Shown here one piece after another: positions 1 through 64,000 of a DNA stretch of 64,000 nt. Position numbers and translations under genes: made by a program. Source of the stretch: Bacteroidia bacterium. GTDB lineage: Bacteria; Bacteroidota; Bacteroidia; Flavobacteriales_D; Cryomorphaceae. The DNA lies in assembly GCA_030427905.1 (NCBI GenBank), contig JAUICL010000001.1, forward strand, positions 620,001 through 684,000, written 5' to 3'. Position 1 is the first letter of the stretch; each line of letters starts with the position of its first letter. The notes under the pieces were generated by a model. That model had not been told where the DNA came from. It did no database searches and worked only from the letters and a program-made list of their open reading frames with translations.

Positions 1-124
1 CAGTGGTGATAAACTCACCACAATCCCAAAAACTGGTTGTTGGCTCAATGGTAAGAAGATAAACGATGGTAGAGATAAGGAATACACTCCACCCAGTCAT
101 CAAATTTGCTTTTCTGAAATTCAT
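1..124 (-). CDS. DUF2723 family membrane protein, N-terminal fragment
   Basis: The reverse strand from the ATG at 124 encodes 41 residues before the window ends. They contain a hydrophobic segment followed by LTIEPTTSFWDCGEF. The EPT-SFWDCGEF motif at the end of the first membrane segment is what I know from the DUF2723 family of Bacteroidota, large multi-spanning proteins of the protein O-mannosyltransferase/glycosyltransferase type. Only the first transmembrane helix and the start of the first periplasmic loop are visible. The gene is transcribed away from the tRNA-Gln. Family assignment rests on this motif alone, but the motif is distinctive. Confidence 0.8.
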   Translation of the reverse strand, partial: MNFRKANLMTGWSVFLISTIVYLLTIEPTTSFWDCGEFITT

Positions 125-231
125 CCGTACGTGGTTATGCGTGCGAATTTAACAAAATAACCACCCGCGTAGTGCCTTGGTACATGAGAGTTGGTATAAG
201 TTCGGGAGAATTGTGATTTTTTTGAGATTTC

Positions 232-261
232 TTGAAGAGAATAAAAAAATATTTACTTTTG
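232..261 (+). promoter_or_regulatory. Promoter of tRNA-Gln (Bacteroidota -33/-7 type)
   Basis: A TTG at 232-234 is followed after 19 bases by TACTTTTG at 254-261, which matches the Bacteroidota -7 consensus TAnnTTTG. Transcription would start near 266, about 16 bases before the mature tRNA. Position and spacing fit the primary sigma factor of this phylum. Confidence 0.65.
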
Positions 262-281
262 CACTCCGATTTATCGGACAC

Positions 282-353
282 TGTCCCATGGTGTAACTGG
301 CAACACGTCTGATTTTGGTTCAGAAGAGTCTAGGTTCGAGCCCTAGTGGGACA
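282..353 (+). tRNA. tRNA-Gln (anticodon UUG)
   Basis: A 72-base cloverleaf: acceptor arms TGTCCCA (282-288) and TGGGACA (347-353), an anticodon stem TCTGA/TCAGA around the loop TTTTGGT with anticodon TTG, and a T-arm containing GGTTCGAGCC. CCA is not encoded. The last 14 bases belong to the 20-bp repeat shared with 7797-7816, so the 3' end of the present gene was supplied or regenerated by the integrated element. The cloverleaf looks intact, so the gene should remain functional. Confidence 0.95.
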
Positions 354-1415
354 ACAAGAAGAATCACTAAACCCCTTAGAAGACAATCTTTTAAGGGGTT
401 TGTTTTTTGGTGTTGTCAGGGCTTTTGTCGGGGAATGGGTGTTGAAACGTGTCTTTTTGGCTTCTTTTTCCACCGGTTGAGGTTTGGCCGGAACGTCTTC
501 TTGACGGAATTTGAAATACTCAGAATTGATACGGGCAAGAATCCTTTGTTTCAATACCTCAACCGTAGCACAACCGAATTTAGGTATTTTTTCCAAAGCT
601 TCCCGTCTTCGGTTTGATCTTCCTTCAAATCCTTGGTAAAAGTCTCTATTTTCTAATTGCTCCCTTTGTAAGTCCGCCTTCGGTGTTAAGGGTCCGGTCG
701 AAGCCTTATAGAAGACCAATTTCGAGAAATACTCTACGAACTGATTGTGCAAGTTCTCCTGTACTTCTGGTTTGTGAAGGTCAGACAAGAAAACAACTCC
801 AAGCTTTTTCAATATACGTGGGTCTTCAAACCGAGCTTCGAACCTAATCAGGTCGGATGGCGTGTTGAACTGGTTCTTGTATTGACACCCTTTTGCGTAC
901 ACCTTAAAACTTACCTGTGAACGGTTAAAAAGGACTTGTTTCCCCCCGTTCGAATAGGATTGAAGGCTGAAGGTCCTGCTTCTGCCAAACTCGAAGGACT
1001 TTATTAGGTCGATGATTGTATTAGCATTTTGACCAACTCGAATGTTATAGCCAATTTCTAGCTTCTTAATCTCGATTTCCGAAGCCGGTAGTCCTAACCA
1101 CGTTTCAGAACTGTTTACGACCTTTTCAAAGCGGTCTTTGGTGAATGTGTCGTAATTGTGAAGATCGTTGTTACTTGCCTTATGAAAGCTCCCAAATAGC
1201 GTGTTATACGTTTGAAATGATTGGGCGGACTCTGTACTGATTTCGACCCTCCGATATGTTAAGCCGAGATGCTTGGCAAAGGCCGTTCTTTTAATTCGGC
1301 CGTCGTCAAGCTGCTTTTGGCTTACTTCACCAAGACGATTAACCCCGAACTGAAGATTATCTTCGAGTTCGGGGCTATTCACCTTTTTAATATTTGCTTT
1401 GAATCCGTCGAACAA
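330..1415 (-). CDS. Putative phage/plasmid replication initiator (gene II/X or RstA-like)
   Basis: This 361-residue protein contains IKKLEIGYNI (about 116-125), FKVYAKG (170-176) and LIRFEARF (189-196). That order (a K/R-x-E strand, a strand with Y-x-K, then an RFE strand) resembles replication initiators of filamentous phages and related plasmids (gpII/X, RstA type), which nick DNA for rolling-circle replication. The assignment is by motif pattern and is moderate. It ends the leftward operon that starts at 2865, 2 bases after the preceding gene. Its last codons run through the att core and antisense to the tRNA; the final ten residues or so are tRNA-encoded junk in the integrated state. The C-terminal 50 residues are basic and low in complexity. 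Confidence 0.6.
   Translation of the reverse strand: MFDGFKANIKKVNSPELEDNLQFGVNRLGEVSQKQLDDGRIKRTAFAKHLGLTYRRVEISTESAQSFQTYNTLFGSFHKASNNDLHNYDTFTKDRFEKVVNSSETWLGLPASEIEIKKLEIGYNIRVGQNANTIIDLIKSFEFGRSRTFSLQSYSNGGKQVLFNRSQVSFKVYAKGCQYKNQFNTPSDLIRFEARFEDPRILKKLGVVFLSDLHKPEVQENLHNQFVEYFSKLVFYKASTGPLTPKADLQREQLENRDFYQGFEGRSNRRREALEKIPKFGCATVEVLKQRILARINSEYFKFRQEDVPAKPQPVEKEAKKTRFNTHSPTKALTTPKNKPLKRLSSKGFSDSSCCPTRART
340..359 (+). repeat. attL core, 20-bp direct repeat
   Basis: The sequence gccctagtgggacaacaaga occurs here, across the last 14 bases of tRNA-Gln plus 6 flanking bases, and again perfectly at 7797-7816. Bases on both sides differ between the copies. This is the classic footprint of tyrosine-recombinase integration into a tRNA 3' end. 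Confidence 0.9.
369..408 (+). terminator. Rho-independent terminator downstream of tRNA-Gln (element-borne)
   Basis: Arms aaaccccttA (369-378) and taaggggttt (392-401) are followed by G and six T (403-408). The element brings this terminator to the tRNA, replacing the original one now at 7817-7846. It lies inside the 3' part of the convergent replication-protein gene. Confidence 0.75.
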
Positions 1416-1417
1416 GG

Positions 1418-1807
1418 CTATTCAACGACCTTTACGTTTACGTTAATGTCCGTAAGTTGAACTTCTTGCTTTTCAGTATAGCCTCGGTGTTTTCCTTTCG
1501 TCTTCAGGTAGAATATGATAGCCGAAACGTCCGGGGGCTTAACGTAAACCTTCTGGCCGTTTATTGGTGAGTTTTCAGATTCGACTCCGTCGATTAGCTC
1601 CATAAGCTTTGATTCGACACGGTCAGTTCTGAAGTCTAAAACTTCCGAAATTCTTCGTTTGAATTCGGGGTCTTTCTTCAGCCAATCGTAGTACGTTGTT
1701 CGTGAAATGTCGAGAAGATCACAAGTCATTGAGACATTGCCGTAATTCTTCCTTATTTCTTCAATGAGTTCAGGTTTTAGTTTGTCCTGATCTTTTGCTT
1801 GGGCCAT
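1418..1807 (-). CDS. Terminase-small-subunit-like HTH DNA-binding protein
   Basis: The 129 residues start with a helix-turn-helix (about 18-50; the stretch NVSMTCDLLDISRTTYYDWL is the typical first half). After it come a central helix region and the segment VSAIIFYLKTKGKHRGY near 95-110. This layout is that of small terminase subunits and phBC6A51-type homeodomain proteins of phages, which recognise packaging or regulatory sites. No large terminase is in the element, so a role as a DNA-binding regulator or as a hijacker of helper-phage packaging is possible; the latter is inference. It is followed after 2 bases by the replication gene and belongs to the same leftward operon. Confidence 0.65.
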   Translation of the reverse strand: MAQAKDQDKLKPELIEEIRKNYGNVSMTCDLLDISRTTYYDWLKKDPEFKRRISEVLDFRTDRVESKLMELIDGVESENSPINGQKVYVKPPDVSAIIFYLKTKGKHRGYTEKQEVQLTDINVNVKVVE

Positions 1808-1831
1808 TTTCTTTTTTTAAGTGTCCAATTG

Positions 1832-2281
1832 TTAGGATGATAACCGGCTTCTAAGGTTCGGGCCATCTAGTAGCCTATGGTAATGTTTAGCCATTCTAGC
1901 TTCATCGGTTGCCGATCTAGGTCGGTAATGGGGGAAATGAACTATTTGCAGGGCTTCACCGTTCTTTGATACCCGTAAAAGGAAGAAGGTCCCTTTTTCT
2001 TTGGCTCCCGGTTTAGTGGTTCCGTGAAAACGTCGATTCCCATCACGCCATAAGGCGGAATAGTGACCCACCCACTTTTCATTGATTCGGGCATTTAGTA
2101 CCCATTTGGTTTGAATTCTTCCCTTCCTTCGATTTTCATCTACCCTAAGTACTTCTGGAAGCTTGCTTATTTCAGGCCCATTACCCAAAATGAAGCACTT
2201 GGTAATACTTTTCCTGATTTCCTTTTCACCTAGCTTGTAGGTGTAGAATTCAGCTTTTAATTCGTGTTCCTTACCTCTCAT
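1832..2281 (-). CDS. Hypothetical protein of the integrative element
   Basis: The 149 residues are basic and soluble, with no signal peptide, membrane segment or motif that I recognise. The start ATG overlaps the stop codon of the preceding small HTH gene (TAATG), so the two are probably translationally coupled. Position between the excisionase-like gene and the terminase-like gene suggests a role in element maintenance, but nothing in the sequence shows it. Confidence 0.7.
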   Translation of the reverse strand: MRGKEHELKAEFYTYKLGEKEIRKSITKCFILGNGPEISKLPEVLRVDENRRKGRIQTKWVLNARINEKWVGHYSALWRDGNRRFHGTTKPGAKEKGTFFLLRVSKNGEALQIVHFPHYRPRSATDEARMAKHYHRLLDGPNLRSRLSS

Positions 2282-2460
2282 TAAGCTTGACCAATGAATT
2301 TGTTTACGTCGTCCATACGGTAGCCTACACGACGGCCAATTCTAACGGCCGGAAGTCTTCCGTCCTTATCAAACCTGATCAAAGTACATTTTGAAAGGTT
2401 TGTGATTTTTACAACTTCATCTCGGGTTAACAGGGGTTGGATTCCTTTTATCTTGTCCAT
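2281..2460 (-). CDS. Small excisionase/MerR-like HTH protein (59 aa)
   Basis: From the ATG at 2460 the reverse strand encodes 59 residues including PLLTRDEVVKITNLSK (helix-turn-helix) and DGRLPAVRIGRRVGYR (wing). This is the HTH_17/excisionase pattern common in Bacteroidota integrative elements, where such proteins bend DNA at att sites or regulate the element. The stop TAA overlaps the next ATG by one base. It is one of a five-gene leftward operon (2865 to 330). The family pattern is clear; whether it is the excisionase of this element is inference. Confidence 0.8.
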   Translation of the reverse strand: MDKIKGIQPLLTRDEVVKITNLSKCTLIRFDKDGRLPAVRIGRRVGYRMDDVNKFIGQA

Positions 2461-2555
2461 TTATAAAAATTTTATTTGGGCAATTTTACCGAGTTCAATC
2501 TGTTGAAGTTCTATCCTCTTTGATGAAATCTTTAACGGATTTCCGAGTGTTAAAG

Positions 2556-2577
2556 CAAGCTGCTGATTGACAGCTTG
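2556..2577. repeat. Inverted repeat in the element's leftward operon
   Basis: CAAGCTG (2556-2562) and CAGCTTG (2571-2577) form a perfect 7-bp stem with an 8-base loop, in the 168-base gap between the 78-residue gene and the HTH gene. No T-run follows on either strand, so it is not a plain terminator. It could be a regulatory hairpin or part of a replication origin. Confidence 0.4.
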
Positions 2578-2628
2578 TCGTGAAAAGGCATGAAGGAGGT
2601 AGTTGATAGGGTAGAGTCACCCCCCAAA

Positions 2629-2865
2629 TCAAATTTTGGCCTTTGAAACTAGCTTCAGGGCCCAATAATCGACTCCCTTCTTGGTGTCGTAATCTTTGGA
2701 AATGATTTTGTGAGTTCTTAGGGCTTCCCGGATAGTTGAAAGGGACTTTTCGTGGCTGAAATGACTAAGCACCTCATCAGCCATTAAAGCCGCCTTTATA
2801 CCGTGTCTAATCCGGTATTGGGTAAGATGTTTTTCAATTGTCATTCTCAGGTTGTTTACTGTCAT
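2629..2865 (-). CDS. Small hypothetical protein heading the leftward operon
   Basis: A 78-residue basic protein with mostly helical composition and no recognised domain. Two ATG codons (2865 and 2844) sit in the same local context: the 12-mer ctgagaatgaca is repeated 21 bases apart. Either could be the start, and the shorter form would begin MTIEKHLTQYR. It is the first gene of the leftward operon and lies opposite a perfect inverted repeat at 2880-2919. Its position suggests a regulatory protein, but no HTH is obvious. Confidence 0.55.
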   Translation of the reverse strand: MTVNNLRMTIEKHLTQYRIRHGIKAALMADEVLSHFSHEKSLSTIREALRTHKIISKDYDTKKGVDYWALKLVSKAKI

Positions 2866-2879
2866 TCTCAGACGGTGTG

Positions 2880-2919
2880 CGGACGTTATGAATGTCTATA
2901 CTAGGTTCGATAACGTCCG
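2880..2919. promoter_or_regulatory. Operator- or origin-like inverted repeat
   Basis: CGGACGTTAT (2880-2889) and ATAACGTCCG (2910-2919) are perfect 10-bp inverted arms with a 20-bp spacer. They lie 15 bases upstream of the leftward operon, between divergent transcription units. The arrangement suits a dimeric regulator bound two helical turns apart, or an initiator site. Confidence 0.5.
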
Positions 2920-3066
2920 AAATTTAACTATCTTGTGAGAACGTGAGAACGATTTCTTACGCTAATTGCGGTATCACAACCATTATTTGTTTGCGGTGTA
3001 GTGTTGCGTTCATTTTTTGGTTGTCCATTTCATGCGGATTCCGTGGTTTTGAATTCTTTATACTGA

Positions 3067-3204
3067 ATGAAAGGACACGACAAGAAAAGGCGGCTGAAGC
3101 TATGGTTTAGGTACTATGTTCGGCTGTTAGGACTTTTTGCGTTTACACATCCTTATCATTTTCAGGAAGAAAAGGAGAGGTTGAAAAAGGAACTTGGACT
3201 TTAA
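3067..3204 (+). CDS. Small basic ORF (45 aa), hypothetical
   Basis: ATG at 3067 opens a 45-residue frame starting MKGHDKKRRLKLWFRYY and ending in a charged helix, with 12 Lys/Arg residues. It sits alone in the 450-base gap between the leftward operon and the nuclease gene, on the nuclease strand. No family is recognised and no strong ribosome binding site is present. The frame could be real, given the consistent amphipathic composition, but this is weak evidence. Confidence 0.35.
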   Translation: MKGHDKKRRLKLWFRYYVRLLGLFAFTHPYHFQEEKERLKKELGL

Positions 3205-3312
3205 AGGATTGATTTTCTTGTTGGTGAAGTGCCTCCGGTTCTATAAAATCTCGATGTTAGAACGTAAATAGGTTACGAAGTAAGATTATTGATTGCTTGA
3301 AACAAAGAAATT

Positions 3313-4158
3313 ATGGAAGAAAAAAGAAAAGCCCGGACCGAGGCAAAAAGTGAAAAGCTTGGTAAAACTGTTAGTGCATCTGATGTTAGGAAAGCGGACG
3401 GGCCGTTTTTTGACTTGATAACCGGTGAGGAAGTAGTAGTTAGAAAGTGTACGGATAAACGAGATCATTTTGCCCTTTTGGGGAGGTATTCACCGGTTGC
3501 ATCTCGTGAAAGTCGAATACACAAAGAATGTAAGAAACAACTACTTCAGGAGCTTCAACGCTTATGCCCTGATGGTAATTGGATAGACGAACGCAAGGGC
3601 TTTAAGAAGGACAAGGATAAAGGGTACAACCGTGTAGTTCCTGATCTAAGCGGTAGAATACATGGGAAAGGTGTTATTGTTGAGGTCCAGATTAGCACCC
3701 TTTCGATTGAAACAATTTTAAAACGGACCGAGACATACAGTAAAAGGGGAGCCTATATAATTTGGGTCTTGCCATTGAAAGAAGCTCTTGGCCATGAAAA
3801 ATTTAGACCAAGGCTATTTGAAAAATTTCTTCACTCGATGTACTATGGTAGAGTTTATTACTGGAATGAAGGAGATGGGTTGTTTTTAACACCGGTCCAC
3901 TATGATGAAGCTACTTGTTATATTGAACCGAAGGAATATCCTGATAGTAACGGGCAAATGCAATCAGGTGGAGGCTACGAAAAACGGTACAAGTCTTTTA
4001 GAACACCTAATTATGGGAGGAACGTTCATCTTGTGAATGACTTTAAACCTGAACACAATACAGGTTGGGAAATGAAGAATGAGAAGAAGTCAGTTCCGCC
4101 TTGCAATATTTACGTTGACAAGGAGAGGGCATGGTGGAAGGACAGCCCGACGAAGTAA
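3313..4158 (+). CDS. CoiA-like PD-(D/E)XK nuclease
   Basis: The 281-residue protein has VVPDLSGRI (D111) followed by VIVEVQIST (E124, Q126), then ETILKRTETYSKRGAYIIWVL. The pattern R-x-PD-x(n)-E-x-Q-S, with a downstream R-x3-Y and a hydrophobic W-V/L strand, is that of competence protein CoiA-like nucleases of the PD-(D/E)XK superfamily. The C-terminal 100 residues are unfamiliar. It is the only long rightward gene of the element and stands opposite the Panacea operon. As element cargo it may cut incoming or competing DNA, which is inference. Catalytic residues appear intact. A charged, basic N-terminal tail of about 25 residues precedes the fold. Confidence 0.65.
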   Translation: MEEKRKARTEAKSEKLGKTVSASDVRKADGPFFDLITGEEVVVRKCTDKRDHFALLGRYSPVASRESRIHKECKKQLLQELQRLCPDGNWIDERKGFKKDKDKGYNRVVPDLSGRIHGKGVIVEVQISTLSIETILKRTETYSKRGAYIIWVLPLKEALGHEKFRPRLFEKFLHSMYYGRVYYWNEGDGLFLTPVHYDEATCYIEPKEYPDSNGQMQSGGGYEKRYKSFRTPNYGRNVHLVNDFKPEHNTGWEMKNEKKSVPPCNIYVDKERAWWKDSPTK

Positions 4159-4185
4159 AGGGTTGAATCAGGCAAGAAAGACGGT

Positions 4186-4866
4186 TTACCACTTTAGATT
4201 TTCCCAGTCGATTAGATCGTCGTTTATTTCAAGGTCTTCAATCTTACATTTGAATTCTTCTGAAGCAGCTTCCAATTCCTTCAAATACCTATTGTATCGG
4301 TGACTATTATAAACTGATCGTTGGAGCAGGTCGGGAAGGCTTCGGAAAGCCCTTTTACCCCCGCCTAGCTGAATGAATTCGTTATCTATACTTCTCATGA
4401 ATTGATATAAGTAGTCGTTCGACTCGTGTATTATACCTCCATCAATGAATTTTGAAAGCTTCTCGGCTCCAACAAGATCGAACGCCCTCATTGCTTGTTC
4501 AAGCCAATATTCAACATGAAGTAGCAAGGCTAGGTCTTGCTTATTCATTTCGTGTAGTCGTGTATTATATCGGATTGCCGTCAAAGAAAATAATACATGA
4601 ACCCATGTAAGCCGAACACCGCAACAATCAATTTTTACCCCTGAATAGTGGCTTGTGGTGCTTGTAAGTTCACTCCCTTGTGTTGCCTTTCTTATAGCAT
4701 AAGAAAAGCCGCTAATTAAATTGTCCCTACTCCTATAAGCTTTGTTCTTTTCGAACCCCGGACGGCTCCAAAATTTCGAAAGCATTCCGTAGAAATTGTC
4801 GAGATCGTCAAAAGTACCCCACAATTCAACCCCTAGTCCACGTTTTGTAGGTATTAAATAAATCAT
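4186..4866 (-). CDS. Hypothetical protein, third gene of the Panacea operon
   Basis: A 226-residue soluble protein starting MIYLIPTKRGLGVELWGTF. I cannot name its family. It is rich in helix-forming and aromatic residues and has no signal peptide. It follows the two-TM gene by 8 bases and shares its strand with the Panacea gene. It may be an accessory or a second effector of that cassette. It ends 27 bases from the convergent nuclease gene. Confidence 0.75.
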   Translation of the reverse strand: MIYLIPTKRGLGVELWGTFDDLDNFYGMLSKFWSRPGFEKNKAYRSRDNLISGFSYAIRKATQGSELTSTTSHYSGVKIDCCGVRLTWVHVLFSLTAIRYNTRLHEMNKQDLALLLHVEYWLEQAMRAFDLVGAEKLSKFIDGGIIHESNDYLYQFMRSIDNEFIQLGGGKRAFRSLPDLLQRSVYNSHRYNRYLKELEAASEEFKCKIEDLEINDDLIDWENLKW

Positions 4867-4874
4867 CCCTTATC

Positions 4875-5375
4875 TTAATTCGAGTCATCTGTATGTCGAT
4901 CATCCTTATTGTTTGCACCTTTATGAAATAGGTGACGAACTACGACCATGTAATAAGTCAAGATCGTAACACTCAAAGTGGTTATAGTTGCTATATACTC
5001 CGTTTCATTCAAACAAGCTTCACTCCACACCAACTTAATGAGAACAACAAATGCTATGAAAATGGCCCAACCAACCGAGAACCAAAATGCTTTTTTTGCA
5101 TTATCTTCTCTTAAAGCTCGTTCAGATTCTTCATTTCTCTTTTTTAGCCTAAAATGCTCGTGATCAAGCCAGTCCTTAATGTTTTCGATTTGAATCTTCG
5201 GAAATAGGAAAAGTTCTTTTTCCTCCGCTTCTTTGATTTGCTCAATAACGTCCGAGTCTTCCGATTCTCCATCACCGTCGATTGAGTGAATGCCTTCGGT
5301 TGAAGTCTCTACTGCTTCCTGAAATTTACTTTCAAGATTTTCCGGTGCTTCTTGGTCGTCATTCGTCTCACTCAT
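4875..5375 (-). CDS. Two-TM membrane protein, candidate toxin paired with Panacea antitoxin
   Basis: The 166 residues form an acidic N-terminal half (1-60), a charged helical stretch (about 65-94), and two transmembrane helices (about 97-116 and 128-148) with a short cytoplasmic tail rich in charged residues. It lies 10 bases downstream of the Panacea-domain gene. Panacea antitoxins are known to neutralise diverse partners encoded next to them, some of which are membrane-acting. The toxin role is inferred from context only; the sequence matches no toxin family I know. It is longer than typical membrane toxins, so a sensor role is an alternative. Confidence 0.7.
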   Translation of the reverse strand: MSETNDDQEAPENLESKFQEAVETSTEGIHSIDGDGESEDSDVIEQIKEAEEKELFLFPKIQIENIKDWLDHEHFRLKKRNEESERALREDNAKKAFWFSVGWAIFIAFVVLIKLVWSEACLNETEYIATITTLSVTILTYYMVVVRHLFHKGANNKDDRHTDDSN

Positions 5376-5385
5376 CTGTCAAACA

Positions 5386-5868
5386 TTAAGTAGCATCAGT
5401 TGTCTGATGTTCCTTGCTTGGGCTTAAATACTTCTCGTAGTAGGACTTTATGGTATCATTTTCGATAGGAACGTAAAGAACACCTCTCCTAAAGGACTTC
5501 TCCCAAGGGGAGCCCGGTTCATGGGTCTTAACGGACAATTCAGGCCCGCTGAAAGACTTGTAGCCATTCCATACGATTTCAATTATGTTCCTATCAGCGT
5601 CAGAAACTTCCTTTTCAGAATACAATTCAATTGTGTCCAACTTTACAGGAGAAACCCCAAATCTTTTGATTACATGATAAAGATCAGGAATGACAGGGCC
5701 ATATTTCCAAGCTTCAATAGTAGAAGAAATCAGCGGTTTTTGTTTGAACGCAAGATAAAACCCATGCGTTATGTACACGAGCTTCAACAATTTCATAGGG
5801 CGTAGGGTGTACCCATCCCTTTCAGCAAGTTGAAGGATAACTTTTGCTACATCAAATGACGAATACAT
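5386..5868 (-). CDS. Panacea domain (GepA/SocA-like, DUF4065) protein, putative antitoxin
   Basis: A 160-residue protein with MKLLKLVYITHG (about 25-36) and AWKYGPVIPDLY (53-64), the two hallmark motifs of the Panacea (formerly DUF4065) fold. Members act as antitoxins for many unrelated toxins or as proteolytic adaptors (SocA). Here it is the first gene of a leftward three-gene operon, with a 10-base gap to a membrane protein. Antitoxin-first order is usual for such PanAT pairs. Domain recognition is firm; the antitoxin role is inferred from context. Confidence 0.85.
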   Translation of the reverse strand: MYSSFDVAKVILQLAERDGYTLRPMKLLKLVYITHGFYLAFKQKPLISSTIEAWKYGPVIPDLYHVIKRFGVSPVKLDTIELYSEKEVSDADRNIIEIVWNGYKSFSGPELSVKTHEPGSPWEKSFRRGVLYVPIENDTIKSYYEKYLSPSKEHQTTDAT

Positions 5869-6002
5869 GTTTTTGCTCTACGGTTAGGGTTCAAAGGGGG
5901 ATGAACAATTGTGTCACGAACTCATCCGGGTTCAAGTAACTCACATTAAAGATACAAATAAGGCACAAAATTCCCTAAATGTAAATACACTACTGTTAAT
6001 AA

Positions 6003-6015
6003 CGTGTTAAACACG
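6003..6015. promoter_or_regulatory. Palindrome between integrase and Panacea operons
   Basis: CGTGTTaAACACG is a perfect 13-base palindrome in the 162-base gap upstream of the Panacea gene and just beyond the end of the integrase operon. It could be an operator for autoregulation of the Panacea operon; no direct evidence. Confidence 0.35.
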
Positions 6016-6030
6016 ATGTTGTTGCTTCTT

Positions 6031-6351
6031 TTATGAAGAAGAAGCCACATTGGGTAATGATGCACTTACCCCGGCATTAGCCGCTTTCTTATTCATAATA
6101 AGGGAAACGGAAGTAAAGATGTCGTAATAGCTCTTTAATTCCTTGATCAATTCCTTGGCTATTTGGATTTCGTGAACCGGGTTGTCAGCCATTGCAATTG
6201 ATTTGTTAAAAGGGAAATCAGCAATGGGAATTTTAAGGTAGTAGTGAGATATAAAAAGACTAATCAATTGGGCCTTTTGGTCTGTTTTTCTTGTTTCTAA
6301 GGTGTTTAGTACTAGGTTGTTGAGGTGGTCTAGTTTTTCGTTTTGTTTCAT
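6031..6351 (-). CDS. Hypothetical protein downstream of the integrase
   Basis: A 106-residue protein starting MKQNEKLDHLNNLVLN, mostly helical, ending in a Ser/Ala-rich tail. There is no signal peptide and no family I recognise. Its ATG lies one base after the integrase stop codon, so it is co-transcribed and probably coupled with the recombinase. A recombination accessory role is possible but unsupported by motifs. Confidence 0.7.
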   Translation of the reverse strand: MKQNEKLDHLNNLVLNTLETRKTDQKAQLISLFISHYYLKIPIADFPFNKSIAMADNPVHEIQIAKELIKELKSYYDIFTSVSLIMNKKAANAGVSASLPNVASSS

Positions 6352-6352
6352 C

Positions 6353-7630
6353 TTATTTACTTATTTGATTTGATTCTAATACCCTTCTGAACTCGTCTAA
6401 GTGGTCTTTGGGTGTGCTTTTTAGATACTTCAGAAAGGCCGCCTCTGTCTTGTGGCCGGTTATTCTCATAAGGGTGTTTGAAGACACCCCTTTTTGATAC
6501 ATGTTTGTAGCAAAAGAACGCCTTGCTGTATGGCTACTGATAAGCTCCCATTTAGGAAAGATGCCTTCTTTTAAACGCCATTCACCTTTAGTCTCGATTT
6601 TCTTTGAACCTTTCGTAGGCTGAATGATTCCGGCCAAACGGCATACTTCCTTTATGTAGTCGTTATACTTTTGATCTGAAATGAAGGTGGGTAGATTGCC
6701 ACCGTGTTTTAGCAATGTTTGCTGAACTTCTTGGATTACCGGTACGCTAACCAATTCCTTTGTTTTGAATTGCTCAATTGCAATTACCTTTGTTTTTAGG
6801 TCTATGTTTTCGGATTTGAGCCTTTTCAAATCACTAATTCGAAAGCCCGTCCAAAGGCCAATAATGAAAATGTCCCTTGCATTATCCAAGCGTTTGTTAG
6901 ACGAAAGGTCTAGTTCATAGATTGATCTAATTTCATCTTCATTCAAATAGGTGTGAGTCGTTTTATAGCTTGGTTTCGGAAAACGTCTTGTGAAGACCAG
7001 CTTGTTTACCTGAAGGCCAAGGTTTTCAGCTTCCCTAGCTAGGGTTTTGATATTCTTTATTCTCGTTGATGCGGTACTAGTTCCATACCCCCTAAGATTG
7101 ACAAACCAAGCCATGAAGCTCTTATGGTATTGGTCGTCAAGGTCCTGAAATAAGGTAGGGGACCCCTTGTAAGAATCGAATTCACGTAATTTGTTTTGCG
7201 TGTTCCGATACTGCTTAATCGTGCTTTCAGCTATCGGTTCAGTCCTTCCATTTCCTTTGGAAACAAACCTTTTGTCGGCATCTAACAACCAAAAGTCTAT
7301 AAAGGAAACTAGGTCATTTGGAACGATTCGTTTAGGTTCATTTTCCCCTTTTAGGTATTTCCGAAGCGTGATATTGTCAATTGTCTGGTCCGATCTAAGA
7401 AGGTGTTCGTAAGCATCCAACAACTCCTTTTCCTTTCGTCGAAGAAATCGGTTCATTTCATCGAACTGAAGGTGTGAGCGTTTTCGGACTTCGTTCTTTG
7501 AGTCGTTCCAGTCCTCCAACTTAACCCTTTGCTTCGTGGATTGAGTGTATTCAAAATCCCCGTAGTATAGTACCATGTGAATGGTCTTCAATTCGCTTTT
7601 ACCTCTTAACCTGTAACCGATTCTTGCCAT
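6353..7630 (-). CDS. Tyrosine recombinase/integrase of the element
   Basis: The 425-residue protein has an N-terminal arm-type DNA-binding domain (about 1-90), a SAM-like core-binding domain (about 105-215) and the catalytic domain (about 225-410). Catalytic residues are visible: R264 in TGFRISDL, K289, H367 and R370 in HTARRSF, H393 in TGHKTE, and nucleophile Y402 in FLKYLKST. The architecture is the common Bacteroidota integrase type. It lies 166 bases from the right 20-bp repeat, with three TGTCGGGG repeats in that gap. It should catalyse integration into, and excision from, the tRNA-Gln 3' end. No residue of the active site is missing. Confidence 0.95.
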   Translation of the reverse strand: MARIGYRLRGKSELKTIHMVLYYGDFEYTQSTKQRVKLEDWNDSKNEVRKRSHLQFDEMNRFLRRKEKELLDAYEHLLRSDQTIDNITLRKYLKGENEPKRIVPNDLVSFIDFWLLDADKRFVSKGNGRTEPIAESTIKQYRNTQNKLREFDSYKGSPTLFQDLDDQYHKSFMAWFVNLRGYGTSTASTRIKNIKTLAREAENLGLQVNKLVFTRRFPKPSYKTTHTYLNEDEIRSIYELDLSSNKRLDNARDIFIIGLWTGFRISDLKRLKSENIDLKTKVIAIEQFKTKELVSVPVIQEVQQTLLKHGGNLPTFISDQKYNDYIKEVCRLAGIIQPTKGSKKIETKGEWRLKEGIFPKWELISSHTARRSFATNMYQKGVSSNTLMRITGHKTEAAFLKYLKSTPKDHLDEFRRVLESNQISK

Positions 7631-7647
7631 ACCGCAATAATAGATAT

Positions 7648-7791
7648 TGTCGGGGAAACTGTCGGGGTAAAAGTGAATTTTATTTAAACTTCATGAAACT
7701 TCAAGAATCAATGGAATTACGAAATATATCGTAAACTAGGGCGGTATAGCGGTAATTCGGCTTGTTTTCCAGTAGTTTGCAAATGTCGGGG
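7648..7791. repeat. Three TGTCGGGG repeats near attR, candidate integrase arm sites
   Basis: TGTCGGGG occurs at 7648-7655, 7660-7667 (12-base period) and 7784-7791, all in the same orientation, between the integrase start and the att core at 7797. Directly repeated short motifs at this place are typical arm-type binding sites of tyrosine recombinases. Function is inferred from position. Confidence 0.5.
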
Positions 7792-7796
7792 CAGTT

Positions 7797-7816
7797 GCCC
7801 TAGTGGGACAACAAGA
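7797..7816 (+). repeat. attR core, 20-bp direct repeat
   Basis: Perfect second copy of the 20-bp core found at 340-359. It is followed at once by the terminator at 7817, which is what a native tRNA-Gln gene would have downstream. This marks the right end of the element. Confidence 0.9.
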
Positions 7817-7846
7817 TCCTCAAGCGAAAGCTTGGGGATTTTTTTT
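7817..7846 (+). terminator. Original tRNA-Gln terminator, displaced by the element
   Basis: tcctcaagc (7817-7825), GAAA loop, gcttgggga (7830-7838), then eight T. It starts directly after attR. In the empty site it would follow the tRNA by 6 bases, so it is best read as the former tRNA terminator now separated by 7.5 kb. Confidence 0.8.
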
Positions 7847-7850
7847 GTTT

Positions 7851-7912
7851 CTAGGGCGAGAAGTTTATCCCGATAGATGTATCGGGAAGCCCCTAGTGGA
7901 TACAACAAGAAA
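7851..7912 (+). other. Structured segment with degenerate third att-like copy
   Basis: CTAGGG (7851-7856) can pair with CCCTAG (7891-7896), enclosing a perfect 8-bp hairpin tcccgata-gatg-tatcggga (7868-7887). The right side, ccctagtggatacaacaaga (7891-7910), matches the att core except for one inserted base and one substitution. This may be the scar of an earlier integration at the same tRNA or a decayed duplicate of the tRNA 3' end. Confidence 0.5.
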
Positions 7913-7936
7913 CCCCAGCATTCGCTGGGGTTTTTT
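7913..7936 (+). terminator. Rho-independent terminator
   Basis: ccccagc-attc-gctgggg (7913-7930) followed by six T. It lies 24 bases beyond the 3' end of the convergent secreted-protein gene and may work for both strands, with the T-run better on the plus strand. Confidence 0.75.
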
Positions 7937-7959
7937 ATTTCTGAAAATTGAAAGAAAAT

Positions 7960-10900
7960 TTATGGAGTGTCTCCAACCAGGCCAAAGGTTCCATTGAGGA
8001 TGGAGACATCGATGATATTCACAGATGCATCGCAATTAAAGTCACAGAGGGTATTAAAGCTTGGGTCTCCTTCAATGCTACCAAAAGATGCGTTGACGAA
8101 TGAGACATCCACAATACTCACAACATTGTCATTGCTGACATCTCCTGCAATGAAGCTACCAAAGGCTTGATCATTTATGCCGTCAACCAATTCAACTCCC
8201 CAAAAGCCTTTTATTAAATAACCATTTGGTTTCAAGAATATATCATATGTGCCCGGCGGCAAGTTCACAATTTGGAATTCTCCATTTTCATTGAATGTTG
8301 CATCTATGTCAAACAATAAGTTTGTTGTACCGGGTTCAAAGAGTCTGACAGCAATGTCATCTCCACCACAGGATTCGTTCCAAGAGATTGAACCACTCAA
8401 CGAAGCAATGGATGGTTCACCTTCGCATTCGCAGTCTGAATTCACGACATCATTGATTGTACCCGGATTTCCATCATCGCAAGCATCACCGATGTTTGCG
8501 TTGAGATCAGGACAATCGTAGACACCCTCTACACACAGGAGAAAGGTTCCTGTTAATCCGAATGAGGAGTTAGGAGCAATGCGAATGATGTAATCTGTGT
8601 TTGGTGCAACGGCAAGTTCATAGTTGTTCGTTCCTATTTCACACAAAATATTTGAGCCGCCACAAGACTCAGAAACACTCATGACCATGTCAACTTGGGA
8701 GAGGTTTCCATTCGTGATGACTACTGAGCTGTATGGCCCTGAATTGAACGTGTAGAATACGTCAGGCCAATCACCACCTGTTAAATCACAGGAAAAAGCT
8801 CCTTGGTTGTCAGTTGCGCCATGAGTAGTTCCAGTCGTAGCTGAAGATATGGTGCACTCTCCGGGTGCCAATACAGAAATCGATTCTGCATTCTCACAAA
8901 GGTCGTTTGCTGGCACTGGATATACCCCTTCGCAACCACAATCAGACGTCACAGTATCATTAATGGTTTCATCATCCCCATCATCACAGGGATCACCAAC
9001 GGTCAAGCCGAGGTCTTCGCAGAATTCTGGACATGAAATACACTGAACGGTCGATACCAAACATCCTAGGTCTGGAAAATCATCACAATATTCATCAGCT
9101 GTGTAAGATGAAAATAATGAACCATCGATATCACTTGTGACGGTGAGCGGGCTGTAGCCTTGTCCAATAACGGTGCCATCAAAACTTCCGCTGCGCACAG
9201 TTATAAAAGCCACTGCTTCTGAATCGCTGTCGTCAGCAGTGAAGGTGTATTGTTGGCCAGAGATAGCATTCTCCAATTCATTATAGTCATCAAATAAATT
9301 ACAAGACGTGAATTCTTGAACCAAATCATTTCCTTGCGAAACTATCGATGTCCAAAAATAATCTCCCATACAAGGCAAGGCACCTGCACACTCACAATCT
9401 TCAGTAATTCTATCAAAATTTGTATTAGGGTCACCATCGTCGCAAGGAGTGCCTTCAACAAGGTCTAATATCTCGCAATAAACTGGACATGAGCTACAAT
9501 ATGCCGCTGTGCTAACACAGGATCCGGCTGCTGTTTCGCAAACACCATTTACCGTATAATGTGCAAATAGTGAGCCGTTTATGTTTGAAGTAACTGTGAG
9601 TGGACTGAATCCAAAGCCTAGAACTGCTCCATCAGGGGTTGAAGCTCGCACAGTGATGAAACCAGGGGTTCCTTCGGTGTCTTCTGAAGTGAAAGTATAT
9701 TGATTTCCAGAGATAGCGTTTGTCCATTCGTTATATTCTGATTCGTAATTACAGCCTGATCCAGTTACTAATTCAGTCGTTTCTAATAGGGTCCGTATTG
9801 CATAGTCACTTCCTGTACTACAGGCTTGCTCACCCAAGCATTCACATTCACTTGTGACAGCGTCGTTTATGGTATTTGAGTCACCATCATCACAAGGTGA
9901 TCCAACAGCTAAATCCAGATCTTCACAATATTCAGGACAAGTAATGCATTGGCCAGAATTTGCCGTACAATTTCCGCTCTCGGTGTTACATGCACCATCT
10001 ACCGTGTAGTGGACATAAAGTGTTCCGTTTATATCTGATACAACTGTGACTGGACTGTAGCCAAACCCGAGTACCGGACCGTCCGCAGCACCACTGGTGA
10101 TTGTAATAAATCCAGGTTCGAGATCTTGACTGGAAGTGAACTCGTAGGTTTCGCCGGAAATTACATTTGCGTACGTATTGTATTCACTTTCGTAAACGCA
10201 TGTACCACTTACCATCAAATCAGATCCATTGAACGAGTATGTAGCAAATAAAACATCATTCTGGCAGGGTTGAGTGCCCTGACATTCGCAATTGGAAGTC
10301 ACCACATCATTCACGGTGTTCGAGTCTCCATCATCACAAGGAGCACCCACGTCTTCTCCCAAGTCAGGACAGTCGATGCAAAGGCTTTCATCACCAGATG
10401 TGAGACTTAAGGCAATATCGCCAGAACTTCCATTGTAGCCATCGACTTGAAGATAATATTGACGATTCGGGATTACACAAGCATCCAAACTAGATGCATA
10501 CGTTTGGGTGCAACCATCGAGGTCGTCGTTTGCTCCAATTAAGATGAAGCTGGTGAAGTTTCCACAACCTTCTGCCAGATAGATGGCTATTTGCGTATCT
10601 GCTGTTGTGCCGTCATTGCACGTTAGTACGCTAACATTTCCTGATGCAGGAGCTAAGAATTTGAACCAAACAGAATTTTCTACCGCAGCATTACTTCCAC
10701 ACCAACTAGATTGAGATGCACATAAGCCACCGGGAGGTGCTACTTCATCGGGTTGAGACGTAGCGTCTACATTCGAATACATGTTAATACTTCCATCAAC
10801 TGGGACGGTAATAGCTCCACAAACATTGTCATTTACAGGTTGTGCATGACTGTTTAGAAACGAGAAGAAAAATAGAACGATAGTAACGGCTGCGAGTCGA

Positions 10901-10968
10901 ATATGCCCGCATGCGGTGGGCGCAAATACACGAATGCATTCTACAGCCACAGAAAGCTTAGATTTCAT
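7960..10968 (-). CDS. Large secreted modular protein with dockerin-like C-terminus
   Basis: The 1002-residue protein has a signal peptide (hydrophobic core about 25-40, cleavage near HAQ). A jelly-roll-like domain (45-195) follows, then three tandem modules of about 148 residues (about 235-380, 382-530, 533-680), a further CBM-like domain (685-815), a carbohydrate-binding-like/SpaA-type fold (about 850-930) and a C-terminal pair of Ca-binding loops (GDVSNDNVVSIVDV and CDFNCDASVNIIDV) resembling a type I dockerin. Five copies of the linker motif P/A-C-DDG-x4-T-x-N/F-D-x-V/I occur (near 210, 358, 509, 660, 825). It is Cys-rich and Asp-rich. It lacks the T9SS sorting domain that other secreted proteins here carry. 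It probably acts at the cell surface; the substrate is unknown. Confidence 0.85.
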   Translation of the reverse strand: MKSKLSVAVECIRVFAPTACGHIRLAAVTIVLFFFSFLNSHAQPVNDNVCGAITVPVDGSINMYSNVDATSQPDEVAPPGGLCASQSSWCGSNAAVENSVWFKFLAPASGNVSVLTCNDGTTADTQIAIYLAEGCGNFTSFILIGANDDLDGCTQTYASSLDACVIPNRQYYLQVDGYNGSSGDIALSLTSGDESLCIDCPDLGEDVGAPCDDGDSNTVNDVVTSNCECQGTQPCQNDVLFATYSFNGSDLMVSGTCVYESEYNTYANVISGETYEFTSSQDLEPGFITITSGAADGPVLGFGYSPVTVVSDINGTLYVHYTVDGACNTESGNCTANSGQCITCPEYCEDLDLAVGSPCDDGDSNTINDAVTSECECLGEQACSTGSDYAIRTLLETTELVTGSGCNYESEYNEWTNAISGNQYTFTSEDTEGTPGFITVRASTPDGAVLGFGFSPLTVTSNINGSLFAHYTVNGVCETAAGSCVSTAAYCSSCPVYCEILDLVEGTPCDDGDPNTNFDRITEDCECAGALPCMGDYFWTSIVSQGNDLVQEFTSCNLFDDYNELENAISGQQYTFTADDSDSEAVAFITVRSGSFDGTVIGQGYSPLTVTSDIDGSLFSSYTADEYCDDFPDLGCLVSTVQCISCPEFCEDLGLTVGDPCDDGDDETINDTVTSDCGCEGVYPVPANDLCENAESISVLAPGECTISSATTGTTHGATDNQGAFSCDLTGGDWPDVFYTFNSGPYSSVVITNGNLSQVDMVMSVSESCGGSNILCEIGTNNYELAVAPNTDYIIRIAPNSSFGLTGTFLLCVEGVYDCPDLNANIGDACDDGNPGTINDVVNSDCECEGEPSIASLSGSISWNESCGGDDIAVRLFEPGTTNLLFDIDATFNENGEFQIVNLPPGTYDIFLKPNGYLIKGFWGVELVDGINDQAFGSFIAGDVSNDNVVSIVDVSFVNASFGSIEGDPSFNTLCDFNCDASVNIIDVSILNGTFGLVGDTP

Positions 10969-11262
10969 AGATAGAAAGGTTGTTCAACTTTCAAAATTCA
11001 ACTGCAATTGGTTAGGTGCAGAAGACTGGAGAAAGTGGATTGGTTAAAACTGGTTATGCTCGGGAAGTTACAAATAATTTATAAATGAGCATGTTACAAT
11101 TGGTGGTGGAAATATGGTCGTACCCATCCAATTAAAACGGAAGTACTTATCCGACTACATCTAACTACCTTGAAACACGATAATTTCAGTCACTTCAAAT
11201 TGCCCTTATTTCAAGTCTCAGCATATCAGCAGCTCTCTTTAATACCCAAAATTTGAAGGTGC
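10969..11262. other. Intergenic stretch upstream of the modular secreted protein
   Basis: About 290 bases that should hold the promoter of the leftward 1002-residue gene. I see no clear -7 box, repeat, RNA gene or ORF with coding character. Confidence 0.5.
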
Positions 11263-11263
11263 C

Positions 11264-11294
11264 AAAAAAGAAAAGGCGGCCCGTCGGCCGCCTT
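11264..11294 (-). terminator. Terminator of the 81-aa secreted protein gene
   Basis: aaggcggcc-cgtc-ggccgcctt (11273-11294) with A-rich sequence on the left, which reads as a T-run on the minus strand. It lies 32 bases after the stop at 11326. Confidence 0.8.
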
Positions 11295-11325
11295 GAGTAA
11301 ACTGATCACCGTTGCGAAAAGTATA

Positions 11326-11571
11326 TCAGTCGTCTTTTTTGATTTGTCTGATTTGAGCAGTAAAAACAGCTTGCTCAACAGTAGTATAAACGGGTTTAAT
11401 CACCTTTTGGTCTAAACTACCTTCAAAAAATAATTTGTCTTCTTCAGCTGTGAGCAATGCTGTTGATTGCTTTGCGCTTTGCTTTTCTTCCACTTTCGTG
11501 GTGTCTACGCCAGTCGATGCTTGGCTATACATGATGGCGCAACATGCTACGAGGGTTAAGATCGATTTCAT
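11326..11571 (-). CDS. Small secreted hypothetical protein
   Basis: An 81-residue protein with a typical signal peptide (about 1-19, ending near SQAS) and a short Lys/Glu/Thr-rich mature part of about 60 residues. No family is recognised. It is a single-gene unit with its own terminator at 11264-11294. The mature part has no Cys and little hydrophobicity, so it is probably a periplasmic or surface peptide. Confidence 0.7.
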   Translation of the reverse strand: MKSILTLVACCAIMYSQASTGVDTTKVEEKQSAKQSTALLTAEEDKLFFEGSLDQKVIKPVYTTVEQAVFTAQIRQIKKDD

Positions 11572-11667
11572 GATGCTATATGTTTTGTTTGTTTAATGTT
11601 TACGAAACAAACATACAGCAGGGTTTCGTTCTTGTCGTTTGAATTGGGATAAACCCCGATTTTTGAT

Positions 11668-12177
11668 TTATGAGCGGTAGAAAATCAGCTTTTCCATGAT
11701 GTAATCGTCATAGATATAGCCATTTGGCCCATCAAAATCAATGGATTCCACGATTTGAAATTCTTGCTTATCGTAGAATCCGATAGCACCTTTGTTGCGA
11801 CGGTTTACGCGGAGCTTAATAGAACGGCAGTTTTTCGACCTTGCACGACCTTCTACCCATTCCAGACATTTCTTACCAAACCCCTTCCCCTGGTTCTCTG
11901 GGTCGATGTAGATTTTGTCCAGCCACATCACATCACTTTCCTGCTGAATGGCACCATAACCAATGCGCTGATCACTATCTATGAAGAACATGTAGTAGGT
12001 TGGGTCTAAAATAGACGCTTCAACCTTCTCACGCTTGTACATGTCGCCGTATATGGATCCTAACTCTTCTTGGGTGAAGAATGGTGCGAAGGTTGGTAGC
12101 CAAATCTTTTGGGAAAGGGCTAGGAGCTCATCGGTATCCGTTGGACTGATCGGAACGAAATTCAATTTACCATTCAT
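11668..12177 (-). CDS. GNAT family N-acetyltransferase
   Basis: A 169-residue protein with the acetyl-CoA-binding motif A, IYIDPENQGKGFGKKCLEW, in which the Q-x-x-G-x-G loop is intact. It continues with the strand-helix region RSIKLRVNRRNKGAIGFYDK (motif B). The substrate cannot be told from sequence. The start at 12177 overlaps the end of the upstream S4 gene by 11 bases, so they form an operon. Confidence 0.88.
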   Translation of the reverse strand: MNGKLNFVPISPTDTDELLALSQKIWLPTFAPFFTQEELGSIYGDMYKREKVEASILDPTYYMFFIDSDQRIGYGAIQQESDVMWLDKIYIDPENQGKGFGKKCLEWVEGRARSKNCRSIKLRVNRRNKGAIGFYDKQEFQIVESIDFDGPNGYIYDDYIMEKLIFYRS

Positions 12178-12541
12178 CGAATTGGTTTAAATCCCTTCGC
12201 TCCTTTTTGGTTGGCCTACCGAGCCCCTTTTTGCGGTCGTAGCCGGGCATGAGTTTGATCATCTCTAGTTTCTCAATCTCTTCCTGAGGCGTCACTTCTA
12301 CGATGTAATTTTCAACCAGCTTGGCACCAACGCGGTTTTTGAGAAGCTCTTTGATTTGGTACGATCTCCAAATTGGGTTTCGTTTCACGCGTACTACATC
12401 ACCCACTTTTACAGTCTGTGCCGGTTTGACCAAATTCTCATTTAAAAATACCTGATCATCTTTGATGGCATTTGCCGATACAGAGCGTGTCTTGTACAGG
12501 CGTACAGCCCACAAAAACTTGTCAATGCGAATCTCATCCAT
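12167..12541 (-). CDS. hslR: S4-domain RNA-binding protein, Hsp15 (HslR) family
   Basis: A 124-residue protein beginning MDEIRIDKFLWAVRLYKTRS, which is the S4 RNA-binding domain start (R-x-D-K-F-L-W-x-x-R-x-x-K-T-R). A basic C-terminal tail follows (GYDRKKGLGRPTKKERRD). Hsp15 proteins bind the 50S subunit with stalled nascent chain-tRNA and recycle it. Length and layout match the family. It is co-transcribed with the downstream GNAT gene. Confidence 0.88.
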   Translation of the reverse strand: MDEIRIDKFLWAVRLYKTRSVSANAIKDDQVFLNENLVKPAQTVKVGDVVRVKRNPIWRSYQIKELLKNRVGAKLVENYIVEVTPQEEIEKLEMIKLMPGYDRKKGLGRPTKKERRDLNQFDEW

Positions 12542-12554
12542 AGAGATTCCAAAG

Positions 12555-12707
12555 TTAGAAATTACTCGGCGAAGCTTTTACCATGAGCATTTGCTTCTCC
12601 AATTTATTGAGGGCGATCAGTGTTTTCAGGTAAGCCTGAACTTGTCCTTGCTTCATCAAATTTCTGGCTTGCTGAGAGAGTTGCTTGTAGGTGTTGTCTA
12701 GTTTCAT
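12555..12707 (-). CDS. Small conserved-looking helical protein (50 aa)
   Basis: From the ATG at 12707 the frame encodes MKLDNTYKQLSQQARNLM and 32 more residues, all strongly helical with regular heptad-like hydrophobics. I prefer this start to the upstream ATG at 12737, because the extra ten residues do not fit the helix. It sits 13 bases before the hslR gene on the same strand. Similar 50-residue proteins of unknown function occur in Flavobacteriales. No function can be assigned. Confidence 0.6.
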   Translation of the reverse strand: MKLDNTYKQLSQQARNLMKQGQVQAYLKTLIALNKLEKQMLMVKASPSNF

Positions 12708-12755
12708 CTTAATAAAGTTTAGGTTCGATGAGTCCAAGACAATTCCTGTGCCAAA

Positions 12756-13367
12756 TTACTTCTCGTAAAAGTGCATTTCCTTAACGTATTGATGCACAGG
12801 TTCGGTGAGTAGGTAGCGTACGTTATTCTTTTCCTTGATGGCCTTTCGAATAAAACTCGAAGAGAGTTTCATAACAGGGGCATCTACCCGAATTACTCTT
12901 GGGTGATTGGCAAGGGCCGCTTTAGTGCGGTAAAGTTTAAGATCTTCTTTTTCTTGCTCGGTTAGGACCCGGGGATACACGTATATATTGTGCTTAGCCA
13001 AGATCACTTCGTGGTTTTTCCACTTGTGGAGGGTTCTCAGATTATCTTCTCCCATGATCAGGGCGAACTCGATATCGGGATGTTTTTCCTGGAGATGGAT
13101 CAGGGTGTGGACGGTATAGGAAGGCTTGTCTAGATGAAACTCAATATCCGAAACCTTTACTTTTGGATTGTCTTCAACGCCGATTCTTGCGAGTTGGAGC
13201 CGATGGTAGTCGGCGAGTAAACTGCTCTTTTGTTTGAACGGGTTTTGGGGCGATACGACAAGCCATACTTCATCGAGCTCAGTGAAATCGGCCATGTAAT
13301 TGGCTATAATCAGGTGGCCAACATGGATGGGGTTGAAGGTTCCGAAGTAGAGTCCTACTTTTTTCAT
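12756..13367 (-). CDS. nadD: Nicotinate-nucleotide adenylyltransferase
   Basis: NadD adenylates nicotinate mononucleotide in NAD synthesis. The protein starts MKKVGLYFGTFNPIHVGH, with the nucleotidyltransferase motif GTFNPIHxGH (HxGH at 15-18), and has SSSFIRKAI near the C-terminus, matching the ISST/S-x-x-R motif. I place the start at 13367, because its ATG overlaps the gmk stop (ATGA) and the eight residues upstream of it are not conserved. About 203 residues is the usual length. It is the last gene of the yicC-gmk-nadD operon. Confidence 0.95.
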   Translation of the reverse strand: MKKVGLYFGTFNPIHVGHLIIANYMADFTELDEVWLVVSPQNPFKQKSSLLADYHRLQLARIGVEDNPKVKVSDIEFHLDKPSYTVHTLIHLQEKHPDIEFALIMGEDNLRTLHKWKNHEVILAKHNIYVYPRVLTEQEKEDLKLYRTKAALANHPRVIRVDAPVMKLSSSFIRKAIKEKNNVRYLLTEPVHQYVKEMHFYEK

Positions 13368-13936
13368 GCGCTTAAAAATTCTCGAACCCAATCCCTGGCT
13401 TCATGGCAAGCCGTTTTCAAATTGTCGTTGACCAACACTTTGTCAAACTCACCGGCATAGGTCAGCTCTTCAGCGGCTTTGCCAACGCGTTGTCGGAGGC
13501 TATGTTCACTTTCCGTGGATCTTTTTCGGAGTCTGTTCTCGAGCTCTTTAATGCTCGGTGGTTGCACAAAAATGGCCAGCGCTTGATCACCAAAATAGGT
13601 TTTCAACTTAGCTCCGCCTACTACATCTACATCGAATATTACCGTTTGGCCTTGGCTCCAAATCCGTTCTAGCTCAGATTTTAGGGTTCCATAAAACCGA
13701 CCAGGATACACTTCCTCCCATTCAAGCAGTTCATCCTTCTTGATCTTTTCTTCAAATTGTGCCGCTGTGAGAAAGTAGTAGTCTTTTCCTTCTTCTTCTT
13801 TTCCTCTGATAGGTCGGGAAGTGGCTGAGATGGAAAAAGACAATTCGGGAAACTCACCGAGTAAGTATCTGACGATAGTAGTTTTGCCAGCCCCTGAAGG
13901 AGCAGAAAAAATGATACATTTCCCAGCTTTCTTCAT
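13364..13936 (-). CDS. gmk: Guanylate kinase
   Basis: GMP to GDP phosphorylation. The P-loop SAPSGAGKTT is at 11-20, followed by the GMP-binding region (SATSRPIRGKEEEGKDYYF) and the lid. At 190 residues it has normal length. The start overlaps the yicC stop by one base (TGATG), and its own stop overlaps the nadD start, so translation is probably coupled through all three genes. Confidence 0.97.
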   Translation of the reverse strand: MKKAGKCIIFSAPSGAGKTTIVRYLLGEFPELSFSISATSRPIRGKEEEGKDYYFLTAAQFEEKIKKDELLEWEEVYPGRFYGTLKSELERIWSQGQTVIFDVDVVGGAKLKTYFGDQALAIFVQPPSIKELENRLRKRSTESEHSLRQRVGKAAEELTYAGEFDKVLVNDNLKTACHEARDWVREFLSA

Positions 13937-14811
13937 CAGCAGATATTGAGCATTTGCTCTTTAATTTTTTCGAGCTCGTCCTTCATCTGCACCACTTTCT
14001 TTTGGATAGCTACGTGATTGGCCTTCGCTCCCATCGTGTTTATCTCCCGGCCTATTTCCTGCGAAATAAATCCAAGTTTCTTACCGACGTATCCAGCTCC
14101 CTTCATGGTTTCTAGGAAGTATTTGCAATGTCCTTCCAGACGAATATGCTCTTCGGTAATGTCTAATTTTTCCAGGTAGTAGATGATCTCCTGCTCAAGT
14201 CGGTTCTTGTCGCTCTGGTCTTCTTTTATGAAGTCTTGAATATTTTTCTCAATTCGCTCTCTCACTTGTGCCAGACGCTCCGGAAGGAGAGCCGATACAT
14301 CTTTTCGCAAGGACTCAATCAAGCCGATACGCTTTTCAATGTCTGCGGCAAGTCTTGCGCCTTCATTGTCTCTAAACTGGTTGAGCTGAGTCGTTGCTTC
14401 TTTGATCAAGCTCATCACAGCTTCCCATTCACTGGCGTCGAGTTCTTGTCTCTCCGACTTGAGTACTTCGGGCATGTTTAGCACTGTGTTAAGCGTATCC
14501 CCTGTCAACCGGTCGTTCGAAGCTGTCTTTAGGGCATCAATTTCATTCAAATAGGCAAGTGCCAAACCTTGATTGATCGAAACTTTCTTATCGCCTTCTG
14601 AGGCATCGACATGAATGTTGGCATCGATCTTACCCCGGTTTAACTCATCTGATAGAAAGCTACGCACTTCGAGTTCTTTCTCGCGGTAAAGGCTTGGCGA
14701 TTTTACCGTAAGGTCAAATTGCTTACTGTTGAGCGTTTTGATTTCTACGGTAATTTTTTTGCCGGCAAAATTTCCAGTGGCTTTGCCAAAGCCAGTCATT
14801 GATTTCAACAT
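13936..14811 (-). CDS. yicC: YicC/YloC family endoribonuclease
   Basis: The protein starts MLKSMTGFGKATG, the signature N-terminus of the YicC family. It ends with the conserved C-terminal DUF1732 domain (FISQEIGREINTMGAKANHVAIQ). I chose the ATG at 14811 rather than the upstream in-frame start at 14832, because MLKSMTGFG is the family N-terminus. E. coli YicC is an endoribonuclease. It is the first gene of the yicC-gmk-nadD operon, an order often seen in Bacteroidota. Confidence 0.93.
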   Translation of the reverse strand: MLKSMTGFGKATGNFAGKKITVEIKTLNSKQFDLTVKSPSLYREKELEVRSFLSDELNRGKIDANIHVDASEGDKKVSINQGLALAYLNEIDALKTASNDRLTGDTLNTVLNMPEVLKSERQELDASEWEAVMSLIKEATTQLNQFRDNEGARLAADIEKRIGLIESLRKDVSALLPERLAQVRERIEKNIQDFIKEDQSDKNRLEQEIIYYLEKLDITEEHIRLEGHCKYFLETMKGAGYVGKKLGFISQEIGREINTMGAKANHVAIQKKVVQMKDELEKIKEQMLNIC

Positions 14812-14843
14812 AGTCGAGTTTTCGAATGGCAAAAATAGCCAAA

Positions 14844-15191
14844 TCAGATGGCATCTTTCATTTGCTCTACAACAGTCTTTTGGTTGCCGATAAAGACGGC
14901 ATCACTCAGCTCGAGCACAGGGCGCTTAAGAAATGAGTAATGCTCGAGCAAATAGTGGCGATAATCCGCTTCGGTTAGCGCTTTGTCTTTTAGGCCTAAG
15001 GCCTTGTACTGCTGTGATCGCCTGCTAAATAGGGCTTCGTAGCTGCCTGCTTTTTTTGCTAGCTGGTCTACTTCGTTTGCGGAGAGTGGAGTGGATTTTA
15101 TCTCACGAAGGGTAACATCTTTTCCGATGTTTAGTTCCTTCATGATTCGAGAACAGGTACTACATGTTTTTAGGTAGTAGAATGTCTTCAT
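14844..15191 (-). CDS. ArsC/Spx-like thioredoxin-fold protein
   Basis: A 115-residue protein with the redox motif C10-S-T-C13 near the N-terminus and the ArsC-family pattern FLKRPVLELSDAVFIG at about 86-101. Family members include glutaredoxin-dependent arsenate reductases and Spx-type regulators. The CxxC motif and the absence of ars genes nearby leave the specific role open. It lies 32 bases upstream of yicC on the same strand. Confidence 0.85.
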   Translation of the reverse strand: MKTFYYLKTCSTCSRIMKELNIGKDVTLREIKSTPLSANEVDQLAKKAGSYEALFSRRSQQYKALGLKDKALTEADYRHYLLEHYSFLKRPVLELSDAVFIGNQKTVVEQMKDAI

Positions 15192-15255
15192 CTCGTCGAT
15201 GTTTAACTACTTTTGAGATTTATAGCTCACAATTTTACAGAATTAATTGAACTGA

Positions 15256-16524
15256 TTGGCTGAAGAAAAAGACATCACCAGGAAACTAAGCCCTCGGAGA
15301 ATGGCTCTTCCGATAGGCCTTGGGCTCTTGGTAGCCGGTTTGATGCTATATTTCAATCTCAACGAAACGCGGTACGATGAAGTAGACGCCGGAGATTGTG
15401 GAAACTACACCTGGATAGACGGAAACGAGAATGGTGTGGTAGATTCTAATGATCCCGACGATTTCGCTCTGATCAGTGATTGCGAAGGCGAGTACAAAGA
15501 AATCACCTACAAAGATACCCTTGCTAAGATAGACTGGACATGGATGACTACGTTTTGGCTATTTATGGCTTTAGTGGGAATGGCCCTCAGAGATTTAGCT
15601 TACATGTATCGCATCAGGGTACTCACCGATAAAGAGCTTTCCTGGCGTCAGAGCTTCAATGTGATTTTGCTCTGGGAGTTTGCTTCGGCCTTGTCTCCGA
15701 GTGTAGTAGGTGGTTCAGGAGTGGCCATGTTTATCTTGAATAGAGAAGGGATAAAACTAGGTAAGAGTACCGCTATTGTCATGGTTTCGGCACTGCTCGA
15801 TGAGCTGTTTTACATCACGATGGTATTGCTCGTTTTGTTTCTCATCGGTACTTCAGATCTTTTTCCGGTAAACATGCAAAAGTCCATTTTCGGTATCGAA
15901 CTTGGAACCCAAGGAATCTTTTGGGTAGGATACTTTTTCATTTGTTTACTTACCACGAGCATTCTACTTGGAATTTTCTTCTTTCCAAGAGCATTTAAGT
16001 ATTTGCTTTTACAGATTTTCAGATTACCATTTTTAAGAAGGTGGAGATATAATGTGATCGAAACGGGCGACGATATTATCACGACGAGTAAGGAGCTGAA
16101 AGGCAAGAAGCTGGCCTATTGGGTGAAGTCGATAGGAGCGACCTATGTGTCGTGGTTTGCCCGCTATGCCGTGGTCAACTTGCTGATGCTGGCTTTTATC
16201 TCACCAGAGCTCGGGTTGATTGATGGGTTTAGAGACCATGTCTTAATCTATGCCCGTCAGTTGGTGATGTGGGTTATCATGTTGATTAGCCCAACTCCGG
16301 GCAGTGCAGGTGTGGCGGAATTCGCCTTTTCAGGATTTCTTCAAGAGTTTATTCCCCTCGGCCTAGCAGGGGCTCTAGCTTTGCTGTGGCGTTTAGTATC
16401 CTACTACCCCTACCTTTTTATTGGCGCCTTTATTCTGCCGCGATGGCTGCGGTCTACAGCAATTCGCAATAAGCAGCGCAAAGAAGAACAGGGTAAGCCC
16501 ATTTCATCCGAATCAAACCCATAA
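15256..16524 (+). CDS. Flippase-like/LPG synthase TM region family membrane protein
   Basis: A 422-residue protein with about eight transmembrane segments. ALSPSVVGGSGVAMFILNREG (about 147-167) and LISPTPGSAGVAEFAFSGF (about 341-359) are the two signature loops of the lysylphosphatidylglycerol synthase TM region (UPF0104/DUF2156-less) family. Between the first two helices is an Asp/Asn-rich hydrophilic loop of about 50 residues. The frame starts at a TTG (15256); the ATG at 15301 is an alternative that would still keep the first membrane helix. It is followed 2 bases later by the PLP enzyme. The substrate is unknown. Confidence 0.85.
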   Translation: MAEEKDITRKLSPRRMALPIGLGLLVAGLMLYFNLNETRYDEVDAGDCGNYTWIDGNENGVVDSNDPDDFALISDCEGEYKEITYKDTLAKIDWTWMTTFWLFMALVGMALRDLAYMYRIRVLTDKELSWRQSFNVILLWEFASALSPSVVGGSGVAMFILNREGIKLGKSTAIVMVSALLDELFYITMVLLVLFLIGTSDLFPVNMQKSIFGIELGTQGIFWVGYFFICLLTTSILLGIFFFPRAFKYLLLQIFRLPFLRRWRYNVIETGDDIITTSKELKGKKLAYWVKSIGATYVSWFARYAVVNLLMLAFISPELGLIDGFRDHVLIYARQLVMWVIMLISPTPGSAGVAEFAFSGFLQEFIPLGLAGALALLWRLVSYYPYLFIGAFILPRWLRSTAIRNKQRKEEQGKPISSESNP

Positions 16525-16526
16525 AC

Positions 16527-17666
16527 ATGAAGTTTGCAACCAAAGCCATTCACGCTGGTGTGAAACCAGATCCCAGTACTGGTGCGATTATGACACCAAT
16601 CTATCAGACTTCGACCTATGTGCAAGAAAGGGTGGGGGTGAACAAGGGGTATGAATATTCCCGAACGTCTAACCCCACGCGATCGGCATTAGAGTCTAGT
16701 CTGGCGGCACTAGAAGGTGGGAAATCCGGAGCTTGTTTTGGGAGTGGTTTGGCAGCTATCGACTGCTTGATGAAAATGCTAAATCCAGGTGATGAAGTCA
16801 TTTCAACAAGTGATCTTTATGGTGGGTCGTACCGGTTGTTTAACACCATTTTTGCAAAGTATGGAATCGTGATTCACTACACATCGATGCAAGATCTCTC
16901 GAACGTGGAACAACTCCTAAATGAGCGAACCAAAATGGTTTGGGTGGAAACTCCCACGAATCCCACAATGAGTATCATAGATATTGCTGGGCTGGCCAAA
17001 TTGGTCAAAAATTCAAATGCGATTCTAGCCGTAGACAATACCTTCGCAACACCTTTTGTCCAAAGACCGCTTGAGCTAGGAGCCGATGTAGTGATGCACT
17101 CAGTAACGAAATACCTCGGTGGTCATAGCGATGTAGTGATGGGAGCTTTGGTAACATCCAATGATGAAATCGCCTCAGAGATTTATCGAATACAAAATGC
17201 CTCTGGAGCCATTTGTGGACCACAAGATGCTTTTCTGGTGCTTCGCGGTGTCAAAACCCTTCATTTGCGTATGGAACGTCATTGTGCAAATGGATTGAAA
17301 GTAGCTGAGTTTCTGTCATCTCACCCGGCCGTTGCAGAAGTGTGTTATCCTGGGCTACCGACACACCCAGGACATGATATTGCCAAAAGCCAGATGAATG
17401 GATACACCGGGATGGTTTCATTCTCGCTGTTGGACGATACCACCGAGGCCGCACACAGCCTTCTGTCTCGCTGTAGGTTGTTTGCGCTTGCAGAATCTTT
17501 AGGAGGGGTGGAATCTTTGATCGGGCATCCCGCTTCCATGACGCATGCTTCTATTCCGAAAGAAGAAAGACTTAAAGCGGGAATACGCGATAGTTTGATT
17601 CGGCTTAGCGTAGGAATTGAAGATATCGACGACATATTAATCGATCTGGAGCATGCGCTAAACTAG
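16527..17666 (+). CDS. Cystathionine gamma-synthase/gamma-lyase family PLP enzyme
   Basis: A 379-residue Cys/Met metabolism PLP enzyme. The PLP lysine is K195 in SVTKYLGGHSD. YEYSRTSNPTR (42-52) and the ETPTNPT motif (141-147) are intact. Such enzymes make cystathionine from O-acyl-homoserine or cleave cystathionine and methionine. Synthase and lyase cannot be told apart safely from sequence. It begins 2 bases after the flippase-like gene, probably in the same transcript. Confidence 0.93.
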   Translation: MKFATKAIHAGVKPDPSTGAIMTPIYQTSTYVQERVGVNKGYEYSRTSNPTRSALESSLAALEGGKSGACFGSGLAAIDCLMKMLNPGDEVISTSDLYGGSYRLFNTIFAKYGIVIHYTSMQDLSNVEQLLNERTKMVWVETPTNPTMSIIDIAGLAKLVKNSNAILAVDNTFATPFVQRPLELGADVVMHSVTKYLGGHSDVVMGALVTSNDEIASEIYRIQNASGAICGPQDAFLVLRGVKTLHLRMERHCANGLKVAEFLSSHPAVAEVCYPGLPTHPGHDIAKSQMNGYTGMVSFSLLDDTTEAAHSLLSRCRLFALAESLGGVESLIGHPASMTHASIPKEERLKAGIRDSLIRLSVGIEDIDDILIDLEHALN

Positions 17667-17825
17667 TTTGGGTTTCCAATATTGAAGTCAGGTTATTCAA
17701 AACGAGATAGGGTATTCAGAAGCTGACCTGTAATAGATGCGTCCAAGTCGCAATTCGTTTAGGATTGGCATGTGCGACTCTGTTTTAGTATTTTAGCGCG
17801 CCCTGCGAAAAGTTTATAGAACCTT

Positions 17826-19946
17826 ATGATCAAATTGACCACCACACTAGTTGCCGCAGCCCTTGTTGCGAGCACAGGATTCTCTCAATCACATGACCAC
17901 TCACATGACCATCCAGGAGATCACTGGTGTGGAAAGAACGAGTTTAAAGAACGATATTTTGAAGCCCATCCTGAGGCAAGAATTCAAGAAGCGTTTGATA
18001 GAGCAGAGTTGGATGAGTTTACCAGAAACTTTACCAATGACCAAAAAGATGGTGATCCAATCATTATTCCTGTGGTTTTTCACGTAGTGCATGCCAATGG
18101 GGTAGAGAATATTTCTGATGAGCAGATTCACGACGCGATCGATATGCTTAACCTAGATTACAGCGAGTCCAATGCGGATATAGGGAATACGACATCGGCA
18201 TTTGAAGATTTGATTGCTGATGTGGGATTGGAGTTCCGATTGGCACGAAAAGACCCAAGTGGAAATTGTACCAATGGAATCAATCGGGTTTATGATATCA
18301 ATACCGTAGATGCGGACGACAATGTAAAAGATGGCGACGCTTCAATTTGGAACCGAGCTCGCTATTTGAACGTGTGGGTAGTGAATAGCATTGAAGGTGG
18401 AACAGCGGCCTATGCATACTTACCTGCTAATTGGTCTTCCCAAGTGGATGGTATATTGATCGAGCATAACCATGTAGGTAGCATTGGGACATCAGAACCC
18501 TACCACCGACACACCTTGTCGCACGAAGTGGGTCATTACTTGAATTTGGAGCACCCATGGGGTGGAAGTAATACACCTGGTGTATCGAGCAATTGCAATA
18601 TTGATGATGGAGTTTCTGACACTCCAAATACCATTGGTTATCAGTGGTATGGGCAGAATTGTGATGTGACGGCTTCGAGCTGTGGGTCACTTGACAATGT
18701 CCAAAATTTCATGGACTACTCATGGTGCTCAACCATGTTTACAGAGGGACAATCCACTAGAATGATTGCTGCCTTGAATTCGAGTATTGGAAGTAGAAGT
18801 AGCCTTTGGACAGAAAGCAACTTGGCATTTACAGGAGTGCTCGACCCAGAAGTAGTTTGCCAAGTCGATTTTTCAACCACTAACGAACCTATAATCTGTG
18901 AAGGACAATCGTTAGAGTTTGTAGATGAATCATTTAATGGTATTACCGAATGGACTTGGACCTTCGAAGGTGGATCTCCCGCAACAAGCTCGGCAGCTGA
19001 TCCAGAAGTAACATATGATACACCAGGTACTTACGAAGTCGTCCTTACTGCTGGAAATGCAAATGGAAGTTTAACTCATACCAAATCCAATTTTGTAACT
19101 GTTCTTCCTTTAGGGGAAAATGATCTTCCATTCTCAGAAGGATTTGAAACCATTGCTGATTTGGAAGACAATGATGACAATTGGTATATCAACAACCCTG
19201 ATGGAAATAGCATCATGTGGGAAATCACAGACGACGCGGCCTACACAGGTTCGAAGAGTGCCTACGTTCGCGGAAGAAGTAATACGCTCGCTTCGTACTC
19301 TTATGAGTACTTGATGAGTCCAACTTACGACTTGACTGAGATAGAAGAGAACGCTGTGTTGACGTTCAAGTATGCGCATGCTCGAAGACTTGGTTCTTCT
19401 GATGACCAATTGCGCGTTTGGATATCGCGAAACTGTGGAGAGCAGTGGAGCGTGAGAAGAACCCTTGATATGGATGACCTACCTACAGTTGGTAGCAATG
19501 TTTCAGGTCAGTTTGTGCCAGAGAGTCAGGATGATTGGACTGAAGTTGAGATAGATAACATTGTGTCTGTTTTCTTGAATGATGAGTTTAGAGTTCGGTT
19601 TGAATTCAGAAGCTATAGAGGGAATAACTTGTACCTCGATGATATTAATTTGGTTGATGGCGCTACCCTCGGGCTGGACGGTGTGACCTTCCTTGAGCGA
19701 TTGACGCTATTCCCAAACCCTGCTCAAGATCACGCGAGTTTGGATTATACGCTTCATGAATCTGGCGCGGTTGCCATTGACGTGCTCGACTTGTCAGGCC
19801 GCGTAGTGAAACAAGTGTTTAGCGGTTTTCAACCAACAGGACAACAGTTGATTCAAATTCCATTGAACGACCTTTCAAAGGGAGTTTACATGGTACGCAT
19901 GCAGTCGGCAGGCGAACAAATCGTTCGCAAGCTTGTTCGGGAGTAG
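17826..19946 (+). CDS. Secreted M43-family (cytophagalysin-like) metalloprotease with T9SS sorting domain
   Basis: A 706-residue protein: signal peptide (about 1-20), His-rich stretch HDHSHDHPGDH, propeptide, and an M43 catalytic domain with HEVGHYLNLEH (H233, E234, H237, H243) and a Met-turn in NFMDYSW (M296). A PKD-like domain follows (about 345-427), then a MAM/jelly-roll-like domain (about 435-630) and a T9SS type A C-terminal sorting domain (about 635-706, with LTLFPNPAQDHASL). All zinc ligands are present. It lies 18 bases upstream of a paralogue with the same layout, so a tandem duplication is evident. Confidence 0.95.
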   Translation: MIKLTTTLVAAALVASTGFSQSHDHSHDHPGDHWCGKNEFKERYFEAHPEARIQEAFDRAELDEFTRNFTNDQKDGDPIIIPVVFHVVHANGVENISDEQIHDAIDMLNLDYSESNADIGNTTSAFEDLIADVGLEFRLARKDPSGNCTNGINRVYDINTVDADDNVKDGDASIWNRARYLNVWVVNSIEGGTAAYAYLPANWSSQVDGILIEHNHVGSIGTSEPYHRHTLSHEVGHYLNLEHPWGGSNTPGVSSNCNIDDGVSDTPNTIGYQWYGQNCDVTASSCGSLDNVQNFMDYSWCSTMFTEGQSTRMIAALNSSIGSRSSLWTESNLAFTGVLDPEVVCQVDFSTTNEPIICEGQSLEFVDESFNGITEWTWTFEGGSPATSSAADPEVTYDTPGTYEVVLTAGNANGSLTHTKSNFVTVLPLGENDLPFSEGFETIADLEDNDDNWYINNPDGNSIMWEITDDAAYTGSKSAYVRGRSNTLASYSYEYLMSPTYDLTEIEENAVLTFKYAHARRLGSSDDQLRVWISRNCGEQWSVRRTLDMDDLPTVGSNVSGQFVPESQDDWTEVEIDNIVSVFLNDEFRVRFEFRSYRGNNLYLDDINLVDGATLGLDGVTFLERLTLFPNPAQDHASLDYTLHESGAVAIDVLDLSGRVVKQVFSGFQPTGQQLIQIPLNDLSKGVYMVRMQSAGEQIVRKLVRE

Positions 19947-19964
19947 TATTGTATTAAAGCCTAT

Positions 19965-22088
19965 ATGCCTATGAGAAGCTCAGTATTAGCTGTTGCTTTT
20001 GTGTTCTCTTGCCTTCTTAGTTTTGGTCAAGAAGTAGATACTGATGGAAAAGTATTGCACGTAAAGTGTCACACCGAGGAGATGGAACGCGCTTTTCGCG
20101 AAGCTCACCCAGAGCACATCCACGAAATGGATCAGAGTGCTTTGGAGCTCGAACTCTTCACCCGTGAATTTATTAGCTCGAACGAAGCAAAGGATGATGA
20201 GATTTATACGATCCCTGTCGTTTTCCACATCGTTCACAACAATGGGCCTGAGAATATTACGCCAGAACAAGTCCAAGATGCTATCCGAGTTTTGAATGAA
20301 GACTTTTCAGCTGAAAACATTGGAGCTGGAGCCGTTCGACCTGAGTTTACAGATCTTGTGGCCAATGTAGGGATAAGATTTGCTCTGGCTCAGCGCGACC
20401 CCGATGGCAATTGCACCAACGGTATTATCAGAACTCAAAGCACCTTGACCTACGAAGGCGGTGAAAATCTGAAAGACGATGCCATTTCTCCTATATGGGA
20501 TCGCAGTAGCTACCTAAATATCTGGGTGTGCGAAACAATCGGTAGTGGCGCGGCCGGATACACGCGCTACCCTAGCTCTGTAGCTGGAGGCTTTGGATCG
20601 CAAATCGATGGTATAGTTGTTCGGTCAGACTATGTTGGAGCTATAGGAACATCTTCTCCAAATCGCTCACACACCTTGACACACGAAGTGGGGCACTGGA
20701 TCAACCTTCCGCACACATGGGGAAGCACAAACGAACCAGAGCTTGAATCAAATTGCAGTTCAGATGATGGAGTTGCTGATACACCTCAAACCATCGGTTG
20801 GACTTCTTGTGTGTTGAGTGGAGAATCTTGTGGTTCGCTCGACAACGTAGAAAACTACATGGAGTACTCATACTGCTCTAAGATGTTTACTTTGGGGCAG
20901 GCTGATAGAATGATTGCAGCATTAAACAGTAGCACTGCTTCGCGTAGTAGTTTGTGGACGGAAGAAAACTTAATGGAAACTGGAGTTGATCTCCAACCTG
21001 AGGTTTGTGCCGCTGAGATTGCTGTCGATCGCAAAACAGTGTGTGTGGGAGAAACCGTCAATTTCCAAGATTATTCCTACAATGGAGTCGTATCTAGAAC
21101 ATGGTCTTTTAGTGGGGGAGAGCCCGCTACTTCTACAGAAGAAATGCAATCAGTGGTTTATACTCAGCCGGGTGTCTATGCCGTAAGCCTTACTGCTAGT
21201 GATGGAAACGATGAAGTTTCTGTTATCGAAGAAGGGTTTATTACAGTGCTCGACACGGCTCAAACAGCCTTGCCATTTTTCGAAGGGTTTGAAGGTGATA
21301 ACGTGCTGAATGAAGAAGAGTCCATATGGTATACTGAAAATGCTACCGGAAATATTGACTGGGAAGTGACAGACGCAGCGGCTTATACTGGCGATCGCTC
21401 GGTATATGTACACGGACGTCAGAATGGAGAAGGAGAAGTAGAGTATATGCTAAGTAAAACCTTTGAGCTTGAAGGGATTGAAGAAAATGCAGCTTTGAGC
21501 TTTAAGTATGCTTGTCAGCGTCGAAATTGGCAGAGCAACGATGTGCTCAAAGTATGGATATCGAAGAACTGCGGAGAATTCTGGAGTTTGAGAAAGACCA
21601 TCGACGAAGATGAGCTTTACTCTGTTCCGGGAAATAATTCGGGTGAATTTGTTCCGACTGGCCAGGATCAATGGGCAGAAGTGAGCATTGAGAATATTGT
21701 TTCAGTTTTCTTGAACAACAACTTCAGAGTGCGCTTTGAGTTTATCTCTGAGAATGGAAACAATATATATATCGACGACATTAATCTTGAAGATATTTCT
21801 ACCCCTACTTCTACCTATGATGCCCAGTTTGAAGAGGGTGTTTCTATCTTCCCAAACCCTGCCACTGATGTGGTGCAGATTGCCATAGACGGTTTTGGAG
21901 AAACAGATCAGATGGATATCGTGTTGAGAGATATTGCTGGAAGGGAAATTGAAAAGCTCTATTCGGGATTTGTTGGGTCTTCAAAGACCATCTACACGGA
22001 CATATCGAATCTGGCAAAGGGAATGTACTTTGTTGAATTCAATCTAGGAGATAGACGTCATACTAAGAAAGTAATGATCCAGCCTTAG
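19965..22088 (+). CDS. Second M43-family metalloprotease with T9SS sorting domain (tandem paralogue)
   Basis: A 707-residue protein with the same architecture as its upstream neighbour: signal peptide, M43 domain with HEVGHWINLPH (H240, E241, H244, H250), Met-turn in NYMEYSYC, PKD-like domain, jelly-roll domain, and a T9SS sorting domain starting near VSIFPNPATD. It lacks the N-terminal His repeat of the first copy. The two sequences are clearly related but diverged throughout, so the duplication is old. A strong terminator follows at 22113-22145. ATG codons at 19965 and 19971 are both possible starts. Confidence 0.95.
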   Translation: MPMRSSVLAVAFVFSCLLSFGQEVDTDGKVLHVKCHTEEMERAFREAHPEHIHEMDQSALELELFTREFISSNEAKDDEIYTIPVVFHIVHNNGPENITPEQVQDAIRVLNEDFSAENIGAGAVRPEFTDLVANVGIRFALAQRDPDGNCTNGIIRTQSTLTYEGGENLKDDAISPIWDRSSYLNIWVCETIGSGAAGYTRYPSSVAGGFGSQIDGIVVRSDYVGAIGTSSPNRSHTLTHEVGHWINLPHTWGSTNEPELESNCSSDDGVADTPQTIGWTSCVLSGESCGSLDNVENYMEYSYCSKMFTLGQADRMIAALNSSTASRSSLWTEENLMETGVDLQPEVCAAEIAVDRKTVCVGETVNFQDYSYNGVVSRTWSFSGGEPATSTEEMQSVVYTQPGVYAVSLTASDGNDEVSVIEEGFITVLDTAQTALPFFEGFEGDNVLNEEESIWYTENATGNIDWEVTDAAAYTGDRSVYVHGRQNGEGEVEYMLSKTFELEGIEENAALSFKYACQRRNWQSNDVLKVWISKNCGEFWSLRKTIDEDELYSVPGNNSGEFVPTGQDQWAEVSIENIVSVFLNNNFRVRFEFISENGNNIYIDDINLEDISTPTSTYDAQFEEGVSIFPNPATDVVQIAIDGFGETDQMDIVLRDIAGREIEKLYSGFVGSSKTIYTDISNLAKGMYFVEFNLGDRRHTKKVMIQP

Positions 22089-22112
22089 GCTAGGTCAACC
22101 CATATGAAAAGC

Positions 22113-22145
22113 AAAAGCCCCTCGTATCTTTCGAGGGGCTTTTTT
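22113..22145. terminator. Bidirectional terminator
   Basis: aaaagcccctcg (22113-22124), 7-base loop, cgaggggctttt (22132-22143) with further T. It separates the protease operon from the convergent gene ending at 22164 and should serve both. Confidence 0.85.
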
Positions 22146-22163
22146 AGTATTAAAGTCGTCAGT

Positions 22164-22598
22164 TTACTCGGCTAGTTTGCGCCCAACCATAATGGCTACA
22201 CATCCTTGTGGGTTCAGGCTGGTGTCTTTCGAATCTGGGGCTTTCAAACGAATAATGAATTCCTGCGTACCGGCCACTCTGAAGTCAAAGTGATCAGAGT
22301 TATCGTTTTCGACATTGTCGAATATCATATTCTCTTCAGTGTCCAAAACTTGAAATTCAACTTGGCCGAGAATCGGGTGGTTGCAGATGAGTAGTCGATA
22401 GTCTTCACCACTGTGAAATGTCATTCTTACTTCGGCCTGATCACCAGCCAGAAGCTTGGCAGCACTGAAGTTTTCTCCAGGTACATATTCACCCATCGCT
22501 TCGCGACAGTTGTTTTTAACAAATGTTCGGCACTGCCCAAAGGCTGTTTGAATAGAGCAAACGGCAGCAACAATAAAAAGTATTTTAAGGGTCTTCAT
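22164..22598 (-). CDS. Secreted hypothetical protein
   Basis: A 144-residue protein with a signal peptide (about 1-21, ending FGQ) and a mature part with four Cys and beta-strand-rich composition. No family is recognised. It follows a lipoprotein gene by 14 bases on the same strand, so the two are probably co-expressed in the periplasm. Its N-terminal mature stretch QCRTFVKNNC suggests a disulfide-stabilised small domain. Confidence 0.75.
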   Translation of the reverse strand: MKTLKILFIVAAVCSIQTAFGQCRTFVKNNCREAMGEYVPGENFSAAKLLAGDQAEVRMTFHSGEDYRLLICNHPILGQVEFQVLDTEENMIFDNVENDNSDHFDFRVAGTQEFIIRLKAPDSKDTSLNPQGCVAIMVGRKLAE

Positions 22599-22612
22599 GA
22601 TTCAAGGGGAAT

Positions 22613-23533
22613 TTAGCTAACGTAGCTGTTGCGAATTTCTGAAACTACGGTAGTGATCTCTTGTAACTGCTCAGGGCTCAAGGACACTTTCTTCACACCA
22701 CCGCCAATCACCGTAACGCCATCTTCATCTTGCGATGTGGTGGCTTTTTCAGATTCGATATTGACGCCTCCGTAAGCTGCTTCGATACGGCTCAAGTCAT
22801 CCATAATTCCGTCAAGCGAGTTGTCAGAGTTGTATGCTTCAACAAGCTTCTGAAGATTTCCGAGAGATAGTTTCTGCTCGGCAAGTCTCTGGATCAATTG
22901 CTCGTTTGGCTCTTCTGTATCGGCTGCGGCTATGGTGGCAGCAAGGTAAAGTCCTTCTACCCATCCTGCAGCAATTACCATTGCCGAGATATTGTCTCTT
23001 CCATTTTCTTTGAGGTAAGCGTCTAGGATGTAGTACGTCTCTGAAACGATGCTCAGAAGCGAATCGCGATTCTCAACATTGGCTTCCATGCGCTCAATCG
23101 TGCTGTCGTCAAAGGCCTTTGTAACACCGAGTTTGTCGGCAAGCTTCTTTGTACAAGAAAGGTAGATGATTGACTCTTGGTTTTGATTGAATATACTCGC
23201 ATAGCTCAAATCAGCACCATATACACCTAGGTTTAGCGCTTGTTTTGCCGCGCTCGAGTAATCATTGACTCTTTTCACATCATTCAAAAGTGACATGTCA
23301 TAAGTCGCACCGGTTTTTTTCAGGATTGAAGCCATCTCCATGGTCGATGGTACGGCGTAAAAAATGTCTTTTACTTTCGAGACATTTTCTTCTGTTTCCT
23401 GCGGAACTTCCGCTACTTCAACTTCACTTTGAGTAATGGCTTCGTCGGCTTGCGGGGCATCCCCACAACTCCAGAGCATCAGCGCACTGCTCATTACTAA
23501 CACTCCCGCAAGGTTTCGTTTCTTAAGATTCAT
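22613..23533 (-). CDS. Conserved-type lipoprotein of unknown function
   Basis: A 306-residue protein with a lipobox MLWSC (Cys23) after a hydrophobic signal. An acidic linker (25-50) and a long all-helical domain rich in Leu/Ala follow. It is first in a two-gene operon with the secreted 144-residue protein. I recognise no named domain; similar helical lipoproteins are common in Bacteroidota. The Cys anchor makes it membrane-bound, facing the periplasm or surface. Confidence 0.8.
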   Translation of the reverse strand: MNLKKRNLAGVLVMSSALMLWSCGDAPQADEAITQSEVEVAEVPQETEENVSKVKDIFYAVPSTMEMASILKKTGATYDMSLLNDVKRVNDYSSAAKQALNLGVYGADLSYASIFNQNQESIIYLSCTKKLADKLGVTKAFDDSTIERMEANVENRDSLLSIVSETYYILDAYLKENGRDNISAMVIAAGWVEGLYLAATIAAADTEEPNEQLIQRLAEQKLSLGNLQKLVEAYNSDNSLDGIMDDLSRIEAAYGGVNIESEKATTSQDEDGVTVIGGGVKKVSLSPEQLQEITTVVSEIRNSYVS

Positions 23534-23670
23534 CCTAGTTTCTATGGTTTCTAAACAAATTTAAAAGCACATTCCTTCTACCAACTGATCACTTTAGGTA
23601 TCAATCAACAGGTGAATGTTTACACATATACTTCGTTCTAGGCGAAAAGGTTGCGCTATTCTCTCAGTAT

Positions 23671-26454
23671 TTAATGGGCTTCCAACCAATTTACACCCTG
23701 ATCCATGTCCACCTTGATCGGAACCTTTAAGTCTGAAATGGCATTTTTCATCTCATTTTCGATAATTGGCTTAATATCATCGAGTTCGGAGTTGAGAGCG
23801 TCGAATACGAGTTCATCATGTACTTGAAGGATCATTTTTGACTTAAATCCTCTCTTCTGAAACTCTTCATCAACCCGAATCATGGCCAGCTTTATCATAT
23901 CAGCTGCACTTCCTTGGATAGGGGCGTTGATAGCGTTTCGCTCTGCAAACCCGCGTACAGTACCGTTGCCGCTATTAATATCTTTCAGGTATCTACGCCT
24001 CTTGAGAATGGTTTCAACATAGCCTTTTTCACGAGCAAACTCGATACTTCCATCCATATAAGCTTTGATGCCGGGGTACTTTGAGAAATAGTTTTCAATC
24101 AGTTCGGCTGCCTCGGTACGCGATGTCTGGATGCGCTGAGATAATCCGAATGCCGAGATGCCGTAAATGATTCCGAAGTTGACCACCTTCGCTTTTGAAC
24201 GCATTTCTCGGGTTACTTCATCCAAAGGTACATCGAACACTTTGGCGGCCGTTGCTGCGTGAATGTCTTCACCCTTGTTAAAGGCTTCGAGCATGGCTTC
24301 ATCACCGCTCATATTGGCAATAAGGCGGAGCTCAATCTGGGAGTAGTCAGCTGCCAGAATCGTGTGGTCGGCATCTGATGCGATAAAGGCCATTCTTACC
24401 TTTTTTCCACGTTCAGTTCTGATCGGGATATTTTGAAGATTCGGGTTTTGTGAACTCAATCGGCCTGTGGCCGCTACAGCCTGCATATAGGTGGTGTGAA
24501 TGCGGTTGTCGCGAGGGTTGATTAGTTCGGGAAGCGCATCCACATAGGTGCTTTTCAACTTGTTGACTTGTCTGTACTCTAGTATTTTCCCTACGATGGG
24601 GTGATCATTTTCCAACCGAAGCAAGGTTTCTTCGTTTGTGGCGTACTGACCCGATTTCGTCTTTTTGGGTTTGTCAGAAATCTTGAGCTCATCAAAAAGA
24701 ACGACTCCAAGCTGCTTCGGACTGGCAATATTGAACTCATGACCTGCTAGCTCAAAAATGTCCTTCATTTCTTGTTCAGAAGCTTCACCTAATTCTTTAG
24801 AAATCAGTTCAAGCGCTGATCGATCGATGTTTACTCCAGCATATTCCATCCTAGCCAAAACCGGCATCAGTGGCATTTCTACATCGTAAAAAAGCTTTTT
24901 GAGACCTTCATCTTTCTCAATCTCTTTCTTGAAAATATGGTAGAGTTGAAGCGTGATATCGGCATCTTCAGATGCGTAGTTTACCACTTCTTCAACAGGC
25001 ACGTCACGCATGCTTTTTTGGTTCTTTCCCTTTTTGCCTATCAGCGTTTCGATGCTAATAGGCTGGTAGCCGAGATAGATGCCCGCCAAGTCATCCATTC
25101 CGTGTTTTAAATCGGGTTGGATGAGGTAGTGGGCTAACATGGTGTCGAACATCGGGCCTTTCACATCGATGCCGCTCCAATGCAACACAGTGACATCGTA
25201 CTTCAGGTTATGCCCAATTTTCTCGATAGATTCTGATTCAAAAAACGGTTTGAATTCGTTCAGTATAAATGAAACGGCGTTTTGATTCTCGGGAAGCGGG
25301 ATGTAGTAGGCTTCTCCGGCCTTCCACGAAAAAGACATGCCTACAAGCTCAGCGCTATGCGCATCTACAGAAGTGGTTTCTGTATCAAAGCAAACGGATT
25401 TTTGCTTTAGCATATCTCTGATCAAGGTGGCTCGCTTGTCTTTTGTTTCGATGAGTTTGTAATTCGCCTTGGATGGGTCGAAAACGAGCTGTGAAGGCTC
25501 ACTTTCTGAAGATGCAGCAGATTCAGCACCGGCAGAGAATAGATCCATCTGTTCGCCACTACTCACTGTTATCTGCTCACCAAGTACCCTAGACGCTAAC
25601 GTTTTAAATTCGAGTTCCGTAAAGAGCTCCTTGAGCATTTCCTTATTGGGTTCTTCAATTTGATACACTTCAGCATCAAATTCTACAGGTACGTCGGTAA
25701 TGATAGTGGCAAGTTTCTTCGAGAGAATTCCTTGATCAGCAAATTCAATAACCTTCTCCTTCATTTTTCCCTTCAGTTCATCGGCATGCGCGATGAGACC
25801 TTCCACAGAATCGTACTGGGCTAGGAGTTTTTGGGCTGTTTTCTCACCAATTCCAGGTATTCCCGGGATATTATCGACCGAATCACCCCAGAGTCCAAGC
25901 ATGTCGATAACTTGATCTACGCGCTGGATACCGAACTTTTCGCAGACTTCTTTTGGCCCCATCAATTCAGCAGAGCCACCACTCCGAGCTGGCTTCAACA
26001 TCTTGATATGTTCGGATACAAGCTGGCCGTAATCCTTATCTGGTGTCACCATAAACACATCGAATCCCTCTTTCTCCGCTTTCTTTGCGATCGTTCCGAT
26101 CACATCATCGGCTTCGTATCCTTCCATCTCCACGATCGGAATATTGAAAGCTTCAATGATCTGTCGGATAAACGGCACGGCGATTCGGATGTCGTCGGGA
26201 GTTTCATCTCGGTTTGCTTTGTACTCGGGAAAGACTTCATTTCGCACGTTTCCCCCAGGCAGATCAAATCCAACCGCAATGTGCGAAGGGTTGTGTTTGT
26301 TGATTACATCAGTTAGTGCCAGGGTAAATCCAAAAATGGCAGAAGTATTCATGCCTTTTGAATTAACTCTTGGATTACGGATAAATGCGTAGTACGCTCT
26401 GAAAATCAGGGCGTATGCATCGAGTAAGTATAGGGTTGGACGTTCTTGTGCCAT
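23671..26454 (-). CDS. polA: DNA polymerase I
   Basis: A 927-residue protein with all three domains. The 5'-nuclease is at about 1-300 (LYLLDAYALIFRAYYAF at the start, H3TH GIPGIGEKTAQKLL). The 3'-5' exonuclease is at about 325-520, with its DxE motif intact in FDTETTS and NYASEDADITLQLY. The polymerase domain is at about 530-927, with motif A DYSQIELRLIA, motif B RSKAKVVNFGIIYG and motif C QVHDELVF. It therefore should have proofreading activity, unlike Taq-type enzymes. It is transcribed alone, with a 137-base gap to the downstream lipoprotein gene. Confidence 0.98.
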   Translation of the reverse strand: MAQERPTLYLLDAYALIFRAYYAFIRNPRVNSKGMNTSAIFGFTLALTDVINKHNPSHIAVGFDLPGGNVRNEVFPEYKANRDETPDDIRIAVPFIRQIIEAFNIPIVEMEGYEADDVIGTIAKKAEKEGFDVFMVTPDKDYGQLVSEHIKMLKPARSGGSAELMGPKEVCEKFGIQRVDQVIDMLGLWGDSVDNIPGIPGIGEKTAQKLLAQYDSVEGLIAHADELKGKMKEKVIEFADQGILSKKLATIITDVPVEFDAEVYQIEEPNKEMLKELFTELEFKTLASRVLGEQITVSSGEQMDLFSAGAESAASSESEPSQLVFDPSKANYKLIETKDKRATLIRDMLKQKSVCFDTETTSVDAHSAELVGMSFSWKAGEAYYIPLPENQNAVSFILNEFKPFFESESIEKIGHNLKYDVTVLHWSGIDVKGPMFDTMLAHYLIQPDLKHGMDDLAGIYLGYQPISIETLIGKKGKNQKSMRDVPVEEVVNYASEDADITLQLYHIFKKEIEKDEGLKKLFYDVEMPLMPVLARMEYAGVNIDRSALELISKELGEASEQEMKDIFELAGHEFNIASPKQLGVVLFDELKISDKPKKTKSGQYATNEETLLRLENDHPIVGKILEYRQVNKLKSTYVDALPELINPRDNRIHTTYMQAVAATGRLSSQNPNLQNIPIRTERGKKVRMAFIASDADHTILAADYSQIELRLIANMSGDEAMLEAFNKGEDIHAATAAKVFDVPLDEVTREMRSKAKVVNFGIIYGISAFGLSQRIQTSRTEAAELIENYFSKYPGIKAYMDGSIEFAREKGYVETILKRRRYLKDINSGNGTVRGFAERNAINAPIQGSAADMIKLAMIRVDEEFQKRGFKSKMILQVHDELVFDALNSELDDIKPIIENEMKNAISDLKVPIKVDMDQGVNWLEAH

Positions 26455-26510
26455 TGACTTCGGTTTGGCTACCGAATATAGTCAATGCCTAGAGCAATCT
26501 GGTACGTGAA

Positions 26511-27983
26511 TCAACCTATTTCGAAAGAAGTTCCTTCGGGACTGTCTTTGAGTACAATTCCCATAGCCGAAAGTTCATTTCGAATTTGGTCTGCCGTCGA
26601 GAAGTCTTTACTCAGCTTCGCACCTTTGCGAAGATTGATAGCCAATTCAATCAAACTCTCTGTCAAGTTTCCGCCTTCGCTACTTCCTTCTTCTTCCATT
26701 TTAAATCCGAGTACATCGAAGGTGAAATCGTGCATGGTGCGCTTGAGTTTTTCGAGGTCATCCGCGCTAATTTTTTCCGTGCCAGCTTTGATCAGATTGA
26801 TCATTTTGACCCCATCAAAGAGTTTCGAAATCAAGATGGGTGTGTTGAAGTCATCATTCATCGATTCAACGCAAGATTTCTTCAAGGCGTCCACATCTAC
26901 TGATGAAGTTTCAGCGGGTTGGAGCGATTCCAACGTCTTGATTCCATCAGAAAGACGCTTGTATCCTTTTTCGGCAGCGCGCAGTGCATCGTTCGAAAAG
27001 TCGAGCGTGCTAGCATAGTGACACTGCAGCATAAAGAAGCGCACAGTCATCGGGCTATATCCCTGCTCCAAGAGTTTGTGATTTCCAGTGATTAGCTCTT
27101 CTGGAGTAAAACCATTTCCTTCTGATTTGGCCATTTTGCGACCTTCTACTGTGAGCATGTTTCCATGCATCCAGTAACGCGGGCCACCTTTTTCATTAGC
27201 TCCTTGGTTTTGGGCTATTTCACATTCGTGGTGTGGGAACTTCAAATCCATTCCACCTCCATGAATATCAAATTCCTTTCCGAGGTATTTTGTGCTCATG
27301 GCTGAGCATTCAAGGTGCCACCCTGGAAACCCTTGACCCCACGGCGATGGCCAGTGCATGATGTGTCCACCTTCAGCCTTTTTCCAAATGGCAAAGTCTA
27401 GCGGGTCTCTCTTCTGGTCTTGCCCATCAAGGGTTCTTGTGTTGGATCTCAAGTCATCAATATTCCTACCCGACAGGCTACCGTAATTGTGTTTTTCGGC
27501 GTACTTCCGCACATCGAAATAAACAGATCCATCTACTTCATAAGCCAAACCGTTGTCGATGATTTTTTTAACCATCTCGATCTGTTCGATGATATGACCC
27601 GTTGCAGTGGGCTCAATAGAAGGTGGTAGAATGTTGAAAATGCGCATCACATCGTGAAACCCATTGGTGTACTTTTGAACCACTTCCATTGGCTCCAAAG
27701 CTTCTAGACGGGCTTTCTTTGCAATTTTATCTTCTCCCTCGTCGGCATCATCTACCAAGTGACCTACATCAGTGATGTTTCGGACATACCGCACCTTGTA
27801 ATCTAGGTAGGTAAGGTAGCGGAATACGATGTCGAAACTTAGAAATGAGCGCACGTTTCCGAGATGCACATCGCTATATACGGTCGGGCCACAAACGTAT
27901 AAACCCACGTGTGGTGGGTTCAACGGTTGGAAAATTTCCTTTTCTCTGGTAAGAGTATTGTAGAGTTTAAGTTGACTGCTCAT
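26511..27983 (-). CDS. cysS: Cysteinyl-tRNA synthetase
   Basis: A class I synthetase of 490 residues. The HIGH-like motif is in [15 protein letters not shown] (HLGN 40-43), with zinc ligand C31 and further ligands in GWHLECSAM and HHECEIAQ. The KMSKS motif appears as [11 protein letters not shown], with Ala in place of Ser at position three of the motif. C-terminal DALR-type anticodon domain present. It lies 56 bases upstream of polA on the same strand. Confidence 0.97.
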
Positions 27984-28026
27984 TAGGGGAGATTAAAGTA
28001 GTTGCAACAGTGGTTCAAATGTATGT

Positions 28027-28923
28027 TTAATTGTTTGAATCTTCAATGATTCCATAGCCGATGAAACGACCGTTCTTGTAAACTTCAACACGCTTAAGAA
28101 TTCCGTTCTCATTGTATCGGTACCATTTTCCATTCCAGAGACGGCCATCTTGAAATTCACCTACCTGAGTCACTTGTTTATCGCGGTTGTAAAGCGTGTT
28201 GAAACCGCTTTCCTTGAATGCGGCAAGGTTAGGCTTGTCCGTTGTATTAGGCTTAGTCTCAGTTCGTGGAAGGGTGGGCATTTCTACCTCCGACTTGATT
28301 TTCCTTTTGGGTTTATAGGCCACCAGGCTTCCTTCTTCAATCACGCCATTTGTCATTCTCATTTCTTCCATCGGAGAACCATCTGGATAGAATGTTTTGT
28401 ATAAACCGTGAACTACGCCGTTGTCTAGTTCCACTTTCATTTGGCATACTCCGTTTGGGTAGTAGTAGGTCTGTTCACCTTCTCGTTTACCAGCCGTATT
28501 GAAATTAAATTCTTGAGCGACTTTTCCATTGTCGTGGTATCGCTTAAAAGTTCCAATATTCCGGTTCGAAAGCCAGGTTCCTTCTTCTTCTACATTCCCT
28601 TCTGGGTAGTAGGTTTTGTATTCTCCGTAGGGGTGATTGTCTGCGTAGTTGATCTCACTTCTCAACGACCCCGTTGGATAGTATTTTTTCCAAAGTCCTT
28701 CACGTTTGTTATTGATGTACTCGCCTTCTTCGATCACTTGGTTTTTTCGATATCCTTCTTCAATAGAAATATCGCCAGTAATCTGCCAGTAGCCCTGTCT
28801 CAGGCCACTCGAGTCGGTAAAGTTGATCTTGCTTCCCGCCATGTGAATGTCGGGACCACTTGCTTGAAGTTCTACCCCAAATAGGGCGATGAACAATACG
28901 GATATGTGAATAAGGAGCTTCAT
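28027..28923 (-). CDS. Secreted MORN-repeat (YwqK-like) protein
   Basis: A 298-residue protein with a signal peptide (about 1-21) and at least six MORN-variant repeats of the type G-x-W-K-x-Y-Y-P-T/D/N-G (for example REGLWKKYYPTGSL, YGEYKTYYPEGN, GTFKRYHDNGK, REGEQTYYYPNG, HGLYKTFYPDGS). These are the MORN_2 repeats annotated in Bacteroidota as YwqK family. The name implies an antitoxin in some annotations, but here no toxin neighbour is visible. A structural or binding role in the envelope is more likely. Confidence 0.88.
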   Translation of the reverse strand: MKLLIHISVLFIALFGVELQASGPDIHMAGSKINFTDSSGLRQGYWQITGDISIEEGYRKNQVIEEGEYINNKREGLWKKYYPTGSLRSEINYADNHPYGEYKTYYPEGNVEEEGTWLSNRNIGTFKRYHDNGKVAQEFNFNTAGKREGEQTYYYPNGVCQMKVELDNGVVHGLYKTFYPDGSPMEEMRMTNGVIEEGSLVAYKPKRKIKSEVEMPTLPRTETKPNTTDKPNLAAFKESGFNTLYNRDKQVTQVGEFQDGRLWNGKWYRYNENGILKRVEVYKNGRFIGYGIIEDSNN

Positions 28924-28979
28924 CGGTATGAGTTTTAGCTCCCTTAACTACGAAAGTGTTTTGAGAAGGTTACAGTTTT

Positions 28980-29930
28980 TTAGACTGTTGGTTCTCGAAG
29001 GTTCACCAACATGTCTTCAACCATGCGCTCTAAGTTGAAATCTGGTTGCCATCCCCAATCGCTGCGAGCCATAGAGTCGTCGATGCTACTTGGCCATGAA
29101 GCGGCAATAGAATCGCGGTAGTCGGGTTTGTAAGTGATTTTAAAATCAGGGATATGCTTGCGGATTTCTTCCGCGAGAATGGCCGGGGTGAATGATGCTC
29201 CGGCAATGTTGTAGCTCGTTCGCACCTTCACTTGATCTGCTGGGGCGTGCATCAAATTGAGCGTTGCCTTGATGGCATCTGGCATGTACATCATTGGCAA
29301 TTCGGCGTTTTCATTGAGAAAACACTCGTATTTTCCATGTGCAATGGCTTCGTGAAAGATATGAACTGCGTAATCGGTCGTACCACCACCTGGAGCACTC
29401 TTGTACCCAATGATTCCAGGAAAGCGCACACTTCTTACATCTACGTTGTACCGACGGTTGTAGTACTCACACCAACTTTCACCCGCCACCTTGGTGATAC
29501 CGTACACCGTGGTAGGCTCCATAACGGTGCGCTGCGGGGTCATGTCTTTGGGAGTATGTGGTCCGAATACGGCGATAGAACTCGGCCAAAATATTTTTCT
29601 GATATGACCGTCGCGAGCTAGCTCGATCACATTCGAAAGACCATTCATGTTCAGGTTCCAACCCAAGGCTGGTTTCATTTCGGCAGTGGCAGATAGTAGA
29701 GCCGCTAAATGATACACTTCATCGATCGCATACTTTTTGACAATGTCGAATAGTCCTTTGGCATCGAGCACATCAATTTGTTCGTATGGGCCATCCGCCA
29801 ATGCATTTGTCGGCCTTTCGGCCAAATCAGATGCGACAACCTTGTCGGTGCCATACATTTTTCGAAGTTCCTGTACGAGCTCAGTTCCTATTTGTCCTGC
29901 AGCGCCAATCACCAATATATTCTGAGACAT
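28980..29930 (-). CDS. tdh: SDR-type L-threonine 3-dehydrogenase (NAD-dependent epimerase fold)
   Basis: A 316-residue extended short-chain dehydrogenase. NAD-binding VIGAAGQIGTELV is at the N-terminus, with catalytic YGITK (Y and K of YxxxK) and SSIAVFG. Its overall sequence, including the C-terminal SWPSSIDDSMARSDWGW, matches the SDR-type threonine dehydrogenases first described in Flavobacterium and Cytophaga, which oxidise threonine to 2-amino-3-ketobutyrate. It is divergent from the homogentisate dioxygenase gene, so both are amino-acid catabolism genes. Confidence 0.88.
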   Translation of the reverse strand: MSQNILVIGAAGQIGTELVQELRKMYGTDKVVASDLAERPTNALADGPYEQIDVLDAKGLFDIVKKYAIDEVYHLAALLSATAEMKPALGWNLNMNGLSNVIELARDGHIRKIFWPSSIAVFGPHTPKDMTPQRTVMEPTTVYGITKVAGESWCEYYNRRYNVDVRSVRFPGIIGYKSAPGGGTTDYAVHIFHEAIAHGKYECFLNENAELPMMYMPDAIKATLNLMHAPADQVKVRTSYNIAGASFTPAILAEEIRKHIPDFKITYKPDYRDSIAASWPSSIDDSMARSDWGWQPDFNLERMVEDMLVNLREPTV

Positions 29931-30027
29931 AATCTTAAAGAATTAGGGATGGCAAATTTACGAATAGATTGAGATTTGATTTAGAAAAATCGACGAAGTT
30001 CAGCAGGGGTAGAGGCCTTTGATTTAA

Positions 30028-30035
30028 TATCTTTG
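30028..30035 (+). promoter_or_regulatory. -7 box of hmgA promoter
   Basis: TATCTTTG matches TAnnTTTG, 25 bases upstream of the ATG at 30061. No good -33 TTG is seen at the proper distance, so an activator may be needed. Confidence 0.55.
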
Positions 30036-30060
30036 CTTTCCAACAAAAAGATAAGTCGTT

Positions 30061-31218
30061 ATGCCCATTTATCATCAATTAGGAAATATTCCACACAAGC
30101 GTCACACCATTCCAGAAAAGCCGGGTGGCGGAATGTATTACGAACAGCTATTTGGAACGATTGGTTTTGATGGGATGTCGTCGCTACTGTATCACATTCA
30201 CCGCCCAACGATGGTGAAGGCCATGGGCGAGCCCGTAGATGTGAGCCCGCAAATCGCAGTAGAAAAGAATTTGAAATCCCTTCGATTGAAAGGGTTTCAG
30301 GTGAAACCGACAGATGACTTTTTGGAAAGCCGTGTGCCGATTCTGGTCAACTCCGACTGCTACATCGAGTTGGCAGCGCCGAAAAAATCCATGACAGATT
30401 ATTTCTACAAAAACGCCGATGCAGATGAAGTGATCTTCGTACACAAGGGAAAGGGAACGTTTAAATCCTTTCTCGGAAACTTGGATTTTTCTTATGGCGA
30501 TTACCTTGTTATTCCACGTGGAATGATCTATCAAATGGAGTTTGAAACAGAAGAAAACCGCCTATTTGTTGTTCAATCCTTCAGTCCAGTTTATACGCCC
30601 AAGCGATACCGCAATTATTTTGGGCAATTGCTCGAGCACTCACCTTATTGCGAGCGAGATATCCGTCGTCCCAAAGATTTGTCGCCGGTAGATGAGAAAG
30701 GAGATTTCTTAATCAAAATCAGAAAGGAGAACCTTCTCCACCAGTTTACCTATGCTTCTCATCCATTCGACGTAGTAGGATGGGATGGGTACAACTATCC
30801 ATACGCTTTTTCTATTCACGATTTCGAGCCGATTACAGGGCGGGTGCACATGCCACCGCCTATTCACCAGACATTTGAAACTGCTGGATTCGTGATCTGT
30901 TCGTTCTGTCCTAGACTCTACGATTACCACCCGAAATCGGTACCGGCGCCTTATAACCACAGCAATATTGACTCAGACGAAGTGCTTTACTACGTAGACG
31001 GTGATTTTATGAGCCGAAACGATATTGAAGCTGGGCATATCTCACTTCACCCAGCGGGTATTCCACATGGGCCACACCCGGGGGCTGCAGAGCGCAGCAT
31101 TGGAGAGACAGAGACTGAAGAGTTAGCAGTTATGGTCGATACATTCAAGCCACTAAAAGTGACGCAGCAAGCCCTCGATATTGCCGATGATACGTATTGG
31201 AAGTCTTGGTTGGAGTAG
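30061..31218 (+). CDS. hmgA: Homogentisate 1,2-dioxygenase
   Basis: A 385-residue cupin-type iron dioxygenase opening the aromatic ring of homogentisate to maleylacetoacetate in tyrosine and phenylalanine degradation. C-terminal metal-site motifs HISLHPAGIPHGPHPG and NIDSDEVLYYVDG (His and Glu ligands) and PPIHQTFET are present. The length is near that of bacterial members. 4-Hydroxyphenylpyruvate dioxygenase, which makes its substrate, is encoded 1.2 kb downstream. A bidirectional terminator follows at 31241. Confidence 0.95.
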   Translation: MPIYHQLGNIPHKRHTIPEKPGGGMYYEQLFGTIGFDGMSSLLYHIHRPTMVKAMGEPVDVSPQIAVEKNLKSLRLKGFQVKPTDDFLESRVPILVNSDCYIELAAPKKSMTDYFYKNADADEVIFVHKGKGTFKSFLGNLDFSYGDYLVIPRGMIYQMEFETEENRLFVVQSFSPVYTPKRYRNYFGQLLEHSPYCERDIRRPKDLSPVDEKGDFLIKIRKENLLHQFTYASHPFDVVGWDGYNYPYAFSIHDFEPITGRVHMPPPIHQTFETAGFVICSFCPRLYDYHPKSVPAPYNHSNIDSDEVLYYVDGDFMSRNDIEAGHISLHPAGIPHGPHPGAAERSIGETETEELAVMVDTFKPLKVTQQALDIADDTYWKSWLE

Positions 31219-31240
31219 GTTTGGCCATTAGAGCATTAAA

Positions 31241-31272
31241 AAAAGGCTTGTCAGTAGAGACAAGCCTTTTTT
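31241..31272. terminator. Bidirectional terminator
   Basis: aaaaggcttgtc (31241-31252), loop agtaga, gacaagcctttt (31259-31270) plus T-run; flanked by A on the left. It serves hmgA and the convergent gene ending at 31295. Confidence 0.85.
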
Positions 31273-31294
31273 ATACGATGAGTTTTTTTTAAGA

Positions 31295-32272
31295 CTACTC
31301 CTTCACAAACTTAAATGTGCGGTTGATTCCATCAAGTTGGATCATATACACGCCACTGTTTAGGTCTTGTACATCCAGCTGTTGGTTTGGTGATATTTGC
31401 CCTTCAGCCACCACCTTCCCGGTGATATCGAAAACGTGGTAATTGGTTTGAGCGAGATCAAAATCGACACGGATAAAATCGCGCGTAATAGTTGGGTATA
31501 ACAGTGCTGTTGACTCAGGCATTTCATCTACGCTACTCGTGCTTGGAGCTATGCGGTATACCTGTCCATCGGCCGGATCGCCTGATATAACATTTGGCTG
31601 GGTGTTTTCATCCAAAACGGTGAAATCTGGTGCCGCCGGATCCCCACTCAGGTATCGACCGTACTCGAATGAATCATCGATAATGTTGATTCCAGTCACG
31701 AACAAAATAAACGGTCCTAGGCTGCCATCGTGAAGTACTTGGGGTGTAGTGATTGAGTTTGATCCAAATCGAAACTCCATAGCACCGTCGGACTCATAAA
31801 GCCAAATTTGGAAGTTGATGCGCTGGTCAGCGCTTCCATCTCCTCCGTCGAAAGAAAACACTTCGTTGTAGAAGGCGGCATTCTCGTATTGAATTTTAAA
31901 AATTCGATTTCCAACATCTCCTTCTGTTTTGTAACGGATGATAGATGGATCGCCACCATCAAGGGCTTCTCCGTCAATCAAATCGCTTCCGTAACCAAAA
32001 CCAGCATTCGTGTTGGAGTTGAAAAGAACAAATTCGGCACCTAGACCAATTTGAAACATGCTCGAATAGGCTTCTTCACCAAGCATATAATCAAAGCCAA
32101 GATCCACCTGAAACTCGGGATCATCCCAAATTCCATCATCAAAATCATCCCCTTCAATAATCGTTCCATCGCCAAATTGGGCGTAGGCTTCGTTGAAGTA
32201 AGTAAGCTCGTACTGAGCTGTTGCAGACATGCAGAGTGCAATGGCTGCCAAAAAAAGTAAAGGTTGTTTCAT
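31295..32272 (-). CDS. Secreted protein with T9SS type A sorting domain
   Basis: A 325-residue protein with a signal peptide (about 1-19, ending ATAQ). A beta-rich acidic domain follows (about 20-240), with many Gly/Asp and no enzyme motif. The C-terminal T9SS domain (about 255-325) carries the patterns LLYPTITRDFIRVDF and LNSGVYMIQLDG. It would be exported to the cell surface or medium. The N-terminal domain is of unknown function. The gene is divergent from hppD. Confidence 0.85.
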   Translation of the reverse strand: MKQPLLFLAAIALCMSATAQYELTYFNEAYAQFGDGTIIEGDDFDDGIWDDPEFQVDLGFDYMLGEEAYSSMFQIGLGAEFVLFNSNTNAGFGYGSDLIDGEALDGGDPSIIRYKTEGDVGNRIFKIQYENAAFYNEVFSFDGGDGSADQRINFQIWLYESDGAMEFRFGSNSITTPQVLHDGSLGPFILFVTGINIIDDSFEYGRYLSGDPAAPDFTVLDENTQPNVISGDPADGQVYRIAPSTSSVDEMPESTALLYPTITRDFIRVDFDLAQTNYHVFDITGKVVAEGQISPNQQLDVQDLNSGVYMIQLDGINRTFKFVKE

Positions 32273-32416
32273 ACTGTTTAGATTTTAAGCGAAAATATGA
32301 TTTTCCTTCCTTCGGTAATTCACTCTAGGGTCAAATCATTCTCCAATTAGTGTTAAAGCCATGATGCAGGAACGCAGAGGGAAGTAAGAATGCCCGCAAA
32401 TCCTAGCTCATTTTTG

Positions 32417-32424
32417 TATCTTTA
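32417..32424 (+). promoter_or_regulatory. -7 box of hppD promoter
   Basis: TATCTTTA (consensus TAnnTTTG, last base differs) ends 12 bases before the ATG at 32436, implying a very short 5' leader of roughly 7 bases. Confidence 0.45.
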
Positions 32425-32435
32425 CGGAAAGATTT

Positions 32436-33584
32436 ATGACTATGACTGCAAGCACTTCTGATACTTTAAATTTGGAAAAAATTGTTCCCGAAGCCCAGGA
32501 TTTTCTCCCGCTTTTAGGAACCGATTACGTTGAGCTATACGTAGGTAATGCAAAGCAAGCTGCTCACTTCTACAAAACGGCATTTGGATTTCAATCAGTA
32601 GCTTATTCTGGTCTGGAAACTGGTAACAAAGACAAAGTGAGTTACGTCTTGCAACAAGATAAAATTAGATTGGTCTTATCGAGCCCGTTGAGAGCAGAGA
32701 GCCCTATTAATGAGCATATTGTAAAGCACGGAGATGGTGTGAAAGTAGTTGCACTTTGGGTAGATGATGCCACGAAAGCCTGGGAAGAAACCACCAAGCG
32801 CGGGGCAGAGTCTTTTATGGAGCCAACTAAATCGGAAGATGAAAATGGTCACGTGATTCAGTCAGGAATTCACACCTATGGTGAAACGATTCACATTTTT
32901 GTCGAGCGCAAAAACTACAATGGAACATTCCTCCCAGGATTTAAAGAATGGAAGAGCGATTACAACCCAGAGCCAGTAGGTCTGAAGTATATCGACCACA
33001 TGGTAGGAAATGTTGGATGGGGTGAAATGAACAAATGGGTTGATTTTTACGCCAAAGTGATGGGCTTTGCTCAGATTATTTCCTTCGACGATAAAGATAT
33101 TTCGACCGAGTACACAGCTCTTATGAGTAAGGTTATGAGCAATGGAAACGGACGAATCAAATTTCCAATCAACGAGCCAGCCGAGGGGCGCAAGAAATCT
33201 CAGATCGAAGAATACATCGACTTTTATGAAGGGGCTGGGGTTCAGCACATCGCTGTGGCTACCGACAATATTATCGAAACGGTAACCGCGCTGCAAAGTC
33301 GTGGTGTCGAGTTCCTTTACGTGCCAAGTACATATTACGAAACCGTTTTGGATAGAGTTGGTGAAATAGATGAAGACCTTGAGCCGTTAAAGGAACTCGG
33401 AATCTTAATTGATCGCGATGATGAAGGCTACTTGCTTCAAATATTTACCAAACCCGTGCTCGACCGCCCGACGATGTTCTTTGAGATTATTCAAAGAAAA
33501 GGCGCTCAAAGCTTCGGAAAAGGTAACTTCAAAGCCCTATTTGAATCTATTGAAAGAGAACAAGAACTTAGAGGGACACTCTAA
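32436..33584 (+). CDS. hppD: 4-Hydroxyphenylpyruvate dioxygenase
   Basis: A 382-residue protein of two VOC (glyoxalase-fold) domains. The catalytic second domain has YIDHMVGNV (first Fe ligand His), VQHIAVATDN (second) and FFEIIQRKG (third, Glu), all present. It converts 4-hydroxyphenylpyruvate to homogentisate, the substrate of HmgA encoded upstream. The stop at 33584 is 16 bases before a terminator hairpin that also overlaps the start of the next gene. ATG at 32442 is a possible alternative start. Confidence 0.96.
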   Translation: MTMTASTSDTLNLEKIVPEAQDFLPLLGTDYVELYVGNAKQAAHFYKTAFGFQSVAYSGLETGNKDKVSYVLQQDKIRLVLSSPLRAESPINEHIVKHGDGVKVVALWVDDATKAWEETTKRGAESFMEPTKSEDENGHVIQSGIHTYGETIHIFVERKNYNGTFLPGFKEWKSDYNPEPVGLKYIDHMVGNVGWGEMNKWVDFYAKVMGFAQIISFDDKDISTEYTALMSKVMSNGNGRIKFPINEPAEGRKKSQIEEYIDFYEGAGVQHIAVATDNIIETVTALQSRGVEFLYVPSTYYETVLDRVGEIDEDLEPLKELGILIDRDDEGYLLQIFTKPVLDRPTMFFEIIQRKGAQSFGKGNFKALFESIEREQELRGTL

Positions 33585-33594
33585 TAAAGCCTAT

Positions 33595-34077
33595 TTGATA
33601 AAAGCCATGGCCATCTTGGTCATGGCTTTCTTTTTTGGCTCAAATTTGTGCGCCCAAGCATATAAATCCGCAGTTGGTGGCCGCTTGTCGTACGGTGGTC
33701 TTTTAAACTATCGGCATCAGCTGAAGGAAGGCCTTTACGGAGAAGGGATCTTTGCCGTCAGATGGGGTGGCGCGTCAGTAACCGGGCTGCTGGAGCAGGA
33801 AGTGGATATAAACCTCGGTGAGAATTTTAACGCTTATGCCGGCGGGGGAATTCACCTTGGACTCCACGGGAGAAACAACGTAATCAACCCGGCTGAAGGA
33901 ACCAATGAGTCAATCCAAATAAACCTGGGCATCGATATAATAGGCGGACTTGAGTATCGATTTTCGAATATTCCATTTGCCGCATCGGTTGATTATATCC
34001 CATCGTTTGAGTTTGTAGGTGAGCGCTGGTTTATCCCTGAAGGGTTTGGGCTAAATATCCGTTATATCCTTTATTAG
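33595..34077 (+). CDS. Outer membrane beta-barrel-like protein
   Basis: The mature part starts after SNLCAQA and is Gly- and aromatic-rich with alternating strands (GGRLSYGGLLNYR, VDINLGENFNAYAGGG, GLEYRF), ending in LNIRYILY with a C-terminal aromatic, as in small beta-barrels. The signal peptide must begin at the ATG at 33607 or the TTG at 33595; the latter gives a more normal length (MIKAMAILVMAFFFGSNLCA) and I use it. The signal-peptide codons coincide with the terminator hairpin of hppD, so expression may depend on readthrough. Confidence 0.65.
   Translation: MIKAMAILVMAFFFGSNLCAQAYKSAVGGRLSYGGLLNYRHQLKEGLYGEGIFAVRWGGASVTGLLEQEVDINLGENFNAYAGGGIHLGLHGRNNVINPAEGTNESIQINLGIDIIGGLEYRFSNIPFAASVDYIPSFEFVGERWFIPEGFGLNIRYILY
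33601..33636 (+). terminator. Terminator of hppD overlapping the next gene's signal peptide codons
   Basis: aaagccatg (33601-33609), 11-base loop, catggcttt (33621-33629), C and six T (33631-33636). It is a canonical terminator 16 bases after the hppD stop, but also encodes the first residues of the downstream beta-barrel protein. Confidence 0.65.
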
Positions 34078-34122
34078 CTAATGGTTGAGCCATTTTTTTT
34101 CGATTTTTCCAAAAATTAATCC

Positions 34123-34227
34123 TTGCTCAAAAAATCACCCGATGCGCTCGTCATCATCTGGGTAGTTCTCGTTGTGTTCGCCATGATCCTATTGGTAGAG
34201 TCATCTTATGTTGATGTATGGCCTTAG
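34123..34227 (+). pseudogene. Possible remnant of a YfcC-like permease N-terminus
   Basis: A TTG-started frame encodes LLKKSPDALVIIWVVLVV and 16 more residues before a stop. The K-x-PDALVII motif followed by a membrane helix resembles the first segment of YfcC/arginine-ornithine antiporter-type permeases. Only one helix is left, and the frame overlaps the 3' end of the convergent ABC gene. It is probably a truncated relic, or a chance ORF. Confidence 0.25.
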
Positions 34228-35681
34228 CTGGTTTTCGGCCTGATTTTGCGCTCGATCACTCGAATTCCCAAATCCGCGAAAATGGCAAGCAAGGCGGCGG
34301 GAATGGCGCCTTGTAGAATCATCTCGTGGTTGTTGAGTGTAATACCAGTGATAATTGATTCACCCAATCCGCCAGCTCCGATAAAAGCAGCCAAAGTGGC
34401 CGTGCCTATGTTGATGGTCAGGGAAGTCCGTATACCCGAGATGATATGTGGATAGGCTAAGGGCAACCTGAGTTGATTTATAATCTGCGCTCGGCTCATT
34501 CCCATTGCGGTGGCCGCTTCCACCAAAATGGGATCAGTTTCGATCAAGCCGGTATAGGTGTTCCTGACAATCGGAAGCAGTCCGTAGAGAAAGAGGGCAA
34601 TCAGTGCAGGCCAGAAGCCTATTCCAAAGAGTGGTATCATAAACCCGAGCAGAGCTAGGCTGGGAATAGTCTGAATAGTGGAAACCGCGGCCATTACCGC
34701 TCCAGCTATATTTGGTTTGAAGTTTATCCAAAGACCCAAAGGAACGCTGACAAAAATGGCCATCAGGGTAGCGAGTAGGGTGAGTTGAAGATGCTCTCTT
34801 GTTTGTCTCAGTATAGGATTGACATTTGATTCGATTTTCAGATTTTGGGCGAACCCAAGGTCCGAAAGGAACTGACTTGCAATCAAAGCAGGCTCTACCC
34901 CATCTACTTCGTATTGATAGTTCAATGCCCTCATGGCTTCATCGGTCAGTACACCGTCTAGTTTCATCAGCACACTTTCTACTTCTGCACTTTTTCTGAG
35001 TAAGTCACGTCTGTAGAAAGGAACCGCTTGATATTCGGGGAAAAAGTGCAGATCATCTTCCAGCAATTGGAAGTCGGATTTAGCCAATTTTCCGTCGGTG
35101 CTGTAGGCATCTGTAATATCAATCTCTCCAAGCTCGAGTGCACGGTAGGCTAAGCCGTGTTCAATCCCTTTTGGTTCTTCAAATCGGAATTTATAGTACT
35201 CGGCCAGCTGCCGATATCCATCCTGACGGTTGATGAATTCATTTGAGAACCCTAGCTTCAAGTCGATGCGCTCAGTGAGATCTGAGATGCGTTTCAGATT
35301 GAGTTCTTGGCGAGCTGCTATAACGTATGTGTTGTTGAACCCGAGTTTGGGGCCTATTTCCAATTCTTGCTTATCTAAAGCCTGAGTAAGCTCGGAGATA
35401 CTCATGTGAGTCTTATCAGATTTCAATATTGCCTGCGAAATGGTACCCGTATATTCTGGATACATATCTATCTCTCCTGTGCGGAGTGCTTCATAGCAAA
35501 TTAACGTGCCACCAAGGCCAAATCTTCTTTCTACTGTTTGGCCGGTTTCCGACTCAATGGCTTGAGCGAGTATCTCGGCCAGGATATGCGATTCTGGAAA
35601 GTTTTTTGCACCGATTCTTACCTGAGCTTGACCTAGCCCAAATGCCATGAATAGCAGGATGAAACTAAGAGTGCGCTTCAT
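34224..35681 (-). CDS. Glycine betaine/osmoprotectant ABC transporter, binding protein fused to permease
   Basis: A 485-residue fusion. It has a signal peptide (1-19) and a substrate-binding domain of the OpuAC/OpuBC type (about 20-275; starts VRIGAKNFPESHILAEILAQ with GTLICYEALRTGEIDMYPEYTG). The permease domain follows (about 290-485) with the EAA loop EAATAMGMSRAQIINQLRLP. Fusion with the binding domain at the N-terminus is known for this transporter group. The ATPase gene upstream overlaps it by 17 bases. It imports compatible solutes such as betaine or choline; the aromatic box was not checked. Confidence 0.9.
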   Translation of the reverse strand: MKRTLSFILLFMAFGLGQAQVRIGAKNFPESHILAEILAQAIESETGQTVERRFGLGGTLICYEALRTGEIDMYPEYTGTISQAILKSDKTHMSISELTQALDKQELEIGPKLGFNNTYVIAARQELNLKRISDLTERIDLKLGFSNEFINRQDGYRQLAEYYKFRFEEPKGIEHGLAYRALELGEIDITDAYSTDGKLAKSDFQLLEDDLHFFPEYQAVPFYRRDLLRKSAEVESVLMKLDGVLTDEAMRALNYQYEVDGVEPALIASQFLSDLGFAQNLKIESNVNPILRQTREHLQLTLLATLMAIFVSVPLGLWINFKPNIAGAVMAAVSTIQTIPSLALLGFMIPLFGIGFWPALIALFLYGLLPIVRNTYTGLIETDPILVEAATAMGMSRAQIINQLRLPLAYPHIISGIRTSLTINIGTATLAAFIGAGGLGESIITGITLNNHEMILQGAIPAALLAIFADLGIRVIERKIRPKTS

Positions 35682-36384
35682 AAATCAGGCTTTTGACATA
35701 CTCGTTGGCCGGGCTCTTCTTTATTTCTTGTGGACTACCTTTTTGGATGATGGATCCACCTTGCATCACGGCTATTTCGTCTCCCAGCATAAAAGCTTCG
35801 CCAATGTCATGCGTCACAAAAACAAAGGTTTTGTTCAACTCTTTTTTGAGCGCTAGCACTTCCTCTTGAAGCGACTTTCTAGTGATGGGGTCAAGTGCGC
35901 TAAATGGTTCATCAAACAGAACCACAGCAGGATCGGCTGCCAATGCGCGACCGATACTAACGCGCTGCTGTTGGCCACCACTCAATTGGCTCGGCAATCT
36001 CCTTGCAAAATCGCGATAGGGTAGGCGTACTAGGTCTAGAACTTCCTCAACCCGAAAAGAAATATCTTTTTTGGACCACTTCTTTAATCTTGGCACAAGG
36101 CTTATGTTTCGCTCCACGGTCCAGTGCGGAAACAAGGCTGAATGCTGTAGTACAAAGCCCATGTCCCTTCGCCATTCTTCGCCAGAAACATCGCTAAGCC
36201 TACGGTCATTTATGAGAAGCTCTCCTTCAAATGGGTAGAGCCCGTTGATGGTTTTCAGAAGGGATGATTTTCCACTCCCGCTGCTGCCCACTACGCACAA
36301 GGTTTTGCCCTCAGCAAGATCGAACGAAACATTCTTCAGGATTGCGTTCCCACCTAAATGCAGAAATATGTGCTTCGCAGAAAT
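35665..36384 (-). CDS. Osmoprotectant ABC transporter ATPase (start codon uncertain)
   Basis: Walker [10 protein letters not shown], signature LSGGQQQR, Walker [13 protein letters not shown] and the H-loop VFVTHD are all present. The only canonical start is a TTG at 36300, just before Walker A, but the open frame continues upstream and encodes [15 protein letters not shown], the normal first strands of an ABC ATPase. No ATG, GTG or TTG exists between the upstream stop (36406-36408) and 36300. The real start must be an unusual codon, perhaps ATT at 36384 or ATC at 36387. I use 36384, and the start is inference. It is the partner of the fused permease. Confidence 0.8.
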
Positions 36385-36465
36385 GATATTTAAATGTAAG
36401 AGGATTTAACCAACCGAGTAGTAGAATACGACAATCGACTATTTTTGCGGGGAAATCAGCAAGGA

Positions 36466-37452
36466 ATGGAAAAAGCAGTATACATGCCCGCAACGCATGA
36501 CCAATGGGTGGGTCGGCCTTCAAATCCCGACAAGGGAAACCAGTACTGGCATCAAGAGATTAAAATAGTCAATTTGGAGTCGGAAACTTTGGATGCAGAT
36601 ATGGCCTTGTTAGGCTACGCCTGCGATGAAGGTGTGCGCAGAAACTTAGGACGGATAGGTGCAGCCCAAGGGCCTACTTCTATTCGCGAAAGGCTCGCAA
36701 AACACCCAATTCATTTTGATGGTAGAAGGATAGTTGATACAGGCGATGTGGTTTGTCTTAGACATGCCATGGAATTGGCTCAGGAAATGCTGGCAGATAA
36801 AGTATGTCGGCTCCTCGATGCTGGGGTTTTTCCAATCGTACTTGGCGGTGGGCACGACATGGCTTATGGGCATTTTAACGGCATCAAGAGATTCGCGAAA
36901 GGAGAAGCAAAGCGAGTGGGAATCATCAATTTTGATGCGCACTTCGACCTGCGCCCAGTTGAAGAGAATACGAATTCAGGCACCCCATTTTCGCAAATTT
37001 TTGCTGAAAATCAGGATGGGAATATCGATGTTTCGTATTTCGCGGTTGGCATTCAAAGGCAGGCTAATACCAAAGAGCTTTTTCAAATAGCAGAGTCACC
37101 TGATATCGACTATGCCGTAAATTTTGAATGCGAGTCGTCCAATCCCGAGTTTGGTGTCTTGAAAGCAAAACTTGATGCCTTTATCGATAAACAAGACTGG
37201 GTATATATCACCATCGATATGGACGGTTTTTCTTCAGCATACGCGCCGGGGGTTAGCGCACCTTCACCGCTCGGGTTCACACCTTACTTCGTGTTCAAAA
37301 TGTTGCGAGCTATTCTCAGTAGCAAGAAGGTAGTTTCCTGCGATCTAGCAGAGCTAAATCCCACTCTTGACCGCGATTCGATTACGGCGAATTTAGCTGC
37401 CAAACTCGTTGATTTTATTGTCATGGAACACCCAGTATCGCCAATAAAATGA
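36466..37452 (+). CDS. hutG: Formimidoylglutamase (arginase family)
   Basis: A ureohydrolase of about 328 residues. Mn-binding motifs are GGGHD, NFDAHFDLR and ITIDMDGFS, and SAPSPLGFT is near the end. CDEGVRRNLGRIGAAQGP is the family's N-terminal pattern for HutG. It hydrolyses N-formimidoyl-glutamate in histidine degradation, although other hut genes are not in the window. I chose the ATG at 36466; the TTG at 36445 would add seven unlikely residues. It is divergent from the ABC transporter. Confidence 0.88.
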   Translation: MEKAVYMPATHDQWVGRPSNPDKGNQYWHQEIKIVNLESETLDADMALLGYACDEGVRRNLGRIGAAQGPTSIRERLAKHPIHFDGRRIVDTGDVVCLRHAMELAQEMLADKVCRLLDAGVFPIVLGGGHDMAYGHFNGIKRFAKGEAKRVGIINFDAHFDLRPVEENTNSGTPFSQIFAENQDGNIDVSYFAVGIQRQANTKELFQIAESPDIDYAVNFECESSNPEFGVLKAKLDAFIDKQDWVYITIDMDGFSSAYAPGVSAPSPLGFTPYFVFKMLRAILSSKKVVSCDLAELNPTLDRDSITANLAAKLVDFIVMEHPVSPIK

Positions 37453-37458
37453 CGCATT

Positions 37459-37513
37459 AACATTACAAAATGTAAAGTAAACATTACACAAAGTAAAAAA
37501 TATCATACCTTTG
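37459..37513 (+). promoter_or_regulatory. Operator-like repeats and -7 box of the membrane protein/XRE operon
   Basis: aacattaca occurs at 37459-37467 and 37480-37488 (21-base period). TTACAaaaTGTAA (37463-37475) is a palindrome inside the first copy. TACCTTTG at 37506-37513 is a good Bacteroidota -7 box, 16 bases before the ATG. The repeats sit where an XRE-type regulator would bind. Confidence 0.6.
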
Positions 37514-37529
37514 ACTAAAATGTTTAGGT

Positions 37530-38006
37530 ATGAAAAGCAGTTATTTATTCCCCGCAGGATTCAAAAAAATAGGCTGGGCCATATTTATTCCAACCTTTAT
37601 TATGGGTTTGTTCGAAATCGTTTTCGAGTGGAACCTAGAGTTCTTGACGGTACAAGTACCGGCAATTTTCGTCAATGAGATATTGGGAGAAAGCAAGTTC
37701 CTTGGTTTTATTGAGAACAATATTTTCGATGAAATACTTGGGGCAGCCATGATCGTAGGCTCATTGCTCGTAGCGTTTTCAAAGGAAAAGGATGAAGATG
37801 AGTTCATTTCCAAACTCCGCCTTGACTCTTTGGTTTGGGCCATTTATTGGAATTATGGAATTCTTCTTTTCGCCATGCTATTTGTCTACGATATTTCCTT
37901 CTACTTCGTGATGCTGTTTAATATGTTTACCGTTCTGGTCTTTTTCATAGGCCGTTTTAATTACCAGCTCTGGAAGCTGCGCAAAGCGATAGGCCGTGAA
38001 GAATAA
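37530..38006 (+). CDS. Membrane protein (about 4 TM) paired with XRE regulator
   Basis: A 158-residue integral membrane protein with hydrophobic segments near 14-30, 60-80, 100-120 and 122-142, separated by acidic loops. No catalytic motif is visible. The next gene, an XRE-type HTH, overlaps its end by 11 bases. Pairs of a small membrane protein and an HTH regulator of this kind are common in Bacteroidota. The function is unknown. Confidence 0.8.
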   Translation: MKSSYLFPAGFKKIGWAIFIPTFIMGLFEIVFEWNLEFLTVQVPAIFVNEILGESKFLGFIENNIFDEILGAAMIVGSLLVAFSKEKDEDEFISKLRLDSLVWAIYWNYGILLFAMLFVYDISFYFVMLFNMFTVLVFFIGRFNYQLWKLRKAIGREE

Positions 38007-38202
38007 CATCAAAGTAGAACGCGCTCGAAAGAATCTCACTCAAGGAAAGTTGGCCGAACTGGCGCAGGTGAGTAGGCAAACTATTAATGCGATGGAACTT
38101 GGAAAGTACGTGCCTTCCACGGTTCTGGCGCTTAAGTTGGCTAAGATTTTTGAAGTGGAAGTAGGTGAGCTATTTGAGCTCGAAGAGGGCGACTGGAAGT
38201 AG
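37996..38202 (+). CDS. XRE-family HTH transcriptional regulator (68 aa)
   Basis: A compact helix-turn-helix protein: RARKNLTQGKLAELAQVSRQ followed by INAMELGKYVPSTVLALKLAKIFEVEVGELF, typical of stand-alone Cro/CI-type regulators. The start is a GTG at 37996 inside the end of the membrane-protein gene. It probably autoregulates the pair through the repeats at 37459-37488. A hairpin terminator follows at 38222. Confidence 0.9.
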   Translation: MKNNIKVERARKNLTQGKLAELAQVSRQTINAMELGKYVPSTVLALKLAKIFEVEVGELFELEEGDWK

Positions 38203-38221
38203 CGCCCGTAAGAAGAAATAA

Positions 38222-38262
38222 AAATCGAAGACCTTGCTCTAGTCAAGGTCTTCGATTTAAAA
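38222..38262. terminator. Bidirectional terminator with 15-bp stem
   Basis: aaatcgaagaccttg (38222-38236) and caaggtcttcgattt (38244-38258) are perfect arms around a 7-base loop, flanked by A-runs and followed by A-rich sequence. Between convergent genes. Confidence 0.75.
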
Positions 38263-38269
38263 AGGTCAA

Positions 38270-38710
38270 TTATTGTCCTGAAGCTTGTTGGGCTTTCTGG
38301 GCGATCTTCTGCCCAATCTGCATCCCCCATGCCTGACCTACAGTCATCGATTCACTTGTGATAGCAGGTGTTTCAGCGGCCAGTTTTTGACCGACTTCAG
38401 ATCCGTAGAATTCAATGATTTGCTTCAATTCTTTCTCAGAAAGGTGCTTCTTGTAAACGTCGGCGAGCATTACGCTCAATTCGTCCATCGAAGACCCTTT
38501 GAATTCATCTGCCATCATATCCCAGCTAGCCGCATCTACATTTGGCATTTGCTGTTTGTACATGCCAATTACTTGGTCTATCACACTATTAAAAGTTTCT
38601 TGCTGACCAGATGCTTTGAAATATTCCTTCAATGTTTTTGCATAAGAATCTTGGCCCATGCTCGACAAGGAGATTACAACTGCTGCAGCGAGTAATACGA
38701 GTTTTTTCAT
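38270..38710 (-). CDS. Secreted DUF2059 domain protein
   Basis: A 146-residue protein with a signal peptide (about 1-19, ending SMGQ) and the helical DUF2059 pattern: SEKELKQIIEFYGSEVGQKL followed by ET-PAITSESMTVGQAW. Family members are periplasmic or exported proteins of unknown function. It is a single-gene unit with a terminator shared with the XRE operon. Confidence 0.88.
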   Translation of the reverse strand: MKKLVLLAAAVVISLSSMGQDSYAKTLKEYFKASGQQETFNSVIDQVIGMYKQQMPNVDAASWDMMADEFKGSSMDELSVMLADVYKKHLSEKELKQIIEFYGSEVGQKLAAETPAITSESMTVGQAWGMQIGQKIAQKAQQASGQ

Positions 38711-38778
38711 TTCAATTTTTTTAATTCACCTCGAAGATAGGCATTGAATAAAGCTTCTCTTAGGATTTTGGCGATAAA

Positions 38779-39570
38779 TCAACAAGTAGGACATGCGTCC
38801 AGAACCACATTTGGATAGCGAGAGTGATACTTCATCAACAGCTCATCAGGAATTGACGTGCCTTCAATTAGAATGTAGCGAAGTCTTGGTCGGCTCAATA
38901 GGGTTCTGGGGATAGCAGCCACTGGATTAAAATCTAGATAGACAGTGGTGAGTCGGCGACATCTCTGAAAGGCGTCCGGAAACTCTTTAAATCGATTAGA
39001 TCGCAATGATAGGATTTCTATTTTTCGGAGGTAGTTCAGACCTTCAATATGATCGAAATTATTGTGGCCAATATTGAGGTAGGTCATTTCGGTCCATTTT
39101 GGACTGCAAACAAACTCCCCGCCAATTGCGTTCCCCTGTATTTGTAAGGATGTCAACTCAGATTTAAGCAGGACTTCAGGAATACTTTGTAGCTGATTCG
39201 AATATAGCCCTACTTCTGAAAGTTGAGTTAGACGGTTGAAGGATGGAGGAAGCTCTTTGAGCTGATTCTTTCCGGCATCAAACCAAGTCAGTTTGGGAAT
39301 GCTGTCGAAGAAATCAGGAATGGAGTCGAGCCCTAGTCCCCACAAATTAAGCCACTCAAGGTTGCGCAATCTCGGGATGAGTGTAAGCAGGCTATCAATT
39401 TTGTCGGCTCGTCGGCAATCCAGTTTTGTAATCTGACTCGGGTTTTCCATTTCTCTGGAGAAATGATCCCAAAATTCTTGAGCTTCTCGTTTTTTTCTCA
39501 ATTCCAAATCAGTTTGCGCCCAAGAAACAGGAGAAACGAAGAGTATAGCGACAAGGATAGCCAGTTTCAT
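38779..39570 (-). CDS. Secreted leucine-rich-repeat protein
   Basis: From the ATG at 39570 a 263-residue protein with a signal peptide (MKLAILVAILFVSPVSWAQ) and about seven LRR units of the type L-x-x-L-x-L-x-x-N-x-L-x-x-I/L-P. Examples are LTWFDAGKNQLKELPPSF, LSEVGLYSNQLQSIPEVL and IEILSLRSNRFKEFPDAF. It ends in a short Cys-containing tail (DACPTC). An upstream in-frame ATG at 39774 would put a long hydrophobic stretch before the signal peptide and is unlikely. LRR proteins bind protein partners; the partner is unknown. Confidence 0.85.
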   Translation of the reverse strand: MKLAILVAILFVSPVSWAQTDLELRKKREAQEFWDHFSREMENPSQITKLDCRRADKIDSLLTLIPRLRNLEWLNLWGLGLDSIPDFFDSIPKLTWFDAGKNQLKELPPSFNRLTQLSEVGLYSNQLQSIPEVLLKSELTSLQIQGNAIGGEFVCSPKWTEMTYLNIGHNNFDHIEGLNYLRKIEILSLRSNRFKEFPDAFQRCRRLTTVYLDFNPVAAIPRTLLSRPRLRYILIEGTSIPDELLMKYHSRYPNVVLDACPTC

Positions 39571-39691
39571 CAGGGTTGAATTTACAAGAATTGAGCCAGC
39601 TCTTTGTCCTGGTGCAAAAATGATGTTGTTTAGTAAGGTGCACAACGTCAATATTATACGTATATTGAAAGTCAACCAAAACCTTAACCAA

Positions 39692-40432
39692 ATGAAAAGA
39701 ATAATGATTTCCATCATTGGAATGCTCATTCCAATGGTCATGCTTTGCCAAGAAGACAGTTCAAAATATGTCATGGTAGAGCTTTCTTACATGCAGCCTA
39801 AAATAGGTATGGAGCATGAGTTTGTAAAAGCAGTTCATGCCCATAATAAAAAGTTCCACGCCGAAGCGCCGTATAACTCTTCGCTTTGGCGTATCGCGGC
39901 TGGAGCCGATGCAGGGTGGTTTGTTTGGACAATGGGGCCGCTTACTTTTTCCGATATAGATAACTCTCCAGGCTTAGGAGATCATGCAAAGGACTGGAGC
40001 GAGAACGTAGCAAAGTATATAGAAGAATACGGGGTTACGGAGTACTGGACTTTAAATGAGAAAATGTCGGTTCCAGGTGAACCCACTGACATGTTTATGT
40101 CCTGGGGAATGGGGATTGAAGAAGGTCAGTACTACCGATTTAAAGCCTTTATGGAGAAAATTCTCGAAATCTATAAAACCAATCATCCGGATGAAGATAT
40201 TGAGTTGTGGAACAATAATTTCGCATCATCTGATGAACCGCGTCAAGTAGCTCTTAATTGGAACATGGACAACTGGGCTGAGTTTGACAAAGAAGATTGG
40301 GATATGGGAGAAGAATACGACGAAATGTTCGGCCCTGGATCATGGGCAAATGCCTTAAACGAATGGCGAGATATCACTTTTGGAATATCCAGAGATGTAT
40401 GGATCCGCGTCAAACCAGAAGAGAAGAAATAA
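39692..40432 (+). CDS. Secreted hypothetical protein
   Basis: From the ATG at 39692 a 246-residue protein with a signal peptide (about 1-19, ending LCQ) and a mature domain rich in Trp, Asp and Glu. VMVELSYMQPKIGMEHEF and HAHNKKFHAEAPYNSSLWRI suggest an antibiotic-biosynthesis-monooxygenase/dimeric alpha-beta-barrel-like fold, which is a weak inference. An upstream in-frame ATG at 39620 gives no signal peptide at its end. The terminator at 40442 follows. Confidence 0.75.
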   Translation: MKRIMISIIGMLIPMVMLCQEDSSKYVMVELSYMQPKIGMEHEFVKAVHAHNKKFHAEAPYNSSLWRIAAGADAGWFVWTMGPLTFSDIDNSPGLGDHAKDWSENVAKYIEEYGVTEYWTLNEKMSVPGEPTDMFMSWGMGIEEGQYYRFKAFMEKILEIYKTNHPDEDIELWNNNFASSDEPRQVALNWNMDNWAEFDKEDWDMGEEYDEMFGPGSWANALNEWRDITFGISRDVWIRVKPEEKK

Positions 40433-40441
40433 AACAAAAAG

Positions 40442-40464
40442 CTCCGCCGACTGGCGGAGTTTTT
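40442..40464. terminator. Bidirectional terminator
   Basis: ctccgcc-gact-ggcggag (40442-40459) with five T after it and A-runs before it; between convergent genes ending at 40432 and 40476. Confidence 0.85.
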
Positions 40465-40475
40465 GCTTTACAAGG

Positions 40476-40922
40476 CTATATGTCGCGCTTGAAAATAAAC
40501 CGGGTGATGTAGATTCCTTGACCATCTCCATTTCCACCGTCTGATTCAACCCCGCTCACTACAAACTCGAGTTCCCAACCTGCGGCTACCATTTTATTGA
40601 GTTTGTCAGAAATCATGGCATCATTCGAAGCTATGTTTTGGAAGTTGATTCCCGTCACACTAAAAAAGTTTAGAAGCTTGGTTTCTTCGAAGCTGTCGAT
40701 TTTCGCATCTTTTCGACGTACATTCCCTTGTTCAGATGTTGTCCCATCTATCCGTGACGTGGTAAAATCTTCGTGGTTCAATTGATCATCTTCGCTGATT
40801 ATTCTCGAACGCCCAATCCCAGCCGGAACAATAGACTCCACTGTAGTCACTATTTTGTACTCCACTTGAGCCTGGCCGAGCGTGGCTGCACATAAAAAAG
40901 CCAATACGATAAGTTGTTTCAT
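40476..40922 (-). CDS. Small secreted hypothetical protein
   Basis: From the ATG at 40922 a 148-residue protein with a signal peptide (MKQLIVLAFLCAATLGQAQ). A mature part follows, ending in a strand-rich region GWELEFVVSGVES and GIYITRFIFKRDI. The last part resembles the DUF4177-like fold of short W-E-L proteins, but this is weak. The alternative ATG at 40940 would add six residues. Confidence 0.7.
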   Translation of the reverse strand: MKQLIVLAFLCAATLGQAQVEYKIVTTVESIVPAGIGRSRIISEDDQLNHEDFTTSRIDGTTSEQGNVRRKDAKIDSFEETKLLNFFSVTGINFQNIASNDAMISDKLNKMVAAGWELEFVVSGVESDGGNGDGQGIYITRFIFKRDI

Positions 40923-41028
40923 GATGTAATTTTTTGGCAAAAGAAATCACATCGACCGCATAGTCACGTCAAATTATGATGAACGGCAGCATAGAAACAA
41001 TTCAGAAGAGCTTCTGATTTCTAGACTC

Positions 41029-42789
41029 TTATTCGCTTTTTGGGATTTCCCTTAGTGCGATCGCTAGTTCTTCAAGCTGCTCTTCGTCAATTGGAGCTGG
41101 GGCATCGATCATCACATCACGTCCCGCATTGTTTTTCGGGAATGCGATATAGTCTCTGATGGAATCAGATCCACCCAGTAGTGAGCAAAGTCTGTCGAAT
41201 CCAAAAGCGATTCCTCCGTGCGGTGGCGCTCCGTATTCAAAAGCATTCATCAAGAATCCAAACTGCGCCTGTGCTTCTTCGGGTGTAAACTTCAGCAAGT
41301 CAAACACCTTTGCTTGAAGCGCCTTGTCGTGGATACGAATGGATCCACCACCGATCTCCACACCATTTATGACCAAATCGTAAGCGTTTGCTCGAACAGA
41401 TGCTGTATCAGTCATCAGCTTTGCTTCATCTTCTGGTTTTGGCGAAGTAAAGGGGTGGTGCATGGCGTGAAAACGCTCAGAGTCTTCATCCCATTCCATC
41501 ATTGGGAAGTCAACCACCCAAAGTGGTGAGTATACATTCGGGTCTCTCAGTTCTAGCTGATCTCCCATGTGAAGTCTCAATTCTCCAATCTGCTTGCGTG
41601 TAGCGTTCAAATCTCCACTCAAAACCAAAGCCAAATCACCTGGTTTGGCACCCATGTGCTTACACCAACCTTCCAGATCTTCTGTATCGAAGAACTTATC
41701 GACAGAAGACTTTAAAATATGTTCATCCTGGTACTTTACATAGACCAGTCCTTTCGCACCGATTTGCGGTCTTTTAACCCAATCTGTCAGCGCATCGAGT
41801 TGCTTGCGACTGTATTCTGCGGCACCTTTCACCACGATTCCAAGAACCGCTTCAGCGCTGTCAAACACCTTGAATCCCTTACCTTGAGCAAGTGCAGTCA
41901 AGTCCTGGATTTCCATTCCAAATCGGGTGTCTGGCTTGTCCGATCCGTAGAGACGCATCGCATCAGCGTAGTCCATTCGCGGGAACTCCGGCAGTTCAAC
42001 TCCACGTAGTTCTTTCACAAGGTATCGCGTCAATCCTTCAAATGTGTTGAGAATGTCTTCCTGCTCCACAAAGGCCATTTCGCAGTCTATCTGCGTAAAC
42101 TCCGGCTGCCGATCAGCGCGCAAATCTTCATCGCGGAAGCAACGCACAATCTGAAAGTAGCGGTCGTATCCAGCTACCATCAGCAATTGCTTAAAGGTTT
42201 GTGGCGACTGGGGGAGCGCATAAAACTCTCCTGGATTCATTCGGCTAGGCACCACAAAGTCACGGGCTCCTTCAGGAGTCGATTTGATAAGGTAAGGCGT
42301 TTCAACTTCCAAAAAGCCTTGACCATCTAAGTAGTCTCTTGTGGCTTTTGCGAGCTTGTGACGCAAGATAAGTTTGTCTTGTACTACCGGGCGACGAAGA
42401 TCGAGGTAGCGGTATTGCATGCGCAGCTCTTCACCACCATCCGTTTCGTTTTCGATGGTAAACGGTGGAGTAATACTCCCGTTGAGCACTTCAAGTTTGG
42501 TAGCCGAAATCTCAATATCACCGGTTGCCATCTTTGGGTTCTTGCTCTGACGCTCATTGACTTTACCCGTTATTTTCACAACGAACTCACGTCCAAGTTT
42601 TCGCGCTTTTCCGCAAAGCTCGGCATCGTCTTCCATATTGAATACGATCTGCGTAATTCCGTATCGATCGCGAAGATCGACAAATGTCATTCCCCCTAGG
42701 TCTCTTGAACGTTGTACCCAGCCAGAAAGGATTACTTCTTGTCCGGCATTTTCAATGCGAAGCTCTCCGCAATGATGTGATCTGTGCAT
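41029..42789 (-). CDS. aspS: Aspartyl-tRNA synthetase, bacterial type
   Basis: A class II synthetase. The start [11 protein letters not shown] is the family N-terminus, so I use the ATG at 42789 rather than the TTG at 42810. The N-terminal OB anticodon domain, class II motif 2 ([20 protein letters not shown]), the GAD insertion domain in the middle, and motif 3 near GIAFGFDRL are all present. At about 586 residues it is a normal bacterial AspRS. Confidence 0.97.
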
Positions 42790-42861
42790 GCTTGTAAAAT
42801 TGAGCGCCAAAGTTAGGATTTTGACTTTCCAATTCCACCCTTTTCTTCGATTTCATCTCCA

Positions 42862-42869
42862 TATATTTG
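42862..42869 (+). promoter_or_regulatory. -7 box of tadA promoter
   Basis: TATATTTG matches TAnnTTTG and ends 5 bases before the tadA ATG at 42874. The start of transcription would fall on or next to the start codon, suggesting a leaderless message. Confidence 0.55.
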
Positions 42870-42873
42870 GCCC

Positions 42874-43329
42874 ATGGAAATAGCCCCGCCCGCAGATGAG
42901 TTTTTTATGAAACAGGCACTTCGCGAAGCCCAATTGGCTTATGACGCCGATGAAGTGCCCGTGGGGTGTGTGGTCGTTTATAATGGTGTGATCATTGCGC
43001 GTGCGCACAATTACACCGAGCGTCTCAACGACGTGACCGCCCACGCCGAGATGCAGGCCATCACGGCAGCGGCAAACCACATCGGGGGCAAATACCTGAA
43101 CCAATGCACGCTTTACGTCACACTCGAGCCTTGCTTGATGTGTGCCGGAGCCTTGGCTTGGTCGCAAGTCAAGCGGCTCGTTTTTGGCGCCTACGATGCT
43201 CGCAAAGGTTTTTCGACACTCGACGCCAAAGTACTTCACCCCAAGACAGAAGTGCTCGGCGGAATCATGGAAGCGGAGTCTGCCACTATGCTTCAAAGCT
43301 TCTTTCGCGAAAAGCGGAAAAACGGATAG
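42874..43329 (+). CDS. tadA: tRNA-specific adenosine deaminase
   Basis: A 151-residue CDA-fold deaminase with the zinc/proton-shuttle motif HAEMQAI (H57, E59) and PCLMCAGAL (C87, C90). TadA converts A34 to inosine in tRNA-Arg(ACG). Length and motifs match the family. The gene stands divergent from aspS. Confidence 0.93.
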   Translation: MEIAPPADEFFMKQALREAQLAYDADEVPVGCVVVYNGVIIARAHNYTERLNDVTAHAEMQAITAAANHIGGKYLNQCTLYVTLEPCLMCAGALAWSQVKRLVFGAYDARKGFSTLDAKVLHPKTEVLGGIMEAESATMLQSFFREKRKNG

Positions 43330-43410
43330 ATGTTGTTTATACGGCACATGTGCATTTCGATATGTGAGATTACACCGACTTCGTAACTTTACCGAAAATT
43401 TGACAAGAAT

Positions 43411-43827
43411 ATGTATCCTCCAGAACTAGTAGCTCCCATGAAGGAAGATTTGACTTCAGTGGGATTCAACGAACTACATACACCAGAACAAGTAGACGAA
43501 TTGCTCAACAAAGAAGAAGGAACCACGCTAGTGGTTGTGAATTCTGTTTGTGGTTGTGCAGCCGGTGCACTTCGCCCGGGTGTTAAGCTCTCACTCGACT
43601 CAGCTGTGAAGCCAGACAATCTGACAACGGTTTTTGCCGGTGTTGACCGTGAAGCGACTGACCGTGCGCGTCAGTACTTTTTGCCTTACCCACCTTCATC
43701 TCCTTCAGTAGCTTTGTTTAAAGATGGTAAGCTCGTGCACTTTGTAGAGCGCCACCACATCGAAGGTCGCCCAGCCGAAATGATCGCTGAAAACCTGAAG
43801 ATGGCCTACGAAGAGTATTGTTCATAG
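43411..43827 (+). CDS. BrxA/BrxB family bacilliredoxin
   Basis: A 138-residue thioredoxin-fold protein with the CGC motif (C47-G-C49) in VVNSVCGCAAG, starting MYPPELVAPMKEDL, as in YphP/YqiW (DUF1094) proteins. In Firmicutes these remove bacillithiol from proteins; in Bacteroidota that make bacillithiol the same role is likely. It precedes a redoxin gene by 69 bases. Confidence 0.92.
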   Translation: MYPPELVAPMKEDLTSVGFNELHTPEQVDELLNKEEGTTLVVVNSVCGCAAGALRPGVKLSLDSAVKPDNLTTVFAGVDREATDRARQYFLPYPPSSPSVALFKDGKLVHFVERHHIEGRPAEMIAENLKMAYEEYCS

Positions 43828-43896
43828 CGATTTAACATTCTTTGGAACCTTCCAGATGTTCTGGGTGTTAACTTTATTCCCAAGAAAAAACGTGTT

Positions 43897-44532
43897 ATGA
43901 AAAAATGGATTTTGGGCCTTGGTGCCCTGGCTCTTTTAGGTGGAATGGTGGCCTTTACGGCAGTTTCTCCTGAGCCATTAGAAATAGGAAAGTCAGCGCC
44001 GAAAGCTGATTTGAAAATGATGGATGTTTCCAAAAAGGAAATCAGCCTAAATGATGCAGCCAAAGAAAACGGTTTGATCGTCATTTTTAGCTGCAATACC
44101 TGTCCATTTGTAGTTGGTAACGGTACGAAGTCTGAAGGATGGGAAGGCCGCTACCCGAGCATTGCCGATATGGCTGCCAAAGCCGATATGGGTATGGTGC
44201 TCGTAAACTCAAATGAAGCGAAACGCACAAAAGGCGATGGCCTTGAAGACATGCAAGCGCGTTACAAAGAACAAGGTCTAAAAGGATACTACGTACTCGA
44301 TGAGAAACACGTGCTAGCTGATGCCTTCGGTGCTTTGACTACGCCTCACGTGTTTATGTTCGATGCCGACATGAAGCTTATTTACAAAGGTGCAATCGAC
44401 GATAGCGTTGATTCTGCTGACTCGGTAAAAGAGCCTTACCTTCAGAATGCGATCGATGCGCATGTGAATGGTAAGAAGCCAAAGCCAAATAGTACGCGTC
44501 AGCTTGGATGCAGCATTAAGCGTGTAAGCTAA
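43897..44532 (+). CDS. Secreted/membrane-anchored redoxin (AhpC/TSA-like) protein
   Basis: A 211-residue protein with a signal or anchor segment (about 5-24) and a thioredoxin-like fold with SCNTCPFVVG (C66, C69), followed by TTPHVFMFD. This matches the PRX-like/redoxin group of periplasmic thiol proteins. It lies downstream of bacilliredoxin and ends at a strong terminator. The role is thiol-disulfide or peroxide chemistry in the envelope. Confidence 0.88.
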   Translation: MKKWILGLGALALLGGMVAFTAVSPEPLEIGKSAPKADLKMMDVSKKEISLNDAAKENGLIVIFSCNTCPFVVGNGTKSEGWEGRYPSIADMAAKADMGMVLVNSNEAKRTKGDGLEDMQARYKEQGLKGYYVLDEKHVLADAFGALTTPHVFMFDADMKLIYKGAIDDSVDSADSVKEPYLQNAIDAHVNGKKPKPNSTRQLGCSIKRVS

Positions 44533-44553
44533 ACCGTTTGTGAAACGCATTTC

Positions 44554-44584
44554 AAGGGGAATCTTTCGGGATTCCCCTTTTTTT
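44554..44584 (+). terminator. Rho-independent terminator
   Basis: aaggggaatc (44554-44563), short loop, gattcccctt (44570-44579) followed by T-run. It ends the bacilliredoxin-redoxin transcript. Confidence 0.85.
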
Positions 44585-44625
44585 GTCTTCAATTCATTTT
44601 CTTTGCATCCGCAAATCACAGTCCC

Positions 44626-45900
44626 ATGAATGTATTGGTATTAGGCTCCGGTGGAAGAGAGCACGCACTTAGTTGGAAAATCGCGCAAGACCCTTCTTGT
44701 GGCAATTTGTATATCGCTCCCGGAAACCCTGGAACGGCCCAAGTTGGAAGCAATCTGGCTTTGAATCCAGAAGACTTCGACGCGGTGGCAGCAAAAGTGG
44801 CTGAACTATCCATCGACCTGATCGTTGTTGGCCCTGAAGCACCCCTTGTTGCAGGAATAACCGATTACTTTGCCAATCACTCAACGCTTTCTAGCGTGGG
44901 AGTCATCGGTCCTGGAAAAGAAGGAGCGGAGCTGGAAGGAAGTAAGGATTACGCCAAGGCTTTTATGGCGCGTCACGACATTCCTACAGCGGCTTACAAG
45001 ACATTCACGAAGGAGACACTCGCCGAAGCGAAAGCGTATTTGCGTTCGATTGATGCACCTTACGTGCTGAAGGCCGATGGGTTGGCTGCAGGTAAGGGCG
45101 TGCTCATTCTCGACAATCTGGAAGAAGCCGAAAAGGAGATTGAAGACATGTTGGCAAACGCCAAATTTGGTGAAGCTTCTCAGCGCGTCGTGATCGAAGC
45201 TTTTCTCGATGGGATTGAACTTTCGGTTTTTGCACTTACGGATGGAAAAAACTACGTACTTCTTCCGAATGCTAAGGATTACAAACGCATTGGCGAAGGC
45301 GATACGGGATTGAACACGGGTGGAATGGGAGCCGTGAGCCCTGTGCCATTTGCGGACGATGCCTTTATGGCCAAAATCGAAGACAAGGTAGTTCGCCCTA
45401 CGGTTGAAGGCTTAAAGAAAGATGGTATCCCTTACACCGGGTTTATCTTTTTTGGATTGATCAAAGTAGGCGATGAGCCTTTTGTGATCGAGTACAATGT
45501 GCGCATGGGAGACCCAGAAACCGAAGTGGTGATGCCGCGCATCGAAGGGAATTTTCTCGAAACGCTCGCTGCTGCAGCAAAAGGCGAACTGGCAGGAAAG
45601 TCAGTGAATTTCAAGTCGGATTTTGCTACAACTGTGATGATGGTTTCTGGTGGATATCCAGGCTCATACCAAAAAGGAAAGATCATAACAGGTGCGGAAG
45701 GAATAGCTGAAGCTACCGTATTCCACGCAGGTACAAAAATGGATGGCGCTGAATTGATGACTTCCGGTGGGCGCGTGATTGCCTGTACCGGTATGGGTGG
45801 ATCAATCCATGAAGCCCTGAACAACTCGTACAAGGCTGTAGATCAGATCAACTTCGAAGGAAGTTATGTAAGAAGAGATATTGGGAAGGACTTGATGTAG
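44626..45900 (+). CDS. purD: Phosphoribosylamine-glycine ligase (GAR synthetase)
   Basis: A 424-residue ATP-grasp enzyme for the second step of purine synthesis. The N-terminus is MNVLVLGSGGREHAL, followed by PEAPLVAGI and KADGLAAGKGVLI in the ATP-grasp domain, NTGGMGAVSP, and NVRMGDPETE. It is full length. purQ, for a later step of the pathway, lies 2.2 kb downstream on the same strand. Confidence 0.98.
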   Translation: MNVLVLGSGGREHALSWKIAQDPSCGNLYIAPGNPGTAQVGSNLALNPEDFDAVAAKVAELSIDLIVVGPEAPLVAGITDYFANHSTLSSVGVIGPGKEGAELEGSKDYAKAFMARHDIPTAAYKTFTKETLAEAKAYLRSIDAPYVLKADGLAAGKGVLILDNLEEAEKEIEDMLANAKFGEASQRVVIEAFLDGIELSVFALTDGKNYVLLPNAKDYKRIGEGDTGLNTGGMGAVSPVPFADDAFMAKIEDKVVRPTVEGLKKDGIPYTGFIFFGLIKVGDEPFVIEYNVRMGDPETEVVMPRIEGNFLETLAAAAKGELAGKSVNFKSDFATTVMMVSGGYPGSYQKGKIITGAEGIAEATVFHAGTKMDGAELMTSGGRVIACTGMGGSIHEALNNSYKAVDQINFEGSYVRRDIGKDLM

Positions 45901-45903
45901 TTG

Positions 45904-46212
45904 CTATAGAAAAGTAAATCCCACTTTGCGATTTAGGCCCTGTTCAAAGATTCGAATCAGGGTAGCGAGTTGAATGTTTCCCTTTCCGTTTTCGATTTTT
46001 GAAATGTAACTTTTTTTGGTTCCCGCTTTCTCAGCTAGTTCAGCCTGAGTCATTTTCGCATCTTTCCGAGCTTGCTTGAGCATTTCGCTGATGATAAACA
46101 TCTGCGCTCCTTCTTCATATTTGTTTCTGCTTTCAGTACCAATCTTTCCGTGCTCGTGCTCAATGAGTTGGTCAAAATCCTTTATCTCTTCAAAAGCTTT
46201 CATTTCCTTCAA
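45904..46212 (-). CDS. HigA-type antitoxin/XRE HTH regulator, apparently orphan
   Basis: A 102-residue protein with a C-terminal XRE helix-turn-helix (MTQAELAEKAGTKKSYISKI, about 55-74) and an N-terminal helical extension, the layout of HigA-like antitoxins that partner RelE/HigB toxins. No RelE-like frame is found upstream; instead the upstream region contains a broken frame. It is either an orphan antitoxin or a stand-alone regulator. It is convergent to purD with only 3 bases between. Confidence 0.8.
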   Translation of the reverse strand: MKEMKAFEEIKDFDQLIEHEHGKIGTESRNKYEEGAQMFIISEMLKQARKDAKMTQAELAEKAGTKKSYISKIENGKGNIQLATLIRIFEQGLNRKVGFTFL

Positions 46213-46758
46213 TTTTTTGACTTAAAATATTGATCCATCAGGTGCAGTGCCTTTTCTATTAAGGTTCCCCTGCTTTTTACGAGCTCATAACAAGTAGGGG
46301 TTTCATGCTTCGAAGCTGCCCGAAAGTGGTCAGTTCGAGTGATTTACGACCTTGGGAGTGAATCGTATCGAGAACAATTAAGGTGCTTAAAGTTGCATAT
46401 GACTTCTCGATACATTTTATCTTCGTTCCTCATATAAAACACTCGAAGTGACAGAAATATAGTGTTTTAAACGAGATGTCAGGTAGTCAGGTTCGCACTT
46501 CTTTTTTTTAATTAAATGGGTAAGCTTCAGGGGTATTGTGTTTTCTCCTTACTTCTTTGGAGCCTTGTGTGACTTTTTCTGAAACCCGTTGAACAGGTCC
46601 ACTAACCTGCCACATCCAGTAAAAAGATGGAATACACATTGTGTTATCTCAAAAGATAACAATTTGCAATAGATAAAAGGAATCTGTCCAGCACTATTTC
46701 TGCCAAACAAAAGGCTGCTAAAGAGCCAAACGACTTAAGAATTAAGGATGATAGAGTC
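46213..46758. other. Intergenic region with decayed coding remnant upstream of the HigA-like gene
   Basis: No intact gene. On the minus strand a frame starting MRNEDKMYREVICNF runs 29 codons, meets an in-frame TAA, then stays open for 43 codons (ITRTDHFRAASKHETP onward) to within 10 bases of the antitoxin start. It looks like a broken ORF. A hairpin tgttatct-caaa-agataaca lies at 46642-46661. I assign no function. Confidence 0.4.
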
Positions 46759-46953
46759 TTACTTGATACCTTCAGACTTGGCTTTCTTGTTGTATTTGCC
46801 TTGCAAATTAAGCCAGTAGAAGAGACCAACGAAACCGAGAACAATAAAAATATTGTTTGGGTTCATAAAAGCAGGAAGCTCCCCGATTGGAACGAGAATA
46901 TTGTCAAATGTCCACTTGATCAATGCTGCGATAGGTCCTACGATGTACTCCAT
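46759..46953 (-). CDS. Small two-TM membrane protein, DUF6341-like
   Basis: From the ATG at 46953 a 64-residue protein starting MEYIVGPIAALIKWTFD, with one amphipathic/hydrophobic N-terminal segment, the sequence PIGELPAF, a second hydrophobic segment (FIVLGFVGLFYWL) and a basic tail. Size, topology and position next to a DUF6427 gene and purD match the small DUF6341 proteins of Flavobacteriia. I chose the internal ATG because the 15 upstream residues are not typical. The function is unknown. Confidence 0.7.
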   Translation of the reverse strand: MEYIVGPIAALIKWTFDNILVPIGELPAFMNPNNIFIVLGFVGLFYWLNLQGKYNKKAKSEGIK

Positions 46954-47020
46954 AATTGAAATTTTCCACGCCAAAAGTACTGATAAATTCAAGATCACAA
47001 AAGCCTTATCTTAGCCAGCT

Positions 47021-48016
47021 ATGATCTTTGGACTTTACGGATCTAATCGCTCGTTTGTTTTGGGCTTCTTGGCCCTGCCAGTGCTGGCTTTCGCCATCTT
47101 GGCCTTCTTCTTTTCGGCGCCCGTGCACGATGTGGTCGGCGGGCCTGTGTATCAATGGGTTTATGGACTCTTAGCACCTTCCAAAATCGGACTTTTGGCC
47201 ATTGGAGCACTGGTTCATTTCGGCTCGGCTGTCCTGGTCAACGCCATTTCAAATGGGCATAATTTCAACTCGAAAGAGAACTATTTTCCGGCGCTTCTCT
47301 ACATCCTTTTGGTAGGATTTGATCTGGGCGGCTGGTATTTTAGCCCCTTTTCTATTGGGCTGCTCTTTCTCTTACTCGCCTTACGCCGCCTTCTGACTTT
47401 GTTTCGAGCTCAGCGCGCTATTTCACCACTTTATGATGCGGGATTGTTCATAGCCTTGGCAGTCCTTTTCTATCCGCCAATCCTATTGCTTGCGCCAGTT
47501 CTTTGGATCGCTCCAGCCCTGCTGCGCAGCTTCGAACTGCGCGAATGGATGGTGCCGCTCGCCGGTTTGATTACCCCATGTATCTATCTCTTCGCGGTCA
47601 TTTTTCTATTCGACTATCAAATTCCGTGGGACGATTACATTACTCGCGGTTCTGAAGTATGGAGCGTGGAGGTAGCCACTTGGAAGTTTTGGGAATGGAC
47701 GCTTACGGTTTTAACAGTGCTCATGTTTTTTCTAGGCGTGTTTAAGATCTTATCGGTGATGAGCACTTCGACGGTTCATCTCAAGAACTCAAAGAAAATT
47801 TTCATTTGGACGGCTGTACTCCTAATCGCAACGTTCTTCTACGCGATTGGACTAGAAGCTGAAAAACTTTTTCCCGTAGCCCTTCTTGCCCTGCCATTCT
47901 CGGTGGCCATGGGTGAGTTTTTTGTCGTGAACTCCAAGCGATTTTGGGCATCCATACTCTTCTACGTTTGGTTGGTGGCTGCACTCGCCAGTCCCGTTTT
48001 TGGTTCTCTTTTCTGA
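47021..48016 (+). CDS. DUF6427 family multi-spanning membrane protein
   Basis: A 331-residue protein with about ten transmembrane helices and a short N-terminus MIFGLYGSNRSF. In Flavobacteriia proteins of this type stand between purine or pyrimidine genes together with a small DUF6341 protein, as here. There is no catalytic motif. It is divergent from the 64-residue protein and followed by purQ after 55 bases with its own -7 box. Confidence 0.75.
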   Translation: MIFGLYGSNRSFVLGFLALPVLAFAILAFFFSAPVHDVVGGPVYQWVYGLLAPSKIGLLAIGALVHFGSAVLVNAISNGHNFNSKENYFPALLYILLVGFDLGGWYFSPFSIGLLFLLLALRRLLTLFRAQRAISPLYDAGLFIALAVLFYPPILLLAPVLWIAPALLRSFELREWMVPLAGLITPCIYLFAVIFLFDYQIPWDDYITRGSEVWSVEVATWKFWEWTLTVLTVLMFFLGVFKILSVMSTSTVHLKNSKKIFIWTAVLLIATFFYAIGLEAEKLFPVALLALPFSVAMGEFFVVNSKRFWASILFYVWLVAALASPVFGSLF

Positions 48017-48040
48017 TCTCGTTTTTCCGGCCAAAAAGGG

Positions 48041-48048
48041 TATCTTTG
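48041..48048 (+). promoter_or_regulatory. -7 box of purQ promoter
   Basis: TATCTTTG (TAnnTTTG) ends 23 bases before the ATG at 48072; no clear -33 element. Confidence 0.5.
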
Positions 48049-48071
48049 CAGCGCAATAAATCCATTTAAAA

Positions 48072-48770
48072 ATGAAGTTTGGCGTTGTAATATTTCCAGG
48101 TTCTAACTGTGATGAAGATTTGATCTACACGTTTGAGACTATTCTCGGACAGGAAGTAGTGAGATTGTGGCACAAGGACACCGATCTACAAGGGGTAGAT
48201 TTTGTGCTTGTTCCCGGTGGATTTTCTTACGGTGACTACCTCCGTTCAGGAGCTATCGCACGTTTCTCTCCAATTATGGAAAGCGTGATTGAGCACTGCA
48301 ACAACGGCGGGTATGCTATGGGGATTTGCAATGGATTCCAGATTCTTTGCGAAGCGGGATTGCTTCCTGGAACACTCCTTCATAACACCAACCACAAGTT
48401 TATTTGCAAAAACGTTTACCTCAAGCCAGCTACGCGCAGTACCATTTGTACTGCAGCCCTCGATTCTGATGAGGTATTGAATATTCCAATTGCACACGGT
48501 GAAGGACGCTACTACGCCAGCCAAGAAGTGCTAAAGCAGCTCAACGAAAACCAACAGGTTATTTTCAGATACTGCGATAAGGATGGGGTTTTCAATAAAG
48601 AGAGCAATCCAAATGGCTCTTTGGAGAATATCGCCGGAGTTTGCAACGAAGGCAAAAACGTATTTGGAATGATGCCACACCCTGAGCGTGCGGCTGATGA
48701 GTGGCTACGCAATACCGATGGACGAAAAATCTTCGATTCCATTCTGGCTTCTGTGGCTGTAGCCAAGTAA
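48072..48770 (+). CDS. purQ: Phosphoribosylformylglycinamidine synthase, glutaminase subunit
   Basis: A 232-residue class I glutamine amidotransferase with the nucleophile C86 in GICNGFQIL and the His-x-Glu of MPHPERAADEWL. It starts MKFGVVIFPGSNCDEDL, as in PurQ. It supplies ammonia for FGAM synthesis with PurL and PurS, which are not in this window. The stand-alone small PurQ form is found mainly outside Proteobacteria. Confidence 0.97.
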   Translation: MKFGVVIFPGSNCDEDLIYTFETILGQEVVRLWHKDTDLQGVDFVLVPGGFSYGDYLRSGAIARFSPIMESVIEHCNNGGYAMGICNGFQILCEAGLLPGTLLHNTNHKFICKNVYLKPATRSTICTAALDSDEVLNIPIAHGEGRYYASQEVLKQLNENQQVIFRYCDKDGVFNKESNPNGSLENIAGVCNEGKNVFGMMPHPERAADEWLRNTDGRKIFDSILASVAVAK

Positions 48771-48959
48771 GCACTAGCTTTTCAAGAATTTCACGAAGTA
48801 TTGTGAACAAGATCGAATTCGGGGTATAGCAATTCAACCATTTTATGCGTTACTTGTTATACAGAAACCCGACAGAGAGTCGGTGGGCTTTGGCAAGTGC
48901 CATAATTTGCTTGGATGACTACCAAAGGTCTTGTTTAACTAATTAAAAGGAGGTGTGTA

Positions 48960-49025
48960 ATGTCTGACCATTCCAACTCGGTCATGTCTTACGTTTCACC
49001 GACCTCCAATGGAGGTCGCTTCTGA
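48960..49025 (+). CDS. Very short ORF (21 aa) with perfect Shine-Dalgarno
   Basis: ATG at 48960 follows AAGGAGGTG (48947-48955) with 6 bases between GGAGG and ATG. It encodes MSDHSNSVMSYVSPTSNGG plus Arg-Phe, then TGA. Six of 21 residues are Ser. An SD this strong is rare in this window. The last codons form one arm of a hairpin whose left arm (gacctcc) could instead pair with the SD, so translation may be switchable. Whether a peptide is made is unknown. Confidence 0.4.
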   Translation: MSDHSNSVMSYVSPTSNGGRF

Positions 49026-49086
49026 AGCGAAGCCCTTTCCAAGGGTTTTTGGTAAGACCAAGGACCGCAGGAATACATAATTGAAG

Positions 49087-49115
49087 GAGCCCGGATACGT
49101 TCGGGCTCTTTTTTT
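49087..49115 (+). terminator. Strong rho-independent terminator
   Basis: gagcccg (49087-49093), 8-base loop, cgggctc (49102-49108), seven T. It ends the structured transcript. Confidence 0.85.
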
Positions 49116-49185
49116 GTTTGCTGGTTGTGAGTAGTTAGTAGTGGGTCGTTAGTAGTGAGTCAGTTCTGTCAATGTGGTGTGCAAA

Positions 49186-49220
49186 GTGTTAAGTATCAAG
49201 TATAAAGAAAGCGGTCAACG
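49186..49220. repeat. Degenerate copy of the intergenic repeat
   Basis: gtgttaagtatcaagtataaagaaagcgg... resembles the 46-bp repeat at 50945 and 51171 with several substitutions. It lies in the 246 bases between the terminator and the T9SS gene, which also hold tandem gttagtagtgrgt motifs. Confidence 0.55.
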
Positions 49221-49360
49221 TATGTCGAATGCATATGGCTCATTCCTAATACTGACGCTTCCTGCGGTCGGTCACCACTGCTTCACAGTTCTTAATTCAC
49301 ACATTTTTAATTATTTATGTGCCTAGTACTTAATACAACTAATTTCGTTGAACCCAGATA

Positions 49361-50863
49361 CTACTTCCTCACCACAAACTTCCCAACACCGACACCACTT
49401 TCCGATTCTACCCGCATCAAAAACATACCCGATGGAAGCGATGAGACATTAAGAGGCTTTGAACTTGGTTGGTTTTGTTTTTGGATCACCACCCGACCCT
49501 GGATATCGTGTATGGTCAAAGATTGAATAACCTGACCATGAAAATCACCACCAATTTGAATTTGATCTGAAGCAGGGTTGGGATAGATATGAAGCTCTTG
49601 AAGACCATTGGTTTCATCAACCCCAACGGTCATCATGTTGAGCTTGGCTAAGTTGGATGTAGGGTGCCCATCCCAACTGGAGAAATGTCCATCGAATATG
49701 ATATCGCCATCGTCCAGCATGATCATATTACCAACCCAGGGATCTTTGTCCCAACCACCCCACACGGCTTCATCGGGGCCCGTCAGACGCCAAAAGTCAT
49801 CAATCACGTCGCCATTATCGGCTATATGGACAATGCCCTTGCAAGAAAGTCCATCTGCTTCTACTATACCACCAGTAAATAAAAATGTGCCGTCAGGTAA
49901 TTCATGAATCTTTCTGGGCCATCCTTGTGTTGGAGCTGAAAACTCCTCATCCGTGATGATTTCTGGCTCTACAAAACTTTGGTCAACTTCACCATTGGAA
50001 AGTAAGCGAAGTACAAATTGGTTCTCTGGCATATCTGGAGCCTCAGCATAGCCAAGGTAGATCCAAATGCGGTCCTGACTATCTATGAGTTCGAGTACTA
50101 TCTCACCATCCGATGAAAGCGGGTTTTGAAAAGACTCTATGACATCGAAATTTTGATTCAGCTTAGCAATATGGTGATAGGTATGTCCATTGATTGTACC
50201 GAATCTCCCGGCGACAACAAGGTCACCATTAGACAGGGTATCCATAGTTAATATGTACTTATTATTCCACGCCTGACCCACAGGCGGCTGGAGAAAAATA
50301 GGTTCAAATGTTTCGTCCGGACTTCCGTCTGGATTGATTTTTATCAAGCCTGCTAATCCATCGGGAAGAGAAGCTAGCGTATCAACCGAAAACCGCCCGG
50401 CCCCAAGAAAATCACCATCTGGCCACTCCAAGAAGTCGTTCGCTAAATTCCAGCCTTGATCATACGGATCAAAAGAATAGTCAAAATAGTAGCCACTAAC
50501 ATCTTCAAAATCCTGATTTCTATATCTATATCCTCCTCCTAAATGCGATGTGATATAACCAGCTAAATATTTATGAAGAACAAGGCCAATAGACTCTCCC
50601 GGAGCCACAACTTCGAACCAATTGCCATCTAAATTAATCCTATTCGCAGCACCTCCAGGCACGCCCAGATTCTGCATAGGTCCCCAAATAAAGAGTGTGT
50701 TCTCCCCTTCAAGGAACATTCCATTGATCGACCCTCGATTGAGCTTCCCATCTGTCGAAAAAGACTCGTCGATCTCATAGTAGGTTTGGGCAGAAAGGCC
50801 AGATGCCACGCAGAGGGTAATGGCAGTCAGGCATTTTAAGAATATGTAGTGGAGTAGTCTCAT
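49361..50863 (-). CDS. Secreted delta-60-repeat protein with T9SS sorting domain
   Basis: A 500-residue protein with a signal peptide (about 1-25, ending LSAQ). Several beta-propeller-like delta-60 repeats of the form L-x-(D/N)-G-(D/S/T)-x-(D/L)-x-(S/T)-F follow (LINPDGSPDETF-like stretches near 170, LLSNGEVDQSF near 290). The C-terminal T9SS type A domain (about 425-500) contains LHIYPNPASDQIQ and MFLMRVESESG. It is probably surface-exposed. It is flanked on both sides by intergenic repeats. Confidence 0.88.
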   Translation of the reverse strand: MRLLHYIFLKCLTAITLCVASGLSAQTYYEIDESFSTDGKLNRGSINGMFLEGENTLFIWGPMQNLGVPGGAANRINLDGNWFEVVAPGESIGLVLHKYLAGYITSHLGGGYRYRNQDFEDVSGYYFDYSFDPYDQGWNLANDFLEWPDGDFLGAGRFSVDTLASLPDGLAGLIKINPDGSPDETFEPIFLQPPVGQAWNNKYILTMDTLSNGDLVVAGRFGTINGHTYHHIAKLNQNFDVIESFQNPLSSDGEIVLELIDSQDRIWIYLGYAEAPDMPENQFVLRLLSNGEVDQSFVEPEIITDEEFSAPTQGWPRKIHELPDGTFLFTGGIVEADGLSCKGIVHIADNGDVIDDFWRLTGPDEAVWGGWDKDPWVGNMIMLDDGDIIFDGHFSSWDGHPTSNLAKLNMMTVGVDETNGLQELHIYPNPASDQIQIGGDFHGQVIQSLTIHDIQGRVVIQKQNQPSSKPLNVSSLPSGMFLMRVESESGVGVGKFVVRK

Positions 50864-50944
50864 CTCGTGCTATGCTTTTCTAAAGATAGGGATTTTCCGG
50901 GTCTCGGTTCGCATTGGATTGACTGTATCAAGTATTCATTGACT

Positions 50945-50990
50945 GTACCAAGTATTAAGTATCAGGTACAAAGATGGCGGTCAATATTAA
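50945..50990. repeat. 46-bp exact direct repeat, copy A
   Basis: It begins gtaccaagtattaagtatca and ends gcggtcaatattaa, and is identical to 51171-51216. Internal GTACC/GGTAC and AAGTATTAAGTA dyads suggest a mobile palindromic unit. Confidence 0.85.
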
Positions 50991-51046
50991 CTGGGAGGAT
51001 ACAGAATGCTACCAACTCATTTAGATTTCTTTGATTTCAGAACAAG

Positions 51047-51121
51047 GAACATCGATTTGCGATTTTAGAAGTAATCACCAAAATCAAAACTTCGCAAATC
51101 GAGGTTCGTTAATCGGTGTTC
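51047..51121. repeat. Nested inverted-repeat element
   Basis: Outer arms gaacatcgat (51047-51056) and atcggtgttc (51112-51121), inner arms cgatttgcga (51053-51062) and tcgcaaatcg (51092-51101). It lies between the two 46-bp repeats. This resembles REP/MITE-like elements scattered in Flavobacteriia genomes. Confidence 0.6.
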
Positions 51122-51170
51122 GATATTCAAATGAACTAAATTAATCCGTTTGATTTAGGGAAGGAAAAAT

Positions 51171-51216
51171 GTACCAAGTATTAAGTATCAGGTACAAAGA
51201 TGGCGGTCAATATTAA
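51171..51216. repeat. 46-bp exact direct repeat, copy B
   Basis: Identical to 50945-50990. The two copies flank 180 bases that hold the nested inverted repeat at 51047-51121. The 453-base gap 50864-51316 contains no gene. Confidence 0.85.
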
Positions 51217-51316
51217 TCAGTGAAACACGCAATATCTTAATACTTTGTACTTAATACATAATACAACACAAACCCATTTATGGAATTCCCCTCATCATCG
51301 CATCCTATGGTAAAAA

Positions 51317-52036
51317 ATGATGAGAAATCTAATCCTTACCTGCCTGCTCGCAACTATTTACTTCATTTCATATGGACAGCAATTCGGAGAGATCCACGGT
51401 CAGCTTATCGACCACGATACCGGTGAGCCACTGCCATATGCTACGGTCTCGACCGAATACGGTGGGCAAACATTTGGAGATGTAACCAACGAAGACGGAC
51501 GATTTAAGTTGAAACCGCTTCGTCCCGGAAAGTATGATTTGAAATTTCGATATGTTGGTTACAACGAAAGAACCATTCAGGGCATTGAAGTGACACCGAA
51601 TAAAATCTACATGCTCGGAAAAGTCGAATTGGCCATGGACAATACCCTTCCACCTGTAGTCATTGAAGGGGTCACGCTTTTCGACAAAGACCGCCCCAAC
51701 GCCATGGTGGTAAAAGCCGCCGATTTGAAATTCAATCCGCTGATTAAGACTCCGGCGCGGCTGATTGGGAGCTTGACGCCTGAGCTGCGAACCGATGAGA
51801 GTGGCCAGTTTATCGTGCGTTCATCACGGCCGGGAACGTCTATCACATTAATAGATGGCATCAAGGTTACGGGTGGCATGGGAAACATTCCCGGGTCGGC
51901 GATCAAGACAATTACCGTTCATACAGGAGGCATTCCCGCTCAATACGGAGACCTGACCGGAGGTGTAGTGGTGATCGAAACTAAGGGATATTTTGATTAT
52001 TTCTATGAACACAACAGTCACATCAGTAGAAGATAA
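51317..52036 (+). CDS. Plug-only TonB-receptor-like protein with carboxypeptidase-regulatory domain
   Basis: A 239-residue protein: signal peptide (about 1-21), carboxypeptidase D regulatory-like domain (about 24-105; GEIHGQLIDHDTGEPLPYATV), then a plug-domain-like region (about 128-230; VRSSRPGTSITLIDGIKV and IPAQYGDLTGGVVVIETKG). The beta-barrel of TonB-dependent receptors is missing, and the frame stops cleanly one base before the TTG of an ECF sigma factor. It is either a dedicated signalling protein of the outer membrane or a truncated receptor. The tight operon with sigma and anti-sigma factors favours signalling, which is inference. Confidence 0.75.
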   Translation: MMRNLILTCLLATIYFISYGQQFGEIHGQLIDHDTGEPLPYATVSTEYGGQTFGDVTNEDGRFKLKPLRPGKYDLKFRYVGYNERTIQGIEVTPNKIYMLGKVELAMDNTLPPVVIEGVTLFDKDRPNAMVVKAADLKFNPLIKTPARLIGSLTPELRTDESGQFIVRSSRPGTSITLIDGIKVTGGMGNIPGSAIKTITVHTGGIPAQYGDLTGGVVVIETKGYFDYFYEHNSHISRR

Positions 52037-52600
52037 TTGCTACGCAAATGGACATATCGGCATAAAAGCGATGAAGAATTAGTCGGTTTATTTCTTTCTG
52101 ATCGCAGACGCATACTGGCGGAAATTTACCGCCGGTATGCCCATTTGTGCTACGGTGTTGCCCTAAAGTACCTTCAGGACCCCGTGGCAGCTCAGGATGC
52201 CGTAGCCGATATTTTTCTCAAGCTCGATCGAGACCTAGACAGGCACGAGATTCAAACGTTTAGAACCTGGTTTTACGTCCTTTCAAAGAATCATTGTCTG
52301 GGGGTAATCAGGAAGGAAAAGACCATCAAGAAGCACGAATCGAAGTGGGAGACCGAAAGGGATAGATCGCCATACGAAAGCGACATCATAGACGGACGGA
52401 TGTCCGCAATGGATGTGGCGCTGCAAGAGTTGAAACAGGCCCAGCGCGAGTGCATCAAGGCCTTTTACTTCGAGAAGCGGTCATATACGGAAATTGCCGA
52501 TAACCTGAACTTGTCTGTCAAGCAGGTGAAATCTCACCTTCAAAATGGAAAGCGCAATCTCCGCATGTCCATCGAATCAAAGCAAAGCTCAAAGCCATGA
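52037..52600 (+). CDS. ECF-type RNA polymerase sigma factor
   Basis: A 187-residue sigma-70 factor with only regions 2 (IYRRYAHLCYGVALKYLQ, DAVADIFLKL) and 4 (FYFEKRSYTEIADNLNLSVKQVKSHL). The frame has only a TTG start, directly after the stop of the plug-like gene. The anti-sigma-like gene downstream overlaps its end by 4 bases (ATGA). This is a translationally linked three-gene unit. Confidence 0.93.
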   Translation: MLRKWTYRHKSDEELVGLFLSDRRRILAEIYRRYAHLCYGVALKYLQDPVAAQDAVADIFLKLDRDLDRHEIQTFRTWFYVLSKNHCLGVIRKEKTIKKHESKWETERDRSPYESDIIDGRMSAMDVALQELKQAQRECIKAFYFEKRSYTEIADNLNLSVKQVKSHLQNGKRNLRMSIESKQSSKP

Positions 52601-53622
52601 TTAGTTCAAAAACCAATATAGAGAAGTATATCGCCGGAAAAATGTCGCGCACAGAGCGGGCCATTTTTGAGAAGGAGATGTCTTCAGACCCCTTTCTCAA
52701 AGATGCTGTAGATGGTTATCAAATTTTTCCCAAGCAAATTCACGCAGTGCCACAGTTTAAGGCTGGGAATGGAGTAGCTTGGGTAATTGGGATTGCGACT
52801 GTTTCAATTGCGCTTCTGTTTTCTTTTTGGCCAGAAGGGGACAGCCATTATGATGAAATAGCTGAGCCGATTGACAATCGTACCATGATGATTCCAGCCA
52901 AAACTGAAGCACCGAATGATCTACAATCAATCGAGCTCATTACGAGCATCGAACTAAACCGGGAAGTCAAGCCAGAGCCCATCCTGACTCAACGCAATGT
53001 GGAAGTGCTGTCTAACAGAACAGAATTAACTGCGACAACGCTGCCTCGGATAGAAGTAAAAGAGATATCGTTTCAACGGGTGGGGCAGATTCGTTCGAAT
53101 ATCAGAGTGGTTTACCTGCATAATTTGAAGCTGGCTTTGGCTCCTTCATTTGAAATTGATATTAAAGATCCCATTGCTGTGGGACAGGGATTGCCGGCTA
53201 GCCAGGAAAAGGTGTATCGGTCGCCTTCCAAACTATTTAAAAAGTACCAGAATCTGGAAAATGACGAACTGACTTATTTAGAACGGATGGAGCCGGTGTT
53301 GAAGGATGTTGAAAGTGGGCGATATGTTGCCGGCCTTACTCAAATTTCGCAATTGGACCACGAAAACGATGTAAACATTTTATTCTACTCCGGGTTATGT
53401 CACTTTCATATGGCGGAGTACGAAACTTCAATCGAATTATTTGAACGAAGTCGCGATCACCTGGTACAGTCTTTTTACGAAGAGGCTACTTGGTATCTAG
53501 CAGCTTCCTTGCTTAAAGTGGGTCGACAGGAAGAAGCCATTGATCTCTACAATGAGATACTGTTGCGAAATGGGCACTATAGCCCGATGGCTGCTTCGCG
53601 CCTAGCGCGGTTGACCCCATAG
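52597..53622 (+). CDS. Anti-sigma-like membrane protein with TPR domain
   Basis: A 341-residue protein. Its N-terminus IEKYIAGKMSRTERAIFEKE with DPFLKDAVDGYQ (about 8-42) matches the zinc-less anti-sigma domain of Bacteroidota. A single TM helix is at about 58-78. A periplasmic linker follows, then a C-terminal TPR region (about 240-341; YETSIELFERS and WYLAASLLKVGRQEEAIDLY). Topology suits a regulator that holds the sigma factor inside and binds partners outside, perhaps the plug-like protein. A terminator follows at 53624. Confidence 0.85.
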   Translation: MISSKTNIEKYIAGKMSRTERAIFEKEMSSDPFLKDAVDGYQIFPKQIHAVPQFKAGNGVAWVIGIATVSIALLFSFWPEGDSHYDEIAEPIDNRTMMIPAKTEAPNDLQSIELITSIELNREVKPEPILTQRNVEVLSNRTELTATTLPRIEVKEISFQRVGQIRSNIRVVYLHNLKLALAPSFEIDIKDPIAVGQGLPASQEKVYRSPSKLFKKYQNLENDELTYLERMEPVLKDVESGRYVAGLTQISQLDHENDVNILFYSGLCHFHMAEYETSIELFERSRDHLVQSFYEEATWYLAASLLKVGRQEEAIDLYNEILLRNGHYSPMAASRLARLTP

Positions 53623-53623
53623 G

Positions 53624-53652
53624 AAAAGGCCAGTGACGACTGGCCTTTTTTT
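53624..53652 (+). terminator. Terminator of the plug-ECF-anti-sigma operon
   Basis: aaaaggccag (53624-53633), loop tgacga, ctggcctttt (53640-53649) followed by T. Confidence 0.9.
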
Positions 53653-53779
53653 AGTTTTGGGTAGTGGGTCTACTCACTACTGAATAGAGTTGGTTGTGCT
53701 CTAGCAGTTGCCAAGTTCTTGTGATAGCTGAGACACAGACACTTTATCAAATGAACGGAAAAGCAAACTTTGCGTTCTT

Positions 53780-53801
53780 CCTTTTGCATTGATGCAAAAG
53801 G
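53780..53801. repeat. Palindrome CCTTTTGCAT/ATGCAAAAGG
   Basis: A perfect 10-bp stem around TG, followed by a purine-rich tract. Similar hairpins with CTTTTGC...GCAAAAG are common intergenic repeats in Bacteroidota. It lies in the 545-base gap 53653-54196, which holds no gene. Confidence 0.6.
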
Positions 53802-53865
53802 AACAAAAGATCAGAGCTGTAATTTTATTTCTTGAAACTCTTGAAAACACTTCAGCGCCTTACCC

Positions 53866-53952
53866 AAACTCGGAAACGGCATTAGCGAAAGCATAGCTTT
53901 CGATGCCTGACCTCTGCAAGGGTGCGGCGGACTTCCGTTTATTTCTGAGTTT
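53866..53952. other. Structured intergenic segment
   Basis: aaactc (53866-53871) pairs with gagttt (53947-53952), enclosing a long hairpin ggcat-tag-cgaaagc-ata-gctttcg-atgcc (53878-53907). An alternative pairing aaacgg (53874-53879) with ccgttt (53935-53940) is also possible. No promoter is obvious. It could be a dispersed repeat or a small RNA. Confidence 0.4.
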
Positions 53953-54137
53953 CTAAGAGAATAAAATTAAGGCCGAGAGTTGGCTCAGTACCTACATGTC
54001 GAATTTTAGATTTTATCTATGCACACTCTGAGCCAATAAGTTTGATAGCGAAGAAAAGCACTGATTCAGGTACAGCTCAATTTCAGTTGATGGTCGCAGG
54101 ACTTGAAAGAACGATTCTATCGGGAAATTTTTGGCGC

Positions 54138-54170
54138 AAAAAAGAAGGCCGGACAATTGTATCCAGCCTT
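54138..54170 (-). terminator. Terminator of odhB
   Basis: aaggccgga (54145-54153) and tccagcctt (54162-54170) pair with one G-T wobble; the A-run 54138-54143 reads as T6 on the minus strand. Confidence 0.7.
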
Positions 54171-54196
54171 TTCTAATTCTATCGAAATTTCAGCTA

Positions 54197-55465
54197 CTAA
54201 AGCCCAAGCAAAATTTCTGCAGGATCTTTAGCTCCGAAAATCATTTTCTCTGGATGCTCGAGCATTTCCTTCACTTTCACAAGGAATCCTACCGAGTCTT
54301 TTCCATCGATAATACGGTGGTCGTAAGAAAGCGCAACGTACATCATCGGAAGGATCACAACTTCTCCGTTTACCGCCATCGGGCGCTCCACGATGTTGTG
54401 CATTCCCAGAATAGCCGACTGCGGTGGGTTGATGATTGGTGTACTCATCATCGAACCAAATACCCCTCCGTTGGTGATGGTAAAGGTTCCACCCTGCATA
54501 TCTTCAATGGCAATTTTTCCATCGCGCGCCTTGATGGCAAGTCGCTTTATTTCGGCTTCAATCTCGGCAAGGCTCATTTGCTCAGCGTTGCGCACTACAG
54601 GTACCATCAATCCTTTTGGTGAACTTACCGCGATTCCGATATCGGCGTAGTTGTGCGATATCATCTCATCGCCGTCGATCATGGCATTGACGTGTGGAAA
54701 GAGATTCAGCGCTTCAGTAACCGCCTTTGTGAAGAAGGACATAAACCCAAGATTCACGCCGTGGTGTTCTTTGAAAAGCTCTTTGTACTTCTTTCTGATA
54801 TCCATAATCGGCTTCATGTTCACCTCGTTGAATGTGGTGAGCATAGCCGTTTCGTTCTTAACACCAACCAAACGCTCAGCAGTCTTACGACGAATCATCG
54901 ACATACGCTTGCGCTCCATATCGCGTGTTCCGCCCCATCCGGCCGCAGAGCTCGTATTGAACCCAGCTGCCATGGCCGCTACCACATCTTGTTTCGTGAT
55001 GCGTCCGTCGGGGCCAGTTCCGTTCACTTGATTTGCCGAAACGCCATTCTCGTCCATCAGCTTCTTAGCAGCTACGGATGGATGACCAGTCGCATAAGAT
55101 TTCTCAGCCGCTGGTTTAGGCTCCGCCTTTGGTTCAGCTTTAGGCGCTGGAGCAGATTCTGAAGATACTTGAGAATCGGAAGCATCACCTTCCTTGGAGG
55201 CCGGAGCTTCAGCGGAGGCCTCAGGCTTTGGTGCTTCTGTGTCGATCAAACAAACCACGTCGCCAACAGCAACAGCATCGCCTTCTTCGGCTTTGAGTGT
55301 AATGACACCAGCTACTTCAGCAGGTAGCTCAAGGGTAGCTTTGTCGGAGTCAACTTCGGCAATGGCCTGATCTTTTTCGACGTAGTCTCCGTCGCTGACA
55401 AGCCATTGAGCGATCTCAACTTCAGATATAGATTCGCCCGGACTGGGCACTTTCATTTCAAACAT
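54197..55465 (-). CDS. odhB: Dihydrolipoyllysine-residue succinyltransferase (E2 of 2-oxoglutarate dehydrogenase)
   Basis: A 422-residue E2. Its lipoyl domain (1-76) has the lipoyl lysine K42 in DSDKATLEL. An Ala/Glu/Pro-rich linker, a peripheral-subunit-binding domain (about 126-160) and a catalytic domain (about 190-422) follow, with [15 protein letters not shown]. It works with SucA, encoded 8 bases upstream. E3 (lipoamide dehydrogenase) is not in the window. Confidence 0.96.
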
Positions 55466-55473
55466 GGAGTTAG

Positions 55474-58200
55474 TTATTTAACGGTTTGTTTGGCGTAGCT
55501 AAAAAGCTGTGTTAAAATTTCTTTTTGACGTGCAGCAGAAGTTACTCCCGAACCTGATGCGGGGCTAGCTGATGCTCGACGCGAAATGCATTCGAGTTTC
55601 ACGTTTTGGTAACCCAAAGCCATGTGGCTCCAAGCACCCATATTCTTTGGCTCTTCTTGTACCCAGATGTGGTTTTTCGCATTTGGATATCGCTCTAGCG
55701 CTTTATCTATCTGCTTTTCTGGCAATGGGTAGAGCTGCTCTACGCGCACCACGGCAATGTTTTCTCCCGAATCGGAATTCTCTTTTTCTTCGAGAATCTC
55801 GTAGTAGATTTTTCCAGAGCAGAGCACCACGGTATCTACGGCACTCGGGTCGATATTCGGATCGTCGATTACTTCCTGGAACTTACCGTTTGCGAGCTCA
55901 TCCATTGTAGAAACAGCTGCAGGGTAGCGGAGGAGTTTCTTTGGTGTGAACACAACCAATGGTTTACGGAAATTACGGTGCAATTGCCTTCTCAACAGGT
56001 GAAAGTAGTTGGCAGGAGTGGTCGCGTTACAGATCTGCATATTGTATTCAGCGCAGAGTTGTAGGAATCGCTCCATGCGTCCGCTTGAGTGTTCAGACCC
56101 CATTCCTTCGTATCCGTGTGGAAGAAGCATCACAAGTCCATTCATCGTACGCCACTTATCTTCACCAGAGCTTATAAACTGATCGATCATGATCTGGGCT
56201 CCATTGAAAAAGTCTCCAAACTGCGCTTCCCAGATGGTCAATCCATGTGGGTTGGCGAAGGCATAGCCATAATCAAATCCAAGGACTCCGTATTCTGAGA
56301 GCAGTGAATTGTAAATCTTAAACTCTTCCTGAGTTTCACTCAAGTGGTTGAGTGGGATGTACTCTTCTTCGTTGTCTTCCGTCTTGAGTACGGCATGACG
56401 GTGGGAGAATGTTCCGCGCTCTACATCTTGCCCAGAAACGCGCACATTGTGGCCTTCTTCGAGCAGGGTAGCGTAGGCGAGTAATTCACCCATGGCCCAA
56501 TCCAAACGATCTTCTTCGATCATTTTGATTCGGTCTTTCATAAGCTTCACCACTTTTCTGAAGAACTTCTTGTCGGGCAAGGTGTTCATCTTGTGGGCGA
56601 GCTCTACTAATTTCTTTTTATCGTATCCGGTATCTGGAGAAAGGTCAAAGTCAGCGGGAACTGCCGGCTCTAGGCCTTCCCATGTTTGCTCAAGGAATTT
56701 CTTAACGTACACGTTAGCCATTTCCTTCGATGCTTCAAACTCTCTGTCTAGAACGCCGTTGAACTTTTCGATGTATTGATCGGCGATTTCTTGCGTGATC
56801 ACTTTCTCTTCAAGCAATTGCTTGAGGTAGATTTCTCTTGGGTTTGGATGCTTCGCAATGAGGTCGTAGAGCTTCGGCTGTGTGAATTTCGGCTCATCAC
56901 CTTCGTTGTGACCGTATTTTCGGTAGCACAACAAATCGATGACTACATCGCGTCCGAATTCTTGACGATACTGGAAAGCGATTAAGATGGTTTGGACAAC
57001 GGCTTCGATATCGTCTCCATTTACGTGGAAAACAGGACAAAGCGTGGTCTTAGCCACATCGGTACAGTAAGTCGACGAACGTCCGTCGAGGTAGTTCGTC
57101 GTAAACCCAACTTGGTTGTTGATGACGATGTGGATAGTTCCACCAGTGCGGTAACCTTCGAGCTGTGCCATTTGGAATACTTCGTACACCACTCCTTGAG
57201 CTGCGATAGCCGCGTCACCATGAATCAAAATCGGAAGAACCGATTTTTCGTCCTTCAGGTACAAGTCTAATTTGGCACGAGTCAATCCCTCTACTACCGG
57301 GTCTACCGCTTCGAGGTGCGAAGGGTTTGGCGCCAGAGTCAAGTGAACGGGCTCACCATTTTCAGCGATGATTTCTGTGGAGTAGCCCAAGTGGTACTTC
57401 ACATCACCGTCAAACTCTTCATTGTCCAGGTATTCTTTCCCGGCAAATTCTGAGAAGATCTCTTTGAAGTGCTTCTTGAAAACATTGGCCAATACGTTGA
57501 GACGGCCTCGGTGTGCCATTCCAAACACCATTTCTTTCACGCCGAACTTAGATCCGCGTTGGACCAGTGCGTGCAGTGCCGGCATAAGCGATTCGGCACC
57601 TTCGATGCTAAAGCGCTTCTGACCAACAAATTTCTTTTGAACGTATTGCTCGAACGAAGTGGCTCGGTTTAGAAAGTCGAAAATGATGAGCTTTTCTTCG
57701 TCTGTAAATTTCGGTCTGTTTCTCAGATCGATCTTTTCCCGAATCCATTTTTTGCGCTCTGGGTGGCGGATATAGTTGTACTCCAACCCGATGCTCTCAC
57801 AGTAGGTTTTCTTGAGGGTATCGACGATTTCTCTCAGAGAAGCTGGTCCAATTCCAATTTCTTCTCCTGCTTGGAATACGATATCGAGGTCTTTTTCACT
57901 CAGGTCAAAGTTTTCCAAGTCGAGCGTTGGGCTGTACTTGCGTCTTTCTCTAACGGGATTGGTGTGAGTGAACAGGTGGCCTCTAGAGCGATATCCTTCG
58001 ATCAGGTTTAGCACCTTAAACTCCTTCTGAACGTTCTCTGGAACTTCGGAGTCGGTATCGTAGTTTTTTCTTGCAAACTCAAAGCCCTCAAAGAAATGGG
58101 CCCAGTCTGAAGCAATTGATTGTGGATCTTTTAAGTATTGCTCGTATTGTTCCTCAACCCACTCGATCGAAGTGTTGCCGAGGAAAGAAAATTTGTCCAT
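55474..58200 (-). CDS. sucA: 2-Oxoglutarate dehydrogenase E1 component
   Basis: A 908-residue ThDP-dependent E1. It starts with the conserved N-terminal helix ([18 protein letters not shown]) and includes [30 protein letters not shown] and [16 protein letters not shown]. It decarboxylates 2-oxoglutarate and passes the succinyl group to OdhB. Gene order sucA-odhB is the normal operon order. The length is normal for the family. Confidence 0.97.
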
Positions 58201-58287
58201 AAGGTATTTGCACCGTAATTAGTCATGCAAAAATACCATTTTTTACCATCAGCCCATGAGAAATACTGACAGGTTTATGTTGGCATT

Positions 58288-58659
58288 CTACAAGTTGGAG
58301 TCCGACTTGAAGTGATTTCGCCACCACACCTTTTCAAAGCATCGTTTGATAATTTCATGTGCCACCGTTTGGTAAATGTTCTCTGGACTTGATCGATGTA
58401 GTTTAGAGATCATTTTCTTTTCAGAAAGGTCGAGTTGGTATAGGAGACCTGCAAATTTGTCGTGGTTTATCAAGTCAACGCTTCGCATGACTTCCACTAC
58501 TTCCTGAACCAAAATGGCGTAATCGCGCTTACCCTTAGTCAGCGATATATTTATACCCTGCAGCCGAAAATCCTTTTCTACTTGTTCGAGTGTTGCGTTA
58601 ATCCACCCTTCCTGGTCTACCCAATTTTCTGGGCTCCCAAGTGGAGCGAGTTGGCTCAT
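58288..58659 (-). CDS. Hypothetical cytosolic protein
   Basis: A 123-residue soluble protein starting MSQLAPLGSPENWVDQEGW, rich in helix-forming residues and with no family I recognise. It follows the M61 peptidase gene by 2 bases, so it is co-transcribed with it. No catalytic pattern is visible. Confidence 0.75.
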   Translation of the reverse strand: MSQLAPLGSPENWVDQEGWINATLEQVEKDFRLQGINISLTKGKRDYAILVQEVVEVMRSVDLINHDKFAGLLYQLDLSEKKMISKLHRSSPENIYQTVAHEIIKRCFEKVWWRNHFKSDSNL

Positions 58660-58661
58660 TT

Positions 58662-60503
58662 TTATTTGTTGATCCAGGCTTTTCGAAAAGCCTTTTGTTC
58701 GGGTGTAAGTTCCGAAATATCTGCTGCAACTAAAACATCGGTTGATGTTCGGGTGGTCATGATGGCTTTGCCTTTGAGCTTCACCGTTTTTTCTTTGCCG
58801 TTTTTTTCTCTCATCACTTTCACCATTACCTTATCACCCACTTCGGTTTCAGATCGATAAGTGTCTAGGACATCTCTGAGGTTTTCGATGGTTACTTTGG
58901 TGCCATTCCACTCTACGATTTGATCGCCATCTTTGAAGCCGAGATCTTGGCCGAAGGAGTCGAGTCCCTTGGTGTCCATTACAATGAGTTTTTCGGTGTC
59001 CGGATTGTACCCGATAGCAATATTTCCACCTGAAATCAATTCCTTGGTTTCTTGCTCGGCATAGTAGATTCCCGCTGGTGCAAGGAGTTCTGCAAAAGGT
59101 ATGGGTTCCGTACCCGCAACATGTGCTTCCAGGAATGCTTCTATCTCCGGCTGCCCCGAAATTCGCGCTATTTCCGAAAAGAGCTCTTCGTCTTTAAATG
59201 GCTTTTCCACACCGTATTCAGCCGACAAATCTCTCATCAATTCCTGCGTGCCGTAATTCCCACCAGAAAGGGCTCTTAGCTTAAGGTCCAGCGCCATGCC
59301 AATCAAAGCACCTTGTTCATATACATTTCCATATTGACTAGCGTGCTCACCGAGTGCTTTTTTACTCATTTCAGTAAAGGCGATACCACTGTCGTATTGA
59401 GATGCCGTGGCCATTTTCTGCTTCATAACAGACAGAAACGTATCGAGATCCATATCGCCATTTTTCACCTGAACGTGCTGTGCGGCGTACTCTGTGCATC
59501 CTTCGTACAGCCATAGATGTTGGCTCATCTGCGGGTTCATAAAGTCGTAGTCGTGAATCTGTTCAGAGTGAATGTTGAGCGGCGTGACGATGTGAAAAAA
59601 CTCGTGAGCAGTGACGTCCTTAAAAGTCTGTCCCAACGCCGACATAGGTGCTTCGGGAAGAACGAATACGGTTGATGTCATGTGCTCAAGGGCGCCGAAT
59701 GCTCCTGAGCCCGATGCCCCTTCAGTTAGGTAGACTAGAATGGAATACCGGTCTACCGGAAGGGTTCCGCCCAGGTACTCAGCTGCTGCAGGGAAAATGC
59801 CTTCTACTTCATTCATGATCTCAGCAGCGGTTACTACGCCATTTGGAGAGTATACGGCAACGGCTATACGCGCACCCGCCACGGTCACGCTAGCTGTATC
59901 GGCTGCGGCATAGAGTATGGGCGCGTCGTGGTAGGCGTAGTAGTTATGGGCATAAAACACATCGAGTGAATCAGTTTTTGACACTGGTTGCATCGAAGTC
60001 TCGCCGTAGAAGTTTGCTGGTTTGGTAACATGCAATTCTTGGGGCAGGTGTTTGGTTCCTTCAAAATATCCTGAAAAACCGAATGGATTGAAAACGATAT
60101 TAACGTTTGCTTCAATATTGGTTCCAGCGGGCTCGAAAATTCCAGCTCCTCGTGGTTCGTCGTAGCTATCATTTACCAGGTAGGTGATGTGGCTAAGGGC
60201 CGGGGCATTGTCTATTTCCCAGCGGTTAACATCGAGTTTTTCTACGCTCATTTCATTCCCGCTTGTATCGATGGCAATAAGCGATTGGACAAACTGTCCG
60301 AAGTCACTCACATCATAGGTGCCAGGAACGATTTTAGGCATATTGTACACAGCTTTCTCTCCTTCTAGCGTTGGCGGGAAAACGCGCACCTTAACCTGAT
60401 CATCTACAATGTGGTTGATGTCAATTTCAACTTTGTATTGATCATTCTGTCCAAACGACCACGTCGCTGCCAACGCACATAAGATAGATACCCAAGATTT
60501 CAT
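58662..60503 (-). CDS. M61 family (glycyl aminopeptidase-like) metallopeptidase with PDZ domain
   Basis: A 613-residue protein: signal peptide (about 1-18), N-terminal beta domain, gluzincin catalytic domain with AHEFFHIVTPLNIH (H300, E301, H304) and third ligand E334 in LYEGCTEY. A PDZ domain follows (about 490-570; FKDGDQIVEWNGTKV), then a Lys-rich C-terminus. M61 enzymes prefer N-terminal Gly or Ala. It is periplasmic or surface-located. All zinc ligands are present. Confidence 0.94.
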   Translation of the reverse strand: MKSWVSILCALAATWSFGQNDQYKVEIDINHIVDDQVKVRVFPPTLEGEKAVYNMPKIVPGTYDVSDFGQFVQSLIAIDTSGNEMSVEKLDVNRWEIDNAPALSHITYLVNDSYDEPRGAGIFEPAGTNIEANVNIVFNPFGFSGYFEGTKHLPQELHVTKPANFYGETSMQPVSKTDSLDVFYAHNYYAYHDAPILYAAADTASVTVAGARIAVAVYSPNGVVTAAEIMNEVEGIFPAAAEYLGGTLPVDRYSILVYLTEGASGSGAFGALEHMTSTVFVLPEAPMSALGQTFKDVTAHEFFHIVTPLNIHSEQIHDYDFMNPQMSQHLWLYEGCTEYAAQHVQVKNGDMDLDTFLSVMKQKMATASQYDSGIAFTEMSKKALGEHASQYGNVYEQGALIGMALDLKLRALSGGNYGTQELMRDLSAEYGVEKPFKDEELFSEIARISGQPEIEAFLEAHVAGTEPIPFAELLAPAGIYYAEQETKELISGGNIAIGYNPDTEKLIVMDTKGLDSFGQDLGFKDGDQIVEWNGTKVTIENLRDVLDTYRSETEVGDKVMVKVMREKNGKEKTVKLKGKAIMTTRTSTDVLVAADISELTPEQKAFRKAWINK

Positions 60504-60692
60504 AATGTTCTCCTTCGAGGTTAAAAGGCGAAATTACGGGCATTGACCTTACGATGCACGCGGTTTATGCTTTTTTAAAACTTGTCCGTAATTGATACAG
60601 TTTGGTCTATTTCGGTGATTGGCTTTCGAAATCATGCGTACATTCTCCATTCCAGTATTTTTCTTATTTTTCGGTTGAAACAAAGACGAAAA

Positions 60693-61385
60693 ATGAGACA
60701 CTTACCTATCCTTCTGGCCCTTTTTATTTCTGTTAATGTAGCTAAAGCTCAAGCTCAAGATTCCAAATTTTCGATTGGGTTTGGTGGAAGCTATGATGTG
60801 AGCAATAACGAATACACTGCCCTATATTCTATCGGTTTTTCTTCGAGACTAGAGTACCAAGACATAAACCAGTATAGCTACGGGCTACAGTTTAACTACT
60901 TAGCGACAGAAAAACTAGGTGTTCGAGTCGGGATGTATTATGCGCGTAAAGGGTATAATTTGAAATATAATTGGGCAACTTATTATCCCGGATACGGTGG
61001 AAGTGTAGATCCCATAGTCCCTATCGAAACCGAGTTTCAACTAGACTACTTGGACCTTTCGGTGTCGGCGTATTATCGTGTTGTTGATGCTAAGTTTTAT
61101 CACCTTGCGCCTTCGGTAGGGATAATGAACAATATACTCCTAGACAATAGAGAAATATCTACCATGAGCGACGGGGATACCGAAGAGAATGAGTCTGATT
61201 CGAATCCATCAACATATATCCCAGGTTTTAGATTGGGGTTGATCAATGACTTTGATATCGGTGAGCACTTTTTTGTCTCGCTTGAGCCATACATTTATTT
61301 TCAGAGTAAAACGATCGATGAGTCGGTGGTGGTGAGCACAGATTACACCTATGGGGCATATGTCTCGCTCAACTATAAGTTTTGA
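60693..61385 (+). CDS. Outer membrane beta-barrel protein (PorT-like)
   Basis: From the ATG at 60693 a 230-residue protein with a signal peptide (MRHLPILLALFISVNVAKAQ). A Gly/Tyr-rich strand pattern follows, ending GAYVSLNYKF with a C-terminal Phe, typical of small barrels (outer membrane protein beta-barrel/PorT family). The upstream in-frame ATG at 60582 is unlikely because it precedes a non-signal sequence. The ligand or role is unknown. Confidence 0.85.
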   Translation: MRHLPILLALFISVNVAKAQAQDSKFSIGFGGSYDVSNNEYTALYSIGFSSRLEYQDINQYSYGLQFNYLATEKLGVRVGMYYARKGYNLKYNWATYYPGYGGSVDPIVPIETEFQLDYLDLSVSAYYRVVDAKFYHLAPSVGIMNNILLDNREISTMSDGDTEENESDSNPSTYIPGFRLGLINDFDIGEHFFVSLEPYIYFQSKTIDESVVVSTDYTYGAYVSLNYKF

Positions 61386-61520
61386 GTGGCTTTGGTTAGT
61401 CATCGATTTCACCACTCATCAATCAGGTGGTGTGCTGAAAATCCAAATTGACCATCGATCAAACCGGCTTTCGACTGAATCATTTTTACCTTATATTCAA
61501 TCAACTAAACATTAAATCAT

Positions 61521-62549
61521 ATGAAGAAATGCTACTTTTTTTGCCTTGCCATGGGGCTTTTAGGAACTGTGCAAGCACAGACCCCTCTTACATTGGCTGA
61601 TATGGATTTTACACTTGGGTCGCAGTTTGAACTAGCTGTATCAGAAGGTGAAGATCCGGGAATGGGCGGGATAGGTCAAACCTGGACTTTCGCCGAAATG
61701 ACCCCCCAGAATGTGATGAATGTTGAGATCGCCACACCTGAGGCACTCGATGTCGAGGAGATATTTCCACTCGCTAATTATAGTTTTAGTATCAACGATG
61801 CCGTAGCTGCAGAAGGTTATTTTGTAGATGAGAATTCGTATCAATACTACGGTCAGTACGAGCCTGGTTTTGAATTGATTTACGAAGATCCCAACACCTT
61901 TGTCGAGTTTCCCATTGAGATGGAAGCGAGCTTTGTCGACACCTATGCTTCCAATTACGATTTGAATGGAACTGTCGGATCAATCACAGGAACCACCACA
62001 GCGGTAGTGGATGGGTATGGAACTCTTGTCATGTCGTGGGGAACCCTCGAAGGAGTGTACCGCATGCAGTCGGTGATAGACCAAGAAGAATATTTCAGCA
62101 TAGAAGGTGAAGCCTACGAAGCGACTTATACAGCGACCAGCTACTCTTACTATGCTCCTGGGTTTCCGATACCCGTCGTGGTAGTTACCGATGGCCTTAT
62201 CGAAATTCCTGCTTTGAATGTTTCGCAAAACCAAAACTTCACGCGCTATATCCGCGAGTACGAATTGGTTGGCACACAAGATCTTGACGTTTTCGCTGAT
62301 GTGCGCATTTACCCAAACCCAGCTAATGACATCGTGCAGCTCAGTTTCACCAATTTGACTCAAAACGAAGCCGAAGTACGCGTGCTCAACACAGCTGGAA
62401 AAGTTGTGAAAGCTATTGGCCAATTTAATGTTGGGGTAGGTCCACAGACCACTCAGTTTGATATCTCAGACTTGCCTGCTGGTTACTACTTGCTCGAATT
62501 GCGAAATGAAGCAGGTGTGTATGGCACCAAGCTGGTGAAAACCAAATAG
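61521..62549 (+). CDS. Secreted protein with T9SS type A sorting domain
   Basis: A 342-residue protein with a signal peptide (about 1-20, ending VQAQ). A beta-rich N-terminal domain of about 240 residues without known motifs follows, then a C-terminal T9SS sorting domain (about 265-342) with VRIYPNPANDIVQ and DLPAGYYLLELRN. It is a single-gene unit with a terminator at 62570-62603. Confidence 0.88.
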   Translation: MKKCYFFCLAMGLLGTVQAQTPLTLADMDFTLGSQFELAVSEGEDPGMGGIGQTWTFAEMTPQNVMNVEIATPEALDVEEIFPLANYSFSINDAVAAEGYFVDENSYQYYGQYEPGFELIYEDPNTFVEFPIEMEASFVDTYASNYDLNGTVGSITGTTTAVVDGYGTLVMSWGTLEGVYRMQSVIDQEEYFSIEGEAYEATYTATSYSYYAPGFPIPVVVVTDGLIEIPALNVSQNQNFTRYIREYELVGTQDLDVFADVRIYPNPANDIVQLSFTNLTQNEAEVRVLNTAGKVVKAIGQFNVGVGPQTTQFDISDLPAGYYLLELRNEAGVYGTKLVKTK

Positions 62550-62569
62550 AGAATCCAAATATTTTAGAG

Positions 62570-62603
62570 AAAGCGGCCATTTCATCCATGGTCGCTTTTT
62601 CCT
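62570..62603 (+). terminator. Rho-independent terminator
   Basis: aaagcggccat (62570-62580) pairs with atggtcgcttt (62588-62598) including one G-T wobble, followed by TTTCC. Confidence 0.75.
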
Positions 62604-62633
62604 TTTATTACCTTTGATGACAAATTATTCTCA

Positions 62634-63086
62634 ATGGAAACTGGCCTTTTGCACTTACACTCTTTTATTCGTTGGATCGCTCTGATTTCACTCATCGTTA
62701 TGGTTGTCAGATCATACTCGGGAATGAGTCAGGGACGCGTATTTTCAAAAGCAGACAATATGTGGTCACTGCTTACTGTGATCAGTTTTCACCTGCAGCT
62801 ACTGATCGGGTTTAGCATCTACTTCATCAATGGCTGGCACACCCAAATGGGTAATATGGGAAATAGCGTGATTCGGTTCTTTGCCATTGAGCACATGTTT
62901 GGAATGCTTGTGGCTATCGCATTGGTAACTGTGGGAAGATCGCGGGCCAAAAAGTCGAACGCCGATGGGCGCAAATTTAAAAGACACTTATGGCCTTACG
63001 CCATAGCCTTGTTGATCGTTTTGATTACCATTCCGTGGCCATTTTTGGAAGTCGGCGCTGGCAAATCGTGGTTTCCAGGCTTATGA
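62634..63086 (+). CDS. Small membrane protein (4 TM) upstream of cytochrome c
   Basis: A 150-residue protein with four hydrophobic segments (about 10-28, 42-65, 80-100, 118-138). Several His residues lie near the membrane face (HLHSF, SFHLQ, IEHMF), a pattern seen in small heme-b or quinone proteins and in the DUF2231-like group. The stop overlaps the start of the cytochrome c gene (ATGA), so the two are translated together. A respiratory or electron-transfer role is plausible but not shown. Confidence 0.8.
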   Translation: METGLLHLHSFIRWIALISLIVMVVRSYSGMSQGRVFSKADNMWSLLTVISFHLQLLIGFSIYFINGWHTQMGNMGNSVIRFFAIEHMFGMLVAIALVTVGRSRAKKSNADGRKFKRHLWPYAIALLIVLITIPWPFLEVGAGKSWFPGL

Positions 63087-63394
63087 TAAAAAGCCGATAC
63101 ATCATCATAGCCTTACTCGCACTAGTATGGGCGTGTGGCGGAGGTGAAACCCAAACTGAAACTGATCCAACAGCACTTGGGAAGAAACTTTACAAAACCC
63201 AATGTTCTATTTGTCATGGTGACGATGGAAGAAAAGGGCTGAGTGGAGCCAAACTTATTCCCGAGTCGGCGCTGGATGTGAAGCAGCGCATCACGCTCAT
63301 TACCAAGGGGAAAGGCAATATGATGCCCTACGCTGGGATTTTGAGCGAAGAAGAGATTGAAGCCGTCGCGGCTTATACCATGACATTGAAGTAA
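63083..63394 (+). CDS. Class I cytochrome c, lipoprotein
   Basis: From the ATG at 63083 a 103-residue protein with a lipobox (ALVWAC), a short linker and a monoheme c domain with CSICH and a distal MMPYAG Met ligand. I chose this ATG because of the signal sequence; an upstream in-frame start at 62990 would precede a cytosolic stretch. It overlaps the preceding membrane protein gene by 4 bases. It is probably anchored in the membrane and passes electrons. Confidence 0.92.
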   Translation: MIKSRYIIIALLALVWACGGGETQTETDPTALGKKLYKTQCSICHGDDGRKGLSGAKLIPESALDVKQRITLITKGKGNMMPYAGILSEEEIEAVAAYTMTLK

Positions 63395-63400
63395 GAATTA

Positions 63401-64000
63401 ATGGGAACGAAGCACATATCTACTGATGTGAAGGAGGAGTCTGCTGTGTTGATCGGGCTGATAACCCGACAGCAAGATGAAGAGCGTGTGGCCGATTACC
63501 TCGATGAGCTGGATTTTCTCGCTCGTACAGCTGGCGTTAACACAGTAAAGCATTTTACCCAAAAGCTCGACATGCCCGATAAGCGCACCTTTATCGGAAG
63601 CGGGAAGGTGGAAGAAATCAAGGAGTATGTCAAGGAAAACGAGATCGATGTCATCGTATTCGACGACGATCTCAGCCCTTCGCAGATGCGAAACTTAGAG
63701 AAGATTTTTGAGAAGAAAATTTACGATCGAAGCTTATTGATCCTAGACATCTTTATGCTTCGGGCGCGTACCGCTCAGGCCAAAACACAAGTGGAGTTGG
63801 CTCGTTCGCAATACCTACTCCCGAGACTGACCCGAATGTGGACTCACCTCGAAAGACAGCGTGGTGGAACGGGTACCCGTGGTGGAGCAGGAGAGAAGGA
63901 GATCGAGACGGATAGACGTATGATCCGAAACAAGATCACCAAGCTCAAAGAGCGACTCGCTCAGATCGATAAACAAATGCGCACCCAGCGTTCCAACCGT
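63401..64000 (+). CDS. hflX: GTPase HflX, N-terminal part (runs off window)
   Basis: ATG at 63401 opens a frame without stop to the window end (200 codons). It includes FIGSGKVEEIKEYVKENEID, FDDDLSPSQMRNLEKI, DRSLLILDIFMLRARTAQAKTQVELAR and RQRGGTGTRGGAGEKEIETDRR. These are the N-terminal domain, linker and R-G-G motif of HflX, the ribosome-splitting GTPase of stress recovery. The GTPase domain lies beyond the window. It starts 6 bases after the cytochrome c stop. Confidence 0.96.
   Translation, partial: MGTKHISTDVKEESAVLIGLITRQQDEERVADYLDELDFLARTAGVNTVKHFTQKLDMPDKRTFIGSGKVEEIKEYVKENEIDVIVFDDDLSPSQMRNLEKIFEKKIYDRSLLILDIFMLRARTAQAKTQVELARSQYLLPRLTRMWTHLERQRGGTGTRGGAGEKEIETDRRMIRNKITKLKERLAQIDKQMRTQRSNR

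Follow-up and report, generated by a model that had tools for sequence, protein, structure and literature searches.

A detached receptor plug encoded with an ECF sigma factor and a putative TPR anti-sigma protein in Flavobacteriales

Introduction

TonB-dependent receptors are viewed as machines made in one piece, with the plug inside the barrel. In FecA-type cell-surface signalling, the signalling domain of FecA acts on FecR. According to the excerpts of one account used here (PMC9249621), FecA is both the sensor and a sigma-dependent product. Class I anti-sigma factors (ASDI) carry an N-terminal three-helix bundle and a fourth helix before the transmembrane (TM) helix, the Hx3Cx2C zinc signature being optional in the class, as set out in the cited sections of PMC7406223. 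A separate Plug protein closes a large barrel in Flavobacterium johnsoniae, as stated in the portions of PMC10994853 and PMC9127263 drawn on here.

We analysed a stretch of 64,000 nucleotides from a Bacteroidia bacterium (contig JAUICL010000001.1; hereafter the window), where a receptor-like plug protein, an ECF sigma factor and a protein resembling anti-sigmas are encoded side by side. With FecA/FecR/FecI, this locus shares the grouping in one operon of an ECF sigma factor, a regulator with one predicted TM helix and a receptor-derived protein, whose gene is a likely target of the sigma factor. It differs in that no barrel is encoded (a short plug stands in all 26 sigma-adjoining loci), in that Pfam found neither an STN nor a FecR domain, the locus having a CTD and a free plug instead, in the TPR sensor end of a regulator that resembles class I anti-sigmas, and in a second exported protein of the likely regulon. 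The likeness to TonB-dependent receptors lies in the plug, whereas the barrel of the same chain is missing from the 239 residues. The nearest group, CTD-plug-barrel receptors of about 1250 aa, has the same CTD and plug, but its own barrel and near-invariant linker are absent or relaxed in the short plugs. As in ASDI proteins, the regulator is predicted to have a three-helix bundle and a fourth helix followed by one TM helix; unlike them, it carries a TPR preceded by a linker that contains a beta hairpin, and it lacks the Hx3Cx2C zinc ligands. Finally, the F. johnsoniae T9SS Plug (Fjoh_1759), likened by description only, is also a separate protein, and seals a large outer-membrane barrel. No description of a stand-alone CTD-plug protein or of this sigma regulon was recognised in the open-access literature searched.

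Results

Organisation of the locus

The features of the locus are as follows.

51277..51304, + strand: ECF-type promoter, -35 TTTATGGAAT (51277-51286) and -10 GCATC (51300-51304); motif conserved in relatives
51317..52036, + strand: detached plug protein, 239 aa, ATG start; ORF with signal peptide (by inspection), CTD/TTR-like domain, plug and short C-terminal helix
51392..51610, + strand: CarboxypepD_reg (CTD, transthyretin-like), plug protein residues 26-98; PF13620 E 1.1e-17, fold match to 5aq0 and 9hfj
51695..51991, + strand: plug domain, residues about 127-225; PF07715 21.0 bits (cut-off 23.9), fold match to the FyuA 4epa and 6z9a plugs
52037..52600, + strand: ECF sigma factor, 187 aa, TTG start; Pfam, TIGR02937 and family alignment
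52597..53622, + strand: anti-sigma-like protein, 341 aa, with 4-helix N-terminal domain, TM helix, linker with conserved beta hairpin and TPR; sub-cut-off Pfam TPR matches and AlphaFold2 model
52774..52824, + strand: predicted TM helix, anti-sigma-like protein residues 60-76; helix in the model, TM by sequence reading
53104..53139, + strand: linker beta hairpin, residues 170-181, motif like YLHNLKLA / Y..DLKVVDY; model, mean pLDDT 92 in block 171-180
53275..53613, + strand: TPR domain, residues 227-339; Pfam, model and fold match
53624..53652, + strand: intrinsic-terminator-like hairpin AAAAGGCCAG...CTGGCCTTTT and T run, 3' of the unit; read from the sequence

The promoter (51277-51304) and the hairpin (53624-53652) delimit a three-gene unit. 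The plug ORF has a second ATG at 51320, the TTG of the sigma ORF sits immediately 3' of the plug-gene TAA (52034-52036) and agrees with the sigma length of relatives, and the sigma and anti-sigma-like ORFs share 4 nt (ATGA). The original prediction of a barrel-less receptor-like protein, a TTG-started ECF factor at its stop and a TM-containing anti-sigma-like protein ending in a TPR, all in one coupled operon, is borne out by these abutting or overlapping ORFs, by their domains and predicted fold, and by the sigma gene directly downstream in 26 of the 36 short-plug genomes, more than chance would give (in one, G031, a divergent sigma). In the window, the plug and sigma genes have the same frame, TTG following on TAA; a read-through fusion is not meaningful because the two genes share one base, and thus differ in frame, in genome G002 and are separated in others. 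The gene adjoining the operon encodes a product with a T9SS sorting tail.

Domains and predicted folds

Pfam matched the plug protein to CarboxypepD_reg (PF13620, 64.6 bits) and, just below the cut-off of 23.9, to Plug (PF07715, 21.0 bits); no barrel domain was found, and STN was not among the 7 families listed at E <= 1. In the AlphaFold2 model, built like that of the anti-sigma-like protein on a family alignment (mean pLDDT 76.5, pTM 0.46), residues 23-108 form a transthyretin-like domain (5aq0_B, Z 12.9) and residues 126-224 a plug that matches FyuA (4epa, Z 11.2, rmsd 2.2 A over 96 residues) and also the SusC homolog 6z9a (Z 9.5, 97 residues). The sub-cut-off PF07715 match and the plug fold shared with both structures establish the plug domain. 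The protein ends about 14 residues past it, where the barrel of a receptor would start. Assignment to SusC-type receptors (SusC/RagA) was rejected, TIGR04056 scoring 39.6 bits against a cut-off of 368.25.

The sigma factor was recognised by Sigma70_r2 (40.2 bits), r4_2 (44.3 bits) and TIGR02937 (82.3 bits, cut-off 42.9). In a sigma tree from a short search, with 48 of 111 inner branches weak, plug-linked sigmas cluster, yet not as one clade (7 changes for 32 rows). This tree omits the cut or divergent rows L049, L065, L070 and L092, the duplicates L098, L099 and L122, and L119, where no sigma ORF was mapped.

For the TPR protein, Pfam returned only TPR-type models, each below its own cut-off. 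FecR was neither among the 7 families listed for it nor among the best 25 of 55 families for 33 members of its alignment. Its model (mean pLDDT 72.4, pTM 0.48) has a 4-helix N-terminal domain (helices predicted at 2-12, 18-30, 32-43 and 45-50), a helix at 60-76 taken as TM and, beyond a disordered linker, a TPR fold over residues 227-339. The top folds for the TPR part are YbgF (2xev, Z 15.3), the IpgC chaperone (Z about 15) and E. coli BamD (2yhc, Z 14.5), and designed TPRs also reach Z about 14. In relatives near this sigma group, zf-HC2 lies above its cut-off in L090, L146 and L160 and just under it in L123; it occurs together with TPR in the L123 and L146 proteins, and L090, L123 and L146 display the Hx3Cx2C signature by reading. 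From gene order and fold, we infer that the TPR protein is a putative anti-sigma factor.

Conservation and origin of the short plug

A short plug of the same length is found in 36 of 60 genomes, the window genome included, and was not found in the other 24; in family f8, it lies apart from sigma and TPR genes in 7 genomes. The cultured relative Cryomorpha ignava has this operon too (L099), and probably CTD-445 as well. None of the 26 sigma-adjoining plug loci holds the full-length receptor that a simple truncation in the window would imply. In the tree, the 36 short plugs form one group (support 96/93) whose neighbours are 27 full-length sequences (100/99); 12 other receptors are placed elsewhere. 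This nearest group consists of the CTD-plug-barrel TonB-dependent receptors of about 1250 aa, with a full barrel (PF00593), and the window genome has its own member (G000:C5:105407-106102), which displays the same CTD and plug with 40% identity over residues 1-230. A truncated or frameshifted longer receptor is ruled out by the relatives and the tree. The linker/TonB-box region, PLID.DGG, is nearly invariant in the 1250-aa family and relaxed in short plugs, which is what lost transport would predict. With the barrel also absent, the sequences indicate that transport by the short plug has very probably been lost, as originally proposed.

The dN/dS of the plug is 0.16 and 0.04 in two close pairs. 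Its C-terminal end, ETKSYFDLY, is conserved and distinct from the full-length family over the part aligned in both. One copy, in G002, is visibly damaged (two pieces). In a phylum sample of 296 genomes (plug profile, E <= 1e-35, best 9 candidates per genome), short frames were confined to the 3 sampled genomes of the Flavobacteriales order, so the short plug is likely restricted to the order; the other matches listed are frames of 895-1340 aa, save a cut 599-aa frame in G014.

A shared promoter motif and the predicted regulon

The search for a promoter of the sigma regulon yielded a candidate motif, TTTATGGAAT-N13-GCATC, which stands before plug operons, unlinked plug genes, unlinked sigma-TPR genes and the unlinked gene of CTD-445, a second exported protein (by inspection). 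In the window genome, its single perfect match is the intergenic plug-operon site. The pattern T(A/G)TGGA(A/T)-N12..18-CATC occurs within 250 nt of 31/36 operon-heading plug genes, of 5/8 plug genes apart from sigma and of 15/18 sigma-TPR operons without adjacent plug, these being the sets from which the motif was derived. Independent tests used genes outside motif discovery and a score of at least 13 of 15 positions: 23 of 30 CTD-445 genes reached it, versus 2 of 404 other genes. The remaining 7 score below 13, and the CTD-445 site of the window genome has 2 mismatches.

The strict pattern has 17 matches in the window genome, and the 16 outside the operon all fall inside ORFs of at least 60 aa; a broad regulon there was discarded on this ground. 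Allowing up to 2 mismatches gives 15 matches, 4 of them intergenic (plug operon, CTD-445 gene, L233 and L238). The L233 site lies beside a response-regulator-like ORF (by eye) and the L238 site by a 420-aa ORF; neither was counted as a target. No chaperone or protease was noticed among a selection of motif-bearing genes read.

Related sigma factors of other Bacteroidota lie in sister loci where the sigma and anti-sigma-like genes are divergent from a CTD-VWA-YfbK_C gene. The motif (at least 13/15) precedes 20 of 23 such divergent genes versus 2 of 249 controls. In sister loci without VWA or plug neighbour, only 10 of 46 reach 13 before the sigma gene itself.

Co-occurrence and loss

The TPR protein is found in 34 of the 60 genomes, each of them one of the 36 with a short plug, and CTD-445 orthologs (E <= 1e-98) occur in those 34 genomes and no others. 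Of 5 CTD-445 proteins scanned with Pfam, 2 have the CTD above cut-off and a third has it weakly; the scan did not find it in the protein of the window genome. Across 199 genomes of the order, raw counts over related genomes give plug in 110, TPR in 99 and CTD-445 in 109, with plug and CTD-445 together in 105, plug alone in 5 and CTD-445 alone in 4. Fourteen of the 110 plug genomes have no recognisable TPR protein (none at E <= 1e-12 among the best 10 candidates per genome), and 11 of these 14 keep CTD-445.

Upstream of the plug gene, the conserved ECF-type motif is lost where the TPR protein was not found: of the genomes without a recognisable one, 10 of 11 read score no better than background at the plug site, as do 8 of 9 tested at the CTD-445 site. 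The 11 that were read come from two genera (g12 and g174). In g174, several plug and CTD-445 matches cross one or two stop codons; the open frames are nonetheless near full length. In G483, the motif is retained (14/15 for plug, 12/15 for CTD-445) and no TPR protein is recognisable. Since the motif is shared and is lost where no TPR protein is recognisable, the sigma factor probably controls both plug and CTD-445. Since the plug is kept where the motif and a recognisable TPR protein are lost, it probably has a job independent of the putative anti-sigma.

Discussion

The reading that we favour, to which we would give an even chance, is a sigma-controlled envelope module of anti-sigma, sigma, plug and CTD-445. 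The TPR protein would act as a membrane anti-sigma resembling class I, keeping the ECF sigma factor bound until a signal reaches the periplasmic part of the TPR protein; the freed sigma would use TTTATGGAAT-N13-GCATC, as the conserved motifs and their loss suggest, to make more sigma, detached plug and CTD-445. The tree points to a probable single origin of the plug, in the N-terminal region of a 1250-aa-family receptor. The fold of the plug would have been retained while the barrel and the constraint on the TonB linker disappeared, so we propose that the protein cannot transport. It would act jointly with CTD-445, at the outer membrane or within the periplasm, most likely by docking on a further protein, for which an outer-membrane barrel is a candidate; it may feed back on the anti-sigma as well. 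A more specific version, which we consider unlikely, has the plug acting in trans as a soluble regulated cork, made with CTD-445, that docks in or on outer-membrane barrels and closes or gates them when the sigma switch fires; the barrel could be that of the 1250-aa cousin, one that has no plug, or one used for secretion. If true, outer-membrane plugging would be an inducible, diffusible activity and not a fixed part of a receptor.

The locus had been viewed as a reduced trans-envelope signalling unit. Its composition stands (a receptor-derived, barrel-less protein in an operon with an ECF sigma factor and a membrane anti-sigma-like protein), whereas the plug as receptor of the unit is not supported, the promoter motif pointing to a regulon member alongside CTD-445. 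The reduced-receptor view is partly supported: transport is very probably lost, but the plug appears to be primarily a regulated product, any role in sensing being putative. Still, the free plug might be the input, binding the TPR or linker hairpin of the anti-sigma once an outer-membrane event frees or changes it, with positive autoregulation then making more receptor. Such reduced cell-surface signalling is possible, if somewhat unlikely: it fits the tight operon, the co-inheritance of plug, TPR and CTD-445, the prediction that all products except sigma are exported or membrane-bound, the TonB_C/CTD ends of some sister anti-sigma-like proteins and the likewise double role of FecA (excerpted from PMC9249621), but sits poorly with plugs that persist without recognisable TPR protein (mostly with CTD-445) or apart from sigma and TPR in f8, and with the lack of STN and FecR domains in the Pfam scans. 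We regard as quite unlikely an envelope-stress system in which the TPR domain, whose fold resembles those of YbgF/CpoB and BamD, detects segments of unfolded outer-membrane proteins, and plug and CTD-445 serve as chaperone-like or blocking factors. YbgF (2xev), IpgC and BamD (2yhc) do rank at the top and the recurrent targets appear exported by inspection, although TPR folds are common, designed ones scoring nearly as high, and the selected motif-bearing genes showed no chaperone or protease.

That the short plug is, or resembles, the T9SS Plug sealing SprA appears very improbable. A separate barrel-sealing Plug has its precedent in F. johnsoniae (PMC10994853 and PMC9127263, in the portions cited) and the gene next to the operon encodes a T9SS sorting tail, but none of the 60 PDB chains listed for the plug profile (E <= 10) bears that name, judged by name only, and 24 of the 60 genomes yielded no short plug. 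A decaying truncated receptor next to an unrelated sigma operon is scarcely credible, and already refuted by the relatives: the damaged G002 copy would suit it, whereas the uniform length in 36 genomes, the single tree group, the dN/dS of 0.04-0.16 in two pairs and the distinct, conserved ETKSYFDLY end argue against decay.

Returning to the sigma-controlled module, its plug exists as a free-standing protein in much of an order, seemingly under its own sigma switch. The predicted regulon, the exact promoter and the regulator-loss genomes make plug function directly testable. The sister loci have a related sigma and the same motif, also before an exported CTD protein, but VWA-YfbK_C replaces the plug; this common motif would tie many unstudied Bacteroidota ECF sigmas to exported CTD proteins. 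Receptor/TonB modules recur around this sigma group, since some sister anti-sigma-like proteins end in TonB_C, some with a CTD preceding it, such partners being present in several loci scanned where the window protein has its TPR.

Results

Architecture of the operon

The three open reading frames stand as the original prediction had them, namely a plug-like protein, an ECF sigma factor (protein 2) and an anti-sigma-like protein with TPR. The positions concerned are as follows (G, genome; C, contig).

G000:C5:620001-684000, the window in its own genome
49361-50863, minus strand, DUF5122 beta-propeller protein of 500 aa bearing a Por_Secre_tail (T9SS substrate), transcribed divergently to the operon
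50944-50990 and 51170-51216, two copies of a ~47-base repeat (TGTACCAAGTATTAAGTATCAGGTACAAAGATGGCGGTCAATATTAA) upstream of the plug operon
51277-51304, promoter copy
51317-52036, plus strand, plug protein (protein 1)
52037-52600, plus strand, ECF sigma factor
52597-53622, plus strand, TPR protein (protein 3)
G000:C7:83866-85170, gene of the exported protein CTD-445, motif site 13/15

Protein 1 carries a signal peptide (by inspection) followed by a transthyretin-like CarboxypepD_reg domain (CTD; PF13620, E 1.1e-17), and its Pfam plug match (PF07715) reaches 21.0 bits, under the 23.9 cut-off. A plug fold without barrel is predicted by AlphaFold2 (pLDDT 76.5, pTM 0.46), the model comprising the CTD and a plug that matches FyuA (4epa) with a Z of 11.2 over 96 residues in fold comparison. 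For protein 3, TPR-type models are the sole Pfam matches, all under cut-off, and its relatives match such models with a best E of 1e-11. Its model (pLDDT 72.4, pTM 0.48) displays an N-terminal four-helix domain, a probable TM helix and, beyond a long disordered linker in which a single beta hairpin is modelled with confidence, a TPR fold. The same operon is also present in G004, a family-mate of the window genome, and in a Cryomorpha ignava record (NZ_JAAGVY010000001.1).

Short plugs form a maintained family

We surveyed 60 genomes from the family and the order, the window genome among them. A short plug, in a frame no longer than 310 aa, is present in 36 and the TPR protein in 34, every one of them within the 36. 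Gene maps give the complete plug-sigma-TPR order in 24 of these, one of which (G002) has a damaged plug copy. Elsewhere, the contig ends after sigma and cuts the operon (G028), the unit is split across two contigs (G023), sigma-TPR lies ~3 kb beyond two tandem plugs (G017), or, in the seven genomes of family f8, the plug sits on one contig and sigma-TPR on another, among other genes. G031 lacks the TPR protein but retains the plug together with a divergent sigma, and G054 has the plug alone. Adjoining plug-gene pairs were noticed at G017:C10 (locus L059), G358:C249, G459:C9 and G465:C6.

In a midpoint-rooted ML tree of 75 sequences (damaged G002 plug excluded, G017 contributing two rows), the 36 short plugs constitute a single group (support 96/93). 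A separate group (100/99) holds 27 members of a ~1250-aa receptor family, and a further 12 receptors from the window genome fall outside both. Plug dN/dS is 0.16 for the G025/G037 pair and 0.04 for G020/G042. Positions that hardly vary in the full-length family, around the TonB linker (PLID.DGG) and the first plug helices, are relaxed in short plugs, which retain YTGG.PA.YGD.TGG and possess a conserved end of their own, ETKSYFDLY. That the plug is simply a broken receptor is ruled out by its presence in 36/60 genomes, the single tree group, the low dN/dS and this conserved end. A full-length ~1250-aa cousin occurs at G000:C5:105407-106102 (locus L046, 2357-6130), and such cousins are common among the genomes of the order that were searched.

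A shared promoter motif

Upstream regions contain an ECF-like -35/-10 pair, TTTATGGAAT-N13-GCATC. Of the 36 plug genes that head an operon (29 in the 60-genome set, seven in named records), 31 have its loose form, T(A/G)TGGA(A/T)-N12..18-CATC, within the preceding 250 nt, as do 5/8 plug genes away from sigma and 15/18 sigma-TPR operons without adjoining plug; the background is 197 matches per 2,731,504 nt on both strands. The spacer is 15 nt in 40 cases and 14 in 11. Among the plugs with no loose motif in the 250 nt searched are those of G054 and G031, both devoid of TPR protein; L071 and L086, where near-matches are visible by eye, are also among the misses. In family f8 (L080, L083, L085, L087, L089), the -10 box lies ~10 nt upstream of the sigma start codon used, which suggests nearly leaderless transcripts.

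The pattern TTTATGGAA-N14..15-CATC gave 98 matches in the 60 genomes versus 23 for the reversed pattern. Inspection of 40 of the 98 places, plus the loci returned with the search, revealed a recurrent downstream gene encoding a ~445-aa exported protein, CTD-445. Pfam places a CTD above cut-off in two of five copies scanned and weakly in a third, and finds none in the window genome's own copy. Searched against the PDB, the family profile matches SusC homologs in their CTD (E 4e-7), with no significant match outside this domain. The 34/60 genomes with a strong ortholog (E <= 1e-98) are precisely those with the TPR protein; some of the others have a weaker match (E 5e-52 to 8e-16). Of the 34 CTD-445 orthologs, 30 were scored on 15 fixed positions, and 23 of these have a site of at least 13, as against two among 404 other genes; a CTD-VWA gene adjoining a sister sigma accounts for one of the two. 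Both genomes of genus g23 also encode, just downstream of the motif, a protein of ~800 aa that is a TonB-dependent receptor by eye (L262 in G028, L272 in G034), a possible additional member of the regulon. Proteins with a cysteine-rich start follow the motif in four genomes (L203 in G051, L242 in G036, L249 in G059, L254 in G025), some with a TM and a CTD-like stretch by eye.

Natural losses

Across 199 genomes of the order, counted from the best 8-14 candidates per genome and among the matches listed, the plug is present in 110, the TPR protein in 99 and CTD-445 in 109; 94 have all three and 83 none. Plug and CTD-445 co-occur in 105 genomes and stand without each other in 5 and 4, respectively; for plug and TPR protein the corresponding figures are 96, 14 and 3, so the plug/CTD-445 association appears somewhat tighter than that of either with the TPR protein. 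The plug count rests on short frames listed to E 8e-63 and matches listed to ~E 3e-54, with G002 added, and could miss weak short plugs; the TPR count is 102 matching genomes minus G010 and G021 (TonB_C-matching partners) and G449 (E 8e-13).

Promoters were read in 11 of the 14 plug-without-TPR genomes; of the other three, G031 likewise gave no site in the loose-motif search, and G385 and G388 were left out. Ten of the 11 plug sites score at background (8-10 of 15, as do 371/404 control genes), and so do 8/9 CTD-445 sites; G483 retains 14/15 for the plug and 12/15 for CTD-445. Lack of the TPR protein is thus accompanied by lack of the site, yet both target genes persist. It is chiefly this pattern that speaks for the site belonging to this sigma and for a separate function of the plug. 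The 11 genomes come from just two genera, possibly reflecting only two events, and some matches in one of them (g174) run over stop codons.

Discussion

On account of these last two points, we give roughly even chances to a sigma-controlled envelope module, in which a sigma/TPR switch has the plug and CTD-445 as exported products. Gene order, co-inheritance, the motif and its loss, the predicted barrel-less plug fold and the single short-plug group are read directly from sequence. The TPR protein would inhibit the ECF sigma, its N-terminal helices fitting class I anti-sigmas (PMC7406223); a periplasmic signal would relieve this inhibition, and plug and CTD-445 may then work jointly outside the inner membrane. 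In FecA-type systems the receptor acts as sensor and is itself a product of the system (PMC9249621), which makes a sensing role for the plug possible, while its persistence without TPR protein argues that sensing is not its only role. The proposal of a reduced trans-envelope signalling unit is half right: a barrel-less, receptor-derived plug shares an operon with an ECF sigma and an anti-sigma-like protein; the plug as the receptor of that unit is not supported as stated. We file the unit as an ECF/anti-sigma envelope control variant around a free-standing plug family, not as a FecA/FecR/FecI member.

We also compared the 80 loci whose sigma is closest to that of the window, from across Bacteroidota by record titles (79 with a mapped sigma ORF). 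A CTD-VWA-YfbK_C gene is divergent from sigma in 23/79, with the motif before it in 20/23; 10 of the 79 have a plug gene (8/10 with motif), and the remaining 46 show the motif upstream of sigma in 10 (control 2/249). Given this motif and these CTD proteins, the window unit appears to be one version of a broader scheme that pairs a sigma of one promoter sequence with an exported CTD protein, in this case a detached plug. The divergent loci include L106, L107, L158, L172 and others of L098-L177. Sixteen anti-sigma-like proteins that accompany related sigmas were scanned for domains: L109, L126 and L150 showed none, L160 showed zf-HC2 alone, and five showed TPR models (L093, L123, L146, L155, L164). 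TonB_C is weak in three (L094, L095, L096) and at cut-off at the protein's end in four (L090, L091, L101, L107), preceded by a CTD in all of these four except L091.
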